Shown here: positions 1-64,000 of the stretch, piece by piece
How positions within the stretch are numbered: the stretch's first letter is position 1
Layout: each line of letters begins with the position of its first letter
Assembly (NCBI RefSeq): GCF_000218895.1
Contig: NC_015703.1
Location: forward strand, 3,237,001-3,301,000
From: Runella slithyformis DSM 19594
Lineage (GTDB): Bacteria > Bacteroidota > Bacteroidia > Cytophagales > Spirosomataceae
Reading direction: 5' to 3'
DNA: 64,000 nt
Translations under genes and position numbers: made by a program
The notes under the pieces: model-generated
Told to the model about the DNA's origin: nothing
What the model saw: the letters and a program-made list of their open reading frames with translations, nothing else
Databases searched by the model: none

Positions 1-1
1 G

Positions 2-2071
2 CTTCGAGCCCAAAAAAACCGGGGTTGCGACAGTTTAAAAGACGTCGCCGAACTGGCCGAATCCCTGGGACTGCGGGCAAGATGTCTCTCCCTTCCGTAT
101 ACGGCCCTCGTCGAGGAGGTTTCTTTGCCCTGCATTGTCAGGTGGAACGGCCAAGGGTATATCGTGGTGAGCGGGATCGTGGAGAATCAACTAGTCATCG
201 GCACTGACCGTAAAACGATTACGGTATCGTCGGACGAGTTTTGCAAAAACTGGTTACAATCCGGCAGCGACAGAGACGCCATACTGCTGCTTGACCCCAC
301 GCCGGAGTTTTACCGCGACGAAAACGATTCTGACCGCCCCAAGCCTACCGGCCTGCGTTCGCTGCTGGGGTACCTCAAAAAATACCCGAAACTGTTGCGG
401 CAGTTGGTGTTGGGAATGCTGATCGGTACCCTTCTGAAACTTATCCTTCCCTTTCTGACGCAATCCATCGTCGATGTGGGAGTGATGCACAACAACCTCA
501 ACTTCATCTACCTGTTTTTGGCGGGCCAGTTGATGCTCATGCTGGGGCGCTGTTCACTGGAAGCGATACGCGCATGGCTGTTGCTTTTTATAAGCACCCG
601 CGTCGGGGTATCGCTGCTCACCGACTTTGTAGCCAAGCTGATGCGACTGCCCGTCTTTTTTTTCAATGAGAAAGCCGTGGGGGAAGTCATGCAGCGCATC
701 GAAGACCAAAAACGCATCGAAATGTTTATGTCGACGCACCTGACGGTCATTCTGTTTTCGCTCCTGAATCTGGTCATCTACACCGCGATCTTTGCCCTGT
801 ATGACCTGAGCATCTTCGGGATCTTTGTCGGGGCGACGCTGCTCTACATCGGTTGGATCTCCATTTTTATGAAAAAACGCCGCGAACTCGATTTTAATCG
901 TGTCCATCTGGCCGGGCAGGAGCAAAATAAACTGGTACAGATCGTGCAGGGTATGCCCGACGTCAAATTGGCCAACGCCGAAATGCTCAAACGCTGGGAT
1001 TGGGAACAGCTGCGGGCCAGGCTTTTCCGACAGAACATGCAATTGCTCAAGCTTTCTCAGATTCAGCAGATCGGCGGGCTTTTGATCAATGAAAGCAAAG
1101 GTCTTATCATTACGTTTCTTTCGGCCAAGGCGGTCATTGACGGACACCTGTCGTTGGGAGCCATGCTGGCCATTCAGCAAATGTTGGGACAGACCAACGG
1201 ACCTACCGAGCAGTTGTTTGCCTACCTACAGCAAATTCAGGATGCCCGCATCAGTACCGAGCGCATCAACGCCGTCCACCAAATGCCCGAAGAAGAAACC
1301 GACGATCATACCAAAACGGGGCTGCTGCCCGAGCAACAGGCCCTGATAGTACGGAATGTCAATTTTCAATACCCCAATTCCAACCGGACAGCCCTGCGCA
1401 ACATTCGGCTGTACATTCCTCACGGGAAAACGACGGCCATTGTGGGATCGAGCGGCAGCGGCAAAACAACCCTGCTCAAACTCCTGATGAAACACTACGA
1501 ACCGAGTTCGGGCGAGATCGCGCTCGGCAACCTCAACCTCAACAATGTTTCCGTCCGAAAATGGCGCAGCGAATGCGGGGTGGTGATGTCAGACGGGGTC
1601 ATTTTTACGGATACCATCCTGAATAACATTGCCCTCGGCGACGACACCCCCAACCCCGAAAAAGCCCGGCAGGCGGCCCGCGTAGCCAATATCCACGAAT
1701 GGATCGAGTCAACCGCCCTGGGATACCATACCCCCATCGGCGGCGACGGGGGCAGCATCAGCCAGGGGCAAAAACAACGCCTGCTCATTGCCCGGGCGGT
1801 CTATAAGAATCCCGAATTCCTGTTTTTCGACGAAGGAACCAGCGCCCTGGACGCCCAAAACCAGCAGGTGATCACGCGCAATCTTGAAGAATTTTTCCGA
1901 GGTCGTACCTCCGTCGTCGTGGCCCACCGCCTGAGCACCATCCGCCACGCCGACCAAATTGTGGTGATTGAAGAAGGACAGATCATTGAAAAAGGCTCAC
2001 ACGATGAACTCATCGCCCTCCAAGGTCGCTATTTTGAGCTCCTCACCACGCAACTCGAAGCCGCCGCGTAA
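2..2071 (+). CDS. Peptidase-domain (C39-like) ABC exporter, 5'-truncated by the window edge
   Basis: This is the C-terminal 689 codons of a peptidase-containing ABC transporter of the bacteriocin/double-glycine peptide export type. The frame is open from base 2, so the true start and the catalytic Cys of the peptidase domain lie outside the window. The visible N-terminal part (about residues 10-75) looks like the second half of a C39 domain, with the family-typical SLKDVAELAESLGLRA helix and a VRWNGQGYIVV strand. It is followed by a six-helix transmembrane domain and a nucleotide-binding domain with Walker A GSSGSGKTT, signature ISQGQKQR, Walker B FLFFDEGTSALD and an H-loop AHRLS. The strand that normally carries the catalytic His (xHFVV) reads GYIVV. 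The HlyD partner follows after 35 bp, so the two form one export unit. An ATG at 125 exists but would cut the peptidase-like domain and is rejected. Confidence 0.93.
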   Translation, partial: LRAQKNRGCDSLKDVAELAESLGLRARCLSLPYTALVEEVSLPCIVRWNGQGYIVVSGIVENQLVIGTDRKTITVSSDEFCKNWLQSGSDRDAILLLDPTPEFYRDENDSDRPKPTGLRSLLGYLKKYPKLLRQLVLGMLIGTLLKLILPFLTQSIVDVGVMHNNLNFIYLFLAGQLMLMLGRCSLEAIRAWLLLFISTRVGVSLLTDFVAKLMRLPVFFFNEKAVGEVMQRIEDQKRIEMFMSTHLTVILFSLLNLVIYTAIFALYDLSIFGIFVGATLLYIGWISIFMKKRRELDFNRVHLAGQEQNKLVQIVQGMPDVKLANAEMLKRWDWEQLRARLFRQNMQLLKLSQIQQIGGLLINESKGLIITFLSAKAVIDGHLSLGAMLAIQQMLGQTNGPTEQLFAYLQQIQDARISTERINAVHQMPEEETDDHTKTGLLPEQQALIVRNVNFQYPNSNRTALRNIRLYIPHGKTTAIVGSSGSGKTTLLKLLMKHYEPSSGEIALGNLNLNNVSVRKWRSECGVVMSDGVIFTDTILNNIALGDDTPNPEKARQAARVANIHEWIESTALGYHTPIGGDGGSISQGQKQRLLIARAVYKNPEFLFFDEGTSALDAQNQQVITRNLEEFFRGRTSVVVAHRLSTIRHADQIVVIEEGQIIEKGSHDELIALQGRYFELLTTQLEAAA

Positions 2072-2106
2072 CCCAAATTCTTAACCCTAAACTATCTGAC
2101 ACACAA

Positions 2107-3387
2107 ATGAAACTGCACAACACACATCAATTAAGCGACGAAATGCTCACGATCGCCGGCGAAGTGCCCAATTGGGTAGTACGTGCCGGAGCGGGTATCT
2201 TTTCGGGCATCTTCGGATTATTCCTGATCGGCACCTGGGTGATCAAATACCCCGAGGTACTGAAAGGCAATGCCGTCGTGACCACCCAAGTACCGCCGAT
2301 CCGGGTAGTGACCCGTTCGGGCGGACGAATGATCCGGTTACTGGCAAAAGATGAAATGCAGGTCACCAAAGGGCAGGTGTTGGCCGAAATCGAAAATACG
2401 ACCCGCTTGGAAAACATCCCGACCATGCAACGGCTGATCGTCGAAGCAAAGCAATTTTTACAGGATACACAACGGCCCATCAGCTTTCCCACTACGAATT
2501 TTGTGTGGGGCGATTTGCAGCAGGACTTTCTCCTGCTGCGCCAAAGCTATCTTGACCTCAAACGCCTCCAAGCCGACCGTCACCTCCATGACCAACTGGC
2601 GCGGCTGCACCAACAGGCTGAAGAACTGCGACAAATGACGGCATTGAATGAACGCCAGAAAGCCCTCCACGAAGAGGAATTCAAAAACACCGAAGAGCAG
2701 TTCAAAAGCGACGAGAAACTGTACAAAGAAGGCGTATACAGCAAAATGGATTACCTCAAAACGAAAAATAAGTACATTGAAAAGCAGCGCGAGCGGGAAG
2801 ATTTTGACAAACGGAGCATCGACAACCGGATTAAAATAAACGAGTTGGAACAGACCGCCGAACAATTCAATTACACACACGTTGAAAAAACGCGTCAGTG
2901 TCTCGACAACATCGGACGGAGCATAGCCAACATCGAAAACAGTCTGCGCAACTGGCAGCAGCATTACCTCATCACCGCTCCCGCCGACGGCAAACTGGTC
3001 TTTCTGAAAAACCTCACCGAAAACCAACACCTGACCGCCTCCGATACCCTGTTTGCGGTCATGCCCAGCCAATCCCAATTCATCGCGTCCGTCGACATTC
3101 CGGTGCGCGGCATGGGCAAGGCAAGCGTCGGGCAGAAAGTCATCATCAAACTGGACGATTACCCCTATCAGGAATTTGGCATGCTGGAAGGGAAAGTACT
3201 CAGCATGGCCCCTTCGCTCAGCGTCAGATCGTACCGCGTCGTAGTCGCTTTGCCGCACGGATTGCACAGTACGTACCACCAAACCCTGTATTGCAGATCG
3301 GAAATGGCCGGCACCGCCGAGATCGTCACCGCTGATCTGAGGCTGATCGAGCGCGCTTTTTACGGCATTCGTAAGTTGCTGATGTGA
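2107..3387 (+). CDS. HlyD-family secretion (membrane fusion) protein
   Basis: This 426-aa protein is the periplasmic adaptor that links the upstream ABC exporter to an outer-membrane channel. It has a short cytoplasmic N-terminus, one membrane helix at about residues 28-48 (AGIFSGIFGLFLIGTWVI), a first half of a biotinyl-lipoyl domain, a long coiled-coil rich in Lys, Glu and Gln (about residues 110-280), then the second lipoyl half (ITAPADGKLVFLKNL) and a beta-barrel domain. This order is standard for HlyD/bacteriocin adaptors. It starts 35 bp after the ABC gene on the same strand. No TolC-like gene is adjacent, so the outer-membrane partner must be elsewhere. The exported substrate is not identifiable here. 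Confidence 0.93.
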   Translation: MKLHNTHQLSDEMLTIAGEVPNWVVRAGAGIFSGIFGLFLIGTWVIKYPEVLKGNAVVTTQVPPIRVVTRSGGRMIRLLAKDEMQVTKGQVLAEIENTTRLENIPTMQRLIVEAKQFLQDTQRPISFPTTNFVWGDLQQDFLLLRQSYLDLKRLQADRHLHDQLARLHQQAEELRQMTALNERQKALHEEEFKNTEEQFKSDEKLYKEGVYSKMDYLKTKNKYIEKQREREDFDKRSIDNRIKINELEQTAEQFNYTHVEKTRQCLDNIGRSIANIENSLRNWQQHYLITAPADGKLVFLKNLTENQHLTASDTLFAVMPSQSQFIASVDIPVRGMGKASVGQKVIIKLDDYPYQEFGMLEGKVLSMAPSLSVRSYRVVVALPHGLHSTYHQTLYCRSEMAGTAEIVTADLRLIERAFYGIRKLLM

Positions 3388-3480
3388 TGCCCCGAACTGC
3401 TCGCTGTCTCTTCTGAATAACACGTCATTAGATAACCGGGAAGCCCCGCTTTTGTCTAAAACATCCTTAAACTATTCTAA

Positions 3481-5643
3481 ATGAAACCAATAACCCACAC
3501 CTTTTTCATAGTCTTCCTCTGCGGTGCAGTCTCCGTTTTCTGCAATGCTCAAAATAAAGATTTAGAAACCATCAAAAGACGAATCGTCACCGAATTGATG
3601 AGCAGCAACGTCAGCGACAAGGCTATAGAAGCCATCATGGCCAAAATGAACGACGACGGCAGTTTTCAGGGAATCAACTACGCCGACCTCAGCCGTACGG
3701 CGAGCTTTCCGCACGGGGGCCACACCCGCGATCTGGTGTATTTGGCCAAAGCGTATAAAAGCAAAACGTCGGTTTTTTATCAAAACAAAAAAGTCAAAGA
3801 CTTGGTGACGAAAGGCTTGGAATATTGGGTGAAACATGATTTTGTGGGCGAAAACTGGCACGATAATCAAATCACCACTCCTACTAATCTGGGAAATCTG
3901 ATGCTGGTCATCGGGGATGAATTGCCCAAAGAATTGGTCGAAAAAGCCCAACCCATGATCGGCCGGGCTAACATGAGCGCGTCAGGTGCCCGTCAAAGCG
4001 GCGACCGAATCGTGATTGCGGGGATTTTGGCCAAAAATTTACTCTTTCGGGGCGATGCCAACGAGTTTGACAACATCATCAGGATCATTGAAGGAGAAAT
4101 GAAATTTGCGACGGGCGAACGCGGCATTCAGCACGATTACAGCTTTCACCACCGCGTCGACCGGGTCAACAATACTTCTTCCTACGGCTACGGCAAATAC
4201 GCCAATGCCTACGGCGAGTGGTCGTTTTACGTGGCCGGCACCAAGTATCAGTTTTCCAAAGAGAAAATAAACCAACTCGTAGACTATTATTTGGACGGAA
4301 TTTACAAACAAATGGTGTACGGAGTCTATGAAGACATCAGCGTCAAAAACCGCAGTATTTCGCAGAAAGTCAGCGGTTTTCAGCCGCAAAGCACCCTCGA
4401 AATTGAGCGGGTTTTGGTAAGTACCGATTACCGTAAAAAAGAACTGGAAGAAATTATCCGGCTCCGAAAAGGAGAAGCGAAGCCTTCGCAATCGTTTGCC
4501 AAATTCTTCTGGCAAACCGAGCATTTTGTGTTTCAGCGGCCCGGGTTTTACACCACCGTCCGGATGTTTTCTACCCGCAACCGCAACATGGAAGAGCCCT
4601 ACAACGGCCCCGGCAAAACCACCCACCACCGCGCCGACGGCACCAACTACCTGATGCTCAAAGGCGACGAATACCATAACATTTGGGCGGTGTATGACTG
4701 GCAAAAAATATCGGGAACCACCATCATGCAAAAACCCAAATTGTATGGTCCGGAAGACATTCAGAAAGAAGGCTTGACGAACTTTGTAGGGGCCGTAACC
4801 GATGGATTGTACGGAGCCGTAGCGTTCGATTTCAAAAGCCCGCACGATCTGACCGAAGCCAAAAAATCGTGGTTCTTTTTTGACGAAGAATACGTGTGTC
4901 TCGGCACCAACATCAAATCCAAGCCCGATCTGCCCGTCGCCACCACCATCAATCAGGTATTGATGCGAAGCGACGTAACCGTCATGCAGGACGGCACCAA
5001 AAAGATCCTCCCCCAAGGCAACCGCGTGGCGGAAAAGGTAAAATGGGTCTACCACGACAAAGTAGGGTACATTTTCCCGGAACCCACCACCCTCCACCTG
5101 TCCAATCAGCCGGAAACGGGGCGTTGGTCGGACATTACGGACCAGAAAAACATCAGCACCGAAGTAGTCAAAGAGAACGTGTTTACCCTGTGGTTCAATC
5201 ACGGAAATAAACCCAACGGTGCGTCGTATCAATACATTGTGGTGCCCAATGTGTCGGAGCAACAACTGGCCGGCAGCGCGAACCGCTCCATCGAAATCCT
5301 TTCCAATACCCCTGATTTACAGGCCGTAAAGCACAGAAACTTAGGCATCATTCAATTGGCTTTTTATAAGAACGGCGAAGTGGAAATTGCCAAGGGGGCC
5401 AAACTGAGAATGGACAGCCAAGGCATGGCGATGCTCAAACTAAACGGCAATCGACTGAAAGAACTCACCCTCGCCGATCCTTCCCGAAAATTGAGCCGCA
5501 TGAGCGTAACCGTACCCGGTATATACACCGCCAAAGGAGAAGGCTATTTTTCCGTACCGGACAGCAAACAAAATACGACCTTATTGGTGGTGGACTTGCC
5601 GCAGGGGGTCTATGCGGGTAAAAGCGTGAGTGTGAAATTGTAG
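3481..5643 (+). CDS. Polysaccharide lyase family 8 (chondroitin AC/hyaluronate/xanthan lyase-like), secreted
   Basis: This is a 720-aa secreted lyase with a Sec signal peptide ending near CNAQ (residues 20-24). It has an N-terminal alpha/alpha-toroid (NWHDNQITTP near residue 125, and the GERGIQHDYSFHHR segment near residue 215 that carries the family's catalytic His) and C-terminal beta-sandwich domains. The length is typical of PL8 lyases, which cleave uronic-acid-containing polysaccharides such as chondroitin, hyaluronan or xanthan by beta-elimination. The candidate catalytic Tyr lies in the SSYGYGKYANAY segment. No SusC/SusD pair is adjacent, so this is a stand-alone lyase rather than part of a classical utilisation locus. 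The exact substrate cannot be told from sequence. The gene follows the HlyD gene by 93 bp and may be separately transcribed. Confidence 0.9.
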   Translation: MKPITHTFFIVFLCGAVSVFCNAQNKDLETIKRRIVTELMSSNVSDKAIEAIMAKMNDDGSFQGINYADLSRTASFPHGGHTRDLVYLAKAYKSKTSVFYQNKKVKDLVTKGLEYWVKHDFVGENWHDNQITTPTNLGNLMLVIGDELPKELVEKAQPMIGRANMSASGARQSGDRIVIAGILAKNLLFRGDANEFDNIIRIIEGEMKFATGERGIQHDYSFHHRVDRVNNTSSYGYGKYANAYGEWSFYVAGTKYQFSKEKINQLVDYYLDGIYKQMVYGVYEDISVKNRSISQKVSGFQPQSTLEIERVLVSTDYRKKELEEIIRLRKGEAKPSQSFAKFFWQTEHFVFQRPGFYTTVRMFSTRNRNMEEPYNGPGKTTHHRADGTNYLMLKGDEYHNIWAVYDWQKISGTTIMQKPKLYGPEDIQKEGLTNFVGAVTDGLYGAVAFDFKSPHDLTEAKKSWFFFDEEYVCLGTNIKSKPDLPVATTINQVLMRSDVTVMQDGTKKILPQGNRVAEKVKWVYHDKVGYIFPEPTTLHLSNQPETGRWSDITDQKNISTEVVKENVFTLWFNHGNKPNGASYQYIVVPNVSEQQLAGSANRSIEILSNTPDLQAVKHRNLGIIQLAFYKNGEVEIAKGAKLRMDSQGMAMLKLNGNRLKELTLADPSRKLSRMSVTVPGIYTAKGEGYFSVPDSKQNTTLLVVDLPQGVYAGKSVSVKL

Positions 5644-5716
5644 GGAGAAAGGTTTTTAGTGGCGTTGAGGGTGGATACCGTCGAAGCGGCCCCGCCCATG
5701 AGGTAAGCGGGTTTGG

Positions 5717-5735
5717 GTGATCAAGCCCTACCGCA
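5717..5735 (+). repeat. 19-bp direct repeat, left copy
   Basis: GTGATCAAGCCCTACCGCA is repeated without mismatch at 6743-6761. The two copies bracket a visibly AT-rich segment of about 1 kb that carries two small unknown genes. Confidence 0.8.
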
Positions 5736-5883
5736 AGTCCAGATTATTGGGAAACTCGATTACTGTCAAGCGAAATAAGATGTCCTATATATAGTTGTGC
5801 AGCAATTGCTTAAACTGTTTTAGTTAATTCTGTTGAATTAAATTCATCAATAATAAAAACTTTTATTATTTAATTTATGTAAT

Positions 5884-5911
5884 TACATTTGCATTACCTG
5901 CATGTATGCAA
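5884..5911 (+). promoter_or_regulatory. Putative -7 box with overlapping dyad operator
   Basis: TACATTTG at 5884-5891 matches the Bacteroidota sigma-A -7 consensus TAnnTTTG. It overlaps the left arm of a dyad TTGCAT-N11-ATGCAA (5889-5894 and 5906-5911), a plausible operator for the small gene that begins at 5978. No clear -33 TTTG was found. Confidence 0.4.
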
Positions 5912-5977
5912 TAAGTGGCTTAGTATTTGCTGTAAAAAGATTAAGATCAGCATTATCAGGCATATTTAGATAAGGAC

Positions 5978-6133
5978 ATGAAAGCGGTACCAACACCTAA
6001 GAAAATCACTTCTGCCAGAGGTAACGCGCCTTTTATTAAGGACATGGTAGATGATAAAAAGATTATTTTTGCCTATTTTCGTGGCGAAATATCTATTGAT
6101 GAATTAAATGCAAGAGGCATTAAGCTCGGTTAG
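5978..6133 (+). CDS. Small hypothetical protein, 51 aa
   Basis: This short frame runs from ATG 5978 to TAG 6131-6133 and encodes a basic 51-residue protein beginning MKAVPTPKKITSARG and ending DELNARGIKLG. It has no membrane segment or Cys pair. A TAnnTTTG-type -7 box with a dyad lies about 85 bp upstream and a hairpin with a T-run follows 27 bp downstream, so it looks like a complete transcription unit. I do not recognise the family. It sits in AT-rich DNA between two 19-bp direct repeats, which suggests horizontal acquisition. A small antitoxin or regulator is conceivable but has no direct support. Confidence 0.5.
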   Translation: MKAVPTPKKITSARGNAPFIKDMVDDKKIIFAYFRGEISIDELNARGIKLG

Positions 6134-6160
6134 TCCATATAATTACGAACTAGACACTAT

Positions 6161-6217
6161 AAACAAGAAATATTCCTTTACCACAGATTTGGGTAAGGAG
6201 TATTTCTTGTTTTTTTT
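6161..6217 (+). terminator. Rho-independent terminator-like hairpin
   Basis: A long stem of about 20 bp (6161-6182 with 6191-6212, AACAAGAAATATTCC against GGAGTATTTCTTGTT) with an 8-nt loop ends in a run of T at 6210-6217. It follows the 51-aa gene. Confidence 0.65.
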
Positions 6218-6286
6218 AACGCCGGCAAGTATTTCCCAGACTTCCCGGAGTTTGACGGATATATAAAGGAGTTTGGATTTGGTCCG

Positions 6287-6700
6287 ATGGAGGATATCGA
6301 AAAGCAAAGAATTATTGATGAGAATGGTAAACAGAGATGGGAACAATTAGAAGATCCCAGAATTAAGGCCACAGTAATGATCATTCTTAAGGAATACTTA
6401 GAAGATAATATATATTTGAGTTTGATTTATGTTTGCAGCCGTGATAAGGGCATGGATAGGGCCAGAAATATATTATTTAATAAATGGTTTAACGAAGCGA
6501 AATCAGAACAGAATTATTTTCCCAATATACCTATATCAAAGCACAACAATTCCTTCAGGGTAAATATTCACGATAAGCACTTAACTTATGCTACTTTATT
6601 AACACCGGAAACTTGTCCATATCAAAAACAGATAGAAGAAGCTTTTATGGATTACCACAAATCATTGATTAAAAGATCTTTTTACTATCAACAAAAATGA
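6287..6700 (+). CDS. Hypothetical protein, 137 aa (N-terminus uncertain)
   Basis: This is a 137-aa soluble protein from ATG 6287, beginning MEDIEKQRIIDENGKQRW. It contains a Cys pair (VCSRDK, ETCPYQ) and a basic C-terminus. I do not recognise it. The same frame stays open upstream to 6197 and reads KYFPDFPEFDGYIKEFGFGP, which looks like coding sequence, but no ATG, GTG or TTG lies in that stretch and it runs into the preceding terminator hairpin. The true N-terminus may therefore have been lost or replaced by that hairpin. An AAAGGAG stands 15 bp before the ATG. The gene shares the AT-rich base composition of the 51-aa gene and lies inside the 19-bp direct repeats. Confidence 0.55.
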   Translation: MEDIEKQRIIDENGKQRWEQLEDPRIKATVMIILKEYLEDNIYLSLIYVCSRDKGMDRARNILFNKWFNEAKSEQNYFPNIPISKHNNSFRVNIHDKHLTYATLLTPETCPYQKQIEEAFMDYHKSLIKRSFYYQQK

Positions 6701-6742
6701 CGGCTTAAGCACAGCCACTGATAAACATAGCAAAAGGTTAGA

Positions 6743-6761
6743 GTGATCAAGCCCTACCGCA
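6743..6761 (+). repeat. 19-bp direct repeat, right copy
   Basis: This is an exact second copy of GTGATCAAGCCCTACCGCA (first copy at 5717-5735). Confidence 0.8.
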
Positions 6762-6770
6762 GGATGATAG

Positions 6771-6812
6771 GACAGAGGCTGGGAGTGTAATTTAAACTCT
6801 GTCTTTTCTTTT
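6771..6812 (+). terminator. Terminator-like hairpin after the 137-aa gene
   Basis: GACAGAG (6771-6777) can pair with CTCTGTC (6797-6803) and is followed by a T-rich tract, TTTTCTTTT. Confidence 0.45.
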
Positions 6813-6818
6813 ACCGCC

Positions 6819-6843
6819 GTTGAGGGTGTTTTCCACCCTCAAC
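6819..6843. repeat. GTTGAGGGTG hairpin repeat
   Basis: GTTGAGGGTG-TTTTC-CACCCTCAAC is a perfect 10-bp stem with a 5-nt loop. Single arms of the same decamer occur at 5664-5673 and 7224-7233, so it is a small interspersed element of this locus. It sits just beyond the point where the toxin homology below breaks off. Confidence 0.6.
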
Positions 6844-6851
6844 TCCTTCTT

Positions 6852-6941
6852 TTATTGACCTGAAAAACTTGGCGGTGAAAATACCACCAAGGGCGTAAAA
6901 TCCTCTTTCGCGTCGGATTGCCAAATTACCTTTTTAGCCAT
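6852..6941 (-). pseudogene. Truncated ParE/RelE-type toxin remnant
   Basis: Reading leftward, the ATG at 6941 overlaps the 3' end of the antitoxin-like gene and opens a frame MAKKVIWQSDAKEDF. This is the typical first 15 residues of ParE/RelE-superfamily toxins (compare the MxKxIxWSxxAxEDL pattern). After that the similarity stops and only 14 unrelated codons remain before TAA at 6852-6854. A full toxin needs about 90-100 residues, so the gene was cut by a deletion or by insertion of the GTTGAGGGTG repeat region. Family assignment rests on a short N-terminal match. Confidence 0.55.
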
Positions 6942-7159
6942 TGCTTTGCTTCTTTCATTACATCATCATGCAAAATACCGGTACCTTCCTCTGCGCTTTT
7001 TTTGGCCTGATTTAATCTTTCTAAGGCTGTTTTTTCCTCATCCGTCAGCTTTTCCTGCATAAACCAATCTAAAGACAGATTGAGGTCAATCAGTTCGGAA
7101 ACATTATCTAAGGCATCAATTTTCTTGTGAATCTCCGCTTTCAATTCTAAAGTTGACAT
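6926..7159 (-). CDS. Antitoxin-like small protein of a broken type II toxin-antitoxin module
   Basis: This 77-aa, acidic, helical protein (MSTLELKAEIHKKIDALDNV...) has the size and style of the short antitoxins paired with ParE/RelE-type toxins in Bacteroidota: an N-terminal helical segment and a charged C-terminal toxin-binding tail ending in MKEAKQWLKR. Its last codons overlap the ATG of the truncated toxin frame at 6941, the normal antitoxin-toxin arrangement. With the toxin destroyed it is an orphan antitoxin. Function is inferred from the arrangement and not from a diagnostic motif. Confidence 0.65.
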   Translation of the reverse strand: MSTLELKAEIHKKIDALDNVSELIDLNLSLDWFMQEKLTDEEKTALERLNQAKKSAEEGTGILHDDVMKEAKQWLKR

Positions 7160-7249
7160 TCGTTTGTTGTTTTATTCTTTACCAAAGATAACAAAGAAGC
7201 TCTTTGTAAATTCCAATAGCGTCGTTGAGGGTGTTTGTCCTACGCCCGA

Positions 7250-8413
7250 TTACTTTCCTGCCAAATGCCGGTTGCGGTATTCGATGGGCGTACAGCCTTT
7301 GATCTGACGAAACTGCCGCGCAATGTTTTTGCTGTCGGTCAGGCCCATCTCCAGGGCGATCTCAAAGACCGTCATGTCGGTTTCGATGAGTTTTTGGGTG
7401 AATTTTTCGATGCGGAGATTGAAGATGTATTTATAGATGGGATAGCCTGTAATGTCCTGGAAACGTTGCTCCAACGCCCTTCTCGACAGCGGAACCTGCT
7501 TCACAATGTCTTCTACCTGTAGGTTTTTGTCAATGTTTTGGTGAATGAACTTGAGGGAAGACGCAATGTAGCGGTCGTTGGTGGCGTAGATGTCGGTAGA
7601 CTGGCGCGTGATAATCTGCGTGGGTTTGACGATGATATCATAATAATCAGCTGTGCCGTGTTCGATCATATGGTGCAGCAACTTGGCCGCGTCGTAGCCT
7701 CCTCTTTCGGTATCCTGCCCGATGCTGGAAAGGGGAGGGTCCGAAAACTCACAGATCATTTCATCATTGTCTACGCCCAGCACTGCTACGTGTTCGGGAA
7801 TGCGGATGTTGGATTGCCGACAGGCCTCGGTGATGTGCTGACCCTGGTTGTCGTCGCAGGTCATGAGGGCAATGGGCTTGGGCAGAGATTTAAGCCATTG
7901 GCTCAGCGGGCTGGGCTTGTAGTACCACAACTCGCTCGACCGCGCCATGATGTGCTCAAAATAGTGTACCTGATGCCCCGCTTTTTTGACTCGGTCTTCA
8001 AAACCATCAGCTCGCTCGCGCGACCAAACGATGTCTTTGAAGCCATAAAAAGCAAAGTTTTTGAATCCTTTTCGGAGAAAATATTCAGCCCCCATCTTCC
8101 CCGCTTCGTAGTGGTCGCCCGTGATATTGGGAATTTCTTTGAAGCGTTCTTTAAAATCCTGCGCAATGACGGGAATGCCCGCTTCCACGATTTTGGAGAT
8201 CTTGGGGTCGTTGTATAATTGGCCGATGATGCCGTCGGCTTCCCACTCTAAGGCCCATTCCAGAATTCCGTCAATCCCGATCGTTTCGCGTTGAAATAAC
8301 GGCATCCGACAAAAGATCCACGGGCCGTGCTCTTTGGAATACTTGGAAATGCCTTTCAACAGGCCTTTGCTGTATTCTTCGGCAAAGTCGATGAGGAGAA
8401 TGATTTTATACAT
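7250..8413 (-). CDS. XylR-like AraC-family transcriptional regulator with periplasmic-binding-protein sensor
   Basis: This 387-aa regulator has a LacI/PBP1-type ligand-binding domain (residues about 1-270, with ADGIIGQL, HVAVLGVDNDEMICE and PLSSIGQD motifs) and a C-terminal AraC-type double helix-turn-helix (about 285-385, ending PIEYRNRHLAGK). It lacks the N-terminal LacI HTH, as in E. coli XylR. Such proteins sense a sugar and activate adjacent catabolic genes. It lies on the same strand as, and 59 bp downstream of, the FucP-type porter, followed further upstream by the ROK kinase and GH20 genes. An amino sugar released by the hexosaminidase is the best guess for its inducer. That assignment is context inference. 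Confidence 0.9.
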   Translation of the reverse strand: MYKIILLIDFAEEYSKGLLKGISKYSKEHGPWIFCRMPLFQRETIGIDGILEWALEWEADGIIGQLYNDPKISKIVEAGIPVIAQDFKERFKEIPNITGDHYEAGKMGAEYFLRKGFKNFAFYGFKDIVWSRERADGFEDRVKKAGHQVHYFEHIMARSSELWYYKPSPLSQWLKSLPKPIALMTCDDNQGQHITEACRQSNIRIPEHVAVLGVDNDEMICEFSDPPLSSIGQDTERGGYDAAKLLHHMIEHGTADYYDIIVKPTQIITRQSTDIYATNDRYIASSLKFIHQNIDKNLQVEDIVKQVPLSRRALEQRFQDITGYPIYKYIFNLRIEKFTQKLIETDMTVFEIALEMGLTDSKNIARQFRQIKGCTPIEYRNRHLAGK

Positions 8414-8472
8414 GGTCCGAAGACTGGGTTTACTGTTTGTTGACGGTCGGTTTTAAGAAACCTCCCGCACCG

Positions 8473-9726
8473 CTACGAAAAAAGCTCTTTCCAGCTTTTA
8501 ACGGTGGCGTTGGTCACGAGCGGTTTGGCCCAAAGTCCGATGCTTAAAATGTAGCCTAAAGTAATCAACAGAAACAACATGGCCAAGCGAAGACCGACCA
8601 ATTCGGCGAATCCACCGATGATAAGGGGTACAACTGCCCCTCCGGCGATACCCGAGCAAAGAATTCCCGAAAATGTACCGTGGTGATAGGGAACGGAGTT
8701 GAGCGCCAGGGAAACAATGATCGACCACATCACCGAAGCACAAAACCCGCTCAATGGGAAGGCATAGAGCGCCGCTTCCAGAGGGCCAAACAAACCCACT
8801 ACTACCGAAACAATGGCACCAATCGTGAATAAGATCAATACCCGACGGCTATCAAAGATTTTGAGCAAGACCAAGCCCAAAATACAGCCAATGGTAAGCA
8901 AACCCCAAAAATAGGAAATGACCGATGCCCCTTCAATGGCAGGGTCTACGTTGTGGTAGGTTTGGAGAAATTTGGAAGTCCAGTTGGCAATGCCCTGCTC
9001 GGTGCCCACGTAGCAGAAAATACCGATGAAAAACAGGAATACATAGCGGTTTTTGAGCAGGTCTTTGAAGGCATTTTCGGTATCAATTTTTTCATCTTCT
9101 TTGAGCTCTACTTCGGGAAACTTAATAAACCAAATCACGACCACCATCAGAAACGCGACCACCGCAAACACCCAATACAGCGACACCCATTTCAGGTCGG
9201 CAGGTACGATTTGATTGAGCGTATTGATAAAAGTATTGGATACCGTATCGGAGTGTACGTTGAGTACCAAATAGCTGTACAGCATCGGGCTCAAGAACGA
9301 GGCACCGCCAAAGAAAAGCTGCGCCATGACCGAATTAAAGGCAAAATTGGTTTCGCCGCCCGCCACTCTCAGCAAAGGGTTGATCACCACCTGCAACATG
9401 GCCATACCGATGCCGATGATAAACAGCGAAAGCAGCGCCACCGTAAATGTAGGCATGACCGCAAACAGCAACGCCCCTCCGAATGCCATCATAAATGCCC
9501 ACAAAAGCACTTTTTTTTCACGGTATTTTTCCACCAGAATCCCCGAAGGAATGGAAGCTACGCCATAGGCTACAAAAAATGCAAAAGGCAGAAAGCCTGC
9601 CAGTCCGATGCTCAATTCAAAGCTGTCTACAATGTCGGGAATAATGGGCCCCAAGATATTGCTGAGAAAGGAAATGACGAAGAAAATGAGAAAAATCAGA
9701 ATGACAATAAAGGTGTTACTTTTCAT
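8473..9726 (-). CDS. Sugar MFS transporter, FucP/NagP type
   Basis: This 417-aa integral membrane protein has 12 predicted helices and belongs to the FHS (fucose/glucose-galactose/NagP) branch of the major facilitator superfamily. Examples are the N-terminal block FLPFAFFVAYGVASIPSGIL and the second-half SGFCASVMWSIIVSLALNSV. FHS porters import sugars with protons. The neighbours (ROK kinase, GH20 beta-hexosaminidase, NagX-like acyltransferase) make N-acetylglucosamine a plausible substrate, by analogy with NagP. The gene is the middle of a leftward cluster and its upstream region contains an inverted repeat (9753-9843). Confidence 0.88.
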   Translation of the reverse strand: MKSNTFIVILIFLIFFVISFLSNILGPIIPDIVDSFELSIGLAGFLPFAFFVAYGVASIPSGILVEKYREKKVLLWAFMMAFGGALLFAVMPTFTVALLSLFIIGIGMAMLQVVINPLLRVAGGETNFAFNSVMAQLFFGGASFLSPMLYSYLVLNVHSDTVSNTFINTLNQIVPADLKWVSLYWVFAVVAFLMVVVIWFIKFPEVELKEDEKIDTENAFKDLLKNRYVFLFFIGIFCYVGTEQGIANWTSKFLQTYHNVDPAIEGASVISYFWGLLTIGCILGLVLLKIFDSRRVLILFTIGAIVSVVVGLFGPLEAALYAFPLSGFCASVMWSIIVSLALNSVPYHHGTFSGILCSGIAGGAVVPLIIGGFAELVGLRLAMLFLLITLGYILSIGLWAKPLVTNATVKSWKELFS

Positions 9727-9752
9727 GAAGTTGGGTTTACGAATGTTATTTT

Positions 9753-9843
9753 GCCACTAAGAACACAAAGAAGGCACAAAGTAATAAAAGGAAGTGAAGA
9801 TTTCTTTTTGAATCTTAGGGTAACTCTTTGTGTCCTTAGCGGT
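9753..9843. repeat. Inverted repeat CCACTAAGxACACAAAG family
   Basis: GCCACTAAGAACACAAAGA (9753-9771) and TCTTTGTGTCCTTAGCGGT (9825-9843) are imperfect inverted copies (17 of 19 pair). They lie between the FucP-type porter and the ROK kinase. Similar elements are common in Bacteroidota intergenic DNA. Confidence 0.6.
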
Positions 9844-9911
9844 TAACCGAAAGAACTGATTTGTTTAAAATGTTAAATAGATAAAAAGTGAATTGCATTC
9901 GTCATTCTGGA

Positions 9912-10760
9912 TCAGACCTTGACCTTTACCTCTTGAGAAACTAAGGCGGCGGCACCCAACAGTGAAATGGTGTCGTCTTGAGATTGCATTATTTTGAGGC
10001 GTTTGAGTGATTGCGGATAGGCAAAATCATTGAGGGCTTCCAACATGCCCGCTTTAAACAAAGGGTAAGCTTTGGCAATGGACCCCCCCAAGATAATGGC
10101 TTCCGGGTCAAATACGTACATGACGGCCTTGATGGCGCAGCCTAAATGCACTCCGAATTCTGACCATAAACCAAGGGCCTGTTTATCGCCTGCCACTGCT
10201 GCATGACTGGCTTCCAGCGCACTTGTGCCATGGATGCCATCGAAGAAATTGCTGCAGGCATAATACTCAAAATTATGGTCGCGGTAGGGGAGCATGCCGA
10301 TTTCTCCCGCGCCGCAGTTATGACCGGTATAGAGCTGATTGTCAATGATAATACCCGAGCCAAGTCCTGTTCCGATGGTCATTCCGACCACCGAATCAAA
10401 GTCTTTGGCTACGCCGAAACGGTGTTCACCCAACGTAAAGCAATTGACGTCATTGTTGACAAAAACGGGCAGGTTGAATTCTTCTTCCAAAATATCCCGC
10501 AGGGCTACTTTTTCCCACGAGGGGATATTGGCTACGTTGTACACGATACCGCGTTCGGTATCCACCACCGATGGCACGCCAATGCCGATACCGGTGGCGG
10601 GATAATGGGTCAGCGGTTTGATCAGGTCAATCAATTGACTTAATGTAGCCGATAATGATTCCTTTTGTCGGAGAAATATAGTGTTCTGGTGGATGATCGA
10701 ACCGTTTTTTTCGATACCCGCTTTTATTTTTGTCCCCCCTAAATCTACACCTATTGTCAT
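9912..10760 (-). CDS. ROK-family sugar kinase
   Basis: This 282-aa ROK protein starts with the phosphate-binding motif IGVDLGGTKIKAGI and has a second ATP/sugar segment, SVVGMTIGTGLGSGIIIDN. The sugar-binding GHNCGAGEIGMLPY block is present. The classical CxCGxxGCxE zinc cluster is not: the segment reads YACSNFFDG, as in a zinc-less subset of ROK kinases. It probably phosphorylates the sugar taken up by the adjacent porter (glucose, GlcNAc or a relative). I chose ATG 10760; a GTG two codons upstream (10766) is an alternative. The catalytic Asp is in FVNNDVN. Confidence 0.88.
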   Translation of the reverse strand: MTIGVDLGGTKIKAGIEKNGSIIHQNTIFLRQKESLSATLSQLIDLIKPLTHYPATGIGIGVPSVVDTERGIVYNVANIPSWEKVALRDILEEEFNLPVFVNNDVNCFTLGEHRFGVAKDFDSVVGMTIGTGLGSGIIIDNQLYTGHNCGAGEIGMLPYRDHNFEYYACSNFFDGIHGTSALEASHAAVAGDKQALGLWSEFGVHLGCAIKAVMYVFDPEAIILGGSIAKAYPLFKAGMLEALNDFAYPQSLKRLKIMQSQDDTISLLGAAALVSQEVKVKV

Positions 10761-10901
10761 GTTCACGCTTTTTTATCGTTTTCCTTTTTCCGTTAACGTT
10801 TACTGTTATTTGTGGACTATTTTAACTGAAGCGGGTTGGGCAATACCCTATAATGGGACTCTTGGCCCCAAATCCCCGCTTCTCAATTCTTACTTCGGTT
10901 T

Positions 10902-13481
10902 TTATTGTACGCTCACCATTCGACTGCCTTTGCCCGCAGCGTCAAAACTTTTCAGTTTAACGGTTCCCGTAACGTTGATCGGGCCTTTGTATTCCGTCGA
11001 TTTTTCATTCGGCTCGCTACCGTCAGCAGTATAACGAATGGTGAGTCCGGGAAATGCACTGTTGGCCTTCAGCATGCCGTTTTCGACGAGGGCTCCCGGT
11101 AATGGTACGCGATAAGTATAGCCGCCGTTGAGATAGCTCAGGCGCGGCAACTCTTTTTGAGCGAGCGTATTTGCAAATACGTTCCAGCCGGTTTGAATGA
11201 CCTTTTCACGCGTGGTTTTGTCTTCGATGGTTTCCCACGGGCGTTCGGCACTCCAGGCACTTTCGGCAAATCCCATCAGTTTGGGCAGGGTATAATATTC
11301 CATCATATCGCGTCCTTTGACGGTCTCGCTCCAGAGTTGGCATTCTACACCGATGATGTTTTTGCGGGCTTCGGGTTTAAGTTTCACGACGTTGTCAAAC
11401 ACCATCGGCTTTCCCATCGCTGTGGTATAAGTGGTTTTGAACATATCGTAGGGCGCAAAGGTGTAATTGTCGCGGGTATCCACAAAGCCTGCCCAATAAA
11501 GCCCCGGCTCTTTGGGGTCGTTGTTGTAGGCCAGGTCAAAATAAAAATTGGTGACGTTGCAGAGAACCACCGGGTAGCCCGCATTAGCGATCTTATAGCC
11601 CATGTCGGGGTCATAGACGTTGTTCCAGACATAAGGAACGACATTTTTTCCGGCAAACTCGGGATTGACTTTCAGCGCACCGTCTTTGCCTTTGATCATA
11701 GCAACCTCTTCCCAGCCGTGAATTTGAAGGTTGCGTTTTTGAAGCATTGGCAACAATCGACGAATGAAATAAGGGTGTAAATTATAGGCATTGCCGATGC
11801 TCGGGTCTTTTTTGAGCAGTTCCTGCGCCAAAGGCGATCGGGTCCAGGCTCCCGAAGCCACTTCGTCGCCGCCGATGTGGAAGAGGTCTAAGGTCAGCCC
11901 GGCTTCCTTGTACATTTTAATGATTTCGTCGGTGACTTTCTCGTAAAAATGATAGGTAGATTCCCGGGTTACGTCTACTACGTTGTCTTTGTATCCCTGC
12001 GCCGAGACATACACCGATCGGTCGTCGGGGTCGATGAGGCGGTACTCGTTGGCTTCTTTTTCTTTTCCTTCTTTCATCAGGCGCTCGTAGCGGGCTTCCA
12101 TGGCTTTGATGGCCGCGTGGGCGTGTCCGGGCAGGTTTACTTCCGGAATGACCTTGATGTGACGGGCGGCGGCGTATTGGAGGATTTCAATGAAATCGGC
12201 TTTGGTATAAAAGCCGCTGCCGTGTTTGCCTTTGTCGTACGCCACGGGTCCGGAGCCGTAGCCGGGATGCAGCGCGGCATTTTTGTACGAAGAAATGTGT
12301 TGACGTTGGGCACCTACCTGCGTGAGTTCGGGCAAACCGTCAATTTCCAGTCGCCAGCCTTCGTCTTCGGTGGTGTACAGCAAAAAGTGGTTTAATTTGT
12401 AAAAGGCCAATACATCCAACAGCCGCAACACCGATTCTTTGGTTTGGAAATTACGGCTCACGTCCAGCTGCATACTGCGAAAATGAAAACGCGGAGCATC
12501 TTCAATCTGCACATATTCCAGGCCGACAGAAGGTGCTTTTTGGACAAAAGCTTTTGTCGGAATCAGCGCGGCCAAACTTTGGGTGCCGTAAAAAACCCCG
12601 GCGGCGTCGCTGCCGATGATGGATACGCCTTTGTCGCTGACGCTCAGATGGTACGCTTCTTTACGGATGCCGTTGACGACGATGTTGCCTGTTTGCAGGG
12701 AAATGGCATTGACGGCCGGTGCGCCGTTTTTGACGGAAAACGAATTTCCCGTTAATTCTTTCAGCCGTTGGGCAAGCAGATTGGCTTCGCTTTCGAGTCC
12801 GTTTTGGTAATGAATAGCAGTCGCGGCTGTCAGTGTATAGGTTCCTTTTCCGGCGGTGACCTTCACGGGACTCGGAATCACTTTCAATAATTGATCTGCA
12901 TTGACCGGGCTCACACCCAAGTTCTCTTTGTATTGGTACTCATGCGTCAGGATCGGGTCTTGGTCGTTGGGGCCGCGCAGCAATTGTTCTTTTTTGGTAA
13001 AAGGCACTACCGTACAGGGATCGAGCTGAACGATTTGGGTCTCTTTGCCCTCTTTGTCATAAAATACAAAGTACAGGCCCAAGGGCGCATCGGTTTCTTT
13101 GATAATGCCTTCGGTGCCTTTATAACTGACCGTCAAAGAGTCGCCGGGGGCCAGGTGAAACCCTTTGTTGGGCGTCATTTTGTACCAATCGCCGTTGATG
13201 TGTTCGAGTTGGGCGGGCTGAGGCGTGGGATGAGGCAGTAAAGGACGCGGAGCCATATTGAAAAATAAAGCCCAGCTGCTGTCGCCTAACGTTAGGCTAC
13301 CGTTGTTTTTTAAGTAAAATTTGGCTTCAAATACATCATTCGGCCCCGCAAAATTGCTGACCGCTTCCCACGAAACGGCCACCCTGCCGGCTTGGTCAAA
13401 CGTACTGCTTTCGGCTGACTTACAGCTTTTAAGACTAATGATTGTCAAAGACAGGAACGCACTATATAAAATATTACGCAT
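10902..13481 (-). CDS. Beta-N-acetylhexosaminidase, GH20, putative lipoprotein
   Basis: This 859-aa exo-hexosaminidase has an N-terminal lipoprotein-like signal (SLKSC, Cys20). Next comes a beta-sandwich CHB_HEX-type domain (about 30-170), a GH20b alpha/beta domain (about 190-330) and the GH20 TIM barrel. The barrel carries the catalytic Asp-Glu pair in HIGGDEV (D539, E540) and aromatic substrate-pocket residues further on. The C-terminus (about 780-859, IRYTADGSEPNEKSTEYKGP) is a chitobiase-C-like domain. GH20 enzymes release terminal GlcNAc or GalNAc by substrate-assisted catalysis. It probably acts at the cell surface or periplasm and feeds the transporter and ROK kinase encoded downstream. 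The gene is divergent from the NagX-like gene at 13582. Confidence 0.93.
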   Translation of the reverse strand: MRNILYSAFLSLTIISLKSCKSAESSTFDQAGRVAVSWEAVSNFAGPNDVFEAKFYLKNNGSLTLGDSSWALFFNMAPRPLLPHPTPQPAQLEHINGDWYKMTPNKGFHLAPGDSLTVSYKGTEGIIKETDAPLGLYFVFYDKEGKETQIVQLDPCTVVPFTKKEQLLRGPNDQDPILTHEYQYKENLGVSPVNADQLLKVIPSPVKVTAGKGTYTLTAATAIHYQNGLESEANLLAQRLKELTGNSFSVKNGAPAVNAISLQTGNIVVNGIRKEAYHLSVSDKGVSIIGSDAAGVFYGTQSLAALIPTKAFVQKAPSVGLEYVQIEDAPRFHFRSMQLDVSRNFQTKESVLRLLDVLAFYKLNHFLLYTTEDEGWRLEIDGLPELTQVGAQRQHISSYKNAALHPGYGSGPVAYDKGKHGSGFYTKADFIEILQYAAARHIKVIPEVNLPGHAHAAIKAMEARYERLMKEGKEKEANEYRLIDPDDRSVYVSAQGYKDNVVDVTRESTYHFYEKVTDEIIKMYKEAGLTLDLFHIGGDEVASGAWTRSPLAQELLKKDPSIGNAYNLHPYFIRRLLPMLQKRNLQIHGWEEVAMIKGKDGALKVNPEFAGKNVVPYVWNNVYDPDMGYKIANAGYPVVLCNVTNFYFDLAYNNDPKEPGLYWAGFVDTRDNYTFAPYDMFKTTYTTAMGKPMVFDNVVKLKPEARKNIIGVECQLWSETVKGRDMMEYYTLPKLMGFAESAWSAERPWETIEDKTTREKVIQTGWNVFANTLAQKELPRLSYLNGGYTYRVPLPGALVENGMLKANSAFPGLTIRYTADGSEPNEKSTEYKGPINVTGTVKLKSFDAAGKGSRMVSVQ

Positions 13482-13581
13482 AATTTGCGGGGTTTAATAG
13501 CCCTAATAATACTGTGGTACGTATTAAAAATACCATTGGCTTTTGAAGTAATTTTAACAAATTCCTAATACTATTCTTTTG

Positions 13582-14679
13582 ATGTCACCCCAAACCAACC
13601 GACTCGTTTCGCTGGATGCGTTGAGAGGGTTTACCATTGCAGCGATGCTCATGGTCAATTTTCCCGGCAGTGAGGAGTATGTATTTTTTACCCTGCGCCA
13701 TACCAAGTGGAATGGTCTTTCCTTTACGGACCTGGTTGCCCCCATTTTTCTGTTTGTTGTGGGGGTGTCGATTGTTTTTGCGTATTCTAAACGAAAATGG
13801 GATGGCCGACCGACGGGTGAACTGTACCGAAAGATCATCATCCGTTCGCTGAAGATATTTGCCGTGGGTATGTTTCTGAACCTGATGCCTACCTTTGATT
13901 TCAGTGATATTCGCTGGACGGGTACGCTGCACCGCATTGCGTTTGTCTTTTTGGGATGCGCCGTTTTGTACCTGAATACGAATTGGAAACAACAGGCGTG
14001 GGTCGGGGCCGTCATTCTGGTGGCCTATTGGCTGGCGCTGACGCTCATTCCCACGCCCGGTATAGGGAAAGTGATGCTGGAACCCGGAGTGAACCTCGTG
14101 GCGTGGTTTGACACCCAATTCCTGCCCGGTAAAATGTGGCAGGGAACCTGGGATCCCGAAAGTATCCTGAGTACGTTTCCTTCCATCGTGTCGGGGATTA
14201 CGGGAATGCTGGCGGGACAGTTGCTGCAAAGTACATTTACGCCTAATGAAAAAGTGAATTACCTCATGACGGCGGGCGTATTTTCGGCGGCGTTGGGCTA
14301 TTTCTGGGGGTTGGGCTTTCCCGTCAACGAAAACCTTTGGACGAGCTCCTTCGTATTAGTGACCTCCGGCTTTGCGTGTCTGCTGCTCGGCGCTTTGTAT
14401 TTTATGGTGGATATTTTAGGGAAAACCAAAGGTACTTTGCCCGGAATCATCTTTGGGGCCAATGCCATTGCGGTGTATGTGCTGGGAGATATTCTGGCGT
14501 TGTTCTTTTACGGAGCAACATTCGGTGAATATTCACTGAACGAACATGCCGTCAATGGATTGATCACCATGGGGGTTGCCCCCAATTTGGCCAGTCTGTT
14601 GTACGCGCTGTTTTTTGTTTCGGTCAACTTTTTGCCGGCGTATTTGCTGTATCGAAAAAAGATATTTATCAAATTGTAA
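13582..14679 (+). CDS. NagX/HGSNAT-like membrane acyltransferase (DUF5009 type)
   Basis: This 365-aa polytopic protein has the opening motif RLVSLDALRGFTIAAMLMVN shared by the heparan-alpha-glucosaminide N-acetyltransferase/NagX group, and about ten hydrophobic helices. Later conserved blocks include DLVAPIFLFVVG and GTLHRIAFVF. NagX genes recur beside chitin/GlcNAc utilisation genes, where a role in amino-sugar acetylation or transport has been suggested. The divergent GH20 gene fits that setting. An in-frame TTG one codon upstream (13579) is a weaker start than ATG 13582. Confidence 0.88.
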   Translation: MSPQTNRLVSLDALRGFTIAAMLMVNFPGSEEYVFFTLRHTKWNGLSFTDLVAPIFLFVVGVSIVFAYSKRKWDGRPTGELYRKIIIRSLKIFAVGMFLNLMPTFDFSDIRWTGTLHRIAFVFLGCAVLYLNTNWKQQAWVGAVILVAYWLALTLIPTPGIGKVMLEPGVNLVAWFDTQFLPGKMWQGTWDPESILSTFPSIVSGITGMLAGQLLQSTFTPNEKVNYLMTAGVFSAALGYFWGLGFPVNENLWTSSFVLVTSGFACLLLGALYFMVDILGKTKGTLPGIIFGANAIAVYVLGDILALFFYGATFGEYSLNEHAVNGLITMGVAPNLASLLYALFFVSVNFLPAYLLYRKKIFIKL

Positions 14680-14792
14680 CCTATAATTGAAAATCCGTGA
14701 TAATCTGCGTTCTGACTGTATAATGGAACACGGATGACGCTGATCCCGAAAGCGTTCGGGAGCGCGGATTAACACGGATGAATCATTGAATC

Positions 14793-15740
14793 ATGAGAAA
14801 AATTTATGCCATTTGTCTTATTTTCAGTCTCTTACTTTCCCCTGTTGCCTTTTCTCAAAAAGCACAAAAGGTAAAGTTCGGTCTCTTTACGGACGTGCAC
14901 GTGCCGACCATGCACGACGCCAAAGAGCGTATCACGGCGTTTATGGACAGCATGAAAACGGCCAAGCCCGATTTTATCATTGAACTCGGTGACTTCGGTA
15001 CGCCGGCTCCCAAATACGCCTATGGGTTTGACCTATGGAAAGCGTACCCGGGCCTTAAATACCAAGTCATCGGCAACCACGAAATGGACGGCGGCTACTC
15101 ATTAAAACAGGCCCTCGACTACCGAGGAATGCCTTCGTCCTATTATTCCTTTGAAAACAATGGCTTCTATTTCATCGTGTTGGACGGCAACGACAAAAAA
15201 ACGCCCGATGTAAAAGGCTATCAACAATACATGGGCGAAACACAATTGGCGTGGCTGAAAGGGGAACTGGACAAGGCCAAAATGCCCATCATTATCTTTT
15301 CCCACCAAGGATTAGGGAAAGACGGGGTGGACAATGCTGCCGATATTCGGGCCATGCTGGAAGCGCACAATAAGAAAGCCGGAAAGAATAAAGTTATTGT
15401 CAACTTCTACGGCCACATTCACTACGACCGGGCGGACGAGATCAACGGCATTTGGTACGTTTGCATCAATTCGATGTCGTACAAATGGCTGGGGGAAGAA
15501 TACGGGCACGTTCGCTACAGCGAGCAGGTGGATAAGGACTTCAAATGGATCAAATACACAACTCCTTACAAAGATCCGCTGTATACCGTGATTGAAATCT
15601 CGACCAAAGGAACCATCACCATTGCCGGCAAAAAATCGGAATGGGTCGGGCCGCCGCCCGAAAAGGTGGGGTTTCCCGTACAGAACCCTGAATACGAAGT
15701 GCCCGAGATCAGAGCACGAACCCTGAAATTTAAACCGTAG
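14793..15740 (+). CDS. Secreted calcineurin-like metallophosphoesterase
   Basis: This 315-aa protein has a Sec signal peptide (cleavage near AFSQ, residue 22) and the five metallophosphoesterase motifs in order: TDVH, ELGDFG, GNHE, FSHQGLG and YGHIH. These bind a di-metal centre and hydrolyse phosphoesters in the periplasm or outside. A second phosphoesterase (18712) lies just beyond the glycosidase-like gene. The substrate is unknown. The 3' end of the gene (from about 15718) is partly duplicated in the repeat array that follows. Confidence 0.9.
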   Translation: MRKIYAICLIFSLLLSPVAFSQKAQKVKFGLFTDVHVPTMHDAKERITAFMDSMKTAKPDFIIELGDFGTPAPKYAYGFDLWKAYPGLKYQVIGNHEMDGGYSLKQALDYRGMPSSYYSFENNGFYFIVLDGNDKKTPDVKGYQQYMGETQLAWLKGELDKAKMPIIIFSHQGLGKDGVDNAADIRAMLEAHNKKAGKNKVIVNFYGHIHYDRADEINGIWYVCINSMSYKWLGEEYGHVRYSEQVDKDFKWIKYTTPYKDPLYTVIEISTKGTITIAGKKSEWVGPPPEKVGFPVQNPEYEVPEIRARTLKFKP

Positions 15741-16030
15741 GGGCAGGCTTTACGTCTGCCCGGTTGCGTCAAAACCGGTGTTGGAGTATAAACCAAAAAT
15801 AATAAATGTACCGTAGGGGCAGGCTTTACGTCTGCCCGGTAATCGCGAAAGATTTCAAACCGCATTGAAAAAAGGCGGACGCATACATGGGCGGACGCAG
15901 AGCGAGAACCCTGAAATTTAAACCGTAGGGGCAGGCTTTACATCTACCCGATAACCGCGAAAGATTTCAAACCGCATTGAAAAAAGGCGGACGCATACAT
16001 GGGCGGACGCAAGGCCCGCCCCTACGGGGT
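15734..16030. repeat. Array of GTAGGGGCAGGCTTTACGTC repeats
   Basis: The 30-mer starting ACCGTAGGGGCAGGC and ending in CTGCCCGG occurs at 15734-15763, 15810-15839 and, with three changes, 15922-15951. Copies two and three are each followed by the same roughly 60-bp tail (CGCGAAAGATTTCAAACCGC then GGCGGACGCATACATGGGCG), so 15810-15899 and 15922-16011 are a near-exact tandem duplication. Copy three is also preceded by ACCCTGAAATTTAAA, which matches the 3' end of the phosphoesterase gene. The array closes with CCCGCCCCTACGGGGT, an inverted arm of the repeat. It fills the gap between two genes and holds no coding frame. Confidence 0.85.
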
Positions 16031-16055
16031 TTGATTGTATTTTATCTATTTGATT

Positions 16056-18467
16056 ATGAATAAATCAGTATTGTTTTTTTTGTGCGTTTTTTGTTTTCGC
16101 AGCATTGCCCAGACCATTGATATTTCTGAAGCGCGAATCTATACGTCGGTGACGGATAAACAGGTGCTGCGGCGAAGCGTGGAAGTACTCCAACAGGAAG
16201 TAAAAAAACGCAGTCATCTGGATTGGCCGTTGCTGACAAAACTCCCTTCTGATGGAAAACCCTACGTGGGTATTGCCCTGGAAAGTGATCTTTCCGGGTT
16301 TCCGATACGGGTGCGGGAAGAAATTCGAAAGCTACCCGTCATCAATGCCGAAGGGTTTAAGCTGTTGGTGATTCCCGAGACCAAAGCGGTATTTGTAGTG
16401 GGCAAAGATGCGCGCGGTATCCTGTACGGTGTGGGGCGCCTGTTGCGAAAGATGGAAATAAGTCATACGCTGGTTTCGATTTCGGATAAGCTGTCGATGG
16501 CCACAAGTCCGAAGTACCCTGTTCGCGGGCATCAGTTGGGCTACCGTCCCAAAACCAACGCCTACGACGCCTTTACGGTGGAACAATTTGATCAATACAT
16601 TCGCGAGCTGGCGCTTTTCGGCGCCAACAGCATCGAGATCATGCCGCCCCGTACCGACGACGACGCCACGAGTCGGCACATGAAGCTGCCCGCCATAAAG
16701 ATGATTGGCGAACAGGCGCGGATCTGCAAAGAATACGGACTCGACGTCTGGATGTGGTACCCCAACATGGGCTCCAACTACACACATCCCGATTCCATTC
16801 AAAAAGAATTGAAAGAACGGCACGAAGTATTTTCGTCGGTGTCGCCACTCGACCACGTATTTGTGCCCGGTGGCGACCCCGGCGATTTGGAGCCTGATGT
16901 ACTTTTCGCCTGGTTGGAGAAAATGTCGGTTGTTTTAAAGAAATACCATCCCAAAGCTAAAATTTGGGTGTCACCGCAGGTATTTCGGCCGACCAAAAAA
17001 TGGTTCGATGCGTTTTTTGGACACGTCAATAAAAACTATCCGTGGTTTGGCGGCGTGGTGTTTGGCCCTTGGGTCAAAATGCCCGTGCAGGAGATTCGAC
17101 GCGTGGTCAACGCGAATATTCCCATTCGGCATTACCCGGATATTACGCACAATTACAGCGCGCAGTACCCCGTTCCGCACTGGGATCTGGCCTACGCCAT
17201 GACCCTGGGGCGCGAGAGCATCAACCCGCGTCCGCACGATGAAAAAGTGATTCACAATGCCCTCGATGAATACGGCGTGGGAAGCATCAGCTACTCGGAA
17301 GGCACCAACGACGACGTGAACAAATTTGTGTGGAGCGATCAGGACTGGAATCCCGATACGCCCGTCATCGAAACCCTTCGCGACTACGCCCGGCTGTTTT
17401 TCGGCCCGGAGTACCAAGAGTCGGCGGCGCAGGCCCTGATATCCCTGGAAAATAATCTGAAAGGGCCCTTGCTGACCAACGAGGGGGTTGCCCGTACCCT
17501 GATGCAATGGCAAACCATTGAAGAAGATGCTTCGCCGGAATTGTGGCAGAACCCCCGTTTTCAGATGGGCCTGATCCGGGCCTATTACGATGCCTACACG
17601 CGCCGCCGGCTTCTGTACGAAACCGAAGTGGAGCAGGAGGCCAAAGATATTTTGGGACGAATACGGTCGGGAAGCTCACTGGCAAACATTCAGCGGGCCA
17701 AAGCCGCCCTTGAAAAAGCCTGGCAATGGCCCATTTTGCCCGAATACCGCCGTAAATGCTTTGTCCTGGCCGATTCGCTGTACCGAAGCATCGGTGCCCA
17801 GTTGACCATCGCCAAACACGGGGCGATGTCGGGACGCGGTAATTTTTTGGATAATATCGACATTCCTCTCAATGACGCGCCTTACATGCTGGATCAATTG
17901 ACCAAAATCGAAAAACTGAGCAGTGAATCGGAACGATTGCAGAAAATAGACCAATTGCTGCGCCGCACCGATCCCGGGCCGGGCGGTTTTTACGATCACT
18001 TCGGCTCGCCCGAGAGCTGGTACCGTGTGGTATCGGATATACCTTGGGAAAAAGATCCCGGCAGTTTGCAGTCACCGCGCATTGGGTTTGGGGTGGGCCT
18101 GGTAGGAGAGGAATGGGTAGACGAGATCAAAGCCACGGGTTTTAAAGGGCAGGTCACGCCGCGCGTGTGGATGAAGCAGGCCAAAACGCTCTATGATCAA
18201 CCCCTGAAAATCGCCTATACCGAACTCGACCCGCAGTCGTCGTACCGAATGAAAATCGCGTATACGGGACGTTTTCGGTCACGCATGAAACTTACCACAG
18301 ACGATGGCTCCGTCATTCACGATTTTCTCCAAACGGGCGAACAGCCCCTCTTTGAATTTGACGTGCCTCAAAAAGCCACCGCCGACGGTAAAGTAACCTT
18401 CATCTGGAATTGCGGCGAAGGCGAGCGCGGCTCGCAGGTCACGGAGATTTGGCTGATGAAAAAGTAA
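16056..18467 (+). CDS. Secreted glycoside-hydrolase-like protein, unassigned family
   Basis: This 803-aa protein has a signal peptide ending near SIAQ. Residues about 22-145 resemble the GH20b/GH67-N alpha/beta domain (ARGILYGVGRLLRKM). A TIM-barrel-like segment follows (about 160-430: PVRGHQLGYRPKTN, FGANSIEIMPPRTDDD, YGLDVWMWYPNMG, FVPGGDPGDLEPD, WVSPQVFRPTKKW). Then come a helical region and a C-terminal beta-domain. Acidic clusters in PRTDDD, GGDPGD and YSEGTNDDVN are candidate catalytic sites. I cannot place it in a numbered family; it recalls GH67/GH115 glucuronidases and GH84 enzymes. The start was moved from an in-frame TTG (16035) to ATG 16056, which gives a clean signal peptide. It is flanked by two secreted phosphoesterases on the same strand. 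Confidence 0.8.
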   Translation: MNKSVLFFLCVFCFRSIAQTIDISEARIYTSVTDKQVLRRSVEVLQQEVKKRSHLDWPLLTKLPSDGKPYVGIALESDLSGFPIRVREEIRKLPVINAEGFKLLVIPETKAVFVVGKDARGILYGVGRLLRKMEISHTLVSISDKLSMATSPKYPVRGHQLGYRPKTNAYDAFTVEQFDQYIRELALFGANSIEIMPPRTDDDATSRHMKLPAIKMIGEQARICKEYGLDVWMWYPNMGSNYTHPDSIQKELKERHEVFSSVSPLDHVFVPGGDPGDLEPDVLFAWLEKMSVVLKKYHPKAKIWVSPQVFRPTKKWFDAFFGHVNKNYPWFGGVVFGPWVKMPVQEIRRVVNANIPIRHYPDITHNYSAQYPVPHWDLAYAMTLGRESINPRPHDEKVIHNALDEYGVGSISYSEGTNDDVNKFVWSDQDWNPDTPVIETLRDYARLFFGPEYQESAAQALISLENNLKGPLLTNEGVARTLMQWQTIEEDASPELWQNPRFQMGLIRAYYDAYTRRRLLYETEVEQEAKDILGRIRSGSSLANIQRAKAALEKAWQWPILPEYRRKCFVLADSLYRSIGAQLTIAKHGAMSGRGNFLDNIDIPLNDAPYMLDQLTKIEKLSSESERLQKIDQLLRRTDPGPGGFYDHFGSPESWYRVVSDIPWEKDPGSLQSPRIGFGVGLVGEEWVDEIKATGFKGQVTPRVWMKQAKTLYDQPLKIAYTELDPQSSYRMKIAYTGRFRSRMKLTTDDGSVIHDFLQTGEQPLFEFDVPQKATADGKVTFIWNCGEGERGSQVTEIWLMKK

Positions 18468-18556
18468 ACCGGTCGCTTTGTCGTCCTGACGGTTCGCCGC
18501 CGCGAAAGGACCTATGTTGGTAGGTAAGAACGACTTTTAGGATTTACAGGAATTAA

Positions 18557-18578
18557 TTGTCCGTGTCTCCACGGACAA
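18557..18578. repeat. TTGTCCGTG hairpin
   Basis: TTGTCCGTG-TCTC-CACGGACAA is a perfect 9-bp stem with a 4-nt loop in the 244-bp gap between two genes. It lacks a T-run, so it is more likely a dispersed palindrome than a terminator. Confidence 0.5.
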
Positions 18579-18711
18579 AGGCAAGGGAAAGAATTTATGT
18601 GGGTAGAGCGTAAGCTATTTTTTGAAATTGTATTTTCCAAAGTACAGAAATAGGCTAAAAGTGCATTTTGTAAAAAACACTTTTTAAACCATAGGTTAAA
18701 AATTACCGTCA

Positions 18712-20265
18712 ATGAAACACCTTCTGTCTATCCTATGCCTGTTCGTGACTCAGGTCGTTTGCGCCCAAACCACCGCTGTCGGTACCGTCTACCACGACCT
18801 CAATAAAAACGGCCGGAAAGAAGCCGGCGAGCCGGGCATTGCCCATGTGGGCGTTTCCAACGGAAAAGAAGTGGTTAAAACCGATAAAAACGGCAAATGG
18901 ACCCTGCCCGTGGGCGATGATACGGGCTTTTTTGTCATCAAACCCGCTGAGTACGCCGTTCCTTTGACCAATGATCAGCTACCGAAACACTATTACCTGC
19001 ATAAACCCAACGGCTCGCCTTCGACGAAATCGGAGGGGGTGGCACCGACGGGAGCTTTGCCCAACTCCATTGATTTTCCGCTGTGGAAGCAGAAAACGGA
19101 GAACCGGTTTTCGGTGCTGTTGTTCAGTGATTCCCAGACGCGGGGGTTGGCGGAGGTCAATCACGTGACGCACGATGTGGTCGAAGAATGCATCGGGACC
19201 CGGGCGCGTTTCGGCATTTCGTTGGGCGATATCGTAGCCGATGACCCGAATCTGTTTGCCGAGGTCAACGGCAGTATCGGGCAGATTGGTGTGCCTTGGT
19301 ACAATGTCTTCGGCAATCATGATTTTAACCGAGGAGCCACGAATGATCAATTCAGCGACGAAACCTTTGAGCGGTTTTACGGGCCGAGCACCTACGCGTT
19401 TGAAGAAGGACAAGTGGCCTTTATCGCGCTCAAAAACGTGTATTTCAGCCCCGACGGTAAGTACAAAGGCCATTTTACGGAAACCCAATTGGCCTTTGTG
19501 AAAAATTACCTGGCGCAGGTTCCCAATGACAAATTAGTGGTATTGCTCATGCACATTCCGATCGTGATCTGTGACAACCGCACGGAGCTGTTTCAGTTGA
19601 TTGAAAATCGTCCGCATACGTTTTCGGCGTCGGGACATACGCACACCATGATCAACCTGTGGGTGGATGAAAAATACGGTTGGAAAAATGCAGTACCGCA
19701 TCATCATTTTGTCAACGCCACGATTTCGGGAAGTTGGTGGTGCGGGCTGAAAGATGAGACGGGCATCCCGCACGCCACCATGAACGACGGCGCGCCCAAC
19801 GGCTATTCCATCCTGACCTTTGATGGAAATCAGTATTCCGTACGGTTCAAAGCCGCCCGCCGTCCGGATGATTATCAGATGAATATATATTGGCCCGATG
19901 AACTTACAAAGGCAGCATTGGACACAACGCATTTGCGCGTAAATGTCTTTGCCGGTTCTTCCCGCTCCAAAGTAGAATTTCAAGTGGCGGGTCAAACTAC
20001 TTGGACGCCGCTGCAACTCACGCCCCAACGCGACCCGTCCATCATGACCATGCACCGACAAAGCCCGTATTTGGAAGCAACCGTCAACGGAACAAAACTG
20101 GATGAGGTCTTTGGCTGGAGCATGGATAAGCCCGGAATCTCAACGCACATCTGGCAGGGAAACCTGCGGGCCGACTTGGTCACAGGAACCTACCGAATCA
20201 TCGTCAGAACCACGGATGCCTTCGGGCAAATGTTTACGGCGCATCGGATCTTCAGGGTAAAGTGA
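18712..20265 (+). CDS. Secreted calcineurin-like phosphoesterase with N- and C-terminal accessory domains
   Basis: This 517-aa protein has a signal peptide (VVCAQ, about residue 19). It continues with a SdrD/CNA-B-like beta-sandwich (VYHDLNKNGRKEAGEPGIAH, about 25-75), a central metallophosphoesterase domain (FSDSQ, SLGDIVADD, GNHDFN, LMHIP, SGHTHT) and a C-terminal beta-domain of about 150 residues. This matches the MetallophosN/Metallophos/MetallophosC architecture of Bacteroidota. It is on the same strand as the preceding phosphoesterase and glycosidase-like genes, 244 bp after the latter. The substrate is unknown. Confidence 0.9.
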   Translation: MKHLLSILCLFVTQVVCAQTTAVGTVYHDLNKNGRKEAGEPGIAHVGVSNGKEVVKTDKNGKWTLPVGDDTGFFVIKPAEYAVPLTNDQLPKHYYLHKPNGSPSTKSEGVAPTGALPNSIDFPLWKQKTENRFSVLLFSDSQTRGLAEVNHVTHDVVEECIGTRARFGISLGDIVADDPNLFAEVNGSIGQIGVPWYNVFGNHDFNRGATNDQFSDETFERFYGPSTYAFEEGQVAFIALKNVYFSPDGKYKGHFTETQLAFVKNYLAQVPNDKLVVLLMHIPIVICDNRTELFQLIENRPHTFSASGHTHTMINLWVDEKYGWKNAVPHHHFVNATISGSWWCGLKDETGIPHATMNDGAPNGYSILTFDGNQYSVRFKAARRPDDYQMNIYWPDELTKAALDTTHLRVNVFAGSSRSKVEFQVAGQTTWTPLQLTPQRDPSIMTMHRQSPYLEATVNGTKLDEVFGWSMDKPGISTHIWQGNLRADLVTGTYRIIVRTTDAFGQMFTAHRIFRVK

Positions 20266-20278
20266 GGTGAAAATGAAA

Positions 20279-20308
20279 GAGGGAACAATTCCGAAGAATC
20301 GTTCCCTC
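20279..20308. terminator. Hairpin between convergent genes
   Basis: GAGGGAACAATTC (20279-20291) and GAATCGTTCCCTC (20296-20308) pair in 12 of 13 positions. The hairpin lies between the rightward phosphoesterase and the leftward Gln-rich gene and could serve either. It has no strong T-run. Confidence 0.45.
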
Positions 20309-20462
20309 CCGTATACATCACTGCTTTACCACTCATCGGTTTTGTCATTGACGTACAAACCGGGTACGTATAGGGTCAATAAAGATGTGTTCAATGGTTA
20401 TGGACCGTATACCGTCAATGACCGCTCCTGTTTTGTGGGTAAGCAACGAAGCTTTCAGGAAA

Positions 20463-20741
20463 TCAGCGACGTTGATTTCTTTCGCTTTGCGACTGACCGG
20501 GTTGGTCAAGCTCACTGCCGCTGTCATTCCAGGATTCCTGATCCGGATTTTGATTGCCTTGGTTACGTTGTTGTGACCCTTGGCCTTGGCCTCCCTGTCT
20601 TTGTTCCTGTTGTCCGGTGCCGCTGTTACCGCTGCTCTGACGTTGAGTTTGGCCTTCCTGTCCCTGTTGAGATTTGTCGCCTTGGTTGTTGCGTTGCTCA
20701 GAATCTCTGTTCTGATTTCCGCTGTTTTTGTTGTTTTCCAT
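20463..20741 (-). CDS. Low-complexity Gln/Asn/Gly-rich small protein
   Basis: This 92-aa protein is made almost entirely of Q, N, G, S, E and R (MENNKNSGNQNRDSEQRNNQ at the start). It has no hydrophobic core and should be disordered and strongly hydrophilic. The leftward frame has a proper ATG and no competing conserved frame on the other strand. Short hydrophilic proteins of this style occur in Cytophagales, sometimes as stress or desiccation proteins, but no function can be assigned. A perfect 15-bp inverted repeat lies 40 bp upstream of its start. Confidence 0.6.
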   Translation of the reverse strand: MENNKNSGNQNRDSEQRNNQGDKSQQGQEGQTQRQSSGNSGTGQQEQRQGGQGQGSQQRNQGNQNPDQESWNDSGSELDQPGQSQSERNQRR

Positions 20742-20781
20742 TTTAACGAAAAGATTATGTTAAAAAAATGGTTTTTGGATC

Positions 20782-20846
20782 TTAACAAAGAGGAAAATTC
20801 GCTTTCATGTATAAGGCATTGCGGCCTTCCATTCCTCTTTGTTAAG
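20782..20846. repeat. Perfect 15-bp inverted repeat upstream of the Gln-rich gene
   Basis: CTTAACAAAGAGGAA (20782-20796) is matched exactly by TTCCTCTTTGTTAAG (20832-20846) with a 35-nt loop. It lies in the presumed leader of the leftward gene. The rest of the 317-bp gap 20747-21063 holds no gene I can support. Confidence 0.65.
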
Positions 20847-21063
20847 TTTCGAGATCGTTTCTCTTGCCTTAGCAGACAAAACAATTATACCATTCCTTTT
20901 TTAGGCTTTTCGTCGGCTTTTCGAGGTAAATGTTTCACACTCAGCGCCCGTTTTGACCCAAAATGGGGAAAATAATTGTGTTATATAAATTATTTTTTAT
21001 ATATTTTTAATAAATGGAGGTTGTTAACTGTGTATCCGTTAACCGTTCTCCGTGTTCCCGTTG

Positions 21064-21351
21064 TTACTCTAAGTTTCTTTTTTTGATTTCGTCGTTGATG
21101 GATTTCTGTTCAGACGAAATGAACGAGTTGCCGATAATGAAAAACAGCAGAAACGGGATCAATGGCTTGTAATAAAAAGTTCCTTTTCCGCCGGTGGCGG
21201 CGTCTTTTCCAACGGAATAACCAAACATCATGCACAGTACCAATAGGGCGACAATGCCCGTGGCTACGATAAACGTATGGGTGCTTTGCAGTACTTTCTT
21301 TCGCTTGAGTAACTCAGTGTCGGTGAGAGCGGCTATTTTTTCGGGCTTCAT
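21064..21351 (-). CDS. Small two-helix membrane protein
   Basis: This 95-aa protein has a charged N-terminus (KIAALTDTELLKRKK), two membrane helices (about 28-48 and 66-85) and a charged tail (SINDEIKKRNLE). Its layout matches the 83-aa protein at 21431-21682, so the two are probably paralogues from a local duplication. The layout recalls short Bacteroidota proteins often labelled 'redox-active disulfide protein 2', though no Cys pair of that kind is present. Function unknown. Confidence 0.65.
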   Translation of the reverse strand: MKPEKIAALTDTELLKRKKVLQSTHTFIVATGIVALLVLCMMFGYSVGKDAATGGKGTFYYKPLIPFLLFFIIGNSFISSEQKSINDEIKKRNLE

Positions 21352-21430
21352 TTTTTAGCAGAGGTCAAAAAGGTTGATCAATTGTCAATCAAATGGCAAT
21401 GCCTTGCGTCGTCGTTCGGGGTACTTTCGG

Positions 21431-21682
21431 TTAAGGATGCTGTTCTCTCCTTTTGATCTCTTTATCCAAGTTTTGGATACTGACGAACAAAGGCAGTAAT
21501 GTCCCAATTACCCCAAGTGTCCCAAGTTGCCCCCAATTTTTAGTTTTGATGGCTACGTATACAATAAAAAGTAGGGCTACGGTCATAAGACCGGCTACTG
21601 CCGCGGCTATCTTTTGATATTTCGCTTTGGTCGCTCTGAGTTCTTCAAGGCTCTTATTTTCGAATGAGTTGTCTTTTTTCAT
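21431..21682 (-). CDS. Small two-helix membrane protein, paralogue of the neighbour
   Basis: This 83-aa protein has a charged N-terminus (ENKSLEELRATKAKYQK), two membrane helices (about 25-45 and 52-70) and the tail NLDKEIKRREQHP. It lies 79 bp upstream of its likely paralogue on the same strand. Function unknown. Confidence 0.65.
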   Translation of the reverse strand: MKKDNSFENKSLEELRATKAKYQKIAAAVAGLMTVALLFIVYVAIKTKNWGQLGTLGVIGTLLPLFVSIQNLDKEIKRREQHP

Positions 21683-22573
21683 GTGATTTAAGTTAATGAT
21701 ACATGGGGTTTAACGGGTTTTTAGAGTTGCAACTTGTTTAATAACAGGATTGTTTCGGGTTGAAAAAATTCACACAACACTCCACAAATATACTGGACTA
21801 TCGAAAAATAGGCCGTTGTCTACACAGTCTGATAGACATACTGTCCCAGTTGGTTCAATCGCAGATTGTGATGATTTTTCAGAATAGAAGACTGTGGCAA
21901 AAACAAGATTGATTTTTACGGTCTTGATTCAGGGTTGATTTTCCGAACAACCTACCCCGTTGTGGAGAGTCTTTCAAGGGAAAACATCGTACCGGAATTA
22001 AAAGATTGTTTGGAAAACGGTGAGAGCCAATCCTAAAACCGTTAGGGATAAAGCCCATACGCTAGTTTATGCCCCGGGCTAAAGCCTGAGGTTATCCGTG
22101 AAGGGGGCTAACGTTACTCCCAATACGCAACCGTCTCTTTTCGACTTGTACATTATAAATGCCCTCTATTTTCTAACGGCTTTCTAAGAACGTCTGTCAA
22201 CTTTAACGGAAAAGCCTGTCTTTGATACGACTTAGGCCAGTCCATCATTCAGATTATTACCTCGTTTTTGGAAAAAGAAGTGCCGCGCAGCCAAGGGTAC
22301 GTTAGGGGGGCGGCATCGCTAACGCGGTAATGAGGGTGTTCGCAATCCAATCAAGCGTGGAAGCGGAGAAAGCAAAAAAAGGGTACCTCCCTAACTAAGA
22401 CAGACCTTCTCAGAGTTTTTACTACCCTCCGGAAATGGCAAAAGGTCTGTCTTTTTCTTTAGGCAGTGACTGTCGGCACTTAGCGTTTTCGGTTGGCTTC
22501 GAGGAGTTAATCCCAAAGAGCCGGGGTTTTCTTAGGCATTAAGACGAAAGACAAGGGTTACATAGATCAGGGA
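21683..22573. other. Gene-poor, decayed stretch
   Basis: No intact gene is supported here. A rightward frame of about 50 codons without a start ends at the TAA near 22035 and reads TYPVVESLSRENIVPELKDC, which looks like a protein fragment of unknown origin. Around 22075-22110 a GCCCCGGGCTAAAGCC palindromic motif occurs, a type of dispersed repeat seen in this phylum. A terminator-like hairpin lies at 22397-22460. Confidence 0.5.
22397..22460 (+). terminator. Terminator-like hairpin
   Basis: AAGACAGACCTT (22397-22408) pairs perfectly with AAGGTCTGTCTT (22442-22453) and is followed by TTTTTCTTT. No gene that it would terminate survives upstream on the + strand, which supports gene loss. Confidence 0.55.
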
Positions 22574-22735
22574 TTAAAATTGATAAAAGCGTTTTTGACA
22601 GTTGTCGCATCGAAAGTACTTCAGCGGCAAGAAAAACAGCAACGTTCTTACAAGCAAAGGACGCGGACGGCGTTCTGCGGAAATACTCCCGCAACGGGGG
22701 CATTGCTTTGATTTCGAAGAGATCAGAGGCATCAT
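22574..22735 (-). CDS. Small double-CxxC zinc-ribbon-like protein
   Basis: This 53-aa protein from ATG 22735 has two Cys pairs, CPRCGS near residue 12 and CDNC near residue 43, separated by an Arg/Pro- and Leu-rich stretch. It ends KRFYQF. The spacing suits a zinc ribbon with a hydrophobic hairpin, and similar short proteins are common in Cytophagales. A GTG at 22771 would add 12 residues. Function unknown. Confidence 0.5.
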   Translation of the reverse strand: MMPLISSKSKQCPRCGSISAERRPRPLLVRTLLFFLPLKYFRCDNCQKRFYQF

Positions 22736-23460
22736 AACGTGAGTTTGGGAGATAGATTTTTCGAGGAACACACTTAAAGAGATCGGCAGGAGAGTGAAAT
22801 ATTACAACAAATGATACAGAAAATCACAACGCCCTCCGATATCCTATAAAGTATGGACAAATATAGTGAACCCTGAGCATTTTTAATGTATTTCTATGTC
22901 TTATTACTACTATATCACGACTATTTTTTTAGTTTTCTGAAAATAATTATTCCATCATTTCAGCAAAAAAAGCTGTTAAAATGTTTTTTTTCGAAAAAAG
23001 AAACTTTAATTATACTAATTATTGATAAAGTATAACAATTGTTTATATTGAATAATAATATCCCAAAAAATACGTCACTTTGTTCCTCTGCCTACGATAG
23101 ATATAGTTTTGGAAACCTTTCTTCCTGATGTTTTGGACAAAGCATTCGTAACAGTGCCGACCACACCATTTATCCTCTTCTGCATGATCGTTATCATTCC
23201 TTGCATAATCCGAAAGGACTTTTTTATCAAAGGAAGTCCTCTGATTTGTTAAACATGGAAAAATAAAGAGAATACATCGACGAATTGCACACCGGACATC
23301 AGGCGTGGCCATCAGATGCCCCCTTTTACGCAGATAAACTGAGTATTTTTCAGAAACGACCCGAAAAAGTGGCCGTCAAAAACACATGCTGTCGGGGAGT
23401 ATCTTTATCCGGCTATCGGTGACCGCACGCATGGAAAGCCTTTGGGGGGATGGGGCTTTT
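22736..23460. other. AT-rich non-coding stretch
   Basis: Bases 22861-23060 are very AT-rich. A leftward frame at 23043-23312 (89 codons) contains CGRHCYECFVQ and QNYIYRRQRNK, faintly like an IS1-type InsA zinc finger, but the Cys pattern is incomplete, so I do not call it a gene. Nothing else is recognisable. Confidence 0.4.
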
Positions 23461-24038
23461 TTGAACGATTTAAAACAAAACCTGCAAAAATCACCCACCA
23501 CGGCAACGCGCCTCGTCGATTGTCAAAGGCATGCTTGAACACTCCCGAGCCACGACGGGAGAGCGCCCACTGACCGACATTAACCAACTTGCTGGTGAAT
23601 ACCTGCGATTGAGCTATCAAGGTATAAAGGCCAAAGGCAATGCGTCTTCTGCTGATTATGAGTTGATCGCTGATGAAAATCTGCCGATTGTTAACGTAGT
23701 CCCGCAGGAAATCGGGCGGGTATTGCGGAATTTGATTAATAATGCGTTCTACGCCGCAATTGTGGTACGGACGATCCGTCCGTACCGCAAACCCAAAGTC
23801 TGCCTAAGTACTCAATGCGCCACGACATCGGTTGAAATCAGAGTGACAGACAACGTCGAAGGCATCCCCGCTGCCATCAAAGACAAGATCTTCCAACCCT
23901 TCTTTACGACTAAACCCACGGGCGAAGGAACAGGACCGGGATTGAGTTGGAGTTATGACCAAAGGCCACGGAGGTTCGATTGAGGTGGAGAAGAAGGAAG
24001 GCGAGGGGACGATATTTAGGGTGACCTTGCCGCTATAA
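23461..24038 (+). pseudogene. Sensor histidine kinase remnant (HisKA end plus HATPase_c), frameshifted
   Basis: Three successive reading frames give consecutive parts of one kinase C-terminus. They are LNDLKQNLQKITHHG (from 23461), then ASSIVKGMLEHSRATTGE through the N box (VLRNLINNAFYA) and G1 box (DNVEGIP) to KIFQPFFTTKPTGEGTGPG, then from 23955 TKGHGGSIEVEKKEGEGTIF and VTLPL ending at TAA 24036-24038. At least two frameshifts are needed: one near 23510, and one at 23950-23955, where about 8 bases seem deleted. The G2 box Gly-x-Gly-Leu-Gly reads GPG. The phospho-acceptor His region and everything N-terminal are missing. The gene is dead. Confidence 0.85.
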
Positions 24039-24103
24039 CCCTGTTTTGCCCGGGTAAGTAAGCGCTGATGGGCGCTTTTGCAAACAATAACTTACATAGA
24101 CAA

Positions 24104-24877
24104 ATGAAAAGAAGAAAATTTATGGCGGCATCATCCCTGCTTGGGATGGGAGCGGTTGCGCCGGCATTGGCCGCTCAATCGGTTAAAAAGAACGACAAAG
24201 AAGTGTACGAGTTACGGACGTACGAGACAAAAATGGGCGGAATGGGCCGTTTGGAAGCCTATATCCAAACGGCGCTGATGCCTGCCCTCAACCGAATGGG
24301 AGCGAGTAAAGTAGGGGTGTTTAAGGAAATGAGCAAAGACGACCCGGCCAAGTTGCATGTGCTGATCGCATACTCCAAACAGGAGCAGTATTTCACGATA
24401 CACAGTCAATTGAAAACCGACGCCGACTACCTCAAAGCCGCCGATACCTACCTGCAAACGCCCCCCGACAAAGCCACGTTCGACCGGATGAGCAGTTCAC
24501 TGATGGTGGCGTTTGACGGGATGCCCAAACTGGCCACGCCCTCCAAAGAGCCCCGTATCATGGAACTCCGCACCTACGAAAGCTACAACGAAGACGCTGC
24601 CCGTCGTAAGATCAAAATGTTTAACGATGGAGAGATCGCTGTCTTTAACAAGGTAAAACTCAATATCGTTTTCTTTGGCGAAGTACTCATCGGGCCGCGT
24701 ATGCCGTGTCTGACCTACATGCTGACCTTTAAAAACATGGAAGAGCGCAACGCCAACTGGGCACAGTTCAGCGCTGACCCCGACTGGAAGCAACTCTCAG
24801 GGGCCCCCGAATACGCCAATACCGTTTCCAGAATTGCGCGTGTTTTTCTGGAACCTACGGCCTATTCGCAGATATAA
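24104..24877 (+). CDS. NIPSNAP-family protein with Tat signal
   Basis: This 257-aa protein begins MKRRKFMAASSLLGMGAVAP, a twin-arginine signal with the RRKFM motif. Two tandem NIPSNAP-like ferredoxin-fold domains follow, each opening with an ELRTYE motif (VYELRTYETKMG near residue 35 and IMELRTYESYNED near residue 155). NIPSNAP proteins have no settled biochemical role. Tat export implies folding before secretion to the periplasm. ATG 24104 was chosen over 24068 because it places the twin-Arg motif at the N-terminus. The gene is followed by a strong terminator shared with the convergent PQQ dehydrogenase. Confidence 0.85.
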   Translation: MKRRKFMAASSLLGMGAVAPALAAQSVKKNDKEVYELRTYETKMGGMGRLEAYIQTALMPALNRMGASKVGVFKEMSKDDPAKLHVLIAYSKQEQYFTIHSQLKTDADYLKAADTYLQTPPDKATFDRMSSSLMVAFDGMPKLATPSKEPRIMELRTYESYNEDAARRKIKMFNDGEIAVFNKVKLNIVFFGEVLIGPRMPCLTYMLTFKNMEERNANWAQFSADPDWKQLSGAPEYANTVSRIARVFLEPTAYSQI

Positions 24878-24895
24878 GGAACAGGAAAAATGGAA

Positions 24896-24942
24896 AACGG
24901 GTGTCTTTGCAGTTAATTCCTGCAAAGACACCCGTTTTTTTT
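24896..24942. terminator. Bidirectional rho-independent terminator
   Basis: AACGGGTGTCTTTGCAG (24896-24912) pairs with CTGCAAAGACACCCGTT (24920-24936) around a 7-nt loop, and T8 follows. A run of A precedes the stem, so it can also serve the leftward gene ending at 24971. Confidence 0.85.
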
Positions 24943-24970
24943 GGGATATGCATCAGGAAAAGCATACTGC

Positions 24971-27094
24971 TTACGGCAACGCAAACGCTACGTAACTGTC
25001 GCCTTTGGGCGTGCCCAGCTTGGTACCGCCGCAGGCGATGACCACGTACTGTTTGCCGTTGACCTGATAAGTACTCGGCGTGGCAAAACCCGCCGCCGGG
25101 AGTTTGGTTTCAAACAGCAATTGACCCGTTTTTTTGTTGAACGCCCGAAACATTCCGTCTTTGGTAGCCGCAATGAACAATACGCCTCCCGCCGTAATGA
25201 CCGGCCCGCCGTAATTTTCGCAGCCCGTTGGGGCAATGCCTTTGGCGGTCAACTCTTTGAACTCTCCCAACGTAATTTTCCAGAGGTATTCGCCTGTATG
25301 GAGATTGATGGCACTCAACTGCCCCCACGGCGGATTGATGCCCGGATAGCCGTCTTTGTCCAAAAATTTATTGTAACCGGTGGTCTTGTAGGGAACACTG
25401 GCAAACTTATCTTCCACCGCCGCGCTGCCGGCTTCTTTTTTCTCTTCGCCAAACAGGAAGGCGACCAACGCGTCTTTTTCGGCAGGTTTCAGGTACGAAA
25501 AGCCCGGCATCATGCCCTTGCCATTGCTGACCAGCGTATGAATGTACGCGCGGTCGCGGCGGGTATTGATGTTGATAAGCGAAGGATACCCGCTCTTGGG
25601 ATTCCCCTTGCGGTCGGCTCCGTGGCAGGCGGTGCAGTATTGCACATAGGCGCGTTCGCCCGTGGGCAGCATCGCCAGCTTATCCATTTTTGGCTTGTCC
25701 ACGATCGTCATGATCCAAGGCATTTCGTTGGAATTGACGTACAAAATACCCGTTTCGGGGTCGTAGCCCGGGCCGCCCCACTCACCGCCGCCGTCGTAGC
25801 CCGGAAAGATCAGCGTACCCTCTTTGCTCGGCAGCTCAAACTGATTCCGGTGGCGGATACTGCGCAGCGTGGCCGCCAGTTCGTCGCGGTTGGCCGCGAA
25901 GGGGTTGATCTCATCCATGGTCAGCGTTTGCCGCGAAAAAGGCGCCGGTTTCAGCGGAACAGGTTGCGTGGGCCAGGGCTTTTCGCCGGGCACACCGTTG
26001 GTTGGTACGGGAATCTCTTTGATGGGAAAGAGCGATTTGCCCGTTACCCGGTCAAACACAAACACAAAGCCCGATTTGGTGATCTGCGCCACGGCGTCGA
26101 TTTTTTTGCCGTCGCGGTTGATGGTCACCAAGGTAGGAGCCGAGGGCAGGTCACGGTCCCATACATCGTGGTGGACAAACTGAAAATGCCATAGGCGCTT
26201 GCCGGTAGCGGCATCCAGCGCCAGCAGACAATTGGCAAAGAGGTTTTTCCCGGGACGATTGCCGCCGTAAAAGTCATAGCCCGCCGAACCCGTCGGCACG
26301 AAGAGAATGCCGCGCTCGCGATCTACGGCCATCCCCGCCCAGTTGTTGGCCGCGCCTACGTCTTCGTTTTTATAGTTGTTCTTGCCCCAGGTTTCATACC
26401 CATACTCGCCCGGATGCGGAATGGTCCGGAAGGTCCACGCCAGTTTACCGGTGCGTACATTAAACGCCCGAACGTGGCCCGGAGCGGCATCCGGACCTTC
26501 GGATAAACGCACAGGCATAATGATCAGGTCTTTGTAAATGGTGCCCGGTGTGTTGGAGCAGATAAATTTATCTTTGGCCGAATCGGGCAGACCGTTACGC
26601 AGGTTCATCCGACCGTTTTCACCAAAAGACGTGATGGGTGTTCCTGTTTTGGCTTCCAGCGCGTAGAGCCACTGTCCGGCGCTGAAAAAGATACGTTTGT
26701 CGTCGCCGCCTTCCCAGTAGGTTACCCCCCGGTTGGTATTAAACCATTGCGGGTCTTTGGAGTCTTTGTATTTCCAAAGTTCTTTTCCCGTAGCGGCATC
26801 CAGCGCAAAGACCTGCACCGAGGCCGTGGTGCCGTAAAGCACGCCGTCGACCATGATGGGATTGCACTGAATCTGTCCGGTCGTATCACCCGAATGGTAT
26901 TCCCACGCCACCCGCAAATTCTTCGCGTTTTCGGTCGTGATTTGGGTTAGGCTTGAATAGTGCGTACGCTCCGGACCGCCCAGAAATTCACTCCAACCGG
27001 TGTATCGGTTTTTGTCGTCCGAATGCGAATACCACGCAGACAGCAGGAGTGTTGCGCCCGCCAGCGTCATTTTAAACAAGGAATTCAATTTCAT
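24971..27094 (-). CDS. PQQ-dependent dehydrogenase with inserted cytochrome c domain
   Basis: This 707-aa periplasmic quinoprotein has a signal sequence, then eight-bladed propeller repeats with typical ALDAATGK(E/R)LW tryptophan-docking motifs. A haem c domain is inserted near the C-terminal third: CTACH at residues 487-491, with a downstream Met ligand in GKGMMPGF. The blades resume afterwards (INPPWGQLSAINLHTGEYLW). This layout is that of the membrane-associated glucose/sorbosone-type quinoprotein dehydrogenases of Bacteroidota. It would oxidise a sugar or alcohol and pass electrons through the haem. No PQQ synthesis gene is in the window, so the cofactor may be taken from outside. Substrate uncertain. 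Confidence 0.9.
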   Translation of the reverse strand: MKLNSLFKMTLAGATLLLSAWYSHSDDKNRYTGWSEFLGGPERTHYSSLTQITTENAKNLRVAWEYHSGDTTGQIQCNPIMVDGVLYGTTASVQVFALDAATGKELWKYKDSKDPQWFNTNRGVTYWEGGDDKRIFFSAGQWLYALEAKTGTPITSFGENGRMNLRNGLPDSAKDKFICSNTPGTIYKDLIIMPVRLSEGPDAAPGHVRAFNVRTGKLAWTFRTIPHPGEYGYETWGKNNYKNEDVGAANNWAGMAVDRERGILFVPTGSAGYDFYGGNRPGKNLFANCLLALDAATGKRLWHFQFVHHDVWDRDLPSAPTLVTINRDGKKIDAVAQITKSGFVFVFDRVTGKSLFPIKEIPVPTNGVPGEKPWPTQPVPLKPAPFSRQTLTMDEINPFAANRDELAATLRSIRHRNQFELPSKEGTLIFPGYDGGGEWGGPGYDPETGILYVNSNEMPWIMTIVDKPKMDKLAMLPTGERAYVQYCTACHGADRKGNPKSGYPSLININTRRDRAYIHTLVSNGKGMMPGFSYLKPAEKDALVAFLFGEEKKEAGSAAVEDKFASVPYKTTGYNKFLDKDGYPGINPPWGQLSAINLHTGEYLWKITLGEFKELTAKGIAPTGCENYGGPVITAGGVLFIAATKDGMFRAFNKKTGQLLFETKLPAAGFATPSTYQVNGKQYVVIACGGTKLGTPKGDSYVAFALP

Positions 27095-27389
27095 AAGAAA
27101 CAGGTTAAATAGCTAAATCTAAAAGCAGTAATACGTTGTTTTTTCACGTTTCAACAACACAAAAGGATTTTTTTGAATATACAAAAAGGCATTTTTGTCG
27201 GCTTTTTGCTTTGTTTTGTAAGTTTTACTCGGTATTTTTACCAACAGTCCTTATCACTGTGGGTTGTCCGGTCCGGTTTCGCCCTATTCCAATCCAATAT
27301 TTTGTTTTTTGAGAAGTAGATCAAAATGGAATGGTTTGTGAGATTGTGTAATAAGGCATAAAAAAAGCTACCCAAAATAGTGGTTCATA

Positions 27390-29633
27390 ATGTGCCAAAA
27401 CAGGCTTATCACCTGCCTGATACTGTTGATTCTAACCCTGTTGGAGTCAGTATCGGCCAAGGGAATTGACTCAACCAACACTCGGGTGTCGGTCCCCGTA
27501 AAGGTGCCTGCATTGGTCGTATCTATCCCTAAAACCAAACCTGTTGCTCCCCCCGGTCCCCCTGCGGCGTTTTCGGAAAAACGATTTAAACAACTCAACA
27601 ACGCGGGCATCCAACAGGCGTACCAACTCAAACTGCAGACGGCACAATCCTTCTTTCTGCAAGCTCAGGATCATTCTTCCACCAACGATACTTTACTGTA
27701 TAATCTTTCGCTGGTAACGGGTTTACTGAAAAACTACGATGATGCCCTGGAAATCATGGCTCAAACGGGTGTGGGGGGACGTTATCTTCATAATAAAGGA
27801 GTGTGGGAAGCCCAAAAAGGAGAGCTGAGCAAAAGTATGGCTACATGGGAATCGGCTCAACCCACCGATACGCTGCTCTTCAATATGGCGTTGGCCAACT
27901 ACCGTCAGAACGATCTGCAAGGTGCACAGGGCCGAACAAAACGCGTAGGACTTACCAAAATCGCCGAATTTTATGAATTATCGGCCAATATCCTTTTTCG
28001 ATTGGGAGAGTATAAACAGGCAGAAAAACTGTACGAAAAAGCGGAAAAATTTGCCCTCCAAACGGGACACCATGCGGTAGGGGCACGGTTGTTGATCCAA
28101 CGGGGAAATACCCACCTTGCCCTTCACGAATACGAACGGGCCGAGGAGTTGTACCGCGAATATCTGAAACTGAAAGACCCTTCTTATCGCTTTGCTGCCC
28201 ATTTAGGGCTTGGGCATACACTCTACCGACAACGAAAATACCAACTCGCCGTACTCGAATACAACGCCGCCTGCCGCCACAATGACTATTCAGCGGAAGC
28301 CTGGCTAAGCCTGGGAAATGCATACATAGGCACCAATGGTCAGCGACAGGCGCAGAAGGCTTTTAAACGTGCACTTGATCTGGACTCCACGCAAAAAAGC
28401 GCATGGCTGGGCCTCGGGATGGTCTATTATCGTTTACAAAATTTCGGAGAAGCCGTTGGCTGTTTTGACCAAGCCGGCGACATCCTGAATGCCGGGAATC
28501 GCAATCACGCTGATTTGTTTGCCGCCCGCGCTTTTTGCCGCCTCTACACGGCCCAATCCAAACCGGCCAAAGAAGATGTCCAAACCGCCGTTGGTTTATC
28601 GGGCCACGGGCTCCTGCCCTGTTTGGCCATGAGTGAATACCTGCGCATGGAAGGACTTTTTCTTTCTTCCCTCAAATGGCTCGAAAAAGCCATCAAGGCC
28701 AATGAAGGAGCCAACGTCCGGATGCTCGTGAACCGAGGGAATATTTATCTCAAATGCCGCGAATATGCCGCTGCCCTGGACGATTTTACGGAGGCGCATC
28801 GCATGGATCCGGGAAACGTCAACGCCGGCAACGGCCTGGCAGTTTCCCTCCTCAACAAAGACGAGATAGACCGTGCCAAAACCCTGTATGACAGCCTGCT
28901 GCGACAACAAAAACTCGCCATGCTGTACAATAACCGTGGCATTGTACAATCTTATCTGTCGCTCCGAGAGCGCCATCAGCACAACTACAAAGAGGAATCC
29001 CGCTTTTCAGCCCTGTCGATGCAGGACTTTGACAAAGCACTGCAAGTTGATTCTACCAAGAAACCCTACTACGTCAATATCGGCAATGTGTACAAAAATA
29101 GGAATGAAGAAACGCTCGCCATTGAAAGCTATCAGCGCTACCTGAGCCTCCACGCCATCAATAACATGGGAGTACTGTTTGCCAAAGAATCCCACCGGGA
29201 TTCTTCATGGCACTACCTCGACATTGCCATCAGCTACGATAGTGCTAACGTCATTTATCTGTACAATCGGGCCAAACTGCATCGTGACCACTTCAAAAAT
29301 GTGTTTGCACAACGAGCCGATTTAAAACAGGCGTTTAAGCTCATGCCTACCAACGACATCAGTCTCAAGTACAGTCGCGATGGCTATGTGACGATTTTTC
29401 TGTTCGACTACGATTTTGAAACCTATCATTTTCCCGGCGACCCGCTTTTTGACGTCCACCCCCAACCCATAGATCACTTTACCTTTTTACCTTCCATGGA
29501 TTTTGTTCCGATGGCGGGCGGAGGGGATATTTTCAAAAAAGGTGAAGGAGGGTATAAAATTACGAGAAATCAGATGCGCTTCCGGCCCGCTTCGCGCAAA
29601 AGTCGAGGCAAGACAAGCTGCCCGAAGATGTAA
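27390..29633 (+). CDS. Secreted tetratricopeptide-repeat protein
   Basis: This 747-aa protein has a signal peptide (LILLILTLLESVSAKG) and at least ten TPR units between residues about 90 and 660 (for example EYKQAEKLYEKAEKFALQTG and AWLSLGNAYIGTNGQRQAQK). It ends in a basic, Arg-rich tail. TPR scaffolds mediate protein contacts; no enzymatic domain is visible. It stands alone: the 295-bp gap upstream (27095-27389) holds only AT-rich sequence with the divergent promoters, and the next gene is convergent. Confidence 0.82.
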   Translation: MCQNRLITCLILLILTLLESVSAKGIDSTNTRVSVPVKVPALVVSIPKTKPVAPPGPPAAFSEKRFKQLNNAGIQQAYQLKLQTAQSFFLQAQDHSSTNDTLLYNLSLVTGLLKNYDDALEIMAQTGVGGRYLHNKGVWEAQKGELSKSMATWESAQPTDTLLFNMALANYRQNDLQGAQGRTKRVGLTKIAEFYELSANILFRLGEYKQAEKLYEKAEKFALQTGHHAVGARLLIQRGNTHLALHEYERAEELYREYLKLKDPSYRFAAHLGLGHTLYRQRKYQLAVLEYNAACRHNDYSAEAWLSLGNAYIGTNGQRQAQKAFKRALDLDSTQKSAWLGLGMVYYRLQNFGEAVGCFDQAGDILNAGNRNHADLFAARAFCRLYTAQSKPAKEDVQTAVGLSGHGLLPCLAMSEYLRMEGLFLSSLKWLEKAIKANEGANVRMLVNRGNIYLKCREYAAALDDFTEAHRMDPGNVNAGNGLAVSLLNKDEIDRAKTLYDSLLRQQKLAMLYNNRGIVQSYLSLRERHQHNYKEESRFSALSMQDFDKALQVDSTKKPYYVNIGNVYKNRNEETLAIESYQRYLSLHAINNMGVLFAKESHRDSSWHYLDIAISYDSANVIYLYNRAKLHRDHFKNVFAQRADLKQAFKLMPTNDISLKYSRDGYVTIFLFDYDFETYHFPGDPLFDVHPQPIDHFTFLPSMDFVPMAGGGDIFKKGEGGYKITRNQMRFRPASRKSRGKTSCPKM

Positions 29634-29707
29634 CCCTTTCCACACATCCCCTTTGAAATGGAAGTCACGCGCAACGATGCCATTTACCGCCGTTCATCCT
29701 TAAGCTT

Positions 29708-31135
29708 CTAAAAATACTTCACAAACAGATCCATAATCTTCCGAACGTTGGGCGTGTAAGGTGGGTACAGAAACTTCATCGTGCCGAATTGACGTTGGGA
29801 CACGCCGCGCAGATTGCTGAATTCCTGAAAACCAAAATAGCCGTTCGACTTCCCGATGCCGCTGTTGTTCACTCCGCCAAATGGCAATTCCGCATTGCCG
29901 AATTGCAGCATCAGGTCATTGATGACCGTATCTCCCGCAGTAGTATTCTTAAGAAAATACTCAATGTTTTCCGTGCTTCGGCTGTGAATATAAAGCGCCA
30001 GCGGTTTTTCCCTGCCGTTTATGTATGCGATCACTTCTTCTTTGGTCCGGTAGGTCAGTATAGGCAGCAGCGGCCCGAAGATTTCCTCCTGCATGATCTT
30101 CATGTCGTTGTTGATATTGGTCAGCAGAGTAGGCTCAACATAGTTTTGCTCCGCCAGTGTTTTTCCGCCTACCACAATCGACGCCCCTTTGGCCACGGCA
30201 TCGTCCAGGTAGTCTTTCAACCGATTAAAATGACGGCTGTTGACGATGCGTGCGTAGCTGTCGGAGTGTTCGGCCCCGTCGCCGTACATCTCCTGAAGCG
30301 CCTTTCGATACGCCTCAATGAATGCCTCTTTTTTGGACGCGTGGATCAGTACATAGTCGGCCGCGATGCAGGTCTGACCATTGTTAAGCCCTTTGCTCCA
30401 GGCTGTCATTTCGGCCACTTTTTTGATGTCGGCTGTTTCGTCAATAATATTGGGCGATTTACCGCCCAGCTCCAGCGTGACCGAAGCCAAATGCTCGGCA
30501 GCGGCCCGCATGACGATCTTACCGATGGTCGGGGCACCCGTAAAGAAAATATGATTGAAAGGCAGTTTCAACAATTCGGTGGCGGCTTCGGCATCTCCCT
30601 CCACCACCGCCACTTCTTCTTCCGCAAACAGATCGCTGACCATTTTTTTGATAAAGCGCGAGGTATGCGGCGTAAGCTCGGACGGTTTTATCATCACCAC
30701 ATTGCCTGCGGCAATGGCCGATATAAGGGGTTTGACGGCCAACGCCAGCGGATAATTCCATGGTGAAATGATCAGCACATTCCCTTTGGGTTCGTGCCTG
30801 ATATAGTTGGCGGTGCCGATCATCCCCAACGGGGTAGGAACGCGTTGGGGCTTCAGCCAATGTTTCAGGTTTTTACGCGCAAATTTGATCTCCGACGTAA
30901 TGGTGTACACTTCTCCGAGCTGTACCTCAACGGAAGGCTTTCGAAAATCATCGTACATTGCCTTTTCGATGTCGGTCAGGTGCGCCATCAGGTAATCCAA
31001 CAGTACTTTTAGTTTTTCGGAGCGTTCGGCGGCGGTGGTCAGGGCAACCGTTGCCGCATTTTTACGTTGGGCGTCAAAGATGCGTTGCAGCTCAAGGGTG
31101 AAGGTTGGTTCAGCAGCTGACATGTCATAATTCAT
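29708..31135 (-). CDS. NAD(P)-dependent aldehyde dehydrogenase (class 3 type)
   Basis: This 475-aa enzyme has the catalytic Cys256 in NNGQTCIAAD and Glu222 in VTLELGGKSPN. The cofactor loop is FFTGAPTIGK. Length and the hydrophobic C-terminal tail (IMDLFVKYF) match the ALDH3-like group that oxidises fatty or aromatic aldehydes and lacks the long oligomerisation extension. A second ATG lies four codons in. No metabolic partner is adjacent, so the physiological aldehyde is unknown. Confidence 0.92.
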   Translation of the reverse strand: MNYDMSAAEPTFTLELQRIFDAQRKNAATVALTTAAERSEKLKVLLDYLMAHLTDIEKAMYDDFRKPSVEVQLGEVYTITSEIKFARKNLKHWLKPQRVPTPLGMIGTANYIRHEPKGNVLIISPWNYPLALAVKPLISAIAAGNVVMIKPSELTPHTSRFIKKMVSDLFAEEEVAVVEGDAEAATELLKLPFNHIFFTGAPTIGKIVMRAAAEHLASVTLELGGKSPNIIDETADIKKVAEMTAWSKGLNNGQTCIAADYVLIHASKKEAFIEAYRKALQEMYGDGAEHSDSYARIVNSRHFNRLKDYLDDAVAKGASIVVGGKTLAEQNYVEPTLLTNINNDMKIMQEEIFGPLLPILTYRTKEEVIAYINGREKPLALYIHSRSTENIEYFLKNTTAGDTVINDLMLQFGNAELPFGGVNNSGIGKSNGYFGFQEFSNLRGVSQRQFGTMKFLYPPYTPNVRKIMDLFVKYF

Positions 31136-31283
31136 TAAATAGTAAGGGTTTATGAGACAGATAATCTACGGTTACGGCATCTGTTAAAAGAGTACTGTTT
31201 TGACGGCCTTTCTATATATTTCTTCTTTGCGTCTCATTATTTATCACCAAAAATACAATTTTCGGGGAGATTGTTGATGTATT

Positions 31284-31318
31284 TTTAGTAAAACCGAAAA
31301 TTCCCTACTTTTACTAAA
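31284..31318. promoter_or_regulatory. Dyad operator upstream of the XRE regulator
   Basis: TTTAGTAAAA (31284-31293) and TTTTACTAAA (31309-31318) form a perfect 10-bp dyad with a 15-nt spacer, 18 bp before the ATG of the XRE gene. The position suits autoregulation. Confidence 0.55.
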
Positions 31319-31336
31319 TTTTTTATCAAAGTTGTC

Positions 31337-32347
31337 ATGAGTATTGTCAGTGATAATATGAAATACCTGCGCAAACTGCACGGAATGACGCAGGATCAGT
31401 TTGCCCGTCGTTTGGGTATTAAGCGTGCTTCGGTGGGAGCGTATGAAGAGCAGCGGGCCAATCCCAACATCGACGTATTGAAGTTAATGTCCAAACTTTT
31501 CAACGTTTCGGTCGACGATCTGCTCAAAAAAGACCTTCGTAAGATTCGCGAAACCCCCAATTTATTACCCATTGATAAACCGGCCGTTACCCCGCTCGTT
31601 GCCGAGCCTGCCGCTACGGGTGGACCGCAGACATTATCCAGTATTTTTGAACAATACTATACGCCGCCTGCCGCTGCTCCCCGCTCACAGCCTGCACCGA
31701 CACCCCCTGCGGCACCGGCTGCCCCCGTGATCGAAGCACCCAAGCCCCCCGCTCCGGTCGCAGTCCCGCCTGTGGTTGTTGCGTATCAGGCACCGACGTT
31801 CAATAATAAATATGACAACAGTAACGGCGCTACGATGGTACAGATGCCGTCCGCTGAATACGAGAAGACATCACCGCAGATGATTCCCTACGTGCGCCAA
31901 AGCCAATGGAAAGAGTACATCGAAAAGCACAACAACAACGATTATATCAAACGATTACCCGTTTTTCAATGGCCGCTTTTGCCCAACGGTGCGTACCGTG
32001 CTTTTGAAGCAGGGGATGATTTTGCCTATCCCCATGCGTTTTTGATTGGCCAATTTATCGGCAATTGGTACGACATTGCCGATGGCAGGACCTACCTGCT
32101 GGTGGCTCGAAATCTGGGCGTAGTGTGCCGAAGGGTCTATAACCAGGTCAAGATCAAAGGAACGCTTCTGCTCAGTTCTGATAAGAATACCATTCCAACC
32201 TTTGAAGTTCCCCTGAAAGATGTGCTGGAAGTCTGGGAAATTAAAGCATTTTTCAGCACGGTTTTGCCCGAGCCTACCGTATCTTTGGACCATCTCAGGC
32301 ATCTGGTCAATCAAATGCAGGAAGAATTAAATCAAATTAAAAAGTAA
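31337..32347 (+). CDS. XRE-family regulator with proline-rich linker and LexA/S24-like C-terminal domain
   Basis: This 336-aa protein has an N-terminal HTH (residues about 7-61: KYLRKLHGMTQDQFARRLGI, VGAYEEQRANPNIDVLKL). An unusually long Pro/Ala-rich linker follows (about 75-150). The C-terminal domain resembles the S24 fold of LexA/phage repressors (YRAFEAGDDFAYPHAFLIG, DGRTYLLVARNLGVVCRRV). The position of the self-cleavage Ser in a GDSM-type motif is GDDFAYP, so autoproteolysis is unlikely. It probably represses its own promoter through the dyad at 31284-31318. Its ligand and regulon are unknown. Confidence 0.87.
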   Translation: MSIVSDNMKYLRKLHGMTQDQFARRLGIKRASVGAYEEQRANPNIDVLKLMSKLFNVSVDDLLKKDLRKIRETPNLLPIDKPAVTPLVAEPAATGGPQTLSSIFEQYYTPPAAAPRSQPAPTPPAAPAAPVIEAPKPPAPVAVPPVVVAYQAPTFNNKYDNSNGATMVQMPSAEYEKTSPQMIPYVRQSQWKEYIEKHNNNDYIKRLPVFQWPLLPNGAYRAFEAGDDFAYPHAFLIGQFIGNWYDIADGRTYLLVARNLGVVCRRVYNQVKIKGTLLLSSDKNTIPTFEVPLKDVLEVWEIKAFFSTVLPEPTVSLDHLRHLVNQMQEELNQIKK

Positions 32348-32428
32348 GGCCGTTAATCGTTATCCGTTGACCGTACCTGAAAATCCCTTAACGGTTTTGC
32401 CGGAGACCATTAATGCTACCCCCATACA

Positions 32429-33232
32429 ATGTCCAAAGTTATTTTAATTACGGGTGCTACTACCGGAATCGGCCGCGCAACGGCTGAGTACTTAACCCAA
32501 TCAGGGCATCGGGTCTACGGCACCGGACGAAAGCCTTTTACCGAGGTCGTTCCGTTTCAGACTCTTCAGCTGGACGTCAATGATGAAGCCTCCGTTCAGG
32601 CAGCTGTCAGTCAACTCCTTCAACGGGAAGGCCGCCTCGACGTACTTATCAATAATGCCGGACTGGGCATCATCGGGGCGCTGGAAGAAACCCCCGATGA
32701 AATGATCGAACAGGTCTTCCACACCAACGTATACGGTCTTCTTCGTATGTGCCGGGCCACTTTGCCCGCCATGCGGCTTCAGGGTGAGGGACTGATCATC
32801 AACGTGGCCTCCATCGCGGGCCGTATGGGCTTACCCTTTCGCGGGATCTACAGCGCCAGCAAAGCAGCCGTGGAAATCCTGACCGAAACGCTCAATATCG
32901 AACTTAAACCTTTCGGCATTCGGGCGTGCAGCATCTTACCGGGCGATGTCCGGACCAATATCAATGCCGCCCGGCTCGTGGCTATGCCGCCGGTCTCATC
33001 GCCGTATCGGTCGTGGGTCGAAACCATGAACGCCATCGTCAACGAGGAGGTAAGTAAGGCCGAGGACCCCATCTATATCGCCAGGATCATTGAAGCGGCT
33101 ATCAACAGCTCTTCCCCCAAAATTCATTACATTGCCGGGCCGTTTTTACAGCGTTTTTCCCTTTGGCTCAAACGTTTTCTGCCGAGCCGCTTCTTTGAAT
33201 ACCTATTGCGGGGAAATTATGGACTGAAATAA
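32429..33232 (+). CDS. Short-chain dehydrogenase/reductase
   Basis: This 267-aa classical SDR has the cofactor motif TGATTGIG (8-15), NNAG (75-78), catalytic Ser128 and the YSASK motif (Y141, K145). An acceptor Arg in GTGRKP favours NADP(H). The substrate is unknown. It follows the XRE gene by 81 bp on the same strand and is convergent with the protease gene, with only 5 bp between stops. Confidence 0.9.
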   Translation: MSKVILITGATTGIGRATAEYLTQSGHRVYGTGRKPFTEVVPFQTLQLDVNDEASVQAAVSQLLQREGRLDVLINNAGLGIIGALEETPDEMIEQVFHTNVYGLLRMCRATLPAMRLQGEGLIINVASIAGRMGLPFRGIYSASKAAVEILTETLNIELKPFGIRACSILPGDVRTNINAARLVAMPPVSSPYRSWVETMNAIVNEEVSKAEDPIYIARIIEAAINSSSPKIHYIAGPFLQRFSLWLKRFLPSRFFEYLLRGNYGLK

Positions 33233-33237
33233 AAAAA

Positions 33238-34275
33238 TCAGCTCCGCTGATAGAACTTCACTCTGTGTTGGCGCAGGAACTCTTTAATGACGGTACCGCT
33301 GATGCACACTCCCACGTGCAAAAAAGGGTGGTTGGATACCTTTGCACGTTGAGTGCCGATCCATACGTCGCGGTTGATCATGTCAAAACCCAGGTGAAGA
33401 TGCCGCGTTGACTGCTGCATTCCGTACACCACTCCCTCGGAATCAAACAACGGACCGCCGCTTTGCCCCACCAAGCCCGGAGTGCTCATCTCAATGGCGT
33501 AGGCCTGCCCGGTCTCATCGCCGATAAAACGGGTCACGATGCCGTCGATGGGAAACGCGGGGGTCACATGCGGAATGGCACCGGTCCATTCAATGTCATC
33601 CAGGTCGGCATTGTACCGAAAATTGTTGAACTCCGAAAAAGGGTACCCTAAGCGGCACAGGGTTTTGCCGGGCTTGACCGTGTGCGTGTCCGGCAAAAAT
33701 TCTGCCGGCCGACCATAGTAGGATTTTCCGTCGGTTCGAAAACGCAACAGGGCCAAATCGTATTTTTGGTGATAGGTCACATCAATGTGCGTGAGGCTGT
33801 CGAAACAATTAATAAAATCCATTTTTTGGGTAATAATGGTTCCGAGCGCCATCCCGTATTTTTGTTCGAGTTGCTTTTGATGCAAACGAACCTGCGGGTC
33901 GCGTTGGTATTTGCGCAGCTCGGCCGCAAACTGCGTATAATTTTGCTGGATGGCAGAGGCATTGACAATGATCTCGGCCACGTGCCGGCACGTAACGGCA
34001 TAGCCGGATTCGTTGACAAAAAACATAGTCGCGGCCCCGGGCAGGATGTCGGATTGGTGGTATAACCGGGTAATAATGTGAATAGGTCTGGTAAACTCGC
34101 TGACGCGCTCAATGGCTTCGACAAACATTCTGAAAGGGTTGGTTAGATTTTTGCGAAAGTTCCACAACTTTTCGGAGAATAACAGCAATTCCTGTACCGG
34201 AAAGAAACCGTAAATATCGAAAGTCCGAAAGTCTTTGCTGAAGCAGTTGCTGTTGAAGCAATTGGGAAGTACCAT
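33238..34275 (-). CDS. Trypsin-like serine protease (S1 fold), apparently cytoplasmic
   Basis: This 345-aa protein has the complete chymotrypsin-type triad: His98 in GYAVTCRHVAEI, Asp173 in YDLALLRF and Ser272 in GQSGGPLFDSEG. The first 80 residues are unlike DegP/HtrA and no PDZ domain follows. No signal peptide or lipobox is evident (MVLPNCFNSNCFSKDF), which is unusual for this fold. ATG 34275 was preferred to a TTG 12 codons upstream. Neighbours give no hint of its target. Intracellular trypsin-like proteases in bacteria are sometimes parts of conflict or signalling systems, but no partner domain is seen here. Confidence 0.8.
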   Translation of the reverse strand: MVLPNCFNSNCFSKDFRTFDIYGFFPVQELLLFSEKLWNFRKNLTNPFRMFVEAIERVSEFTRPIHIITRLYHQSDILPGAATMFFVNESGYAVTCRHVAEIIVNASAIQQNYTQFAAELRKYQRDPQVRLHQKQLEQKYGMALGTIITQKMDFINCFDSLTHIDVTYHQKYDLALLRFRTDGKSYYGRPAEFLPDTHTVKPGKTLCRLGYPFSEFNNFRYNADLDDIEWTGAIPHVTPAFPIDGIVTRFIGDETGQAYAIEMSTPGLVGQSGGPLFDSEGVVYGMQQSTRHLHLGFDMINRDVWIGTQRAKVSNHPFLHVGVCISGTVIKEFLRQHRVKFYQRS

Positions 34276-34620
34276 TTTTCCACAGCCGCCGACGGCCGCA
34301 TATCTACACAAATCAAAAAAAGTAACCGGCCGCTGATACGGCGGCCTGCAATTACCTGAGGGGGAAAACGTATTGTAGTCTCAGAGCTTACTTCCGTATT
34401 TAGCCAAAACAGGAACGCCCCCTCACCCCTGCAGAATAAGACCGACATTTATTCATTGATCTAATCAAAGAAACCCCCGAACAGAAAACCGTTCGCGGGT
34501 TTTGAACAGGAATGAGCGACCTTATTAAAATACAATTCTAAGGGCATTCTAATTTTTATTTAATATGGCTCTAATGTTATGAAAGTAGTTTTGTTGCTCA
34601 GAGTTCAGAACCATTATTAT
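34276..34620. other. Divergent promoter region, protease gene and RND operon
   Basis: The 345-bp gap contains a GGCCGC-N7-GCGGCC hairpin (about 34331-34350) and AT-rich DNA just before the RND operon. No gene is supported, and no regulator gene of the TetR type lies beside the efflux operon. Confidence 0.4.
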
Positions 34621-35745
34621 ATGACAAAAATACTTCCGTTGTTGGGATTGGCCTGTTTAGCTTTGTACATGGCCTCCTGTAGCAAGTCAAAAGAAGAGAA
34701 TACCCAAAAGCCTGAAAGCTATCAGGTTAGCAGCCCCATCACTATTGATACCTCGTATGAAATAGACTACATTTCAGACATCAACTCCGTACGTAATGTT
34801 GAAATCAGGGCCCGGGTGAAGGGCTATATTGAGCAGATATATGTAGATGAAGGTAAACCTGTTCGCAAAGGACAGATTTTATTCAGTATCAGCAAGAATG
34901 AGTTCAAAGAAGGATTGTATCAGGCCAAAGCGATGCTCAAAAATGCCATTGCCGAGGCCAAAGCCGCCGAGCTCACACTCCAAAACACGAAATTGTTGGT
35001 AGACAAAAATGTGGTTTCCAAGACTGAGCTTGAAATGGCGAAAGCTAAGCTTGATGCCCTCAATGCCAAAATTGACGAGGCGCGTTCCCACGAGGCCACT
35101 GCTGAAATTCGTTTGGCCCGTACCGACATCCGCGCCCCGTTTGATGGCGTTATAGACCGTATCCCTAACAAAGTAGGGAGTCTTGTTGATGAGGGCACCC
35201 TGATGACCACTATTTCAGACAACAGCCAAATGCTTGCGTATTTCAGCGTATCTGAGAAAGAGTATTTGGATTATATGGAGAATGAAAAACAAACACCTCA
35301 CCGTGAAGTATCACTGATTTTGGCCAATGGTGAAGAACACAGTTATAAAGGGCATGTGGAAACACTTGAAAGCGAGTTCAATGCCGAAACCGGCAGTATT
35401 GCATTTCGAGCACGTTTTCCCAATCCCGAAAGAATTTTAAAAAATGGCTCTACGGGCAAGGTCAGAATACGCAACCAAATCAAAAACGCATTGGTCATTC
35501 CGCAAAAATCAACCTTCGAGATACAGGATAAAATTTACGTGTATTTAATAGATGCTGACGGGCGTATTAAGTCGCGCAATTTTATTCCCAAACTCCGTAT
35601 TCCTCACCTGTACGTTTTGCAGTCGGGTTTAGAAAAAAGCGACAAATTCGTTTATGAAGGTACCCAAAATCTACGTGAGGGTGTTCAAATAAAACCTCAG
35701 TTTGTAGCCATGCAAAACATTTTAAACCAAATCATTAAGAATTAA
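34621..35745 (+). CDS. RND efflux periplasmic adaptor (membrane fusion lipoprotein)
   Basis: This 374-aa lipoprotein (lipobox ending at Cys20, LYMASC) has the AcrA/MexA layout: a lipoyl half (VEIRARVKGYIEQIYVDEGK), an alpha-hairpin of about 70 residues, the second lipoyl half (IRAPFDGVIDRIPNKVG), then beta-barrel and membrane-proximal domains. It bridges the pump at 35916 and the channel at 39140. ATG 34621 was chosen because it gives the lipoprotein signal; an ATG 14 codons upstream (34579) would bury it. Confidence 0.93.
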   Translation: MTKILPLLGLACLALYMASCSKSKEENTQKPESYQVSSPITIDTSYEIDYISDINSVRNVEIRARVKGYIEQIYVDEGKPVRKGQILFSISKNEFKEGLYQAKAMLKNAIAEAKAAELTLQNTKLLVDKNVVSKTELEMAKAKLDALNAKIDEARSHEATAEIRLARTDIRAPFDGVIDRIPNKVGSLVDEGTLMTTISDNSQMLAYFSVSEKEYLDYMENEKQTPHREVSLILANGEEHSYKGHVETLESEFNAETGSIAFRARFPNPERILKNGSTGKVRIRNQIKNALVIPQKSTFEIQDKIYVYLIDADGRIKSRNFIPKLRIPHLYVLQSGLEKSDKFVYEGTQNLREGVQIKPQFVAMQNILNQIIKN

Positions 35746-35915
35746 TATTCTAACTCCGAGGGTGGCAGAAAACGTAATTTTTTTACCTCGGCATTAGGAG
35801 CTGAGTCCTATATAACGCCCGTGTAAGCTTGCACAAATAACGCTGAGACGATGAAACCGGCCACTTCTTCTATTGGGGTGCAAATTATCATCGTATTGAC
35901 AAAATTCCACTCATT

Positions 35916-38900
35916 ATGTTCCAAACCTTCATTCACCGTCCGGTTCTTTCTGTTGTTATATCGTTGATAATAGTATTGCTGGGAATATTGTCAATGACTC
36001 AACTTCCCGTAACACAATATCCCGACATTGCTCCACCCGCCGTGACCGTTACGACTCGCTATACGGGTGCCAACGCCGAAGTATGCGCGAAAGCCGTTGT
36101 AACACCCCTCGAAAGGGCTATCAATGGTGTGCCGGGTATGACCTACATGACTTCTACTTCGGGCAACGACGGCACGAGTATCATTCAGGTGTATTTTAAA
36201 GTAGGTACCGACCCCGACGTGGCGGCGGTGAGCGTACAAAACCGCGTTACCACTGTGCTGGACGAGCTGCCCGAAGAGGTGATCAAAGCGGGGGTCAGTA
36301 CTGAAAAGGAGGTTAACAGTATGCTCATGTACATCAACCTGCTGAGCAAAGACCCGAAAACCGACGAAAAGTTTTTGTTCAATTTTGCGGATATTAACGT
36401 ATTGGCCGAATTAAAACGTATTGACGGTGTAGGTTTTGCCGATATTATGGGGCAGCGTGAGTACGCCATGCGTGTGTGGCTAAAACCTGACCGAATGACT
36501 GCCTATGACGTATCGGCAGAAGATATCATTCTTGCCCTGCGTAACCAAAATTTAGAGGCGGCCCCCGGAAAAATCGGTGAAAGTTCAGGCCGTAATCCGC
36601 AATCATTGCAGTATGTATTGCGCTACACAGGTAAGTTTACCCAACAAAAACAGTACGAAAACATTATCATTAAGGCCACTTCACAGGGGCAACTGCTCCG
36701 CCTGCACGACATTGCTGAAATAGAATTCGGTTCACTTGATTATGATGTGCTCTCCAAAGAAAACGGACGCCCATCGGCAGCGATTCTGCTCAAACAACGC
36801 CCCGGCTCAAACGCCAGCGAAATCATAGCCAATGTTAAAAAACGGATGGCAGAACTGAAAGTTTCTACATTTCCCACTGAACTCGACTATACCATTAGCT
36901 ACGACGTATCACGGTTTTTGGATGCTTCTATTCATGAAGTACTCAAAACGCTTTTCGAAGCTTTTATTTTAGTGGCATTGGTGGTGTTTATTTTTTTGCA
37001 GGATTGGCGTTCTACCCTGATTCCGGCCATTACCGTGCCCGTTTCACTCGTGGGTACGTTTACATTCATGCTGTTGCTGGGATTTTCAATCAACCTCCTG
37101 ACACTCTTTGCGTTGGTGTTGGCCATCGGGATTGTGGTGGATGATGCCATCGTGGTCATAGAAGCCGTTCATGCCAAAATGGAATCGGAGCATTTGGATG
37201 CCAAAGCGGCTACGGTTGCCACCATGGGCGAAATCAGCGGTGCCATCATTGCCATCACGTTGGTGATGTCAGCGGTGTTTGTTCCGGTAGCGTTTTTGTC
37301 AGGGCCGGTAGGGGTGTTTTATCGCCAATTTTCGATAACAATGGCCATAGCGATCGTGATTTCAGGGGTCAATGCCCTCACCCTCACCCCCGCACTTTGC
37401 GCCATTATGTTTAAAAACCACCACGGACATGCCAAAAAACAAACGTGGCTAACACGATTTTTCGATGGGTTTAATCGCCGATATGAACAATTGGCAGGTC
37501 GTTACAAACGTCTGCTCGACATCATCGCCAACCGGCGCGCCATTACATTCGGGCTATTGATCGGTTTCCTGATTGCCACCTACGGCATCAATACTGTGCT
37601 TCCCTCAGGCTTTATTCCGACCGAAGACCAGGGAATGTTTTATGCCAACGTCACTACTCCCGCAGGGGCAACCCTCGAACGAACGGAGGCCATTACCGAT
37701 GCCATTCAGAAAGCTACCAATGGCATTGAGGCTGTCGAATCCACCTCTACATTGGCGGGCTTCAGTATGATGACCGACGGTTCGGGGGCTTCGTTTGGAA
37801 TGGGCATGATTAACCTCAAACCCTGGAAAGACCGCTCGCAGACGGTGGACCAAGTCGTGGCTGCATTGAATGAAAAAACCAAGCATCTTAAAGATGCCAG
37901 CATTCAGTTTTTTCCTCCGCCTGCCGTACCCGGCTATGGCAACGCCAGTGGATTTGAGATTCGTATTCAGGACCGAACAGGCAGCGGTGATCTTCAACGA
38001 TTGGAGAAAGTAGCCAAAGATTTTTCGGATGAACTCAACAAACGGCCCGAGATCGAAAATACATTTACGAGTTTCAATGCCAGCTTCCCGCAGTATTTGC
38101 TGGAAGTAGATAACGACAAAGCGGCTCAAAAAGGAGTTACTATCAATGCGGCTATGGACAACCTCCAATCGCTCATAGGAAGTTATTATGCCACTAACTT
38201 TATTCGGTACGGGCAAATGTACAAAGTAATGATTCAGGCACTGCCCCGCTACCGTGCCCAGCCCAACGATATTCTGAGTTTGTTTGTCAAAAATGACAAA
38301 GGTGAAATGGTGCCCTACGGAGCATTTCTGAACATAAAGCGGGTCTATGGCCCTGAACAGCTTACGCGCTGCAATATGTTTACGGCGGCAATGATTAACG
38401 GTGAACCTGCATCAGGCTATAGCAGCGGCGATGCCATCAAGGCTATTCAGGAAACATTAATCGCCAAACTGCCAAAAGGATATACGTCTGAGTGGACAGG
38501 GGCAACCCGCGACGAAGTATTGGCCGGCGACCAGGCCATTTACATATTCCTGTTGTGTTTATTGTTTGTGTATTTGTTGCTATCAGCCCAGTATGAGAGC
38601 TTCCTGCTGCCTATGCCCGTTATTCTTTCACTGCCTGCGGGACTTTGCGGATCTTTTTTCCTGCTTTATATCACCGGTTTGCAAAACAACATTTACGCCC
38701 AAGTGGCATTGGTGATGCTTGTGGGATTGTTGGGCAAAAATGCCATCTTGATCATTGAGTTTGCCATCTTACGTCAAAAAGAAGGGCTTACTCCCCTTCA
38801 GGCAGCCATCGAAGGGGCGGTATCGCGTTTGCGTCCTATTTTGATGACCTCATTTGCTTTCATTGCCGGGTTGATTCCGCTCATGCTCGCTTCGGGTGCA

Positions 38901-39065
38901 GGGGCTATCGGCAACCGTACCATCGGCACGGCAGCGGCAGGTGGCATGTTTTTCGGGACGCTTTTTGGGGTGGTCATCGTGCCGGGATTATACGTAATTT
39001 TTGCAAGTATCGGCATCAAAAAGAAGAAAAAAGTGATCTCCGGATCAGCCTTGGTTGAATCATAA
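35916..39065 (+). CDS. RND multidrug efflux pump, AcrB/HAE1 type
   Basis: This 1049-aa inner-membrane permease has the family hallmarks. These are the start MFQTFIHRPVLSVVISLIIV, two large periplasmic loops, the proton-relay Asp pair in GIVVDDAIVVIEA (TM4) and the Lys in LGKNAILIIEFA (TM10). Length and pattern match HAE1 drug-efflux pumps rather than metal pumps. It starts 170 bp after the adaptor gene and forms a tripartite system with it and the channel that follows. Confidence 0.95.
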   Translation: MFQTFIHRPVLSVVISLIIVLLGILSMTQLPVTQYPDIAPPAVTVTTRYTGANAEVCAKAVVTPLERAINGVPGMTYMTSTSGNDGTSIIQVYFKVGTDPDVAAVSVQNRVTTVLDELPEEVIKAGVSTEKEVNSMLMYINLLSKDPKTDEKFLFNFADINVLAELKRIDGVGFADIMGQREYAMRVWLKPDRMTAYDVSAEDIILALRNQNLEAAPGKIGESSGRNPQSLQYVLRYTGKFTQQKQYENIIIKATSQGQLLRLHDIAEIEFGSLDYDVLSKENGRPSAAILLKQRPGSNASEIIANVKKRMAELKVSTFPTELDYTISYDVSRFLDASIHEVLKTLFEAFILVALVVFIFLQDWRSTLIPAITVPVSLVGTFTFMLLLGFSINLLTLFALVLAIGIVVDDAIVVIEAVHAKMESEHLDAKAATVATMGEISGAIIAITLVMSAVFVPVAFLSGPVGVFYRQFSITMAIAIVISGVNALTLTPALCAIMFKNHHGHAKKQTWLTRFFDGFNRRYEQLAGRYKRLLDIIANRRAITFGLLIGFLIATYGINTVLPSGFIPTEDQGMFYANVTTPAGATLERTEAITDAIQKATNGIEAVESTSTLAGFSMMTDGSGASFGMGMINLKPWKDRSQTVDQVVAALNEKTKHLKDASIQFFPPPAVPGYGNASGFEIRIQDRTGSGDLQRLEKVAKDFSDELNKRPEIENTFTSFNASFPQYLLEVDNDKAAQKGVTINAAMDNLQSLIGSYYATNFIRYGQMYKVMIQALPRYRAQPNDILSLFVKNDKGEMVPYGAFLNIKRVYGPEQLTRCNMFTAAMINGEPASGYSSGDAIKAIQETLIAKLPKGYTSEWTGATRDEVLAGDQAIYIFLLCLLFVYLLLSAQYESFLLPMPVILSLPAGLCGSFFLLYITGLQNNIYAQVALVMLVGLLGKNAILIIEFAILRQKEGLTPLQAAIEGAVSRLRPILMTSFAFIAGLIPLMLASGAGAIGNRTIGTAAAGGMFFGTLFGVVIVPGLYVIFASIGIKKKKKVISGSALVES

Positions 39066-39139
39066 GTAATTTTCCCAATTTCCTGTAAAGACAGGCTGCA
39101 TCAAGCACTTTCTTTCAGGAAAACCTCTAACGAAACACC

Positions 39140-40576
39140 ATGATTATAGCACGCTTTATTGTCATATCATTTCTTTGTATCTGGGCCAGCAGTTGCAAAG
39201 CACCCTCTATTGTTTTCAACACCAATCCATTACAGCCACTCCCTACTCAGTATACCGATCAAATGCCCAATGCAGGCAGTGCGGAGCAATCCTGGCGTAC
39301 TTTTTTTAAGGATTCTCTATTGATATCATTGATAGATACCGCGCTGGTTCACAACCTTGACCTGCTCCGAATGCAGCAACGCATTGCGGTTTTTGATGCC
39401 CAGGTACTCCAGGCACAAGGGCGCCTTAGACCTTTTGTGGCAGGAACAGGGAGCGTAGGTATGAGGCGTTTTGGCAAATATACCATGGATGGTGTGGGAA
39501 ACTTCGATACCAATTTCTCTACCAACATCAGCAGTTCACAGCGTGTTCCGGAATATTTGCCTGATTTTTTTTGGGGAGTTCAGAGTTCCTGGGAAATAGA
39601 TATCTACAAAAAACTTCGCAATCAGCGTCAAGCGGCTATTTCGCGTTATATGGCCACCCTCGAAGGTCGTAACTTATTGATTACCCATTTGGTTTCAGAC
39701 ATTGCCAATACCTATTATGACCTCATTTCGTCCGACTTAGAGTTGGATTTTATCCGAGCTACCATCATGCTGCAACGCTCACAACTGGATCTCATTCGGT
39801 TGGAGAAAGAGGCCGGACGCAGCACAGAACTGGCCGTTCAGCAGTTTGAAGCGCAACTGCTCAACGCCCAAGCCCTCGAAAAAGAACTGCTCCAGCAAAT
39901 CAATTTTGACGAAAGCCGAATTAACTTTATTCTGGGGCGTTTTTCGAAACCTGTTGTTCGTAATAAAATCTCTTTTACTCAACTCACCTTACCTTCAATT
40001 GACAGGGGTTCGCCTGCTGACCTACTCAAAAACAGGCCCGATATTCGCCGGGCAGAGTATGAAGTTATGGCCGCCAAAGCCGATGTGGCTGCTGCCAGAG
40101 CTGCTTTTTTGCCATCGCTCAATCTGGGAGGCAGCCTCGGTTTTCAGGCGTTCAACCCCCGTTTTATTTTGAGTCCGCATTCCATCGCCTTCAATTTGTT
40201 GGGTGGAATTACCGCGCCTTTGGTCAATAAAACCGCAATTCAGGCGGAGTTCAATGTGCGAAAAGCCTCACAATTGGATGCATTGTATAACTATCAGCAA
40301 ACCATTCTTAACGGCTACCTGGAAGTGCATAATCAGTGGGTCAATATCAGCAATTTAGCGCAGATATATGACCTGAAAACCGAAGAGGCCAAAAAACTTG
40401 AAAATGCCGTTGAAACGGCTTCGCAGTTGTACCTGACGGGCCGAGCAACGTATTTGGAAATTTTACTCAATCGCCAAAACGCCATCCGTGCCAATCTCGA
40501 ACTCATCGAAATTAAACAGCAACAGTTTAATGCAACCGTAACGCTTTACCGCGCTCTGGGAGGAGGCTGGAGATAA
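39140..40576 (+). CDS. TolC-like outer-membrane efflux lipoprotein (NodT/OprM type)
   Basis: This 478-aa protein has a lipobox ending at Cys19 (WASSC) and the paired OEP repeats of TolC-family channels (TALVHNLDLLRMQQRIAVFD, LLKNRPDIRRAEYEVMAAKA). It is the outer-membrane exit duct for the RND pump, which ends 74 bp upstream. Confidence 0.93.
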   Translation: MIIARFIVISFLCIWASSCKAPSIVFNTNPLQPLPTQYTDQMPNAGSAEQSWRTFFKDSLLISLIDTALVHNLDLLRMQQRIAVFDAQVLQAQGRLRPFVAGTGSVGMRRFGKYTMDGVGNFDTNFSTNISSSQRVPEYLPDFFWGVQSSWEIDIYKKLRNQRQAAISRYMATLEGRNLLITHLVSDIANTYYDLISSDLELDFIRATIMLQRSQLDLIRLEKEAGRSTELAVQQFEAQLLNAQALEKELLQQINFDESRINFILGRFSKPVVRNKISFTQLTLPSIDRGSPADLLKNRPDIRRAEYEVMAAKADVAAARAAFLPSLNLGGSLGFQAFNPRFILSPHSIAFNLLGGITAPLVNKTAIQAEFNVRKASQLDALYNYQQTILNGYLEVHNQWVNISNLAQIYDLKTEEAKKLENAVETASQLYLTGRATYLEILLNRQNAIRANLELIEIKQQQFNATVTLYRALGGGWR

Positions 40577-40659
40577 CCTAAAAACATCAGGGGACATTGA
40601 AGCACGCCGGACTTAACCTTGGACCTTTCAATTTAGTACTTTATTCCATTCTTTTGTTG

Positions 40660-41820
40660 ATGGCTAAAATAACACTTGTACGAACGTTGGCATTAGCTCC
40701 CTATTTTAGCCCGATACGATGTTATTGGTTTTTGTTTTTGGGTTTATTTGTCAGTGATACTTTTGGACAAAAAAATACGTTGAAGCGTCTCGACTCGCTG
40801 CTCAACAACCTCAACCCCATAGCGGTTCCAACCATTCAGAATGCCCCCGAAACCGGTTGGAACTTCGGGGCGGGAATCACCTACTATTTTAACACCGAAC
40901 CCACTCCTGATTCGCTTACCCCCACCCGTTCGTCGAGCTTGGTTGGTACTTTTAATTATTCAGTGAAACGACAATTACAAACCGAAGCGCGCTGGCAAAT
41001 TTTTACAAAAAACGAGCGAATGTTCTACCGGGGAGCGATTAACTACGCCGATTTTTTTGATAAGTTTTGGGGTATCGGTAACAATACCCCGGCTAAAGAC
41101 GTAAGCGAATTTACGTTTAAAAGACTCCAGCTCCAAGTCAGTGTATTGTGCCGTGTGGCCCCCAATCTGTTTGTCGGGGGGAGCTATCAAGGAAGCTATT
41201 TCGGTAATTTTGAGTGGATAAAGACCGACCCAAATCTCCGGCTTTCTGAAATTGAAGGCAGCATGGGCAGCCGCGTGTCGGGGGGGGGGCCGATACTCAT
41301 TGCCGACTTTCGCGACAATCCTTTCAGCGCTACGCGGGGTTTTTATGCTGAACTGGCAGCGGTGTATTACCGCACATTCTTGGAGAGCTCCCACCGTTTT
41401 GATGAGTATTTTATAGACGTTCGGCACTATCGGACGGTCTTTCAAAAGCACGTATTGGCGTTTCAGGGTGTGGGCAATTTTATGAACGGCAGCGTGCCTT
41501 TTCGCGAAAAACCGCGCCTCGGCGGCCAGCAAATTATGCGCGGCTATTTCAACGGACGATACATTGACGAAAATTTACTCGCCATTCAAGCCGAATACCG
41601 AATGCCCATTTACAAAAAATGGGCTTGTTCTTTTTTTGCAGGTGCGGGGCAGGTTGCCCCTCGGTTCAATGATTTTGCTCTTGACAGAAGCAAATTGGCC
41701 TACGGTGTGGGGCTGCGCTTTTTGCTCAACGCCAAAGAGCACGTTTACCTTCGTTTTGATACGGCTCATACCACCGACGGCGACATTGGCTTTTATATCC
41801 GAGTCAATGATGCATTTTGA
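40660..41820 (+). CDS. Omp85/BamA-like outer-membrane beta-barrel without POTRA domains
   Basis: This 386-aa protein has a signal peptide (FLFLGLFVSDTFGQ) followed directly by a beta-barrel with D15-type C-terminal features: RLGGQQIMRGYFNGRYIDEN (the conserved RG turn) and a final strand GDIGFYIRVNDAF ending in Phe. POTRA repeats are absent, so it is a short member of the surface-antigen (BamA/TamA) superfamily of unknown function. It lies 83 bp after the TolC-like gene, so it is possibly co-transcribed with the efflux system. ATG 40660 was preferred over an in-frame TTG at 40597. Confidence 0.8.
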   Translation: MAKITLVRTLALAPYFSPIRCYWFLFLGLFVSDTFGQKNTLKRLDSLLNNLNPIAVPTIQNAPETGWNFGAGITYYFNTEPTPDSLTPTRSSSLVGTFNYSVKRQLQTEARWQIFTKNERMFYRGAINYADFFDKFWGIGNNTPAKDVSEFTFKRLQLQVSVLCRVAPNLFVGGSYQGSYFGNFEWIKTDPNLRLSEIEGSMGSRVSGGGPILIADFRDNPFSATRGFYAELAAVYYRTFLESSHRFDEYFIDVRHYRTVFQKHVLAFQGVGNFMNGSVPFREKPRLGGQQIMRGYFNGRYIDENLLAIQAEYRMPIYKKWACSFFAGAGQVAPRFNDFALDRSKLAYGVGLRFLLNAKEHVYLRFDTAHTTDGDIGFYIRVNDAF

Positions 41821-42163
41821 AGAAGTACTGCGGGTTTTCATCAAATAAAATGCATGAATCATCGCTCCGTCAGGCTCCGTTCTCCGCATAAAGCCCTTCA
41901 GAAAAGTCTCTTGCCCGTTACCGTTATTCCTTAAGTCTGTTTATTCATACCTATCGGTCTGCTGCAAAATCCAAACCATGACTCCCAAGCGTTGCAGCTT
42001 TGTTTGTCGGCGCTAATTGCCCTGAGAAACGGCCCTACAGCTTACGTTTGCAGAAGTCTCTGAAAATCTTCCACACCAAAATCCAACAATGACCGTTTAA
42101 AGCAACCCCAACCCTCTACTGCGCTTTGGAAGGAGACAGGCAATGATTTCCTTCGAAATGGTC

Positions 42164-42198
42164 AAAAAGGGACATGCAACAAGTTGCCCTTTTTTTTT
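42164..42198 (+). terminator. Terminator-like hairpin
   Basis: AAAAAGGG (42164-42171) pairs with CCCTTTTTTT (from 42188), with a weaker inner AAC/GTT pairing. It lies directly before the putative promoter of the POT transporter. Confidence 0.5.
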
Positions 42199-42205
42199 AC
42201 ATTTG
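42198..42205 (+). promoter_or_regulatory. Putative -7 box TACATTTG
   Basis: It matches TAnnTTTG exactly, 40 bp before the ATG of the peptide transporter. No convincing -33 element was identified. Confidence 0.45.
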
Positions 42206-42244
42206 TAACTATCACTGATCAACCTAACTAAACCAACCTATTTT

Positions 42245-43762
42245 ATGACTGAAACAACTTCCTCTCGCCATCCTAACGGCCTGTATCTTCTCTTTGCCAC
42301 TGAAATGTGGGAGCGTTTTTCTTACTACGGAATGCGCGCAATCCTGGTACTTTATCTCACCAAAGCGCTCTTTTTTGACAAAGCAATGGCTTCCAATATT
42401 TACGGAGGTTACGTAGGGCTGGTCTATATGACGCCTCTCATCGGAGGATTTATTGCCGACCGCTACTGGGGGAACAGACGCTCTATTTTAACGGGAGGGA
42501 TTTTAATGGCGCTTGGTCAGCTTGTTTTATTTTTTTCAGCTTTGCTTCGCCCCGAAACTGCCGCCGAAACCATGAGTCCGCTTGCCAGTCTGATGCTTTT
42601 TCTGGGCCTGGGACTGATGATTACGGGAAACGGCTTTTTCAAACCCAATATCTCGTCGATGGTAGGTTCGCTGTATGGCCCCACCGACCGTCGGCGCGAT
42701 TCGGCCTACACCATTTTTTACATGGGTATCAATTTAGGGTCTTTTCTGGGCAACTTAATTACCAGCTTAGTGGGCGACACGGGCAATCCCGATGATTTTA
42801 AATGGGCATTTTTGGCGTGTAGTCTTGCGATGCTGCTCGCTACTTTTACGCTGTGGTGGGGACAGAAGAAGTACCTGAATTCGTGGGAAAACAAACCCGT
42901 AGGCGATACTCCCGCCGATTCGCCGGGCGTAACCAAGGTCTATTTTTGGTTGCCTGCCCTGCTGCTCGCCTCCCTGGGAATTATGTACGTAGATGCCTTT
43001 ATTACGAACATTATTTTTCCGTTTTTGATATTATCCGCTTTAGTGATTGCCTATTTGGTGTTTGCCGACAGGTCGCTGAGCCGCGTTGACCGCGAAAAAG
43101 TAGCCGTTATTTTCATCGTTTCCTTTTTCGTGATTTTCTTCTGGGCTACGTTTGAACAGGCTCCTGCTTCGCTCACTTTCTTTGCGGATGAACAAACCGA
43201 CCGCGAGATTTGGGGATACACGGTTCCGCCGAGTCTGTTTCAAAACCTCAATGGATTTTTTATAGTTACCTGCGCTCCGCTTATGGCCTTTTTATGGGGT
43301 TTTTTGGGGAAACGCAACGCCGAGCCTTCGTCACTCTTCAAAATGGCCATTGGACTTTTGCTGGTTACGTTGGGTTACGTGGTCATTGAGATTCCGGTCA
43401 AAGATTTGATGCCGGGTATCAAAGTAAGTATGTTTTATTTGGTAGCGCTGTATCTGCTGCACTCAATCGGCGAATTATGTTTGTCGCCGATCGGTCTTTC
43501 ATTGGTCAACAAACTTTCGCCGCCCAAGTACGTATCGCTCATGATGGCGGTTTGGTTTTTGGCTCCCGCCATTGCCAATAAAGCAGCGGGAATGATTTCT
43601 GCCTTATACCCGGAACCCGGCAAAACCACCAATTTTTTAGGAGTTGAGATTCATAATCTCTACGAATTTTTCCTGATTAATGTAGCCTTGTCGGGGGTGG
43701 CGTCATTGGTGCTGTTTATATTGGCCGGCCGTCTGAAAAGTATGATGCACGGTGCTAAGTAA
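42245..43762 (+). CDS. POT/PTR-family proton-dependent oligopeptide transporter
   Basis: This 505-aa polytopic MFS protein has the POT hallmark EMWERFSYYGMRAILVLYLT in helix 1 (ExxERFxYYG motif). The second signature is GLGLMITGNGFFKPNISSMV, and RRDSAYTIFYMGINLGSFLG follows. It imports di- and tripeptides with protons. It may use peptides produced by secreted peptidases such as the M1 enzyme encoded further on. It stands as its own unit with a putative promoter upstream. Confidence 0.94.
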   Translation: MTETTSSRHPNGLYLLFATEMWERFSYYGMRAILVLYLTKALFFDKAMASNIYGGYVGLVYMTPLIGGFIADRYWGNRRSILTGGILMALGQLVLFFSALLRPETAAETMSPLASLMLFLGLGLMITGNGFFKPNISSMVGSLYGPTDRRRDSAYTIFYMGINLGSFLGNLITSLVGDTGNPDDFKWAFLACSLAMLLATFTLWWGQKKYLNSWENKPVGDTPADSPGVTKVYFWLPALLLASLGIMYVDAFITNIIFPFLILSALVIAYLVFADRSLSRVDREKVAVIFIVSFFVIFFWATFEQAPASLTFFADEQTDREIWGYTVPPSLFQNLNGFFIVTCAPLMAFLWGFLGKRNAEPSSLFKMAIGLLLVTLGYVVIEIPVKDLMPGIKVSMFYLVALYLLHSIGELCLSPIGLSLVNKLSPPKYVSLMMAVWFLAPAIANKAAGMISALYPEPGKTTNFLGVEIHNLYEFFLINVALSGVASLVLFILAGRLKSMMHGAK

Positions 43763-43887
43763 GTGTACGATAGCAAGACGGTTGGCAGTTTTTAGGTGAC
43801 ACTCCATAATGTACGTTTCCGGCCCGCAATTGCCGGTTTACAGTAAGTGTCATACCCTAAATTCTACGCCGTAAACAGGTTAGCAAG

Positions 43888-44466
43888 ATGAAAAAAAAAG
43901 AGCTGCGCAAACTGTTCGGAGAGCGTCGTCAAACATTGACAACCGCAGAAGTGGCCGATGGAAGTCAGGCCATTGCGCGGCTCTTTTTTTCTTTTTTTGC
44001 CATCGAAACCCTCAAAGCCATTCATGTGTATCTGCCCATTCGTCGCCAAAACGAAGTGGATACCTTCCCCATTATTTACACCATTCAGGAAAAATACCTT
44101 CAAAATCAGGTGGTTATCCCAAGGGCGTTGCCCGAAACGGGCGAAATGGAACACTACCAATGGTTGCCTGACATGAAACTTCAACTCAATCAATGGGGTA
44201 TTCTGGAACCTGACCCTTCCTGCAATTTGCACTACGCCGTTTCGGGCATTGACTTGGTCATTATCCCGTTGTTGGCTTTTGACCGCAACGGCTACCGCGT
44301 GGGCTACGGCAAAGGTTTTTACGACCGTTTTCTGGCAAAATGTCGCCCCAATGTCATCAAAGTAGGCATCTCGCTGTTTGACCCCATTCTCAAAATCGAC
44401 GATATCAACCCGTTTGATGTCCGTATGGATTACTGCATTACGCCTACCCAGATTTGGAAGTGGTAA
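43888..44466 (+). CDS. 5-formyltetrahydrofolate cyclo-ligase
   Basis: This 192-aa enzyme converts 5-formyl-THF to 5,10-methenyl-THF with ATP. It has the N-terminal KKKELRKLFGERRQTL helix that aligns with the family start and the C-terminal nucleotide/Mg motif GYRVGYGKGFYDRFL. Length is standard. It precedes the CarboxypepD protein by 54 bp on the same strand; no functional link is evident. Confidence 0.92.
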   Translation: MKKKELRKLFGERRQTLTTAEVADGSQAIARLFFSFFAIETLKAIHVYLPIRRQNEVDTFPIIYTIQEKYLQNQVVIPRALPETGEMEHYQWLPDMKLQLNQWGILEPDPSCNLHYAVSGIDLVIIPLLAFDRNGYRVGYGKGFYDRFLAKCRPNVIKVGISLFDPILKIDDINPFDVRMDYCITPTQIWKW

Positions 44467-44520
44467 AGTAGAGCGGGGCATTTTCCTGCTTACTGAGACA
44501 ATCGAACACCCACAATCGGT

Positions 44521-47454
44521 ATGTCTATGAAGCTCCTGAGGGCAGGTATAGTTAGCTTTTTTCTATTACTCACCGGCCTTACCGCCCTTGCCCAAACCAT
44601 CACGGGGAGTGTGGTGGATGCACAAACCAATGAACCCCTCCCGTTTGTCAACGTATTTATCAGTAATACGACCAAAGGCACTCAAACCGACGTCAAAGGC
44701 GCTTTTGTGTTAAAAGTTCAAACAGCGGGCTACGCCAAAGTGGTGGCGTCGATGGTAGGGTATAAAACCGTAGAACAGGAGTTTGTGCTTCGGCCCGACG
44801 AAACACGTCGGCTGGCCATTCGCCTCAGTGTGGATACCAAATTTTTGAATGAAGTAAAGATCTCAGGCAAACGCGACAGGCAATGGAAGCGATTGTACAA
44901 AGATTTTGAGCGAGAATTTTTGGGACGTTCTAAAAACGCCCGCAACAGTGCGGTCAAAAATCCCTACGACGTAGATGTGATTAGAAAGCGAGGGACCCTC
45001 ACGGCCAACGCCGCCAAAAGCATTGAAATTGACAACAAAGCCTTGGGATACCATTTGTCCTACCAATTGGAAGGCTTTGAATCTTCAGGAGAAGCGTATC
45101 AATTCAGCGGGCAACTGCTTTTTAAGCCTATGCCGCCGGCCAACGAGACGGAAGCCCGAACGTGGGAGCGCAATCGCAATGAGACCTACCGAGGCTCGTT
45201 GCGGCATTTTCTGGCGGCTGTTGTTCAGAAAAAAAGCCGACAGGAAGGATTCAGGGTCTATTTGGAGGAAGCGCCTGCCGAAAAGCTGAGGCGAAGTCGA
45301 TACTTCAAGAACAATTCTCTCATTGAAATCAACGTCGATACCCTGGCCAAGTTCAACGCGGCACTGCAACGCGTCACTATTCGCGGACAACGTTATGAAA
45401 TTCATTACCTCCATCGCTCTGACCCGCAGAATTGGTATTTTGACCTGAACGAAGAAGTATCGTGGCTGGAAATTAAGAGTGATTTTCTGGCTTTTTCGTA
45501 CAACGGAATCGTGGAAAATTCAAGGCAACTCGAAACCATCGGCAGCATGAGCAAGCGCCGTGTAGCCGATCTGTTACCGGAAGATTTCCTGCCTACCGAT
45601 ACCGCTCCTTCAGACCGCGTCGAAGATTCCGGCGTGATTCCTCATTACCAAAAACAGGAAAAGATCATTCTTACCACCGACCGTGATGCGTATATTCCCG
45701 GCGATACCGTTCATTTTCAGTTACAGGTGATGGATGCCACCTCGTATGCTCCAAGCGCTCAAAGTCTTGTCTATCTGACGATCCGCACACCGCAACAATG
45801 GATAGAGCAACAAAAGATATGGGTAGCCCGTGGCAGTTACCGGGGAAGATGGGTCATTCCGGACTCCCTGAAAGGTACCTATCAACTGATTGCTCACAAT
45901 CAGTGGGCGCGTAATTTTGACGAACGTTTTTGGGCAAGAAAGAACATCCGGATCATTACCGATTCAGGGCCCGTTTCTGCGGCATCGGATACGGTTCAGC
46001 TCCGTTTTTTTCCGGAAAGCGGCACACTTCTGGCGGGCGTTCCCAACCGCGTCGGAATATCGAGCTTTACGGTTGAAGGACATCCTGTATCTGTACAGGG
46101 ATGGCTGATCACCGCCAAGGGAGATACACTTTGTGGATTTAAAAGTAATGACCGGGGCTACGGCGATTTTTTCATGACTCCGCCGGCCGACGAGACCGTC
46201 AAAGCCGTCTTCGGACATAACCGTGTGCAGGAGTTTCTGAAGGCTTCGCCCAAAGGCTTTATTATGCAAACCGATGCCCTGCGAGACTCCGTCGTCAGCG
46301 TCCGGCTCATCAATACTTTGAGGCCCGCCGAATGGAAACCGTTGCGGTTTATCGTTCATCTGCGCGGTCAATTGCTTTTTGAAGCCCTGATTACGCCCAA
46401 AAGCCCTATAACCTTCATCAAAATTCCGCGCGAAGACCTGGAAGGAACGGGGGTTATGCAGCTTTTGCTCTTGGATGCACTCAATCAGCCCATCGCTTCC
46501 CGGGCATTTTACCAACCGGCCGAAGAAGAACAAACTGTTTTTTCGCCTCACCTGTTTGAGGCGGAGCTCTACGGCTGCCGATTGGATTCAGGTATTTGGT
46601 CCGGCACACCTCTCTCGCTCAAAAGTCTTGATTTATTGCTGCTCACCCATCCGATTCGTTCCTATCATTCAGCAACCCCGGATGCTTTTAAGTACGAATC
46701 AGGGATATCGCTGAAAGGGCAAATTACTCAACCCTCCGGAAAACCGATTTCCGGGGTTTCGGTCCTTGGACTTGTCAATGCTGATTCTACCCGATTGAGC
46801 TTTGACATAAAAACTAATGAAGCGGGGCGCTATGTCACTCCCCCGCTTCAGTTTTTTGGTAACGCTGATGTGGTGATTCAGGTCCAAAGCGACAAAGCGG
46901 CCCGAACCGTGATCAACCCCGATACCTTACCTGAATACGTCCCCCAATGGCTATGGTTTCCAACGGCTTCCACTACTGAAAAGCAAATGCAACAGTTAAT
47001 AAATCAGTGGAGGAATACAAACACGTCTGATATTCAGTCTGCATCCAATGGGCCAAGGCGGGATTTTCGCAGAAATTATGCTTCGGCAAGCGAAACCATA
47101 TTGATCAATGATCGTCTCATGGACGGGCAGTCATTTCTTCAAATTCTGGTTAAAAAAGGTAAAAATATCAAGGTAGACAATGACGGCGCTTATTTTGCTG
47201 ACATGGGAAATTCGAAAGCAAACGGCAAACGCACGGCACTTTTCATTGATGGATTATCGACCAATTGGGAATCGGTACAAACACTGAAGTGGATCAATAT
47301 AGAAGCCATCGACCTGCTGAAAGAGCCTTCGGCAGTGAAAGCCTTGGGCAGCGAACCCACCAACGGGGCTATTAATGTGCTGCTGAAGCCCGAAAGCACT
47401 TTTTTATCAAGTCAGAACATTAAACGGATCATCGTGAGAGGATTTGAGAGATGA
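44521..47454 (+). CDS. CarboxypepD-regulatory/macroglobulin-like protein with degenerate TonB plug
   Basis: This 977-aa secreted protein has a signal peptide (LLTGLTALAQ), then a CarboxypepD_reg-like domain (TITGSVVDAQTNEPLPFVNV, residues about 25-110). A middle region carries an MG2-type macroglobulin domain near residue 380 (LTTDRDAYIPGDTVHFQLQV). A second regulatory-like Ig domain follows near 730 (LKGQITQPSGKPISGVSVLG). The C-terminus resembles a TonB plug (SNGPRRDFRR... ALFIDGLSTNWESV, IEAIDLLKEPSAVKALG) but no barrel follows. This layout recurs in Bacteroidota and is of unknown function, perhaps an outer-membrane or surface component. Confidence 0.82.
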   Translation: MSMKLLRAGIVSFFLLLTGLTALAQTITGSVVDAQTNEPLPFVNVFISNTTKGTQTDVKGAFVLKVQTAGYAKVVASMVGYKTVEQEFVLRPDETRRLAIRLSVDTKFLNEVKISGKRDRQWKRLYKDFEREFLGRSKNARNSAVKNPYDVDVIRKRGTLTANAAKSIEIDNKALGYHLSYQLEGFESSGEAYQFSGQLLFKPMPPANETEARTWERNRNETYRGSLRHFLAAVVQKKSRQEGFRVYLEEAPAEKLRRSRYFKNNSLIEINVDTLAKFNAALQRVTIRGQRYEIHYLHRSDPQNWYFDLNEEVSWLEIKSDFLAFSYNGIVENSRQLETIGSMSKRRVADLLPEDFLPTDTAPSDRVEDSGVIPHYQKQEKIILTTDRDAYIPGDTVHFQLQVMDATSYAPSAQSLVYLTIRTPQQWIEQQKIWVARGSYRGRWVIPDSLKGTYQLIAHNQWARNFDERFWARKNIRIITDSGPVSAASDTVQLRFFPESGTLLAGVPNRVGISSFTVEGHPVSVQGWLITAKGDTLCGFKSNDRGYGDFFMTPPADETVKAVFGHNRVQEFLKASPKGFIMQTDALRDSVVSVRLINTLRPAEWKPLRFIVHLRGQLLFEALITPKSPITFIKIPREDLEGTGVMQLLLLDALNQPIASRAFYQPAEEEQTVFSPHLFEAELYGCRLDSGIWSGTPLSLKSLDLLLLTHPIRSYHSATPDAFKYESGISLKGQITQPSGKPISGVSVLGLVNADSTRLSFDIKTNEAGRYVTPPLQFFGNADVVIQVQSDKAARTVINPDTLPEYVPQWLWFPTASTTEKQMQQLINQWRNTNTSDIQSASNGPRRDFRRNYASASETILINDRLMDGQSFLQILVKKGKNIKVDNDGAYFADMGNSKANGKRTALFIDGLSTNWESVQTLKWINIEAIDLLKEPSAVKALGSEPTNGAINVLLKPESTFLSSQNIKRIIVRGFER

Positions 47455-47692
47455 CGGGAACGCAGGGTTTAAAACCGCAAAATCATGAACCGAAAAATGC
47501 AAAATGTAAAAGTGAATAAAATGCGGGAATGCTCTGCGGAACTGCGTCTTTGCGTGTGTAGCATGAAGTTTTTTTTCAAAACCTTCGCGCTCTTTTTACC
47601 ATTTTGACAATCAACGAAGCGCTTTTTTGCAAAAAAGGCATTTTTTTCTTGGTTAGTTTTAAAGTTTACCTTTATTTTGCACCCACATTTTT
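47455..47692. other. Intergenic region before the asd leader
   Basis: No gene is supported. The promoter of asd should lie at its right end, around the TTTATTTTGC at 47671-47680, which is a near match to the TAnnTTTG box. Confidence 0.35.
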
Positions 47693-47808
47693 ATCGTCAC
47701 TGTGAACACAAAGAAATCTAAATAGACACGCGGAGCCTGATGGGATATTGACCCCACCATGCCAGCGTGTTTGTCCGGATTCTTAACCTTCACGGTGACG
47801 ATTTTTTT
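47693..47808 (+). ncRNA. Structured RNA element in the asd leader (candidate sRNA or attenuator)
   Basis: ATCGTCACTGTGAA (47693-47706) pairs with TTCACGGTGACGAT (47789-47802) as a continuous 14-bp helix with one U-G wobble, and T7 follows at once. Inside, further nested helices are possible: AAGAAATC with GGATTCTT (47711-47718 and 47777-47784), ACACGC with GCGTGT (47726-47731 and 47765-47770), and TGGG with CCCA (47741-47744 and 47753-47756). The result is a rod-like hairpin of about 110 nt ending in a terminator-style U-run, 45 bp before the asd ATG. I cannot match it to a named RNA family. It could be a free small RNA or a leader that controls asd. Confidence 0.5.
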
Positions 47809-47853
47809 ATGTACCACCGTCAACTTTAATTTAACTCAAACAAAAGCAAACCA

Positions 47854-48864
47854 ATGAAAATCGCAGTAGTAGGCGCTACCGGTTTGGTAGGCAGCGAAAT
47901 CCTCAAAGTACTCGAAGAGCGCAACTTCCCCGTCACAGAATTGATCCCCGTCGCATCCGAAAGATCGGTTGGTAAACAGGTGACGTTCAAGGGTAAACAA
48001 TATACCATCGTAAGCTTTGAAGATGCCATTGCTGCAAAACCTGCGATCGCGATCTTCTCGGCAGGCGGCGGCACTTCTTTGGCCCTGGCCCCCAAATTTG
48101 CCGAAGCGGGCATTACGGTTATCGACAATTCATCGGCATGGCGCATGGACCCGACCAAAAAATTGGTCGTGCCTGAGATCAACGCGTACACGCTCACCAA
48201 AGAAGATAAGATCATTGCCAACCCCAACTGCTCCACCATTCAGATGGTAGTGGTTTTGAATCCGTTGCACAAACGTTTTGGAATCAAACGCGTGGTGGTT
48301 TCGACTTATCAGTCGGTGACCGGAACGGGTAAAGCCGCCGTAGACCAACTGTTTGCAGAGCGCACCGGCGACACCACCGTCGCAAAAGTCTATCCGCACC
48401 CCATCGACCTTAACGTGTTGCCGCACATTGATGTGTTTTTGGACAACGGGTATACCAAAGAAGAAATGAAGATGACCAACGAAACCAAGAAGATAATGAT
48501 GGACGACAGCATCGCGGTCACGGCTACGACGGTGCGCATCCCTACCATCGGCGGTCACTCGGAAGCGGTTAACATCGAATTTGAAAATGAGTTTGAACTG
48601 AGCGAAATCTACGAAATCTTAGGCCAAGCCGAAGGAGTAGTGATTCAGGACGATCCTAAAAATAAAATCTATCCGATGCCTCTCACGGCCCACGGCAAAG
48701 ACGAAACGTTTGTCGGGCGGATCCGTCGTGACGAATCACAGCCTAAAACGCTGAACCTTTGGATCGTAGCCGATAACCTCCGCAAAGGAGCCGCGACCAA
48801 CGCCGTGCAGATCGCTGAGTATTTGGCCACTCACAACTTGGTGGAAGTAGTCGAATTGGTATAA
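47854..48864 (+). CDS. asd: Aspartate-semialdehyde dehydrogenase
   Basis: This 336-aa enzyme reduces aspartyl-4-phosphate to aspartate-semialdehyde with NADPH, in the lysine/diaminopimelate, threonine and methionine pathway. It has the Rossmann start MKIAVVGATGLVGSEILKVL and the catalytic Cys126 in NPNCSTIQM. The substrate-binding His is in TIGGHSEAVN. Length and motifs are standard. It stands alone, preceded by a structured leader (47693-47808) and followed by a strong terminator. Confidence 0.96.
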   Translation: MKIAVVGATGLVGSEILKVLEERNFPVTELIPVASERSVGKQVTFKGKQYTIVSFEDAIAAKPAIAIFSAGGGTSLALAPKFAEAGITVIDNSSAWRMDPTKKLVVPEINAYTLTKEDKIIANPNCSTIQMVVVLNPLHKRFGIKRVVVSTYQSVTGTGKAAVDQLFAERTGDTTVAKVYPHPIDLNVLPHIDVFLDNGYTKEEMKMTNETKKIMMDDSIAVTATTVRIPTIGGHSEAVNIEFENEFELSEIYEILGQAEGVVIQDDPKNKIYPMPLTAHGKDETFVGRIRRDESQPKTLNLWIVADNLRKGAATNAVQIAEYLATHNLVEVVELV

Positions 48865-48886
48865 CATTAACGCATATCAAACGCGC

Positions 48887-48925
48887 AGGCGTCTGACGGT
48901 TTTAAACCGTCGGACGCCTTTTTTT
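48887..48925 (+). terminator. Rho-independent terminator of asd
   Basis: AGGCGTCTGACGGTTT pairs with AAACCGTCGGACGCCT (ending 48919) and T7 follows. Its core GGCGTCTGACGG recurs in the terminator at 51342-51380. Confidence 0.9.
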
Positions 48926-49066
48926 ATGTACATCGCCAACATCTCTTTCGCTTTAATGCGCTTTTTTCACGGTTTAATTCGTAAATAGCACCATTCACCC
49001 AATCATTTTTAGAAGCGCCGGACAGCCCTGTTAGCTTTGTTTCATCAAAAGAAAAACACTGTTCCA

Positions 49067-50155
49067 ATGACACTTGTCTGCACAAACACCTTGACTGAAC
49101 TCAGTAATCTGGCATACCAAATGCCTTATCAAATGACGGAAGCAAACAAAGAAAGCCTCAATGCTATCCATGAAGAATCGGTAGAAGATTTAGACGACCC
49201 AACGTCGCTGTTTGCATACACGCTCACCAAAGCCATGCGTAAACATTTTGGGCAGGATGCTGCTCAGGAGCATATTTACCTACAACGGTTTGAAATACCG
49301 CAAATTCGTTTGTTTGAGTTACTCATTCAGCAGTTCCCATTAGCCAATTTGAGCCAACACTGTACCAATACACTCCTCATTGATGCGCTCAGCCAACATA
49401 CCCACCCGGTGCTGATGGACATTGGAATCGGTACAGGTTTTCAGGTAATGAACATCATCGAAGGACTAACCAAACGCACCGACTGCCAAATTCAACAACT
49501 CACCATTGTTGGCATAGAGCCTTTTGCCGATGCCGTAGACACTGCCCGCCAAAATATAAACCGCGTAGCTCAAAATGCCGATTTTGGGGTCAGTCTCGTA
49601 ACCCGCGTGGCTTTCATCGAAGCACTATCTTTGGATGAATTGCGCCAAATGCTCCCCAACCAATACGATGGACTGTACGTAAATGCTTCGTTTGCATTGC
49701 ATCATATTCAGCAGCACAGTCAGCGGAAGATGGTTTTCGAGAACCTAAAGGCCTTGCAAATCAATGTGTTGGCATTAAGCGAGCCCAACTCAGACCACTA
49801 CGAACCCATCTACGCCCGACGTTTCCAAAACTGTGTCAATCACTACGGAGCCCTTTTTCGCATCATTGATACCCTCGCCATCTCCGATACCGAAAAAGCC
49901 GCGCTCAAACTCTTTTTCAGCCGTGAAATAGACGATGTATTGGGACATTCGGAAGAAGTGCGGGTAGAAAAGCACTATGCTATCGAGCAATGGAGGGAGC
50001 TTCTCACAGAAACAGGTTTTGTTTTACAGAAACGTTTGGCTACGTTTGAATATACCCAACTTAACGGTACGCATTTACAAACTGATCTCTCCGATCGGTA
50101 CGCAACCGTTTTTGAAAACGAAGAAATCACCGGTCTCTTTTGGGCGGTCCTATAG
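49067..50155 (+). CDS. Bacterial GRAS-domain protein (Rossmann methyltransferase-like)
   Basis: This 362-aa protein reads as a full GRAS domain. Residues 80-110 match the first leucine-rich region (FELLIQQFPLANLSQHCTN). The VHIID-type motif is VLMDIGIGTGFQ (115-126) followed by a LTIVGIEP strand. Near residue 239 comes EPNSDHYEPIYARRF, then HYGALFRIID (the PFYRE-type region). REIDDVLG (about 286) follows, and the C-terminus resembles SAW, with EQWRELLTETGF and a final GLFWAVL. GRAS domains are known from plants (DELLA, SCARECROW) and from a smaller set of bacteria, where comparative work placed them among Rossmann-fold methyltransferases. The start was moved from a TTG (49037) to ATG 49067. 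The HisC-like gene follows after 37 bp, which suggests that both act on one small molecule. Confidence 0.8.
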   Translation: MTLVCTNTLTELSNLAYQMPYQMTEANKESLNAIHEESVEDLDDPTSLFAYTLTKAMRKHFGQDAAQEHIYLQRFEIPQIRLFELLIQQFPLANLSQHCTNTLLIDALSQHTHPVLMDIGIGTGFQVMNIIEGLTKRTDCQIQQLTIVGIEPFADAVDTARQNINRVAQNADFGVSLVTRVAFIEALSLDELRQMLPNQYDGLYVNASFALHHIQQHSQRKMVFENLKALQINVLALSEPNSDHYEPIYARRFQNCVNHYGALFRIIDTLAISDTEKAALKLFFSREIDDVLGHSEEVRVEKHYAIEQWRELLTETGFVLQKRLATFEYTQLNGTHLQTDLSDRYATVFENEEITGLFWAVL

Positions 50156-50192
50156 ATCATACACTCCTACAACCTCTTACCTCTCAATACTC

Positions 50193-51299
50193 ATGCAATT
50201 CATATCAACTCCGGCATCGCTCTGCCGGGCAGCCTCCGACTTTGCCTCTATCCAACAAACTCTTCTTCAGGAAAGACAGTCTGACCTACCCACACGCTTA
50301 CACTGCAACGAGACAGCCTTTGATTTACCACACGCTTTAAAACAGGAGTTGGCGCTCAAAATGGCCGATTTAGCGTGGAATCGTTACCCTGATTTTTACA
50401 ATACCGAACTTACTGCCCTCATGGCACAACACGTAGGTGTGCTACCCGAGAATATTCTTTTAGGCAATGGCTCCTCGCAACTGATTCAGCAAATCTTCAG
50501 TTGCTGCGCCAAATTTTTGTCTGCGGCCATTATTGAACACCCGACATTCACCTTTTACCATCAGGTATGTCATAATGAACGATTGCCTTACCAAACCTGG
50601 CAAATTGCGGACGACGGCAGTTACGATTTAGATACATTTCCCGCCACCGAAGAACCTGCTTTGGTGGTATTGACCTCGCCCAACAATCCTCTGGGGACTG
50701 CTTTGCCCCAACAACTCATAGAAACTTTATTGCTACGGTACCCGCATTGTATTTTTGTGATAGATGAAGCCTATGCCGAATTCGCGGATGGTACCGCGGT
50801 TTCACTTGTTCAGAAATACACCAATTTACTGGTCATAAAAACACTGTCTAAAGGATACGGCCTGCCAAGCGTGCGGTTTGGTTATTTGGCGGGAAGTGCC
50901 GAATTAGTACAATTACTCAAAAAATTCACCGTTCCCTTTACCGTCAACAGTTTCACAGAATTGATCGTAAATGAACTCATTACCAATCCTGCCGTGAGCA
51001 AAGCCGTTCGTATCAATCGTGAGAGAGTCAAAAACTTACGCGATTTTGTTTATCACCAACTCCACGACATGAGCAGCGACGATTCGTTTAGCGTACAGGC
51101 CTCTGCCGCCAATTTTTTACTGCTTCGTTTTGAAGACGACTTGATGCTCCAACAACTCAAGTCGATGTTTGACAGCAATCAGATAGTGGTGAGTTATCCA
51201 CTCCCTAACTGCCTCCGGCTGACGATCGGCACCGAAGTCGAAATGAGCCGCGTATTACGCATTATCAGAAAGGGTGTTTCGGTAGCGGCTGTTGTTTAA
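50193..51299 (+). CDS. HisC-like PLP-dependent aminotransferase
   Basis: This 368-aa class I/II aminotransferase resembles histidinol-phosphate aminotransferase. It shows GNGSSQL (91-97), SPNNPLG (162-168), DEAYAEF (191-197) and the PLP Lys220 in KTLSKGYGLPSVRFG. A long frame upstream (from 49977) overlaps the GRAS gene in another phase and has no homology, so ATG 50193 is used. As the second gene after the GRAS gene and away from other his genes, it is probably not HisC itself but a relative that acts on another amino or keto compound. A terminator at 51342-51380 ends the pair. Confidence 0.88.
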   Translation: MQFISTPASLCRAASDFASIQQTLLQERQSDLPTRLHCNETAFDLPHALKQELALKMADLAWNRYPDFYNTELTALMAQHVGVLPENILLGNGSSQLIQQIFSCCAKFLSAAIIEHPTFTFYHQVCHNERLPYQTWQIADDGSYDLDTFPATEEPALVVLTSPNNPLGTALPQQLIETLLLRYPHCIFVIDEAYAEFADGTAVSLVQKYTNLLVIKTLSKGYGLPSVRFGYLAGSAELVQLLKKFTVPFTVNSFTELIVNELITNPAVSKAVRINRERVKNLRDFVYHQLHDMSSDDSFSVQASAANFLLLRFEDDLMLQQLKSMFDSNQIVVSYPLPNCLRLTIGTEVEMSRVLRIIRKGVSVAAVV

Positions 51300-51341
51300 C
51301 CAAAAGCCCAAAATAGCCCGATAGTTGATACAAAAGTCCCT

Positions 51342-51380
51342 AAGGCGTCCGGCGATTGGAAACCGTCAGACGCCTTTTTT
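51342..51380 (+). terminator. Terminator after the GRAS/aminotransferase pair
   Basis: AAGGCGTCCGGCG pairs with CGTCAGACGCCTT (51364-51376) with T6 following. The stem sequence is nearly the same as that of the asd terminator. Confidence 0.8.
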
Positions 51381-51504
51381 ATTAATTTTATTTCGTGCTT
51401 CCCAATAGGTTTCCGAACTTTGCGTTATTTTCTTTGCAACCGACAACCGGTTTGTCGGCATTTCATTTTGATGATCAAGATCATACGTACAAAGGTTGAA
51501 GCCA

Positions 51505-54060
51505 ATGGTAAAACATCTTTCTATACTTTTCATTTTCCTTTCTGTCATCTACCACTCGTTTGCCAAAGCGCCGGCTCCTGCCGACACCCTTCGGAAAGCC
51601 CCCCTTTGGGCATCCAAAAAAGGACCCTACCGTCCTACCCGTGCGCTTAAAAACGACATTCTGCATACCCAATTGGACCTGCGTTTTGACTGGCTCCGAC
51701 AGCACGCGCTCGGTTCGGCGACCATCACCTTCAAACCGTATTTTTACCCGCAAAACACCCTCGAACTTGACGCCAAAGGCTTTGATATCAAGGGAATATT
51801 CCACCTTGATACCCTTACACGGGTAGATTCCGTGACCAAACAACTCGTCACAGAGTATATCAATGATCCGCTCGAATATACCTATGACAAACGCCAGCTG
51901 ACCATCAAACTTCGCCGCACCTACAGCCGTTTTGACACGCTGCACGTGTTGATCGATTACGTGGCCAAACCCAATGAGCTGCCCGTCGGAATTGCCGGGC
52001 CGAAAGGCGACAAAGGGCTTTATTTCATCAACGCCGACGGAATGGATGAAGGCAAACCGCAACAGATCTGGACGCAGGGCGAAACCGAATACAATTCGTG
52101 CTGGATGCCGACGGTCGACAGTCCCAACGAGAAAATGACGCAGGATTTTCGATTGACCGTCGAAAAACGCTTTGTGACACTTTCCAACGGGAAGTTGGTC
52201 GAATCGCGCATCAATGCCGACAGCACTACCCGTACTGACCGCTGGGTGCAGCGGCTGCCGCATGCGCCTTATTTGGCGGCGTTTGTGGTGGGAGATTTTG
52301 CCGTGGCGCGCGAGACTATCCGCAATGGGCTCGAACTGAGTTATTACGTAGAACCGCAATATGCTCCCTACGCCAAATCGATCTTTGGACGGACGCGCGA
52401 AATGATCCAATTCTTTGAAGAGAAATTCGGTGTGGAATACCAGTGGGAAAAATACGCCCAGATCGCCGTGCGGGACTTTGTGGCCGGTGCCATGGAAAAT
52501 ACGTCTATGACCGTGCATGCCGAAAATGTACAGAACGATGCGAGGGCCTTGCTCGACGGCAACTCCGACGATGTCATTGCCCACGAACTGATGCACCATT
52601 GGTTCGGCAACCTCGTCACCTGCGAATCGTGGGTACATCTGCCGCTCAACGAGGCCTACGCCAACTATTCCGAATACCTCTGGAATGAATACAAAAAGGG
52701 ACCCGAAGAAGCCGACCTGTGGGCCCACGGCGAGTTGCAGCAATACCTCGGCGAAGCCGAACAGAAACAGGAGCCGCTGATCCGGTACAACTACACCGAC
52801 ATGGAAGACATGTTTGACAACCACTCCTACGCCAAAGGCGGACGGGTATTGCACATGCTCCGTAAGTACGTAGGCGACGAGGCCTTTTTTACGGCTTCCA
52901 GGAATTACCTTATCCGTCACGGGTACGGAACTGCCGAAATCAATGACCTCCGCGAAGCCTTTGAAGAAGTAACGGGCGAAGATCTGAACTGGTTTTTCAA
53001 CCAATGGTTCCTGTCGCCGGGCCACGCCAACCTGAAGGTAGAGAAAACCTGGACCGACGGCAAAGTGAGCCTTAAAGTAAGTCAATTGCAGGATTCGACG
53101 TATACCCCCATTTACCGACTGCCGCTTAAAGTGGATGTATGGGTAAACGGGCGGAAAAACACCTATGATATTGTGATCAATCGCGCGCGTCAAACCTTTG
53201 AATTTCCCGCCGCGCAGCGCCCCGACCTGGTGGACTTTGACGTTGAGAAACAGTTATTGGGCGAGGTAGATTACGAAAAGACCAAGCCTGAGCTGATCTT
53301 TCAGTACAGCCACTGCGACAAGTATTTGGCACGTTATGAAGCCATTACGCGCCTGGAAGGCAATATGATCGACTCCACCGTGCGCCACGTGATGATGAGC
53401 GCCATGAATGATAAATTCTGGAAGATTCGGCAATTGGCTATCTCCAACTTCTCCGAATACGACGGGCTGCAATTCAACGAAGTGGAACGCATCCTTCAAA
53501 GCAAAGCCCGCGTGGATGCTCACCCGCGCGTACGCATGGAGGCCGTGATCACGTTGGGTTCGTTTGGCGACAATTCCAACGACCCGCTCTTCCGCGAAGC
53601 GCTCAACGACAGTTCGTACCAAGTGGTGTCGGCGGCCCTGGATGCCTACCTGATCGGCAAGCCCGACGATGCCGCCGAGGTGGCCTTACGGTTTGAAAAC
53701 GCCCCCAACAGCGAGATCGTGACCGCCGTGGCCAACTACTACGCCGGCTTGGCCAAGCCCGACCGTTACGAGTGGTTCATACAGAAAATGAACAAGCTGA
53801 AATCGGCCGAAATCTATAATTTCTTGCAGGTGTTCGGCAAATACCTCATTCGCTCCAATGCCGATGTGCAGCGCAAAGCCCTGCCCATGCTCGAAACCAC
53901 CGCCCGCAATCACCCCGCCTATTTTGTGCGGTTCGGGGCCTATCAGGTATTGGGATTATTGACCGATATCGAAGGGGTAAAAGCCATGCGCAAAGACATC
54001 CGCAACGCCGAGCGAGACCCGCAACTGAAAAATATGTACGGACAGGTGGGGGATTTTTAA
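51505..54060 (+). CDS. M1-family zinc aminopeptidase, secreted
   Basis: This 851-aa peptidase has a signal peptide (LFIFLSVIYHSFAKA), the GAMENT exopeptidase motif near residue 330, and the zinc site HELMH (360-364) with Glu383 in LNEAYANY, the standard HEXXH-x18-E spacing. The C-terminal third (about 600-850) is helical with HEAT-like repeats (VRMEAVITLGSFGDNSNDPL). It removes N-terminal residues from peptides in the periplasm or outside. ATG 51505 was chosen over a TTG three codons upstream. Confidence 0.93.
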   Translation: MVKHLSILFIFLSVIYHSFAKAPAPADTLRKAPLWASKKGPYRPTRALKNDILHTQLDLRFDWLRQHALGSATITFKPYFYPQNTLELDAKGFDIKGIFHLDTLTRVDSVTKQLVTEYINDPLEYTYDKRQLTIKLRRTYSRFDTLHVLIDYVAKPNELPVGIAGPKGDKGLYFINADGMDEGKPQQIWTQGETEYNSCWMPTVDSPNEKMTQDFRLTVEKRFVTLSNGKLVESRINADSTTRTDRWVQRLPHAPYLAAFVVGDFAVARETIRNGLELSYYVEPQYAPYAKSIFGRTREMIQFFEEKFGVEYQWEKYAQIAVRDFVAGAMENTSMTVHAENVQNDARALLDGNSDDVIAHELMHHWFGNLVTCESWVHLPLNEAYANYSEYLWNEYKKGPEEADLWAHGELQQYLGEAEQKQEPLIRYNYTDMEDMFDNHSYAKGGRVLHMLRKYVGDEAFFTASRNYLIRHGYGTAEINDLREAFEEVTGEDLNWFFNQWFLSPGHANLKVEKTWTDGKVSLKVSQLQDSTYTPIYRLPLKVDVWVNGRKNTYDIVINRARQTFEFPAAQRPDLVDFDVEKQLLGEVDYEKTKPELIFQYSHCDKYLARYEAITRLEGNMIDSTVRHVMMSAMNDKFWKIRQLAISNFSEYDGLQFNEVERILQSKARVDAHPRVRMEAVITLGSFGDNSNDPLFREALNDSSYQVVSAALDAYLIGKPDDAAEVALRFENAPNSEIVTAVANYYAGLAKPDRYEWFIQKMNKLKSAEIYNFLQVFGKYLIRSNADVQRKALPMLETTARNHPAYFVRFGAYQVLGLLTDIEGVKAMRKDIRNAERDPQLKNMYGQVGDF

Positions 54061-54149
54061 TCTCTATTTTGTTGAGTAAGGTTTAACCCAACAAGTCAAA
54101 CCTTTGGACTATTATTGTAATTCCGTAAATTTGATAAAACAAAAAGGTC

Positions 54150-54350
54150 ATGAACTTACAATTGCAACCCGCATTATCCAATATTCAGGTTGAGTTACTC
54201 TAACTTTATGAGAGTAACGTATCCGATGAGACACTGCCGGAAATGAAAAAAGTGCTGGCTAAATTTTCCCTGGAAAAAGCCCGTCAACAAGCCGATAGCG
54301 TTTGGGAAGAAAAAAACTATTCGGACGCTTATTTTCAGTCTATTGACTAA
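54150..54350 (+). pseudogene. Antitoxin gene with in-frame nonsense codon
   Basis: ATG 54150 opens a 66-residue frame that reads MNLQLQPALSNIQVELL, then TAA (54201-54203), then LYESNVSDETLPEMKKVLAK through WEEKNYSDAYFQSID and stops at 54348-54350. Its TAA overlaps the ATG of the PIN toxin by one base, the usual translational coupling. Family members carry a Lys (AAA) where the TAA stands, so a single A-to-T change explains the loss. It is the antitoxin of a PIN_3-type module. Confidence 0.7.
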
Positions 54351-54618
54351 TGCGCGTTGTATTGGATACTAATGTAGTGCTTCGTGCATTATCTTCTAAA
54401 TCTGCGTTGCGTCTCATTGTGGATGCTCTTTACGAAGCACAATACGAGTTGATTGTTTCAAATGAGGTATTGTTCGAATACACCGAAAAAATCAATCAAT
54501 TTTACGGTTTTGCGACTACAGAGTCATTCATAGCTTTCCTACAACTTTTGCCTAACGTAAAGCATATTGAGCCTCACTTTCATTTGAATCTCATTACAAT
54601 CGACCCTGACGACAATCG
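54350..54618 (+). pseudogene. PIN-domain toxin, 5' part, interrupted by IS110
   Basis: The first 89 codons encode a PIN_3-type ribonuclease toxin: MRVVLDTNVVLRAL with the catalytic Asp6, the conserved Glu in LFEYTEKINQ, and ITIDPDDN. At 54618/54619 the reading runs into IS110 DNA and stops at 54646. The missing part is found intact at 56105-56248 beyond the element. Confidence 0.85.
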
Positions 54619-56104
54619 CTGGTACTGTCTTAAAATGCAAGTTTAGAATTAGGATTTTTTTATAATTTTGGGACTGAATTGGAATGGCTGCTTTAGGCAG
54701 CTATATCCAGTGTAGTCCCGCCGGTCGGGACTATTTTTTTGTCCAGATTTTGGTGTTCTTTGACATTGTTGGAGTTGTAATTTGGGTTGTATTCTGTGTT
54801 GTTTTTCCAGATGGCATAACAAAGGGTTAGTAACTTTTTTTGGACGGCTACGTAGCCCTTCATCGGTTCGCCGATGCGATTGGATTTTGGTACGTTCAAA
54901 AACGCGCTCAAATAGGGCTTGACAGGTAGGCTCTCCGAAGCGTACCGCATTGAATGCAGGCAAGTGTAATATTCGCCTAATTCTGCTGTTTCCTTTTTTA
55001 GAGATTCTTGTTTTTCCTACGCGATTCCCTGATTGATTTTCGACGACATCGTAACCTGCAAAGCTGACTAACTGGCGAATATTCTCAAAACCGGTAAAAC
55101 CGTTAGTTTCTGCCACAATTGTGGCAACAGTCAACAATCCTAATCCCTTGATTTTGCAGAGTTGCTCTATTCTGGGTTTCAAAATAGGGTCTTTTTCAAT
55201 TAGTTTAGTAATCGCCTGTTTAGTCTCATCAATCTGTTTATCATAAAATTTCACCAATTTTTCCAAGTGTTTTAGAGTGAATTTATCAATCAATCGACTA
55301 TGTAAAATAGCGTGTCGTTGATTCTCAGACCGCTGCGGCGGACCGCTGGTTTTTAAGCTCTTGAAGTGTCTGATAATGACGGGTTAGCATTCGCAATTGA
55401 TAAATATTTTTTGAGAGTGGTTCCCATAGTTTTAGGCTCTGCTCTAACCCCATCTGAGCCAAACTTCTTGCATCAATTGTGTCATTTTTAGATTTGTTGC
55501 CGATACTTTTCAAATAATGTTTGGCCTTATTGGGTAAGACCACACTGACTGCCAAATCATTTTGAAAAAGATACCAAGCTAACTGCTCATGATAGACACC
55601 CGTGGACTCCATTACATAGCGAATAGGCAGAGATTTATCTTTATAATGTTTATCCACCCAAGTCAAAAAACTATCAAAAGCGGTTGCTTTATTGGCCACT
55701 TTTCCGCTTCCTTTAATGGTAATTTTGCCATTGGTGTCAATGAATGAAACGCATACTTGGAGAGCGTCTTTGCTTACGTCTATACCCACGCAATAGCGTA
55801 ATAAAGTGACTGGATTTTGATTCGGTTTGTTCATCGTCAGATGGTGTTTAAAATGTTTTTGCCTGACGGTTTTTCTCGAATTTTGCACATAAATTCAGGA
55901 TTGTTGCTTGCAGCTACATCCGATAGGTACTGTTCAAGTTGATGAGAAAAACAGGGCGAACAGATAGACCAGCGATACAATATCACCTACGATGAGGCGT
56001 ATTAGCGGCGACACTCGGGCTGCTGTTCTCCCCTGTCAAACAACTACTTAAAATTGCACTTTTTCCAACAATTTCAATGAACTACAAAGATATGAACGGC
56101 GAAC
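54619..56104 (-). mobile_element. IS110-family insertion sequence (defective)
   Basis: An element of about 1486 bp is bounded by the two halves of the split PIN gene. The transposase lies on the minus strand. The dinucleotide CG occurs at both junctions (54617-54618 and 56105-56106), in keeping with an IS110 core dinucleotide. About 270 bp between the transposase start (55834) and the right edge is non-coding, the place where IS110-group elements encode their bridge RNA. No terminal inverted repeats were noticed, as expected for the family. Confidence 0.85.
54693..55834 (-). pseudogene. IS110 transposase, two frameshifts
   Basis: The N-terminal DEDD domain runs from ATG 55834 (RYCVGIDVSKDALQV, YVMESTGVYHEQLAWYL, KNDTIDARSLAQMG) to a stop at 55325. 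In another frame the coding continues with ENQRHAILHSRLIDKFTLKH into the C-terminal Transposase_20 domain (IKGLGLLTVATIVAETNGFT, LVSFAGYDVVENQSGNRVGK) to ALFERVFERTK. A small insertion near 54895-54915 then shifts the frame again, and the end, MKGYVAVQKKLLTLCYAIWK, is read in a third phase to TGA/TAA at 54693. The conserved catalytic Asp and Ser regions are present but the protein cannot be made whole, so the copy is inactive unless complemented. Confidence 0.85.
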
Positions 56105-56248
56105 CGTAAGTTTATTGATTGTGCTTTTGCCGGGAATGCTCACTATATAGTTACGAACGATCGCCATTTTCGTATTTTACAGGAAGTTGATTTCCCTAAA
56201 ATACCTGTCATTACAGCTGAAACTTTTGAAGAATGGCGACACACTTAA
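56105..56248 (+). pseudogene. PIN-domain toxin, 3' part
   Basis: In phase with the 5' part after removal of the IS, this reads RKFIDCAFAGNAHYIVTNDR, then HFRILQEVDFPKIPVITAET and FEEWRHT, ending TAA 56246-56248. It carries the second acidic cluster of the PIN site (FIDC, TNDRHF). Joined to 54350-54616 it makes a protein of 136 aa, the normal length of the family. Confidence 0.88.
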
Positions 56249-56292
56249 TTCCTCTTAGGATAAAGACATTTTTTTTGAACAAAAAGCACCCA

Positions 56293-57321
56293 TCACTTCG
56301 GCATCATCTGCACTTCAACGCGCCTTTTTTTGATCTTGCTTTCTTCAGAGTCATTCGTAGAATCCTCTAAAACAGCCCCTTTCCACGAAACAATGATCTG
56401 CTCGGCCCGGAGGCCTTTTTGGGTCAAATAATTCATCACCGTTTTGGCCCGAAATTCCGACAGGGTCAGATTTTTATTTTTGTCACCCACATGATCGGTA
56501 AATCCCGTCACGTGCGCCACCATATCGGGCTCATTCGCTAAAAACCGGGCCACCTGATCCAACTCGGCCTTGGTTTCCTTTCTCAATTCATAACTGCTTT
56601 GGTCAAAATATAGAAACCTCTTTTGTAATGATTTAACTACAATTTCATTCAGGACTTCCGGTTGGGAAACGGTTTCCGATGGCTCTTTCGGGGTATCGAA
56701 TCGCACATCCATAAAATTAAAACCCGGCGCTAATGTCAGGTCTTTCGTAAAGTACAGGCGTCCTTCGGTAGAAGAAGCTGTATACCGGTACCTGCCCGGC
56801 CGAAGCTCGGATGCCTGATAAAAAGGCCAATGCCTGCCGTTATTATTCTGTTTCCGAAAAGACAACACCGAAAAAAAAGTTGAAGTGAGCGATGCTGTTC
56901 TATGGTCAATGTCCATACTATCCGGAACGCTGAAAGAGATAATCAACTGATTTATAACGGACAGCGGCAGCGAATCCTTCCGGCTCATTTCCACATACAC
57001 CGGAAAGGCCGCCGTGCTTGCGATCCGACCGATGAAGTTGACGGGGACGGTCACCGTATGATATCCCTCAACCTCAAACGAAAGAAATTGTGTCGAATCC
57101 GATACCCGAACATCAAAGTGTCCGGTCTCGTCACTTTTCCCCGCCTGCCTTTTTCCTGATGCTGCAACAGCATAGACCACGCTCTTTTTTATATCTTCTT
57201 TCGTCGTGTTGTCCTTACAACTCCCATGTATTCGGATGGAAGTTTCCACTTGAAATGGCGGGGTTGGGAAAACGGCTGCGCCATATAGACACAAAAGCCA
57301 TCCGAGAAGATAAGTATTCAT
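56293..57321 (-). CDS. OmpA-like C-terminal domain protein
   Basis: This 342-aa exported protein has a signal peptide (LLGWLLCLYGAAVFPTPPF). An N-terminal beta-domain resembles a CarboxypepD-type module (about 28-115). The C-terminal OmpA peptidoglycan-binding domain covers residues about 235-340, with LYFDQSSYELRKETKAELDQ, HVTGFTDHVGDKNKNLTLSE and RAKTVMNYL. It ends in a basic tail, KKRRVEVQMMPK. It should anchor the envelope to peptidoglycan. The gene ends just right of the remnant of the split PIN gene. Confidence 0.88.
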   Translation of the reverse strand: MNTYLLGWLLCLYGAAVFPTPPFQVETSIRIHGSCKDNTTKEDIKKSVVYAVAASGKRQAGKSDETGHFDVRVSDSTQFLSFEVEGYHTVTVPVNFIGRIASTAAFPVYVEMSRKDSLPLSVINQLIISFSVPDSMDIDHRTASLTSTFFSVLSFRKQNNNGRHWPFYQASELRPGRYRYTASSTEGRLYFTKDLTLAPGFNFMDVRFDTPKEPSETVSQPEVLNEIVVKSLQKRFLYFDQSSYELRKETKAELDQVARFLANEPDMVAHVTGFTDHVGDKNKNLTLSEFRAKTVMNYLTQKGLRAEQIIVSWKGAVLEDSTNDSEESKIKKRRVEVQMMPK

Positions 57322-57460
57322 AGCTGTAATAAGGTGTTTTACGATAACTCTTTACAAATATAAAAGAAAACTAAATATACAAAAATAAAAGGCAATCAGG
57401 CCATTTGTCCATACATTTTGTTACCTCTAACATTGTTACTTTTTATTGGGAAAAAGACAC

Positions 57461-57504
57461 AAAAAAGCGTCCAATCGGCACAAAGACCGATTGGACGCTT
57501 TTTT
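57461..57504. terminator. Bidirectional terminator
   Basis: AAAAAAGCGTCCAATCGG (57461-57478) pairs perfectly with CCGATTGGACGCTTTTTT (57487-57504) around an 8-nt loop. It follows the leftward glycosyltransferase gene, which ends at 57525. Confidence 0.88.
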
Positions 57505-57524
57505 TATAAATATATCTTAGGGAA

Positions 57525-58556
57525 TTACACCCCTATTTTCTCCACGACCAAATAATCGGCCTGCTTGACCGTGTGTTGTTTGACCATCATTTCGCCTAAA
57601 AATCCCGCTAGAAACAACTGAAATCCGATGACGATGGCCACCAACGCCATATAAAACAGCGGATTTTCGGTCACGTTGCGGAAAGGCTCGTGGGCAAAAA
57701 TGAGGTAGAGTTTTTTGATGATCAGCCCAAAAGTGATGACAAATCCCAGCAGAAACGAGAGCGTACCCCACAGCCCGAAAAAGTGCATGGGGGCTTTGCT
57801 GAAACGGTGGACAAACGTGATCGAAAGCAGGTCCAGAAAACCGTTCACAAAGCGCTCCAGTCCAAACTTGGTGCTGCCGTATTTGCGGGCCTGATGCTGC
57901 ACTACTTTTTCACCGATCTTGCGGAAACCGTTCCACTTGGCGACCACCGGAATGTAGCGGTGCATTTCGCCGTAGAGGGTTATATTTTTGACCACGCGCT
58001 GCTTATAGGCTTTGAGCCCGCAGTTGAAATCATGAAGATGAACTCCTGATATACTGCGGGTTACGGCGTTAAACAGTTTGGTGGGCAATGTTTTGGAAAG
58101 CGGGTCGTAGCGTTTTTGTTTCCAGCCCGACACCAGATCAAAACCGTCTTCGGTGATCATTCGGTACAGCTCGGGGATCTCATCGGGGCTATCCTGCAAA
58201 TCGGCATCCATCGTGATGACCACGCTGCCGCGCACGAGCTGAAAACCCGTTTGCAGGGCGGGTGTTTTGCCGTAATTTCGGTTAAAACGTACTCCCTTGA
58301 TGTGCGGATCGCTGACAGCCAATTTCTGAATCACTTTCCACGAATCGTCGGTGCTGCCGTCGTCGACCAGCAATACTTCATAACTATACTGATGTTCGTC
58401 CATGACCCGCCCGATCCAGGCGGTCAATTCGGGTAAGGATTCCTCTTCGTTGAAGAGAGGTATAACGACTGATATATCGAGGGCTTCGCCGGGCATAGTA
58501 TCCAAAATCAATTGCGTATCGCGCAACAAAGCTACAAATTCTTTTGGTGCATCCAT
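57525..58556 (-). CDS. Glycosyltransferase family 2, DPM/GtrB-like, with C-terminal membrane helices
   Basis: This 343-aa enzyme has an N-terminal GT-A domain (ISVVIPLFNEEESLPEL, VLLVDDGSTDDSW, ITMDADLQDSPDEIPEL) and two C-terminal membrane helices (about 240-265 and 290-315). This arrangement is that of dolichyl/undecaprenyl-phosphate sugar transferases that load a sugar on the lipid carrier for glycan modification. ATG 58556 (MDAPKEFVALL) was used; the frame extends to a TTG at 58628 without homology. It sits 78 bp downstream of the SSS symporter on the same strand. Confidence 0.9.
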   Translation of the reverse strand: MDAPKEFVALLRDTQLILDTMPGEALDISVVIPLFNEEESLPELTAWIGRVMDEHQYSYEVLLVDDGSTDDSWKVIQKLAVSDPHIKGVRFNRNYGKTPALQTGFQLVRGSVVITMDADLQDSPDEIPELYRMITEDGFDLVSGWKQKRYDPLSKTLPTKLFNAVTRSISGVHLHDFNCGLKAYKQRVVKNITLYGEMHRYIPVVAKWNGFRKIGEKVVQHQARKYGSTKFGLERFVNGFLDLLSITFVHRFSKAPMHFFGLWGTLSFLLGFVITFGLIIKKLYLIFAHEPFRNVTENPLFYMALVAIVIGFQLFLAGFLGEMMVKQHTVKQADYLVVEKIGV

Positions 58557-58634
58557 TGGATTTTGCGGATTAGGGTAATGTATAAACCCCAAAATCAACA
58601 AACGTGCCAAAGCCCTCAGAAATTGCAATTACAC

Positions 58635-60230
58635 TCACACAACGGGCTCTTTTGAGGAAGTTTCGGGCGTTTTACGGCGTATTTTTGTCAACAATATTCC
58701 TACCAGAAAGATCGTCAGCGTCCCTACCACAATGATCATGTTGGGATGAAAGGCACTGCGCAGATAGGCATACGACTCGGGCAGTTGGGCCGAAAAGGTC
58801 ATCCAGAGAATGACGAGCAGGCCGATCATGGTGGCGGTAAGGGCTTCGGCATTGTGGGTTTGGCGAGAGATGATCCCCAGCAGGAACAGCCCCAGCATAC
58901 CGCCCGCAAAAATGCCCGAAAGCACCCACCATACGTCCAAAATACTCTTGACACCGATCATGGCGATGCCCGTACCCATGCCCATCAATCCGAATACCGT
59001 CGTAGCAATGTACAGCAGTTTCAATGACTGTTTATCGGTCAGGTTTGATTTGATGTAGCGTTGGTAAATATCGACCGAAAACACCGTAGCGGAAGCATTC
59101 ATGCCCGAACTGATGGTACTCATTGCCGCCGACAAAATCGCCGCCACGATCAGTCCCAGCATACCCGCCGGCACTTTGTTTACCATGAAATGCGGCATGA
59201 CCTTATCGCCGAAATCACTCGGTTTGAGCGTAGCGGCCAGCTGACGGATCGCCTCCTGCGTGCCGCCCGGCAGGCGGTCAGCGGCGGCCTGTAGCTTAAC
59301 GGCTTCCAACAACTCAGGGTTGGATTGATAATAGGCGTACAAGCACGACCCCAATACAAAGAATATCAGCGAAATAGGCACGTACAGGTACACACACAGC
59401 CACACCGACTTAGCGGCCTCTTTGATGGACGTGGTGGTATGGTACCGCTGTACGTAGTTTTGGTCCATGCCGAAATTGTTCAGGTTCATAAAAAACCCGT
59501 AAAGCAATACCACCCAAAAGGTCGGTTGGGAAAAGTCCGGCGCGTAGCTGCCGAGGCTGAATTTATGGTCGGCCTGTCCGATGTCGACGATCTTGCTTAC
59601 TCCCCCTTCCATGCCATCGACCACTAACCACAAAATAATGACCGCCCCGGCCGTTTTGATGACGCCCTGCACCACTTCTGTCCAGATCACCGCTTCCATG
59701 CCGCCCATCACGGTGTACAGAATGATACAAATCCCGACCACCACCATGATCGTGGCCATCGGATAGCCCGTGAGGGCCTGCAAACTCAGCGCAATGCCGA
59801 AAAAGATAGACCCCATGCGGGCCAGCTGCGTCAGCAAAAAACACACCACCGCGTACGACCGAGCCCATGGCCCGAAACGATTTTCAAGGTTGGTATAGGC
59901 CGAGACCTCACCGGTATTGCGGTAAAAAGGAATGAAAAATTTGGTGGCCACCCACGCCGCCAACGGCATGGACAAACTGAATACAAACGAGTTCCAGTTG
60001 CTGCCGAATGCCTTGCCGGGCACGCCCAAAAAGGTATTGCTGCTGAGAAAAGTGGCGTAAATGGACATGCCGATGGCCCACCCGGGAATCTGTCCGGAAG
60101 CAGTGGTAAACTGCTCGGCATTGTGGCTGCTTTCCCGACTGTTTTTACGGGAGAAGTACACACCAACACCCACCATGCCGGCTAAATACAGCAAAATGAT
60201 GGCAACATCAATAAGAGGAAGGTTCTTCAT
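58635..60230 (-). CDS. Sodium:solute symporter (SSS family)
   Basis: This 531-aa protein has about 13 membrane helices and SSS motifs, including WAIGMSIYATFLSSNTFLGV in helix 2 and TVMGGMEAVIWTEVVQGVIK. This resembles SGLT-type sugar or sialic-acid porters of Bacteroidota. The divergent operon that starts at 60431 (aldolase, membrane protein, dehydrogenase) suggests a sugar or sugar acid as substrate. That link is inferred from position only. Confidence 0.9.
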   Translation of the reverse strand: MKNLPLIDVAIILLYLAGMVGVGVYFSRKNSRESSHNAEQFTTASGQIPGWAIGMSIYATFLSSNTFLGVPGKAFGSNWNSFVFSLSMPLAAWVATKFFIPFYRNTGEVSAYTNLENRFGPWARSYAVVCFLLTQLARMGSIFFGIALSLQALTGYPMATIMVVVGICIILYTVMGGMEAVIWTEVVQGVIKTAGAVIILWLVVDGMEGGVSKIVDIGQADHKFSLGSYAPDFSQPTFWVVLLYGFFMNLNNFGMDQNYVQRYHTTTSIKEAAKSVWLCVYLYVPISLIFFVLGSCLYAYYQSNPELLEAVKLQAAADRLPGGTQEAIRQLAATLKPSDFGDKVMPHFMVNKVPAGMLGLIVAAILSAAMSTISSGMNASATVFSVDIYQRYIKSNLTDKQSLKLLYIATTVFGLMGMGTGIAMIGVKSILDVWWVLSGIFAGGMLGLFLLGIISRQTHNAEALTATMIGLLVILWMTFSAQLPESYAYLRSAFHPNMIIVVGTLTIFLVGILLTKIRRKTPETSSKEPVV

Positions 60231-60236
60231 GTATTC

Positions 60237-60296
60237 GTTAATTGTTATCCGTGTATCCGTTATCTGTTATCCGTGTTCCGTTATCCATTATTTTAT
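60237..60296. repeat. TTATCCGT low-complexity repeat
   Basis: GTTATCCGT and its variants recur five times in this divergent promoter region. Related GTTAACCGT/GTTATCCGT strings occur at 21027-21062 and 32351-32375. The 200-bp gap 60231-60430 holds no gene. Confidence 0.5.
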
Positions 60297-60430
60297 TGAC
60301 TCTTCATTCGTCATTCCCTAATACCTTTTCTCAACCGATAAAGACTATTTACCCTCCAAAATAGTGTCAGATAAAGTAGCCCTATTGGTTCAAAGGAAAG
60401 TAGTATTTCTATCTAAATGCAGGAAGACTT

Positions 60431-61255
60431 ATGAGTGTCGCAGCTACTCCCGACTTACTCCAAAAATTACAAAACGGCCAAAATGTGTACGGCACGTGCA
60501 TCACCTCCACGGCCCCCATGTGGCCGGCAGCCATCAGACGCACCGGCGTTGATTTTGTGTTTATTGATACCGAACACATTCCGCTCGACCGTGGTGAGCT
60601 GGCCAAAATGTGTCAGATTTTCAGAGCGTTGGGCATTACGCCCATTGTACGCATTCCCGAGCCCAACCCTTTTTTGGCCTGTCAGGTGATTGACGGCGGG
60701 GCATTGGGCGTAGTGGCACCGTACCTGGAATCGACCGCTCAGATTCGTGAGCTGGTGGGCGCGGTGAAATTCCGACCGCTCAAGGGAGAAAAATTGCAGC
60801 AATACCTCACCGGTGCCGAAGAAATGACGCCCGAATTAAAACAATACATCGCCAACCACAACGTCGCCAACCTGTGCATTGCCAACATCGAAAGTGTCCC
60901 TGCCTTAGAGCGCTTGGAAGAATTATTGTCGGTGCCCGGTCTGGATGCCGTGTTTATCGGTCCGCATGATCTGTCGGTGAGTTTGGGCCTGCCTGAGCAA
61001 TACGACCACCCCGATTTTGAAGCCGCCGTGCGCAGCATCATTCACCAAACCCGCGCCAAGGGCCTTTCCATCGGCATTCATTTTTCGCAGGAGCCCGAGC
61101 GTCAGATCCAATGGATGAAAGAAGGAGCCAATATCGTGGTGCACAGTTTTGACGTGGCCCTTTTTGTGCAACGCTTACAGCATGACCTGAGCATCATTAA
61201 ACAGGCTGCCGGTGATATACCCGCAACTGATGCTTCCGGTTCACTTATCGTTTAA
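60431..61255 (+). CDS. HpcH/HpaI-type aldolase
   Basis: This 274-aa class II aldolase of the HpcH/HpaI/CitE-like superfamily has VDFVFIDTEHIPLDRGEL near residue 40 (the base/metal region). The metal-binding Glu lies in CIANIESVPALERL near 150, and VPGLDAVFIGPHDLSVSLGL (176-195) carries the conserved GPxDLS motif. These enzymes split 2-keto-3-deoxy sugar acids or 4-hydroxy-2-oxo acids to pyruvate and an aldehyde. It begins a rightward cluster with a membrane protein 44 bp downstream and a Gfo/Idh/MocA oxidoreductase. Confidence 0.9.
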   Translation: MSVAATPDLLQKLQNGQNVYGTCITSTAPMWPAAIRRTGVDFVFIDTEHIPLDRGELAKMCQIFRALGITPIVRIPEPNPFLACQVIDGGALGVVAPYLESTAQIRELVGAVKFRPLKGEKLQQYLTGAEEMTPELKQYIANHNVANLCIANIESVPALERLEELLSVPGLDAVFIGPHDLSVSLGLPEQYDHPDFEAAVRSIIHQTRAKGLSIGIHFSQEPERQIQWMKEGANIVVHSFDVALFVQRLQHDLSIIKQAAGDIPATDASGSLIV

Positions 61256-61299
61256 CGTTTTCAGAAAGCTTGCCAAGTCTCTTACTACTAAAAACACGC

Positions 61300-63423
61300 A
61301 TGACGAGTCGCTCGAACCTTCCTTCTCCACAAGCCCCCGGATGGCGATTAAGCACATTTTTGTTGGTCGGAATTTCATTATCCATCGGTTGGGGCATCCG
61401 AGGTAATTTCGGTCACGAGTACGGCGCGGCGTTTGCCGGCTGTCTGGCCGCCATCACGGGCTGTTTGTTGTCGGGGCGCAGCGATTGGCGCGAGCGAGTG
61501 CTGTACTTTGCCTTTTTCGGAGCCATCGGCTGGGGCTTTGGCGGCTCCCTTTCGTACATGCAGGTCATCTCTTCCACCGAAAGCGGACATGCCCCTTCGC
61601 AGTGGTACGGCTATGCAGGATTATTTTACATCGGCTTTTTATGGGCCGCGCTCGGCGGTGCCGGCACCGCCTTGGCCGCGGTGGCGGAAAAAGAACGTTT
61701 GGTTCAACTAACCAAGCCCCTTTTTCTGCTGTTTGCGGTATGGTTTGTGTTAGATTGCATCGAAGACCCCATCGCCGCTTGGCTGCAATCGGGCGTTGGT
61801 TTTGACCATACCTGGTCGCGGCACAAAAGCCCCCTGTACTGGTTTGATGCCGATTACCTGCCTGCCTTTTTTGCCTTGTTGGCCGCCGGAATCTATGACC
61901 TTTGGCAACGAAAAGAACAAAATGGCTTTTTGTTATTTGCCTTTACCTTAGCCGGTGGAGTAGTGGGTTGGAGTATTCAATGGCTTTTACACAAAACAGG
62001 AGTCGACTCTTCGTTGGCTTCCCTCCTCACGTACCCATTGGGCGACCCGACCTATATTAATCCCGAAACGGGCAAGCCCGCTTTTGACGCGCATAATTTT
62101 CTCAACAACTGGCCGCAATGGTTTGGCGATTACCCCCAACACATCGGCTGGGTCATCGGAGCGGTGTCAGGCATCACTTTTTACTTTATTCGTTTTGGAA
62201 AATTTCGTGACGGCTCTTCCCTTATTGCGTACATGGCCGGCGGCTGGATTATCTCTTTCCTGATTTTTCCCGTGCTGGGCAGCCTGTTCTTTACCGACTT
62301 CGGCGGCCTGCGCATGACGCCGCCCCGCAGCGACGACTGGGCAGGTATTACGGGCGTTTTTGTGGGGATGACCCTCTGGATGCAACGAAACAATTATTGG
62401 GCCGTGGCCTATGCGTCGGTAGTGAGCGGCACGATCGGCGGGTTGGGCTTTTCGGGAATTCAGTGGATCAAACAACTACTGATGGCTCCCGGCAACCCGC
62501 GTATTCTTGCGGAAGCTTCTCTGTCGAGCGAGACCTATCAGAAAAACCTGACGGAGTGGGCACATTGGCAACAGCAAAATTGGCACAGCTTCCTGGAACA
62601 AAGCTACGGCTTCATCAACGGCATTGCCATCGCGACGGTGTTGGCGCTCATAGCCACTCGCCTTCCGATCCATTCTCCTTCGTCGCGGGCGAAGCAGCCC
62701 GGCGAAAAATGGGCGTTGGGTTTCACGACGGTATTTGTCCTGCTCGGCATTCCGTACGTCAATGTGTTTAAGAACGTAAAAGAATGGAGCGACCAACTCC
62801 GCCCCGAAGCCTGGAAGCAAGTCATCCTGCGGCCCGACGGGACCGAAGAAACCCTGCCGGCGCTTTGGGATGTGCCTTACATCGGTCGGCTTCCCCACGT
62901 GGATTTTCTGCACCTTACCCCCGAAGGTTGGTTTAACCTGACGTGGCTGCTGCTCACCGGCATGTTTGCGCTCGTCATCAGAAGGCATTTTCAGGACCCC
63001 TTGGCGCTGATTCCGAAAACGTGGTTGGGCAAAGGTCAACTGCTGTTTCTGCTCTTATTGTGGGTCATGATCATCGGCAATTTTGAGCGCGCCCTGGTTG
63101 GCTGGGACCCTTCCCGGCTGCTGACCGAATGGGTCATTACGGTCAACGCAATCATTGCCACGCTGTTGGTGCTGACGTTGGCCGGAGAAAAAGAACCGTT
63201 GGTCACCGGTAACCTTGTCTCTTTTGCGCCTTTGTACAAAAAGGCCCGATGGATGGCCGTAGGGGCCGTGGCCCTATCAAGTGTTTTTTTCCTCATAACC
63301 AATCGCGCTGTGTATCACTATCCTGCCTACGAAAAACTCGACAAAAAATACTATTTTACGCGTTTTGGACCGGAAGCGGCGTGGCGGTCCAAACCTAATC
63401 TTAAAAATGCCCAACATAAATGA
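61300..63423 (+). CDS. Large polytopic membrane protein of unknown function
   Basis: This 707-aa protein has about 15 hydrophobic segments throughout and conserved-looking loops such as WGIRGNFGHEYGAAFAGCLA near the N-terminus, TPPRSDDWAGITGVFVGM and PYIGRLPHVDFLHLTPEGWF. No transporter family I know matches, and there is no signal for an enzyme class. The His, Arg and Asp residues within or between helices could form an active site. It lies between an HpaI aldolase and a Gfo/Idh oxidoreductase on one strand, so it may transport or process the same sugar-derived compound. ATG 61300 was chosen over TTG 61270. Confidence 0.8.
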   Translation: MTSRSNLPSPQAPGWRLSTFLLVGISLSIGWGIRGNFGHEYGAAFAGCLAAITGCLLSGRSDWRERVLYFAFFGAIGWGFGGSLSYMQVISSTESGHAPSQWYGYAGLFYIGFLWAALGGAGTALAAVAEKERLVQLTKPLFLLFAVWFVLDCIEDPIAAWLQSGVGFDHTWSRHKSPLYWFDADYLPAFFALLAAGIYDLWQRKEQNGFLLFAFTLAGGVVGWSIQWLLHKTGVDSSLASLLTYPLGDPTYINPETGKPAFDAHNFLNNWPQWFGDYPQHIGWVIGAVSGITFYFIRFGKFRDGSSLIAYMAGGWIISFLIFPVLGSLFFTDFGGLRMTPPRSDDWAGITGVFVGMTLWMQRNNYWAVAYASVVSGTIGGLGFSGIQWIKQLLMAPGNPRILAEASLSSETYQKNLTEWAHWQQQNWHSFLEQSYGFINGIAIATVLALIATRLPIHSPSSRAKQPGEKWALGFTTVFVLLGIPYVNVFKNVKEWSDQLRPEAWKQVILRPDGTEETLPALWDVPYIGRLPHVDFLHLTPEGWFNLTWLLLTGMFALVIRRHFQDPLALIPKTWLGKGQLLFLLLLWVMIIGNFERALVGWDPSRLLTEWVITVNAIIATLLVLTLAGEKEPLVTGNLVSFAPLYKKARWMAVGAVALSSVFFLITNRAVYHYPAYEKLDKKYYFTRFGPEAAWRSKPNLKNAQHK

Positions 63424-63484
63424 TTGTCAATCTGCGATGGATGATTAGGCATTCTACTTTGATAATAAAAGACCAATGACCAAT

Positions 63485-64000
63485 ATGAAAGAAATTAAAT
63501 GGGGAATGATAGGCTGCGGCAACGTAACGGAAAAGAAAAGCGGCCCGGCGTTCAGCAAGGTACCCCATTCATCCTTGGTGGCCGTCATGGGCCGAAGCGC
63601 CGAAAAAGCTGCCGATTACGCCCAACGCCATGGTGTACCCAAATGGTATACGAGTGTAGACGACCTCATCAACGACCCTGAAGTCAACGCCGTCTACATC
63701 GCTACCCCGCCCGACGTACACCTTGAATACGCCACCAAAGCCATGAAAGCAGGCAAAGCCGTGTACGTAGAAAAGCCCATGGCGCGCAATGCGGCCGAAT
63801 GCGAAGCCATGAACCAAGTAAGCCGAGAAACGGGCGTGCCGCTTTTTGTGGCGTATTACCGTCGTACATTGCCTTATTTTGTAAAACTCAAAGAACTCAT
63901 TGACCAAAAGATCATCGGTGATATTCGGTTGGTCACGGTTCAAATTCACTACAATCCTTATTCCGAGGAAATTGGCGAAAATGCCCAACCGCGCTGGCGC
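63485..64000 (+). CDS. Gfo/Idh/MocA-family oxidoreductase, truncated by the window edge
   Basis: The first 172 codons are visible: MKEIKWGMIGCGNVTEKKSG with the NAD-binding Rossmann motif (GMIGCGNV), AVYIATPPDVHLEYATKAMK and the family EKPMARN motif (near 98) that carries the catalytic Lys. The rest lies outside the window. These enzymes oxidise or reduce sugars and inositols with NAD(P). It starts 61 bp after the membrane protein gene and is likely co-transcribed. Confidence 0.93.
   Translation, partial: MKEIKWGMIGCGNVTEKKSGPAFSKVPHSSLVAVMGRSAEKAADYAQRHGVPKWYTSVDDLINDPEVNAVYIATPPDVHLEYATKAMKAGKAVYVEKPMARNAAECEAMNQVSRETGVPLFVAYYRRTLPYFVKLKELIDQKIIGDIRLVTVQIHYNPYSEEIGENAQPRWR

Follow-up and report, generated by a model that had tools for sequence, protein, structure and literature searches.

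A bacterial GRAS protein and its HisC-type aminotransferase partner in Runella slithyformis: a predicted two-enzyme unit

Introduction

In plants, the GRAS fold underlies gibberellin, root-patterning and symbiosis regulators. What does a protein of this fold do in a bacterium, where its gene stands next to that of an aminotransferase (AT)? The question is raised by a locus of Runella slithyformis DSM 19594, located in a 64-kb stretch of DNA (the window; positions 3237001-3301000 of a 6.57-Mb contig, in a genome of 6.92 Mb and six contigs).

Bacterial GRAS proteins are reportedly related to Rossmann-fold methyltransferases, and Zhang, Iyer and Aravind are said to have predicted in 2012 that they act as SAM-dependent small-molecule methylases. 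The Runella protein belongs to the same family and leads us to the same prediction; the AT operon, the repeated pairing with ATs, an arginine missing from the partner enzyme and the enrichment of two-component genes are added here. The work of Zhang, Iyer and Aravind (2012) on bacterial GRAS proteins is cited second-hand, from PMC4279901. Our literature searches found no paper on a GRAS-AT operon, though Zhang, Iyer and Aravind 2012 could not be checked, and no paper connecting the GRAS domain with Bacteroidetes and two-component systems.

A full-length GRAS protein outside plants

The first-pass annotation of this DNA read a GRAS signature from one end of the protein to the other and proposed, among other checks, a Pfam profile search and a structure prediction against plant SCL proteins. 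Both of these agree with that reading. PF03514 (GRAS) matches the ORF with E 4.4e-29 and 102 bits (cut-off 27), over positions 12-362 of the 374 in the profile, and the second-best Pfam profile, Methyltransf_12, stays under its own cut-off. The alternative that the protein is a generic methyltransferase only is ruled out, as PF03514 scores far better. The expected motifs are present, namely VLMDIGIGTGFQ (residues 115-126), YARRF...HYGALF (249-264), REIDDVLG (286-293) and a SAW-like element, which reads W-x2-LLTETGF and not W-x3-LLTETGF as originally given.

Searched with phmmer, the protein matches DELLA, RGA, SCL7 and SCL3. A profile built from 78 aligned bacterial GRAS sequences (the 81 loci examined below, minus L035, L052 and L107) recovers 15 sequences of plant GRAS proteins, the weakest at E 2e-12, and nothing that follows them is better than E 0.12. 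The AlphaFold2 model (pLDDT 94.8, pTM 0.91) finds plant GRAS structures at all of Foldseek ranks 1-12, with the fold of the whole domain shared with DELLA/RGA, SCL3, SCL7, SHR and SCR at TMq 0.77-0.85; a helical cap stands on a methyltransferase-like core, as it does in the plant structures. In contrast to plant GRAS proteins, the Runella protein has intact SAM-site residues and an enzyme partner in its operon, and lacks the long N-terminal region. It is a true, full-length bacterial GRAS protein.

The mechanical ORF opens upstream, at an in-frame TTG (49037); we use the ATG at 49067 (Table 1). A role as a defence gene was rejected: the only PADLOC match of the GRAS protein, Cas5f (E 5e-4, 17.5 bits), was taken as chance, and a PADLOC search with the AT protein gave no match.

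Table 1. Positions of the GRAS-AT pair, its boundaries and its key residues in the window
Feature	Position	Strand	Remarks
Left hairpin with T-run, terminator of upstream asd, unit boundary	48887..48919	+	-26.9 kcal/mol, z -6.2
Candidate -7 promoter element TAGCTTTG	49032..49039	+	27 bp 5' of GRAS ATG
GRAS-domain protein gene, predicted SAM-dependent small-molecule methyltransferase	49067..50155	+	362 aa from ATG
SAM-site glycine motif VLMDIGIGTGFQ, residues 115-126 (D118, G120, G122, G124)	49409..49444	+	conserved in bacterial GRAS
E151, acidic residue ending beta 2	49517..49519	+	E in 74/78, D in 4/78 bacterial rows
H212-H213 after beta 4	49700..49705	+	with E239, H244 and H259, candidate substrate or metal site
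HisC-type PLP aminotransferase gene	50193..51299	+	368 aa
PLP-binding lysine K220 (TLSKGYGLPSVRFGY)	50850..50852	+	invariant in 32 AT rows; aligned with the HisC SK motif
Right hairpin with T-run, terminator of GRAS-AT pair	51342..51376	+	-17.7 kcal/mol, z -3.0

The predicted SAM site is preserved in bacteria

The window protein carries both features expected of a SAM-dependent methyltransferase, the glycine motif and, where beta 2 ends, an acidic residue, E151, at what is the ribose-binding position in these enzymes. Among the 78 aligned bacterial sequences, G120 and G122 are invariant (78/78), G124 is found in 77/78 and an acid at 151 in 78/78. The exact set D118, G120, G122, G124 and E151 occurs in 64 of them, the window protein included, and the other 14 deviate at D118, G124 or E151. 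At the candidate substrate or metal site, H212 is present in 77/78, H213 and E239 in 78/78 each, and H244 and H259 in 73/78 each.

Aligned DELLA proteins have K or N at the position of G122 and Gly at that of E151; H213 is replaced by T or K, and H259 by Y. They retain the equivalents of N206, H212, E239, H244, R252, F264, R299, E301 and W309. Bacterial GRAS proteins thus keep residues of the predicted SAM site that the aligned DELLA proteins have partly lost.

The partner resembles HisC and lacks a substrate arginine

The second gene begins 37 bp behind the GRAS ORF and encodes, as first annotated, a PLP aminotransferase: it matches PF00155 with 158.5 bits and has the PLP lysine, so it belongs to class I. 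Its likeness to HisC needs qualification. The fold holds, since the top Foldseek matches are HisC, and two residues, the PLP lysine and the second arginine for the substrate, are shared with HisC (HspAT) and with ArAT Rv3772. With the TIGR01141 hisC model, though, it scores 223 bits, below the cut-off of 276.55, and the first of the two ligand-binding arginines is missing, leaving the phosphate-holding pair of HisC/HspAT incomplete. A role as the histidine-biosynthetic enzyme is ruled out, as the genome has a separate hisC (355 bits with TIGR01141).

The missing arginine is a common trait of these partners. It is replaced in all 15 GRAS-linked ATs inspected (from the main clade described below, L109, L111 and L064) and kept in all seven separate hisC rows, which have VR or IR where the window AT has VVS. 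In four other ATs inspected, it is kept in L114 and L115 and absent from L133 and L117 (not GRAS-linked). The column corresponds to Arg337 of mHspAT and Arg322 of mArAT according to our own alignment, which is gappy at L111. PMC4703992 describes Arg337 and Arg346 of mHspAT as holding the phosphate (of histidinol phosphate), and Arg322 of mArAT as serving the arginine switch. Loss of the first arginine therefore makes it likely that GRAS-linked ATs take a non-phosphorylated substrate or use another amino donor.

Distribution of GRAS genes and their pairing with aminotransferases

GRAS matches are present in 4 of 395 genomes sampled evenly from the phylum and in 14 of 101 genomes of a family sample; 14 named control genomes have none. 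Bacterial members were initially held to be few. A degenerate-pattern scan of one genome for each of 84,980 species, which depends on conserved peptides, nevertheless yielded at least 79 distinct named GRAS loci. Those listed come mostly from Bacteroidota, and also from Cyanobacteriota, Melainabacteria, Bacillota, Myxococcota and Pseudomonadota, with single contigs from Methanoperedens, Rhodothermales and Frankineae among them. Two Skermanella plasmids with GRAS genes were found apart from the species scan.

We examined 81 loci, i.e. 79 among the matches listed and the two GRAS genes of the Runella genome itself. A same-strand AT gene lies within three genes of GRAS in 39 of them, mostly in Bacteroidota; in this count, L063 contributes a short AT (165 aa) and L085 one that the contig end cuts off, and the AT of L111, weak in the first screen (E 7e-5), was recognised by Pfam and a wider profile and is absent from the 38-locus labels used below. 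The AT directly follows GRAS in 35 cases and directly precedes it in two, L109 (4-bp overlap) and L111 (AT stop and GRAS ATG separated by one base). It occupies position +3 in L075 and +2 in L077, where it stands behind a run of N and is itself broken by an N run. At L070, not counted among the 39, the start of an AT is interrupted by an ORF with a group II intron maturase domain.

At the remaining 42 loci, L070 included and two of them (L078 and L099) truncated where their contigs end, our screens detected no AT in the flanks fetched; an AT is thus not obligatory for GRAS. Similarly, in the family sample, fetched separately, an AT lies beside 6 of 15 GRAS genes, and the nine genes devoid of it belong to a second Runella type (five) and to group g184 (four). 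The Runella genome contains 23 PF00155 matches in 6.9 Mb, from which we infer that a GRAS gene and an AT gene would meet by chance in well under 1% of cases. The GRAS-AT operon is widely conserved. The survey of other genomes proposed at the outset does not give the refuting outcome, in which the genes would never be neighbours: adjacency is seen in many of them. The pairing is confined to about half of the loci examined.

Co-varying distances of GRAS proteins and their partners

On the GRAS tree, built from 80 of the 81 loci (L107, with a split GRAS ORF, was omitted), the AT label of 38 loci needs 6 changes, compared with about 27 in shuffles. All nine members of the clade that holds the window protein carry the label, as do 27 of the 33 members of a large second clade, whose six AT-less members are five Marinilabiliaceae and L078, at its contig end. 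On the AT tree, a single clade (98*) next to HisC takes in 36 of the 38 linked ATs; two rows labelled as other inside this clade are linked ATs met again via the genome search. Pairwise GRAS and AT distances correlate with r 0.91 for the 34 of 38 pairs tested (L063, L064, L085 and L109 left out), and with r 0.80 within the larger second clade (25 pairs). None of 5000 permutations gave a correlation as high.

Partners of other descent exist as well. The ATs of L109 and L064 are of HisC type and stand outside the main clade, and that of L111 is at most 27% identical to any row compared. The former two score above the hisC threshold (290.4 and 296.5 bits, respectively), which speaks against a dedicated role at these two loci, and no other match in the L064 genome does so; the AT of L064 could therefore be the histidine enzyme of its host. 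One AT clade, co-varying distances and pairing with ATs from other lineages together strengthen the original idea of a two-enzyme module. Repeated pairing with related ATs provides the strongest argument for a substrate shared by the two proteins, and suggests that there is one.

Proposed chemistry of the pair

Since GRAS is found beside AT in many distant bacteria, the two probably act on one small molecule. We propose that the genes specify one enzyme unit, in which the GRAS protein would be an active SAM-dependent small-molecule methyltransferase with its helical cap placed over the substrate pocket. The partner, a PLP AT derived from HisC and distinct from the histidine enzyme, would interconvert the amino and keto forms of the same compound. 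This reading, for which SAM site and operon are the main grounds, has in our estimate about two chances in three of being correct; judged from the sequences, catalysis by the GRAS protein and a substrate common to both are the most likely roles. The conserved operon narrows the substrate search to amino and keto acids, and Runella is a cultured genus in which the function can be tested. The operon also suggests what the large cavity in plant GRAS domains formerly contained.

As to the reaction itself, we prefer methylation of an alpha-keto acid at carbon. Methyltransferases of the MppJ/SgvM type, which would serve as the model, work with ATs, and MppQ is listed as a PLP-dependent aminotransferase. 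The AT would either make the keto acid for the GRAS protein or aminate the methylated product. Behind the plant GRAS structures, Foldseek lists PsoF, BamL, YcgJ, a methyltransferase of S. hygroscopicus (MppJ), SgvM and, lower, EgtD (TMq 0.37-0.46). Entries for MppJ and SgvM occupy ranks 20-30 with TMq 0.39-0.45, which is weak and no better than PsoF or BamL, and neither protein appears in the GRAS profile search up to E 10. Common to all three are a Rossmann methyltransferase domain, a helical N-terminal part and conserved His residues; profile-level sequence similarity is missing. MppJ methylates phenylpyruvate (PMC6117699) and SgvM holds zinc by H244 and H296 (PMC10502145). The latter two residues are 52 positions apart, and H212 and H259 of the GRAS protein 47, a comparison of spacing alone; H259, which its spacing would make the counterpart of the second metal ligand in SgvM, is replaced by Tyr in DELLA proteins. 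By this analogy, C-methylation of a keto acid is a tentative proposal, with the odds against it.

The most probable of the alternatives, though unlikely, is that the GRAS protein methylates the nitrogen of an amino acid, as EgtD does with histidine, and that a related, histidine-like compound loses or gains its amino group through the HisC-type AT. EgtD chains appear from rank 35 on in the top 50 of the Foldseek list, and the AT falls into the HisC subfamily, those of L109 and L064 even passing the hisC cut-off. The lack of one histidinol-phosphate-holding arginine from every linked AT inspected argues against it, and the profiled neighbour families recurring in at least three loci include no recognised gene of a histidine or thiol-histidine pathway.

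Signalling genes near related loci

Neighbours of related loci bring in another possibility, namely that the module makes a diffusible signal or effector, read by a neighbouring two-component system. The logic would be that of an autoinducer synthase and its sensor, without homology to such systems. LytTR genes are found at 11 of 36 AT-linked loci (window, L036 and L111 excluded), compared with 1.66 expected from the density in each genome, related loci being treated as independent. They are codirectional upstream (L054, L059, L081, L112), divergent (L040, L056, L082) or downstream (L069). Seven neighbouring sensors that were profiled (at L054, L040, L056, L069, L080, L082 and L112) combine Reg_prop, Y_Y_Y and His_kinase domains, and the kinase adjoining L065 is of another type. 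Response-regulator domains lie within 4 kb at 10 of 31 other GRAS loci, compared with 4.0 expected (p 0.004; densities taken from candidate counts, AT-linked L111 in the set, related loci again treated as independent). On both Skermanella plasmids, the neighbours of GRAS include genes for a response regulator and for an S-box protein with a PAS domain.

We nevertheless consider a signal module rather improbable. Among the four nearest ORFs to each side of the window pair there is no member of the kinase/regulator cluster, 25 of the 36 AT-linked loci have no LytTR gene in their flanks, the counting of relatives as independent weakens the enrichment, and the sensor may simply regulate the GRAS-AT operon. 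More doubtful still is an extended scenario, in which the product of the pair, a methylated amino or keto acid, would be sensed by the adjoining kinase/LytTR system, and the GRAS fold would have begun as an enzyme of a signalling module, with plants keeping part of its ligand pocket and losing SAM binding.

Equally improbable as the signal module is a bacterial GRAS protein that senses SAM or a metabolite and catalyses nothing, i.e. a binding or regulatory protein like the plant transcription cofactors. Plant GRAS domains are indeed regulators, with no SAM motifs and no SAM bound in ITC according to PMC5873383, and some bacterial GRAS genes have SpoIIAA-like proteins and two-component genes as neighbours. 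The SAM-site residues, however, are kept across phyla and partly lost in the aligned DELLA proteins, and the partner AT is an enzyme with intact catalytic residues. Both observations favour the SAM-dependent methyltransferase.

Probable insertion of the pair into the Runella genome

Twelve other genomes of the genus were compared. In nine of them asd is followed by a gene for an M1 aminopeptidase and the GRAS-AT pair is absent; as for the other three, L158 and L159 gave no peptidase match in their 1.5-kb flanks and the L168 sequence is truncated. In L160 and L169, the gap between asd and the aminopeptidase gene contains a single hairpin of the kind listed in Table 1. Its right flank continues in the same way as that of the second hairpin in the window, where the first hairpin follows asd. 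The GC content is 46% in the GRAS and AT genes, compared with 51% for asd and 53% for the peptidase gene. Hairpin flanks, pair-less relatives and GC content indicate that the pair is probably a cassette inserted at the terminator between asd and the aminopeptidase gene. Such a move as a cassette speaks for the view that the genes share no pathway and are paired by accident, through common ancestry or hitch-hiking, which is very improbable given that adjacency survives at 19-36% GRAS identity to the window protein in changing surroundings, and recurs with other AT lineages and in opposite gene order.

The terminator ascribed to the pair at the beginning is present as the right hairpin of Table 1. 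A simple consensus scan reported the left hairpin and missed the right one; its terminator-like sites, 3 compared with 2.8 in shuffles, are about equal in number to chance. Upstream, the -7 element was called from TAnnTTTG, which we take to be the -7 promoter motif of Bacteroidota. Matches to it are enriched over the 64-kb window (66 compared with 46 expected), so the single site TAGCTTTG proves little. The left hairpin is a member of a hairpin family which, with up to 3 mismatches allowed, has 9 places in the genome.

Genomic context of the GRAS-aminotransferase pair

The GRAS gene of the Runella window and the HisC-type aminotransferase gene that follows it look like an insertion between asd and the M1 aminopeptidase gene. 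Copies of one hairpin terminator lie on both sides of the pair; in the 6.9 Mb of this genome the terminator family occurs at nine places, two of which are these. Close downstream of the peptidase gene, a minus-strand ORF appears to resemble the C-terminal region of IS110-type transposases.

The second GRAS gene of the same genome lacks about 48 N-terminal residues relative to its orthologues. It is directly adjoined by a DUF433/DUF5615 gene pair and followed downstream by a phosphotriesterase-family gene instead of an aminotransferase gene. Small ORFs resembling this DUF433/DUF5615 pair are also found at another locus (L025), next to an intact GRAS gene.

Features at GRAS loci (locus or window coordinates)
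Feature	Position	Strand	Remark
Hairpin terminator copies	window 48887-48919 and 51342-51376		flank GRAS-aminotransferase pair
ORF	window 54649-55293	-	short distance downstream of peptidase gene
Second GRAS gene, own genome	L026:5827-7318 (C4, about 1967.8-1969.3 kb)		309 aa
Aminotransferase gene next to GRAS	L070:6993-7409		maturase-specific domain GIIM present
Aminotransferase ORF next to GRAS	L063:7041-7538		165 aa only
GRAS match over two overlapping frames	L107:5836-6952		Paenibacillus sp. P25
GRAS and neighbours, Marinilabiliaceae	L047, L050, L052, L066, around 5.4-7.5 kb		aminotransferase absent
GRAS and lactonase-family gene (PF10282)	L018:4896-7834		overlap 28 bp; group g184 (GRAS genes without aminotransferase)

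Possibly disrupted genes and other candidate partners

The aminotransferase gene of L070 appears to be broken up by a group II intron. In L063, the ORF following the short aminotransferase ORF, at the contig end, is transposase-like by eye. Either disruption of the gene itself or an error in sequencing would account for the split GRAS match of L107.

In the four Marinilabiliaceae loci, GRAS is flanked on both sides by members of one small-protein family, and YfiR-like, Crp-like and kinase genes lie nearby. The one small protein profiled was SpoIIAA-like (PF11964) at 21.9 bits, under the cut-off of 25. The lactonase-family protein of L018, where a YceI gene precedes the overlapping genes, is a further candidate enzyme partner of GRAS.

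Large Skermanella plasmids (pSM-3 and pSR-3; L155 and L156) carry GRAS genes convergent with genes for a PAS domain S-box protein and a response regulator. On an archaeal-labelled Candidatus Methanoperedens MAG contig (L090), GRAS is situated amid ORFs of the kinase/regulator cluster, a neighbour-ORF grouping; transfer or a binning error is possible. Flavobacterium sp. SUN052 (L041) was placed with Spirosomataceae in both GRAS and aminotransferase trees. For a genome of this size (about 8.1 Mb), the Flavobacterium label may be wrong.
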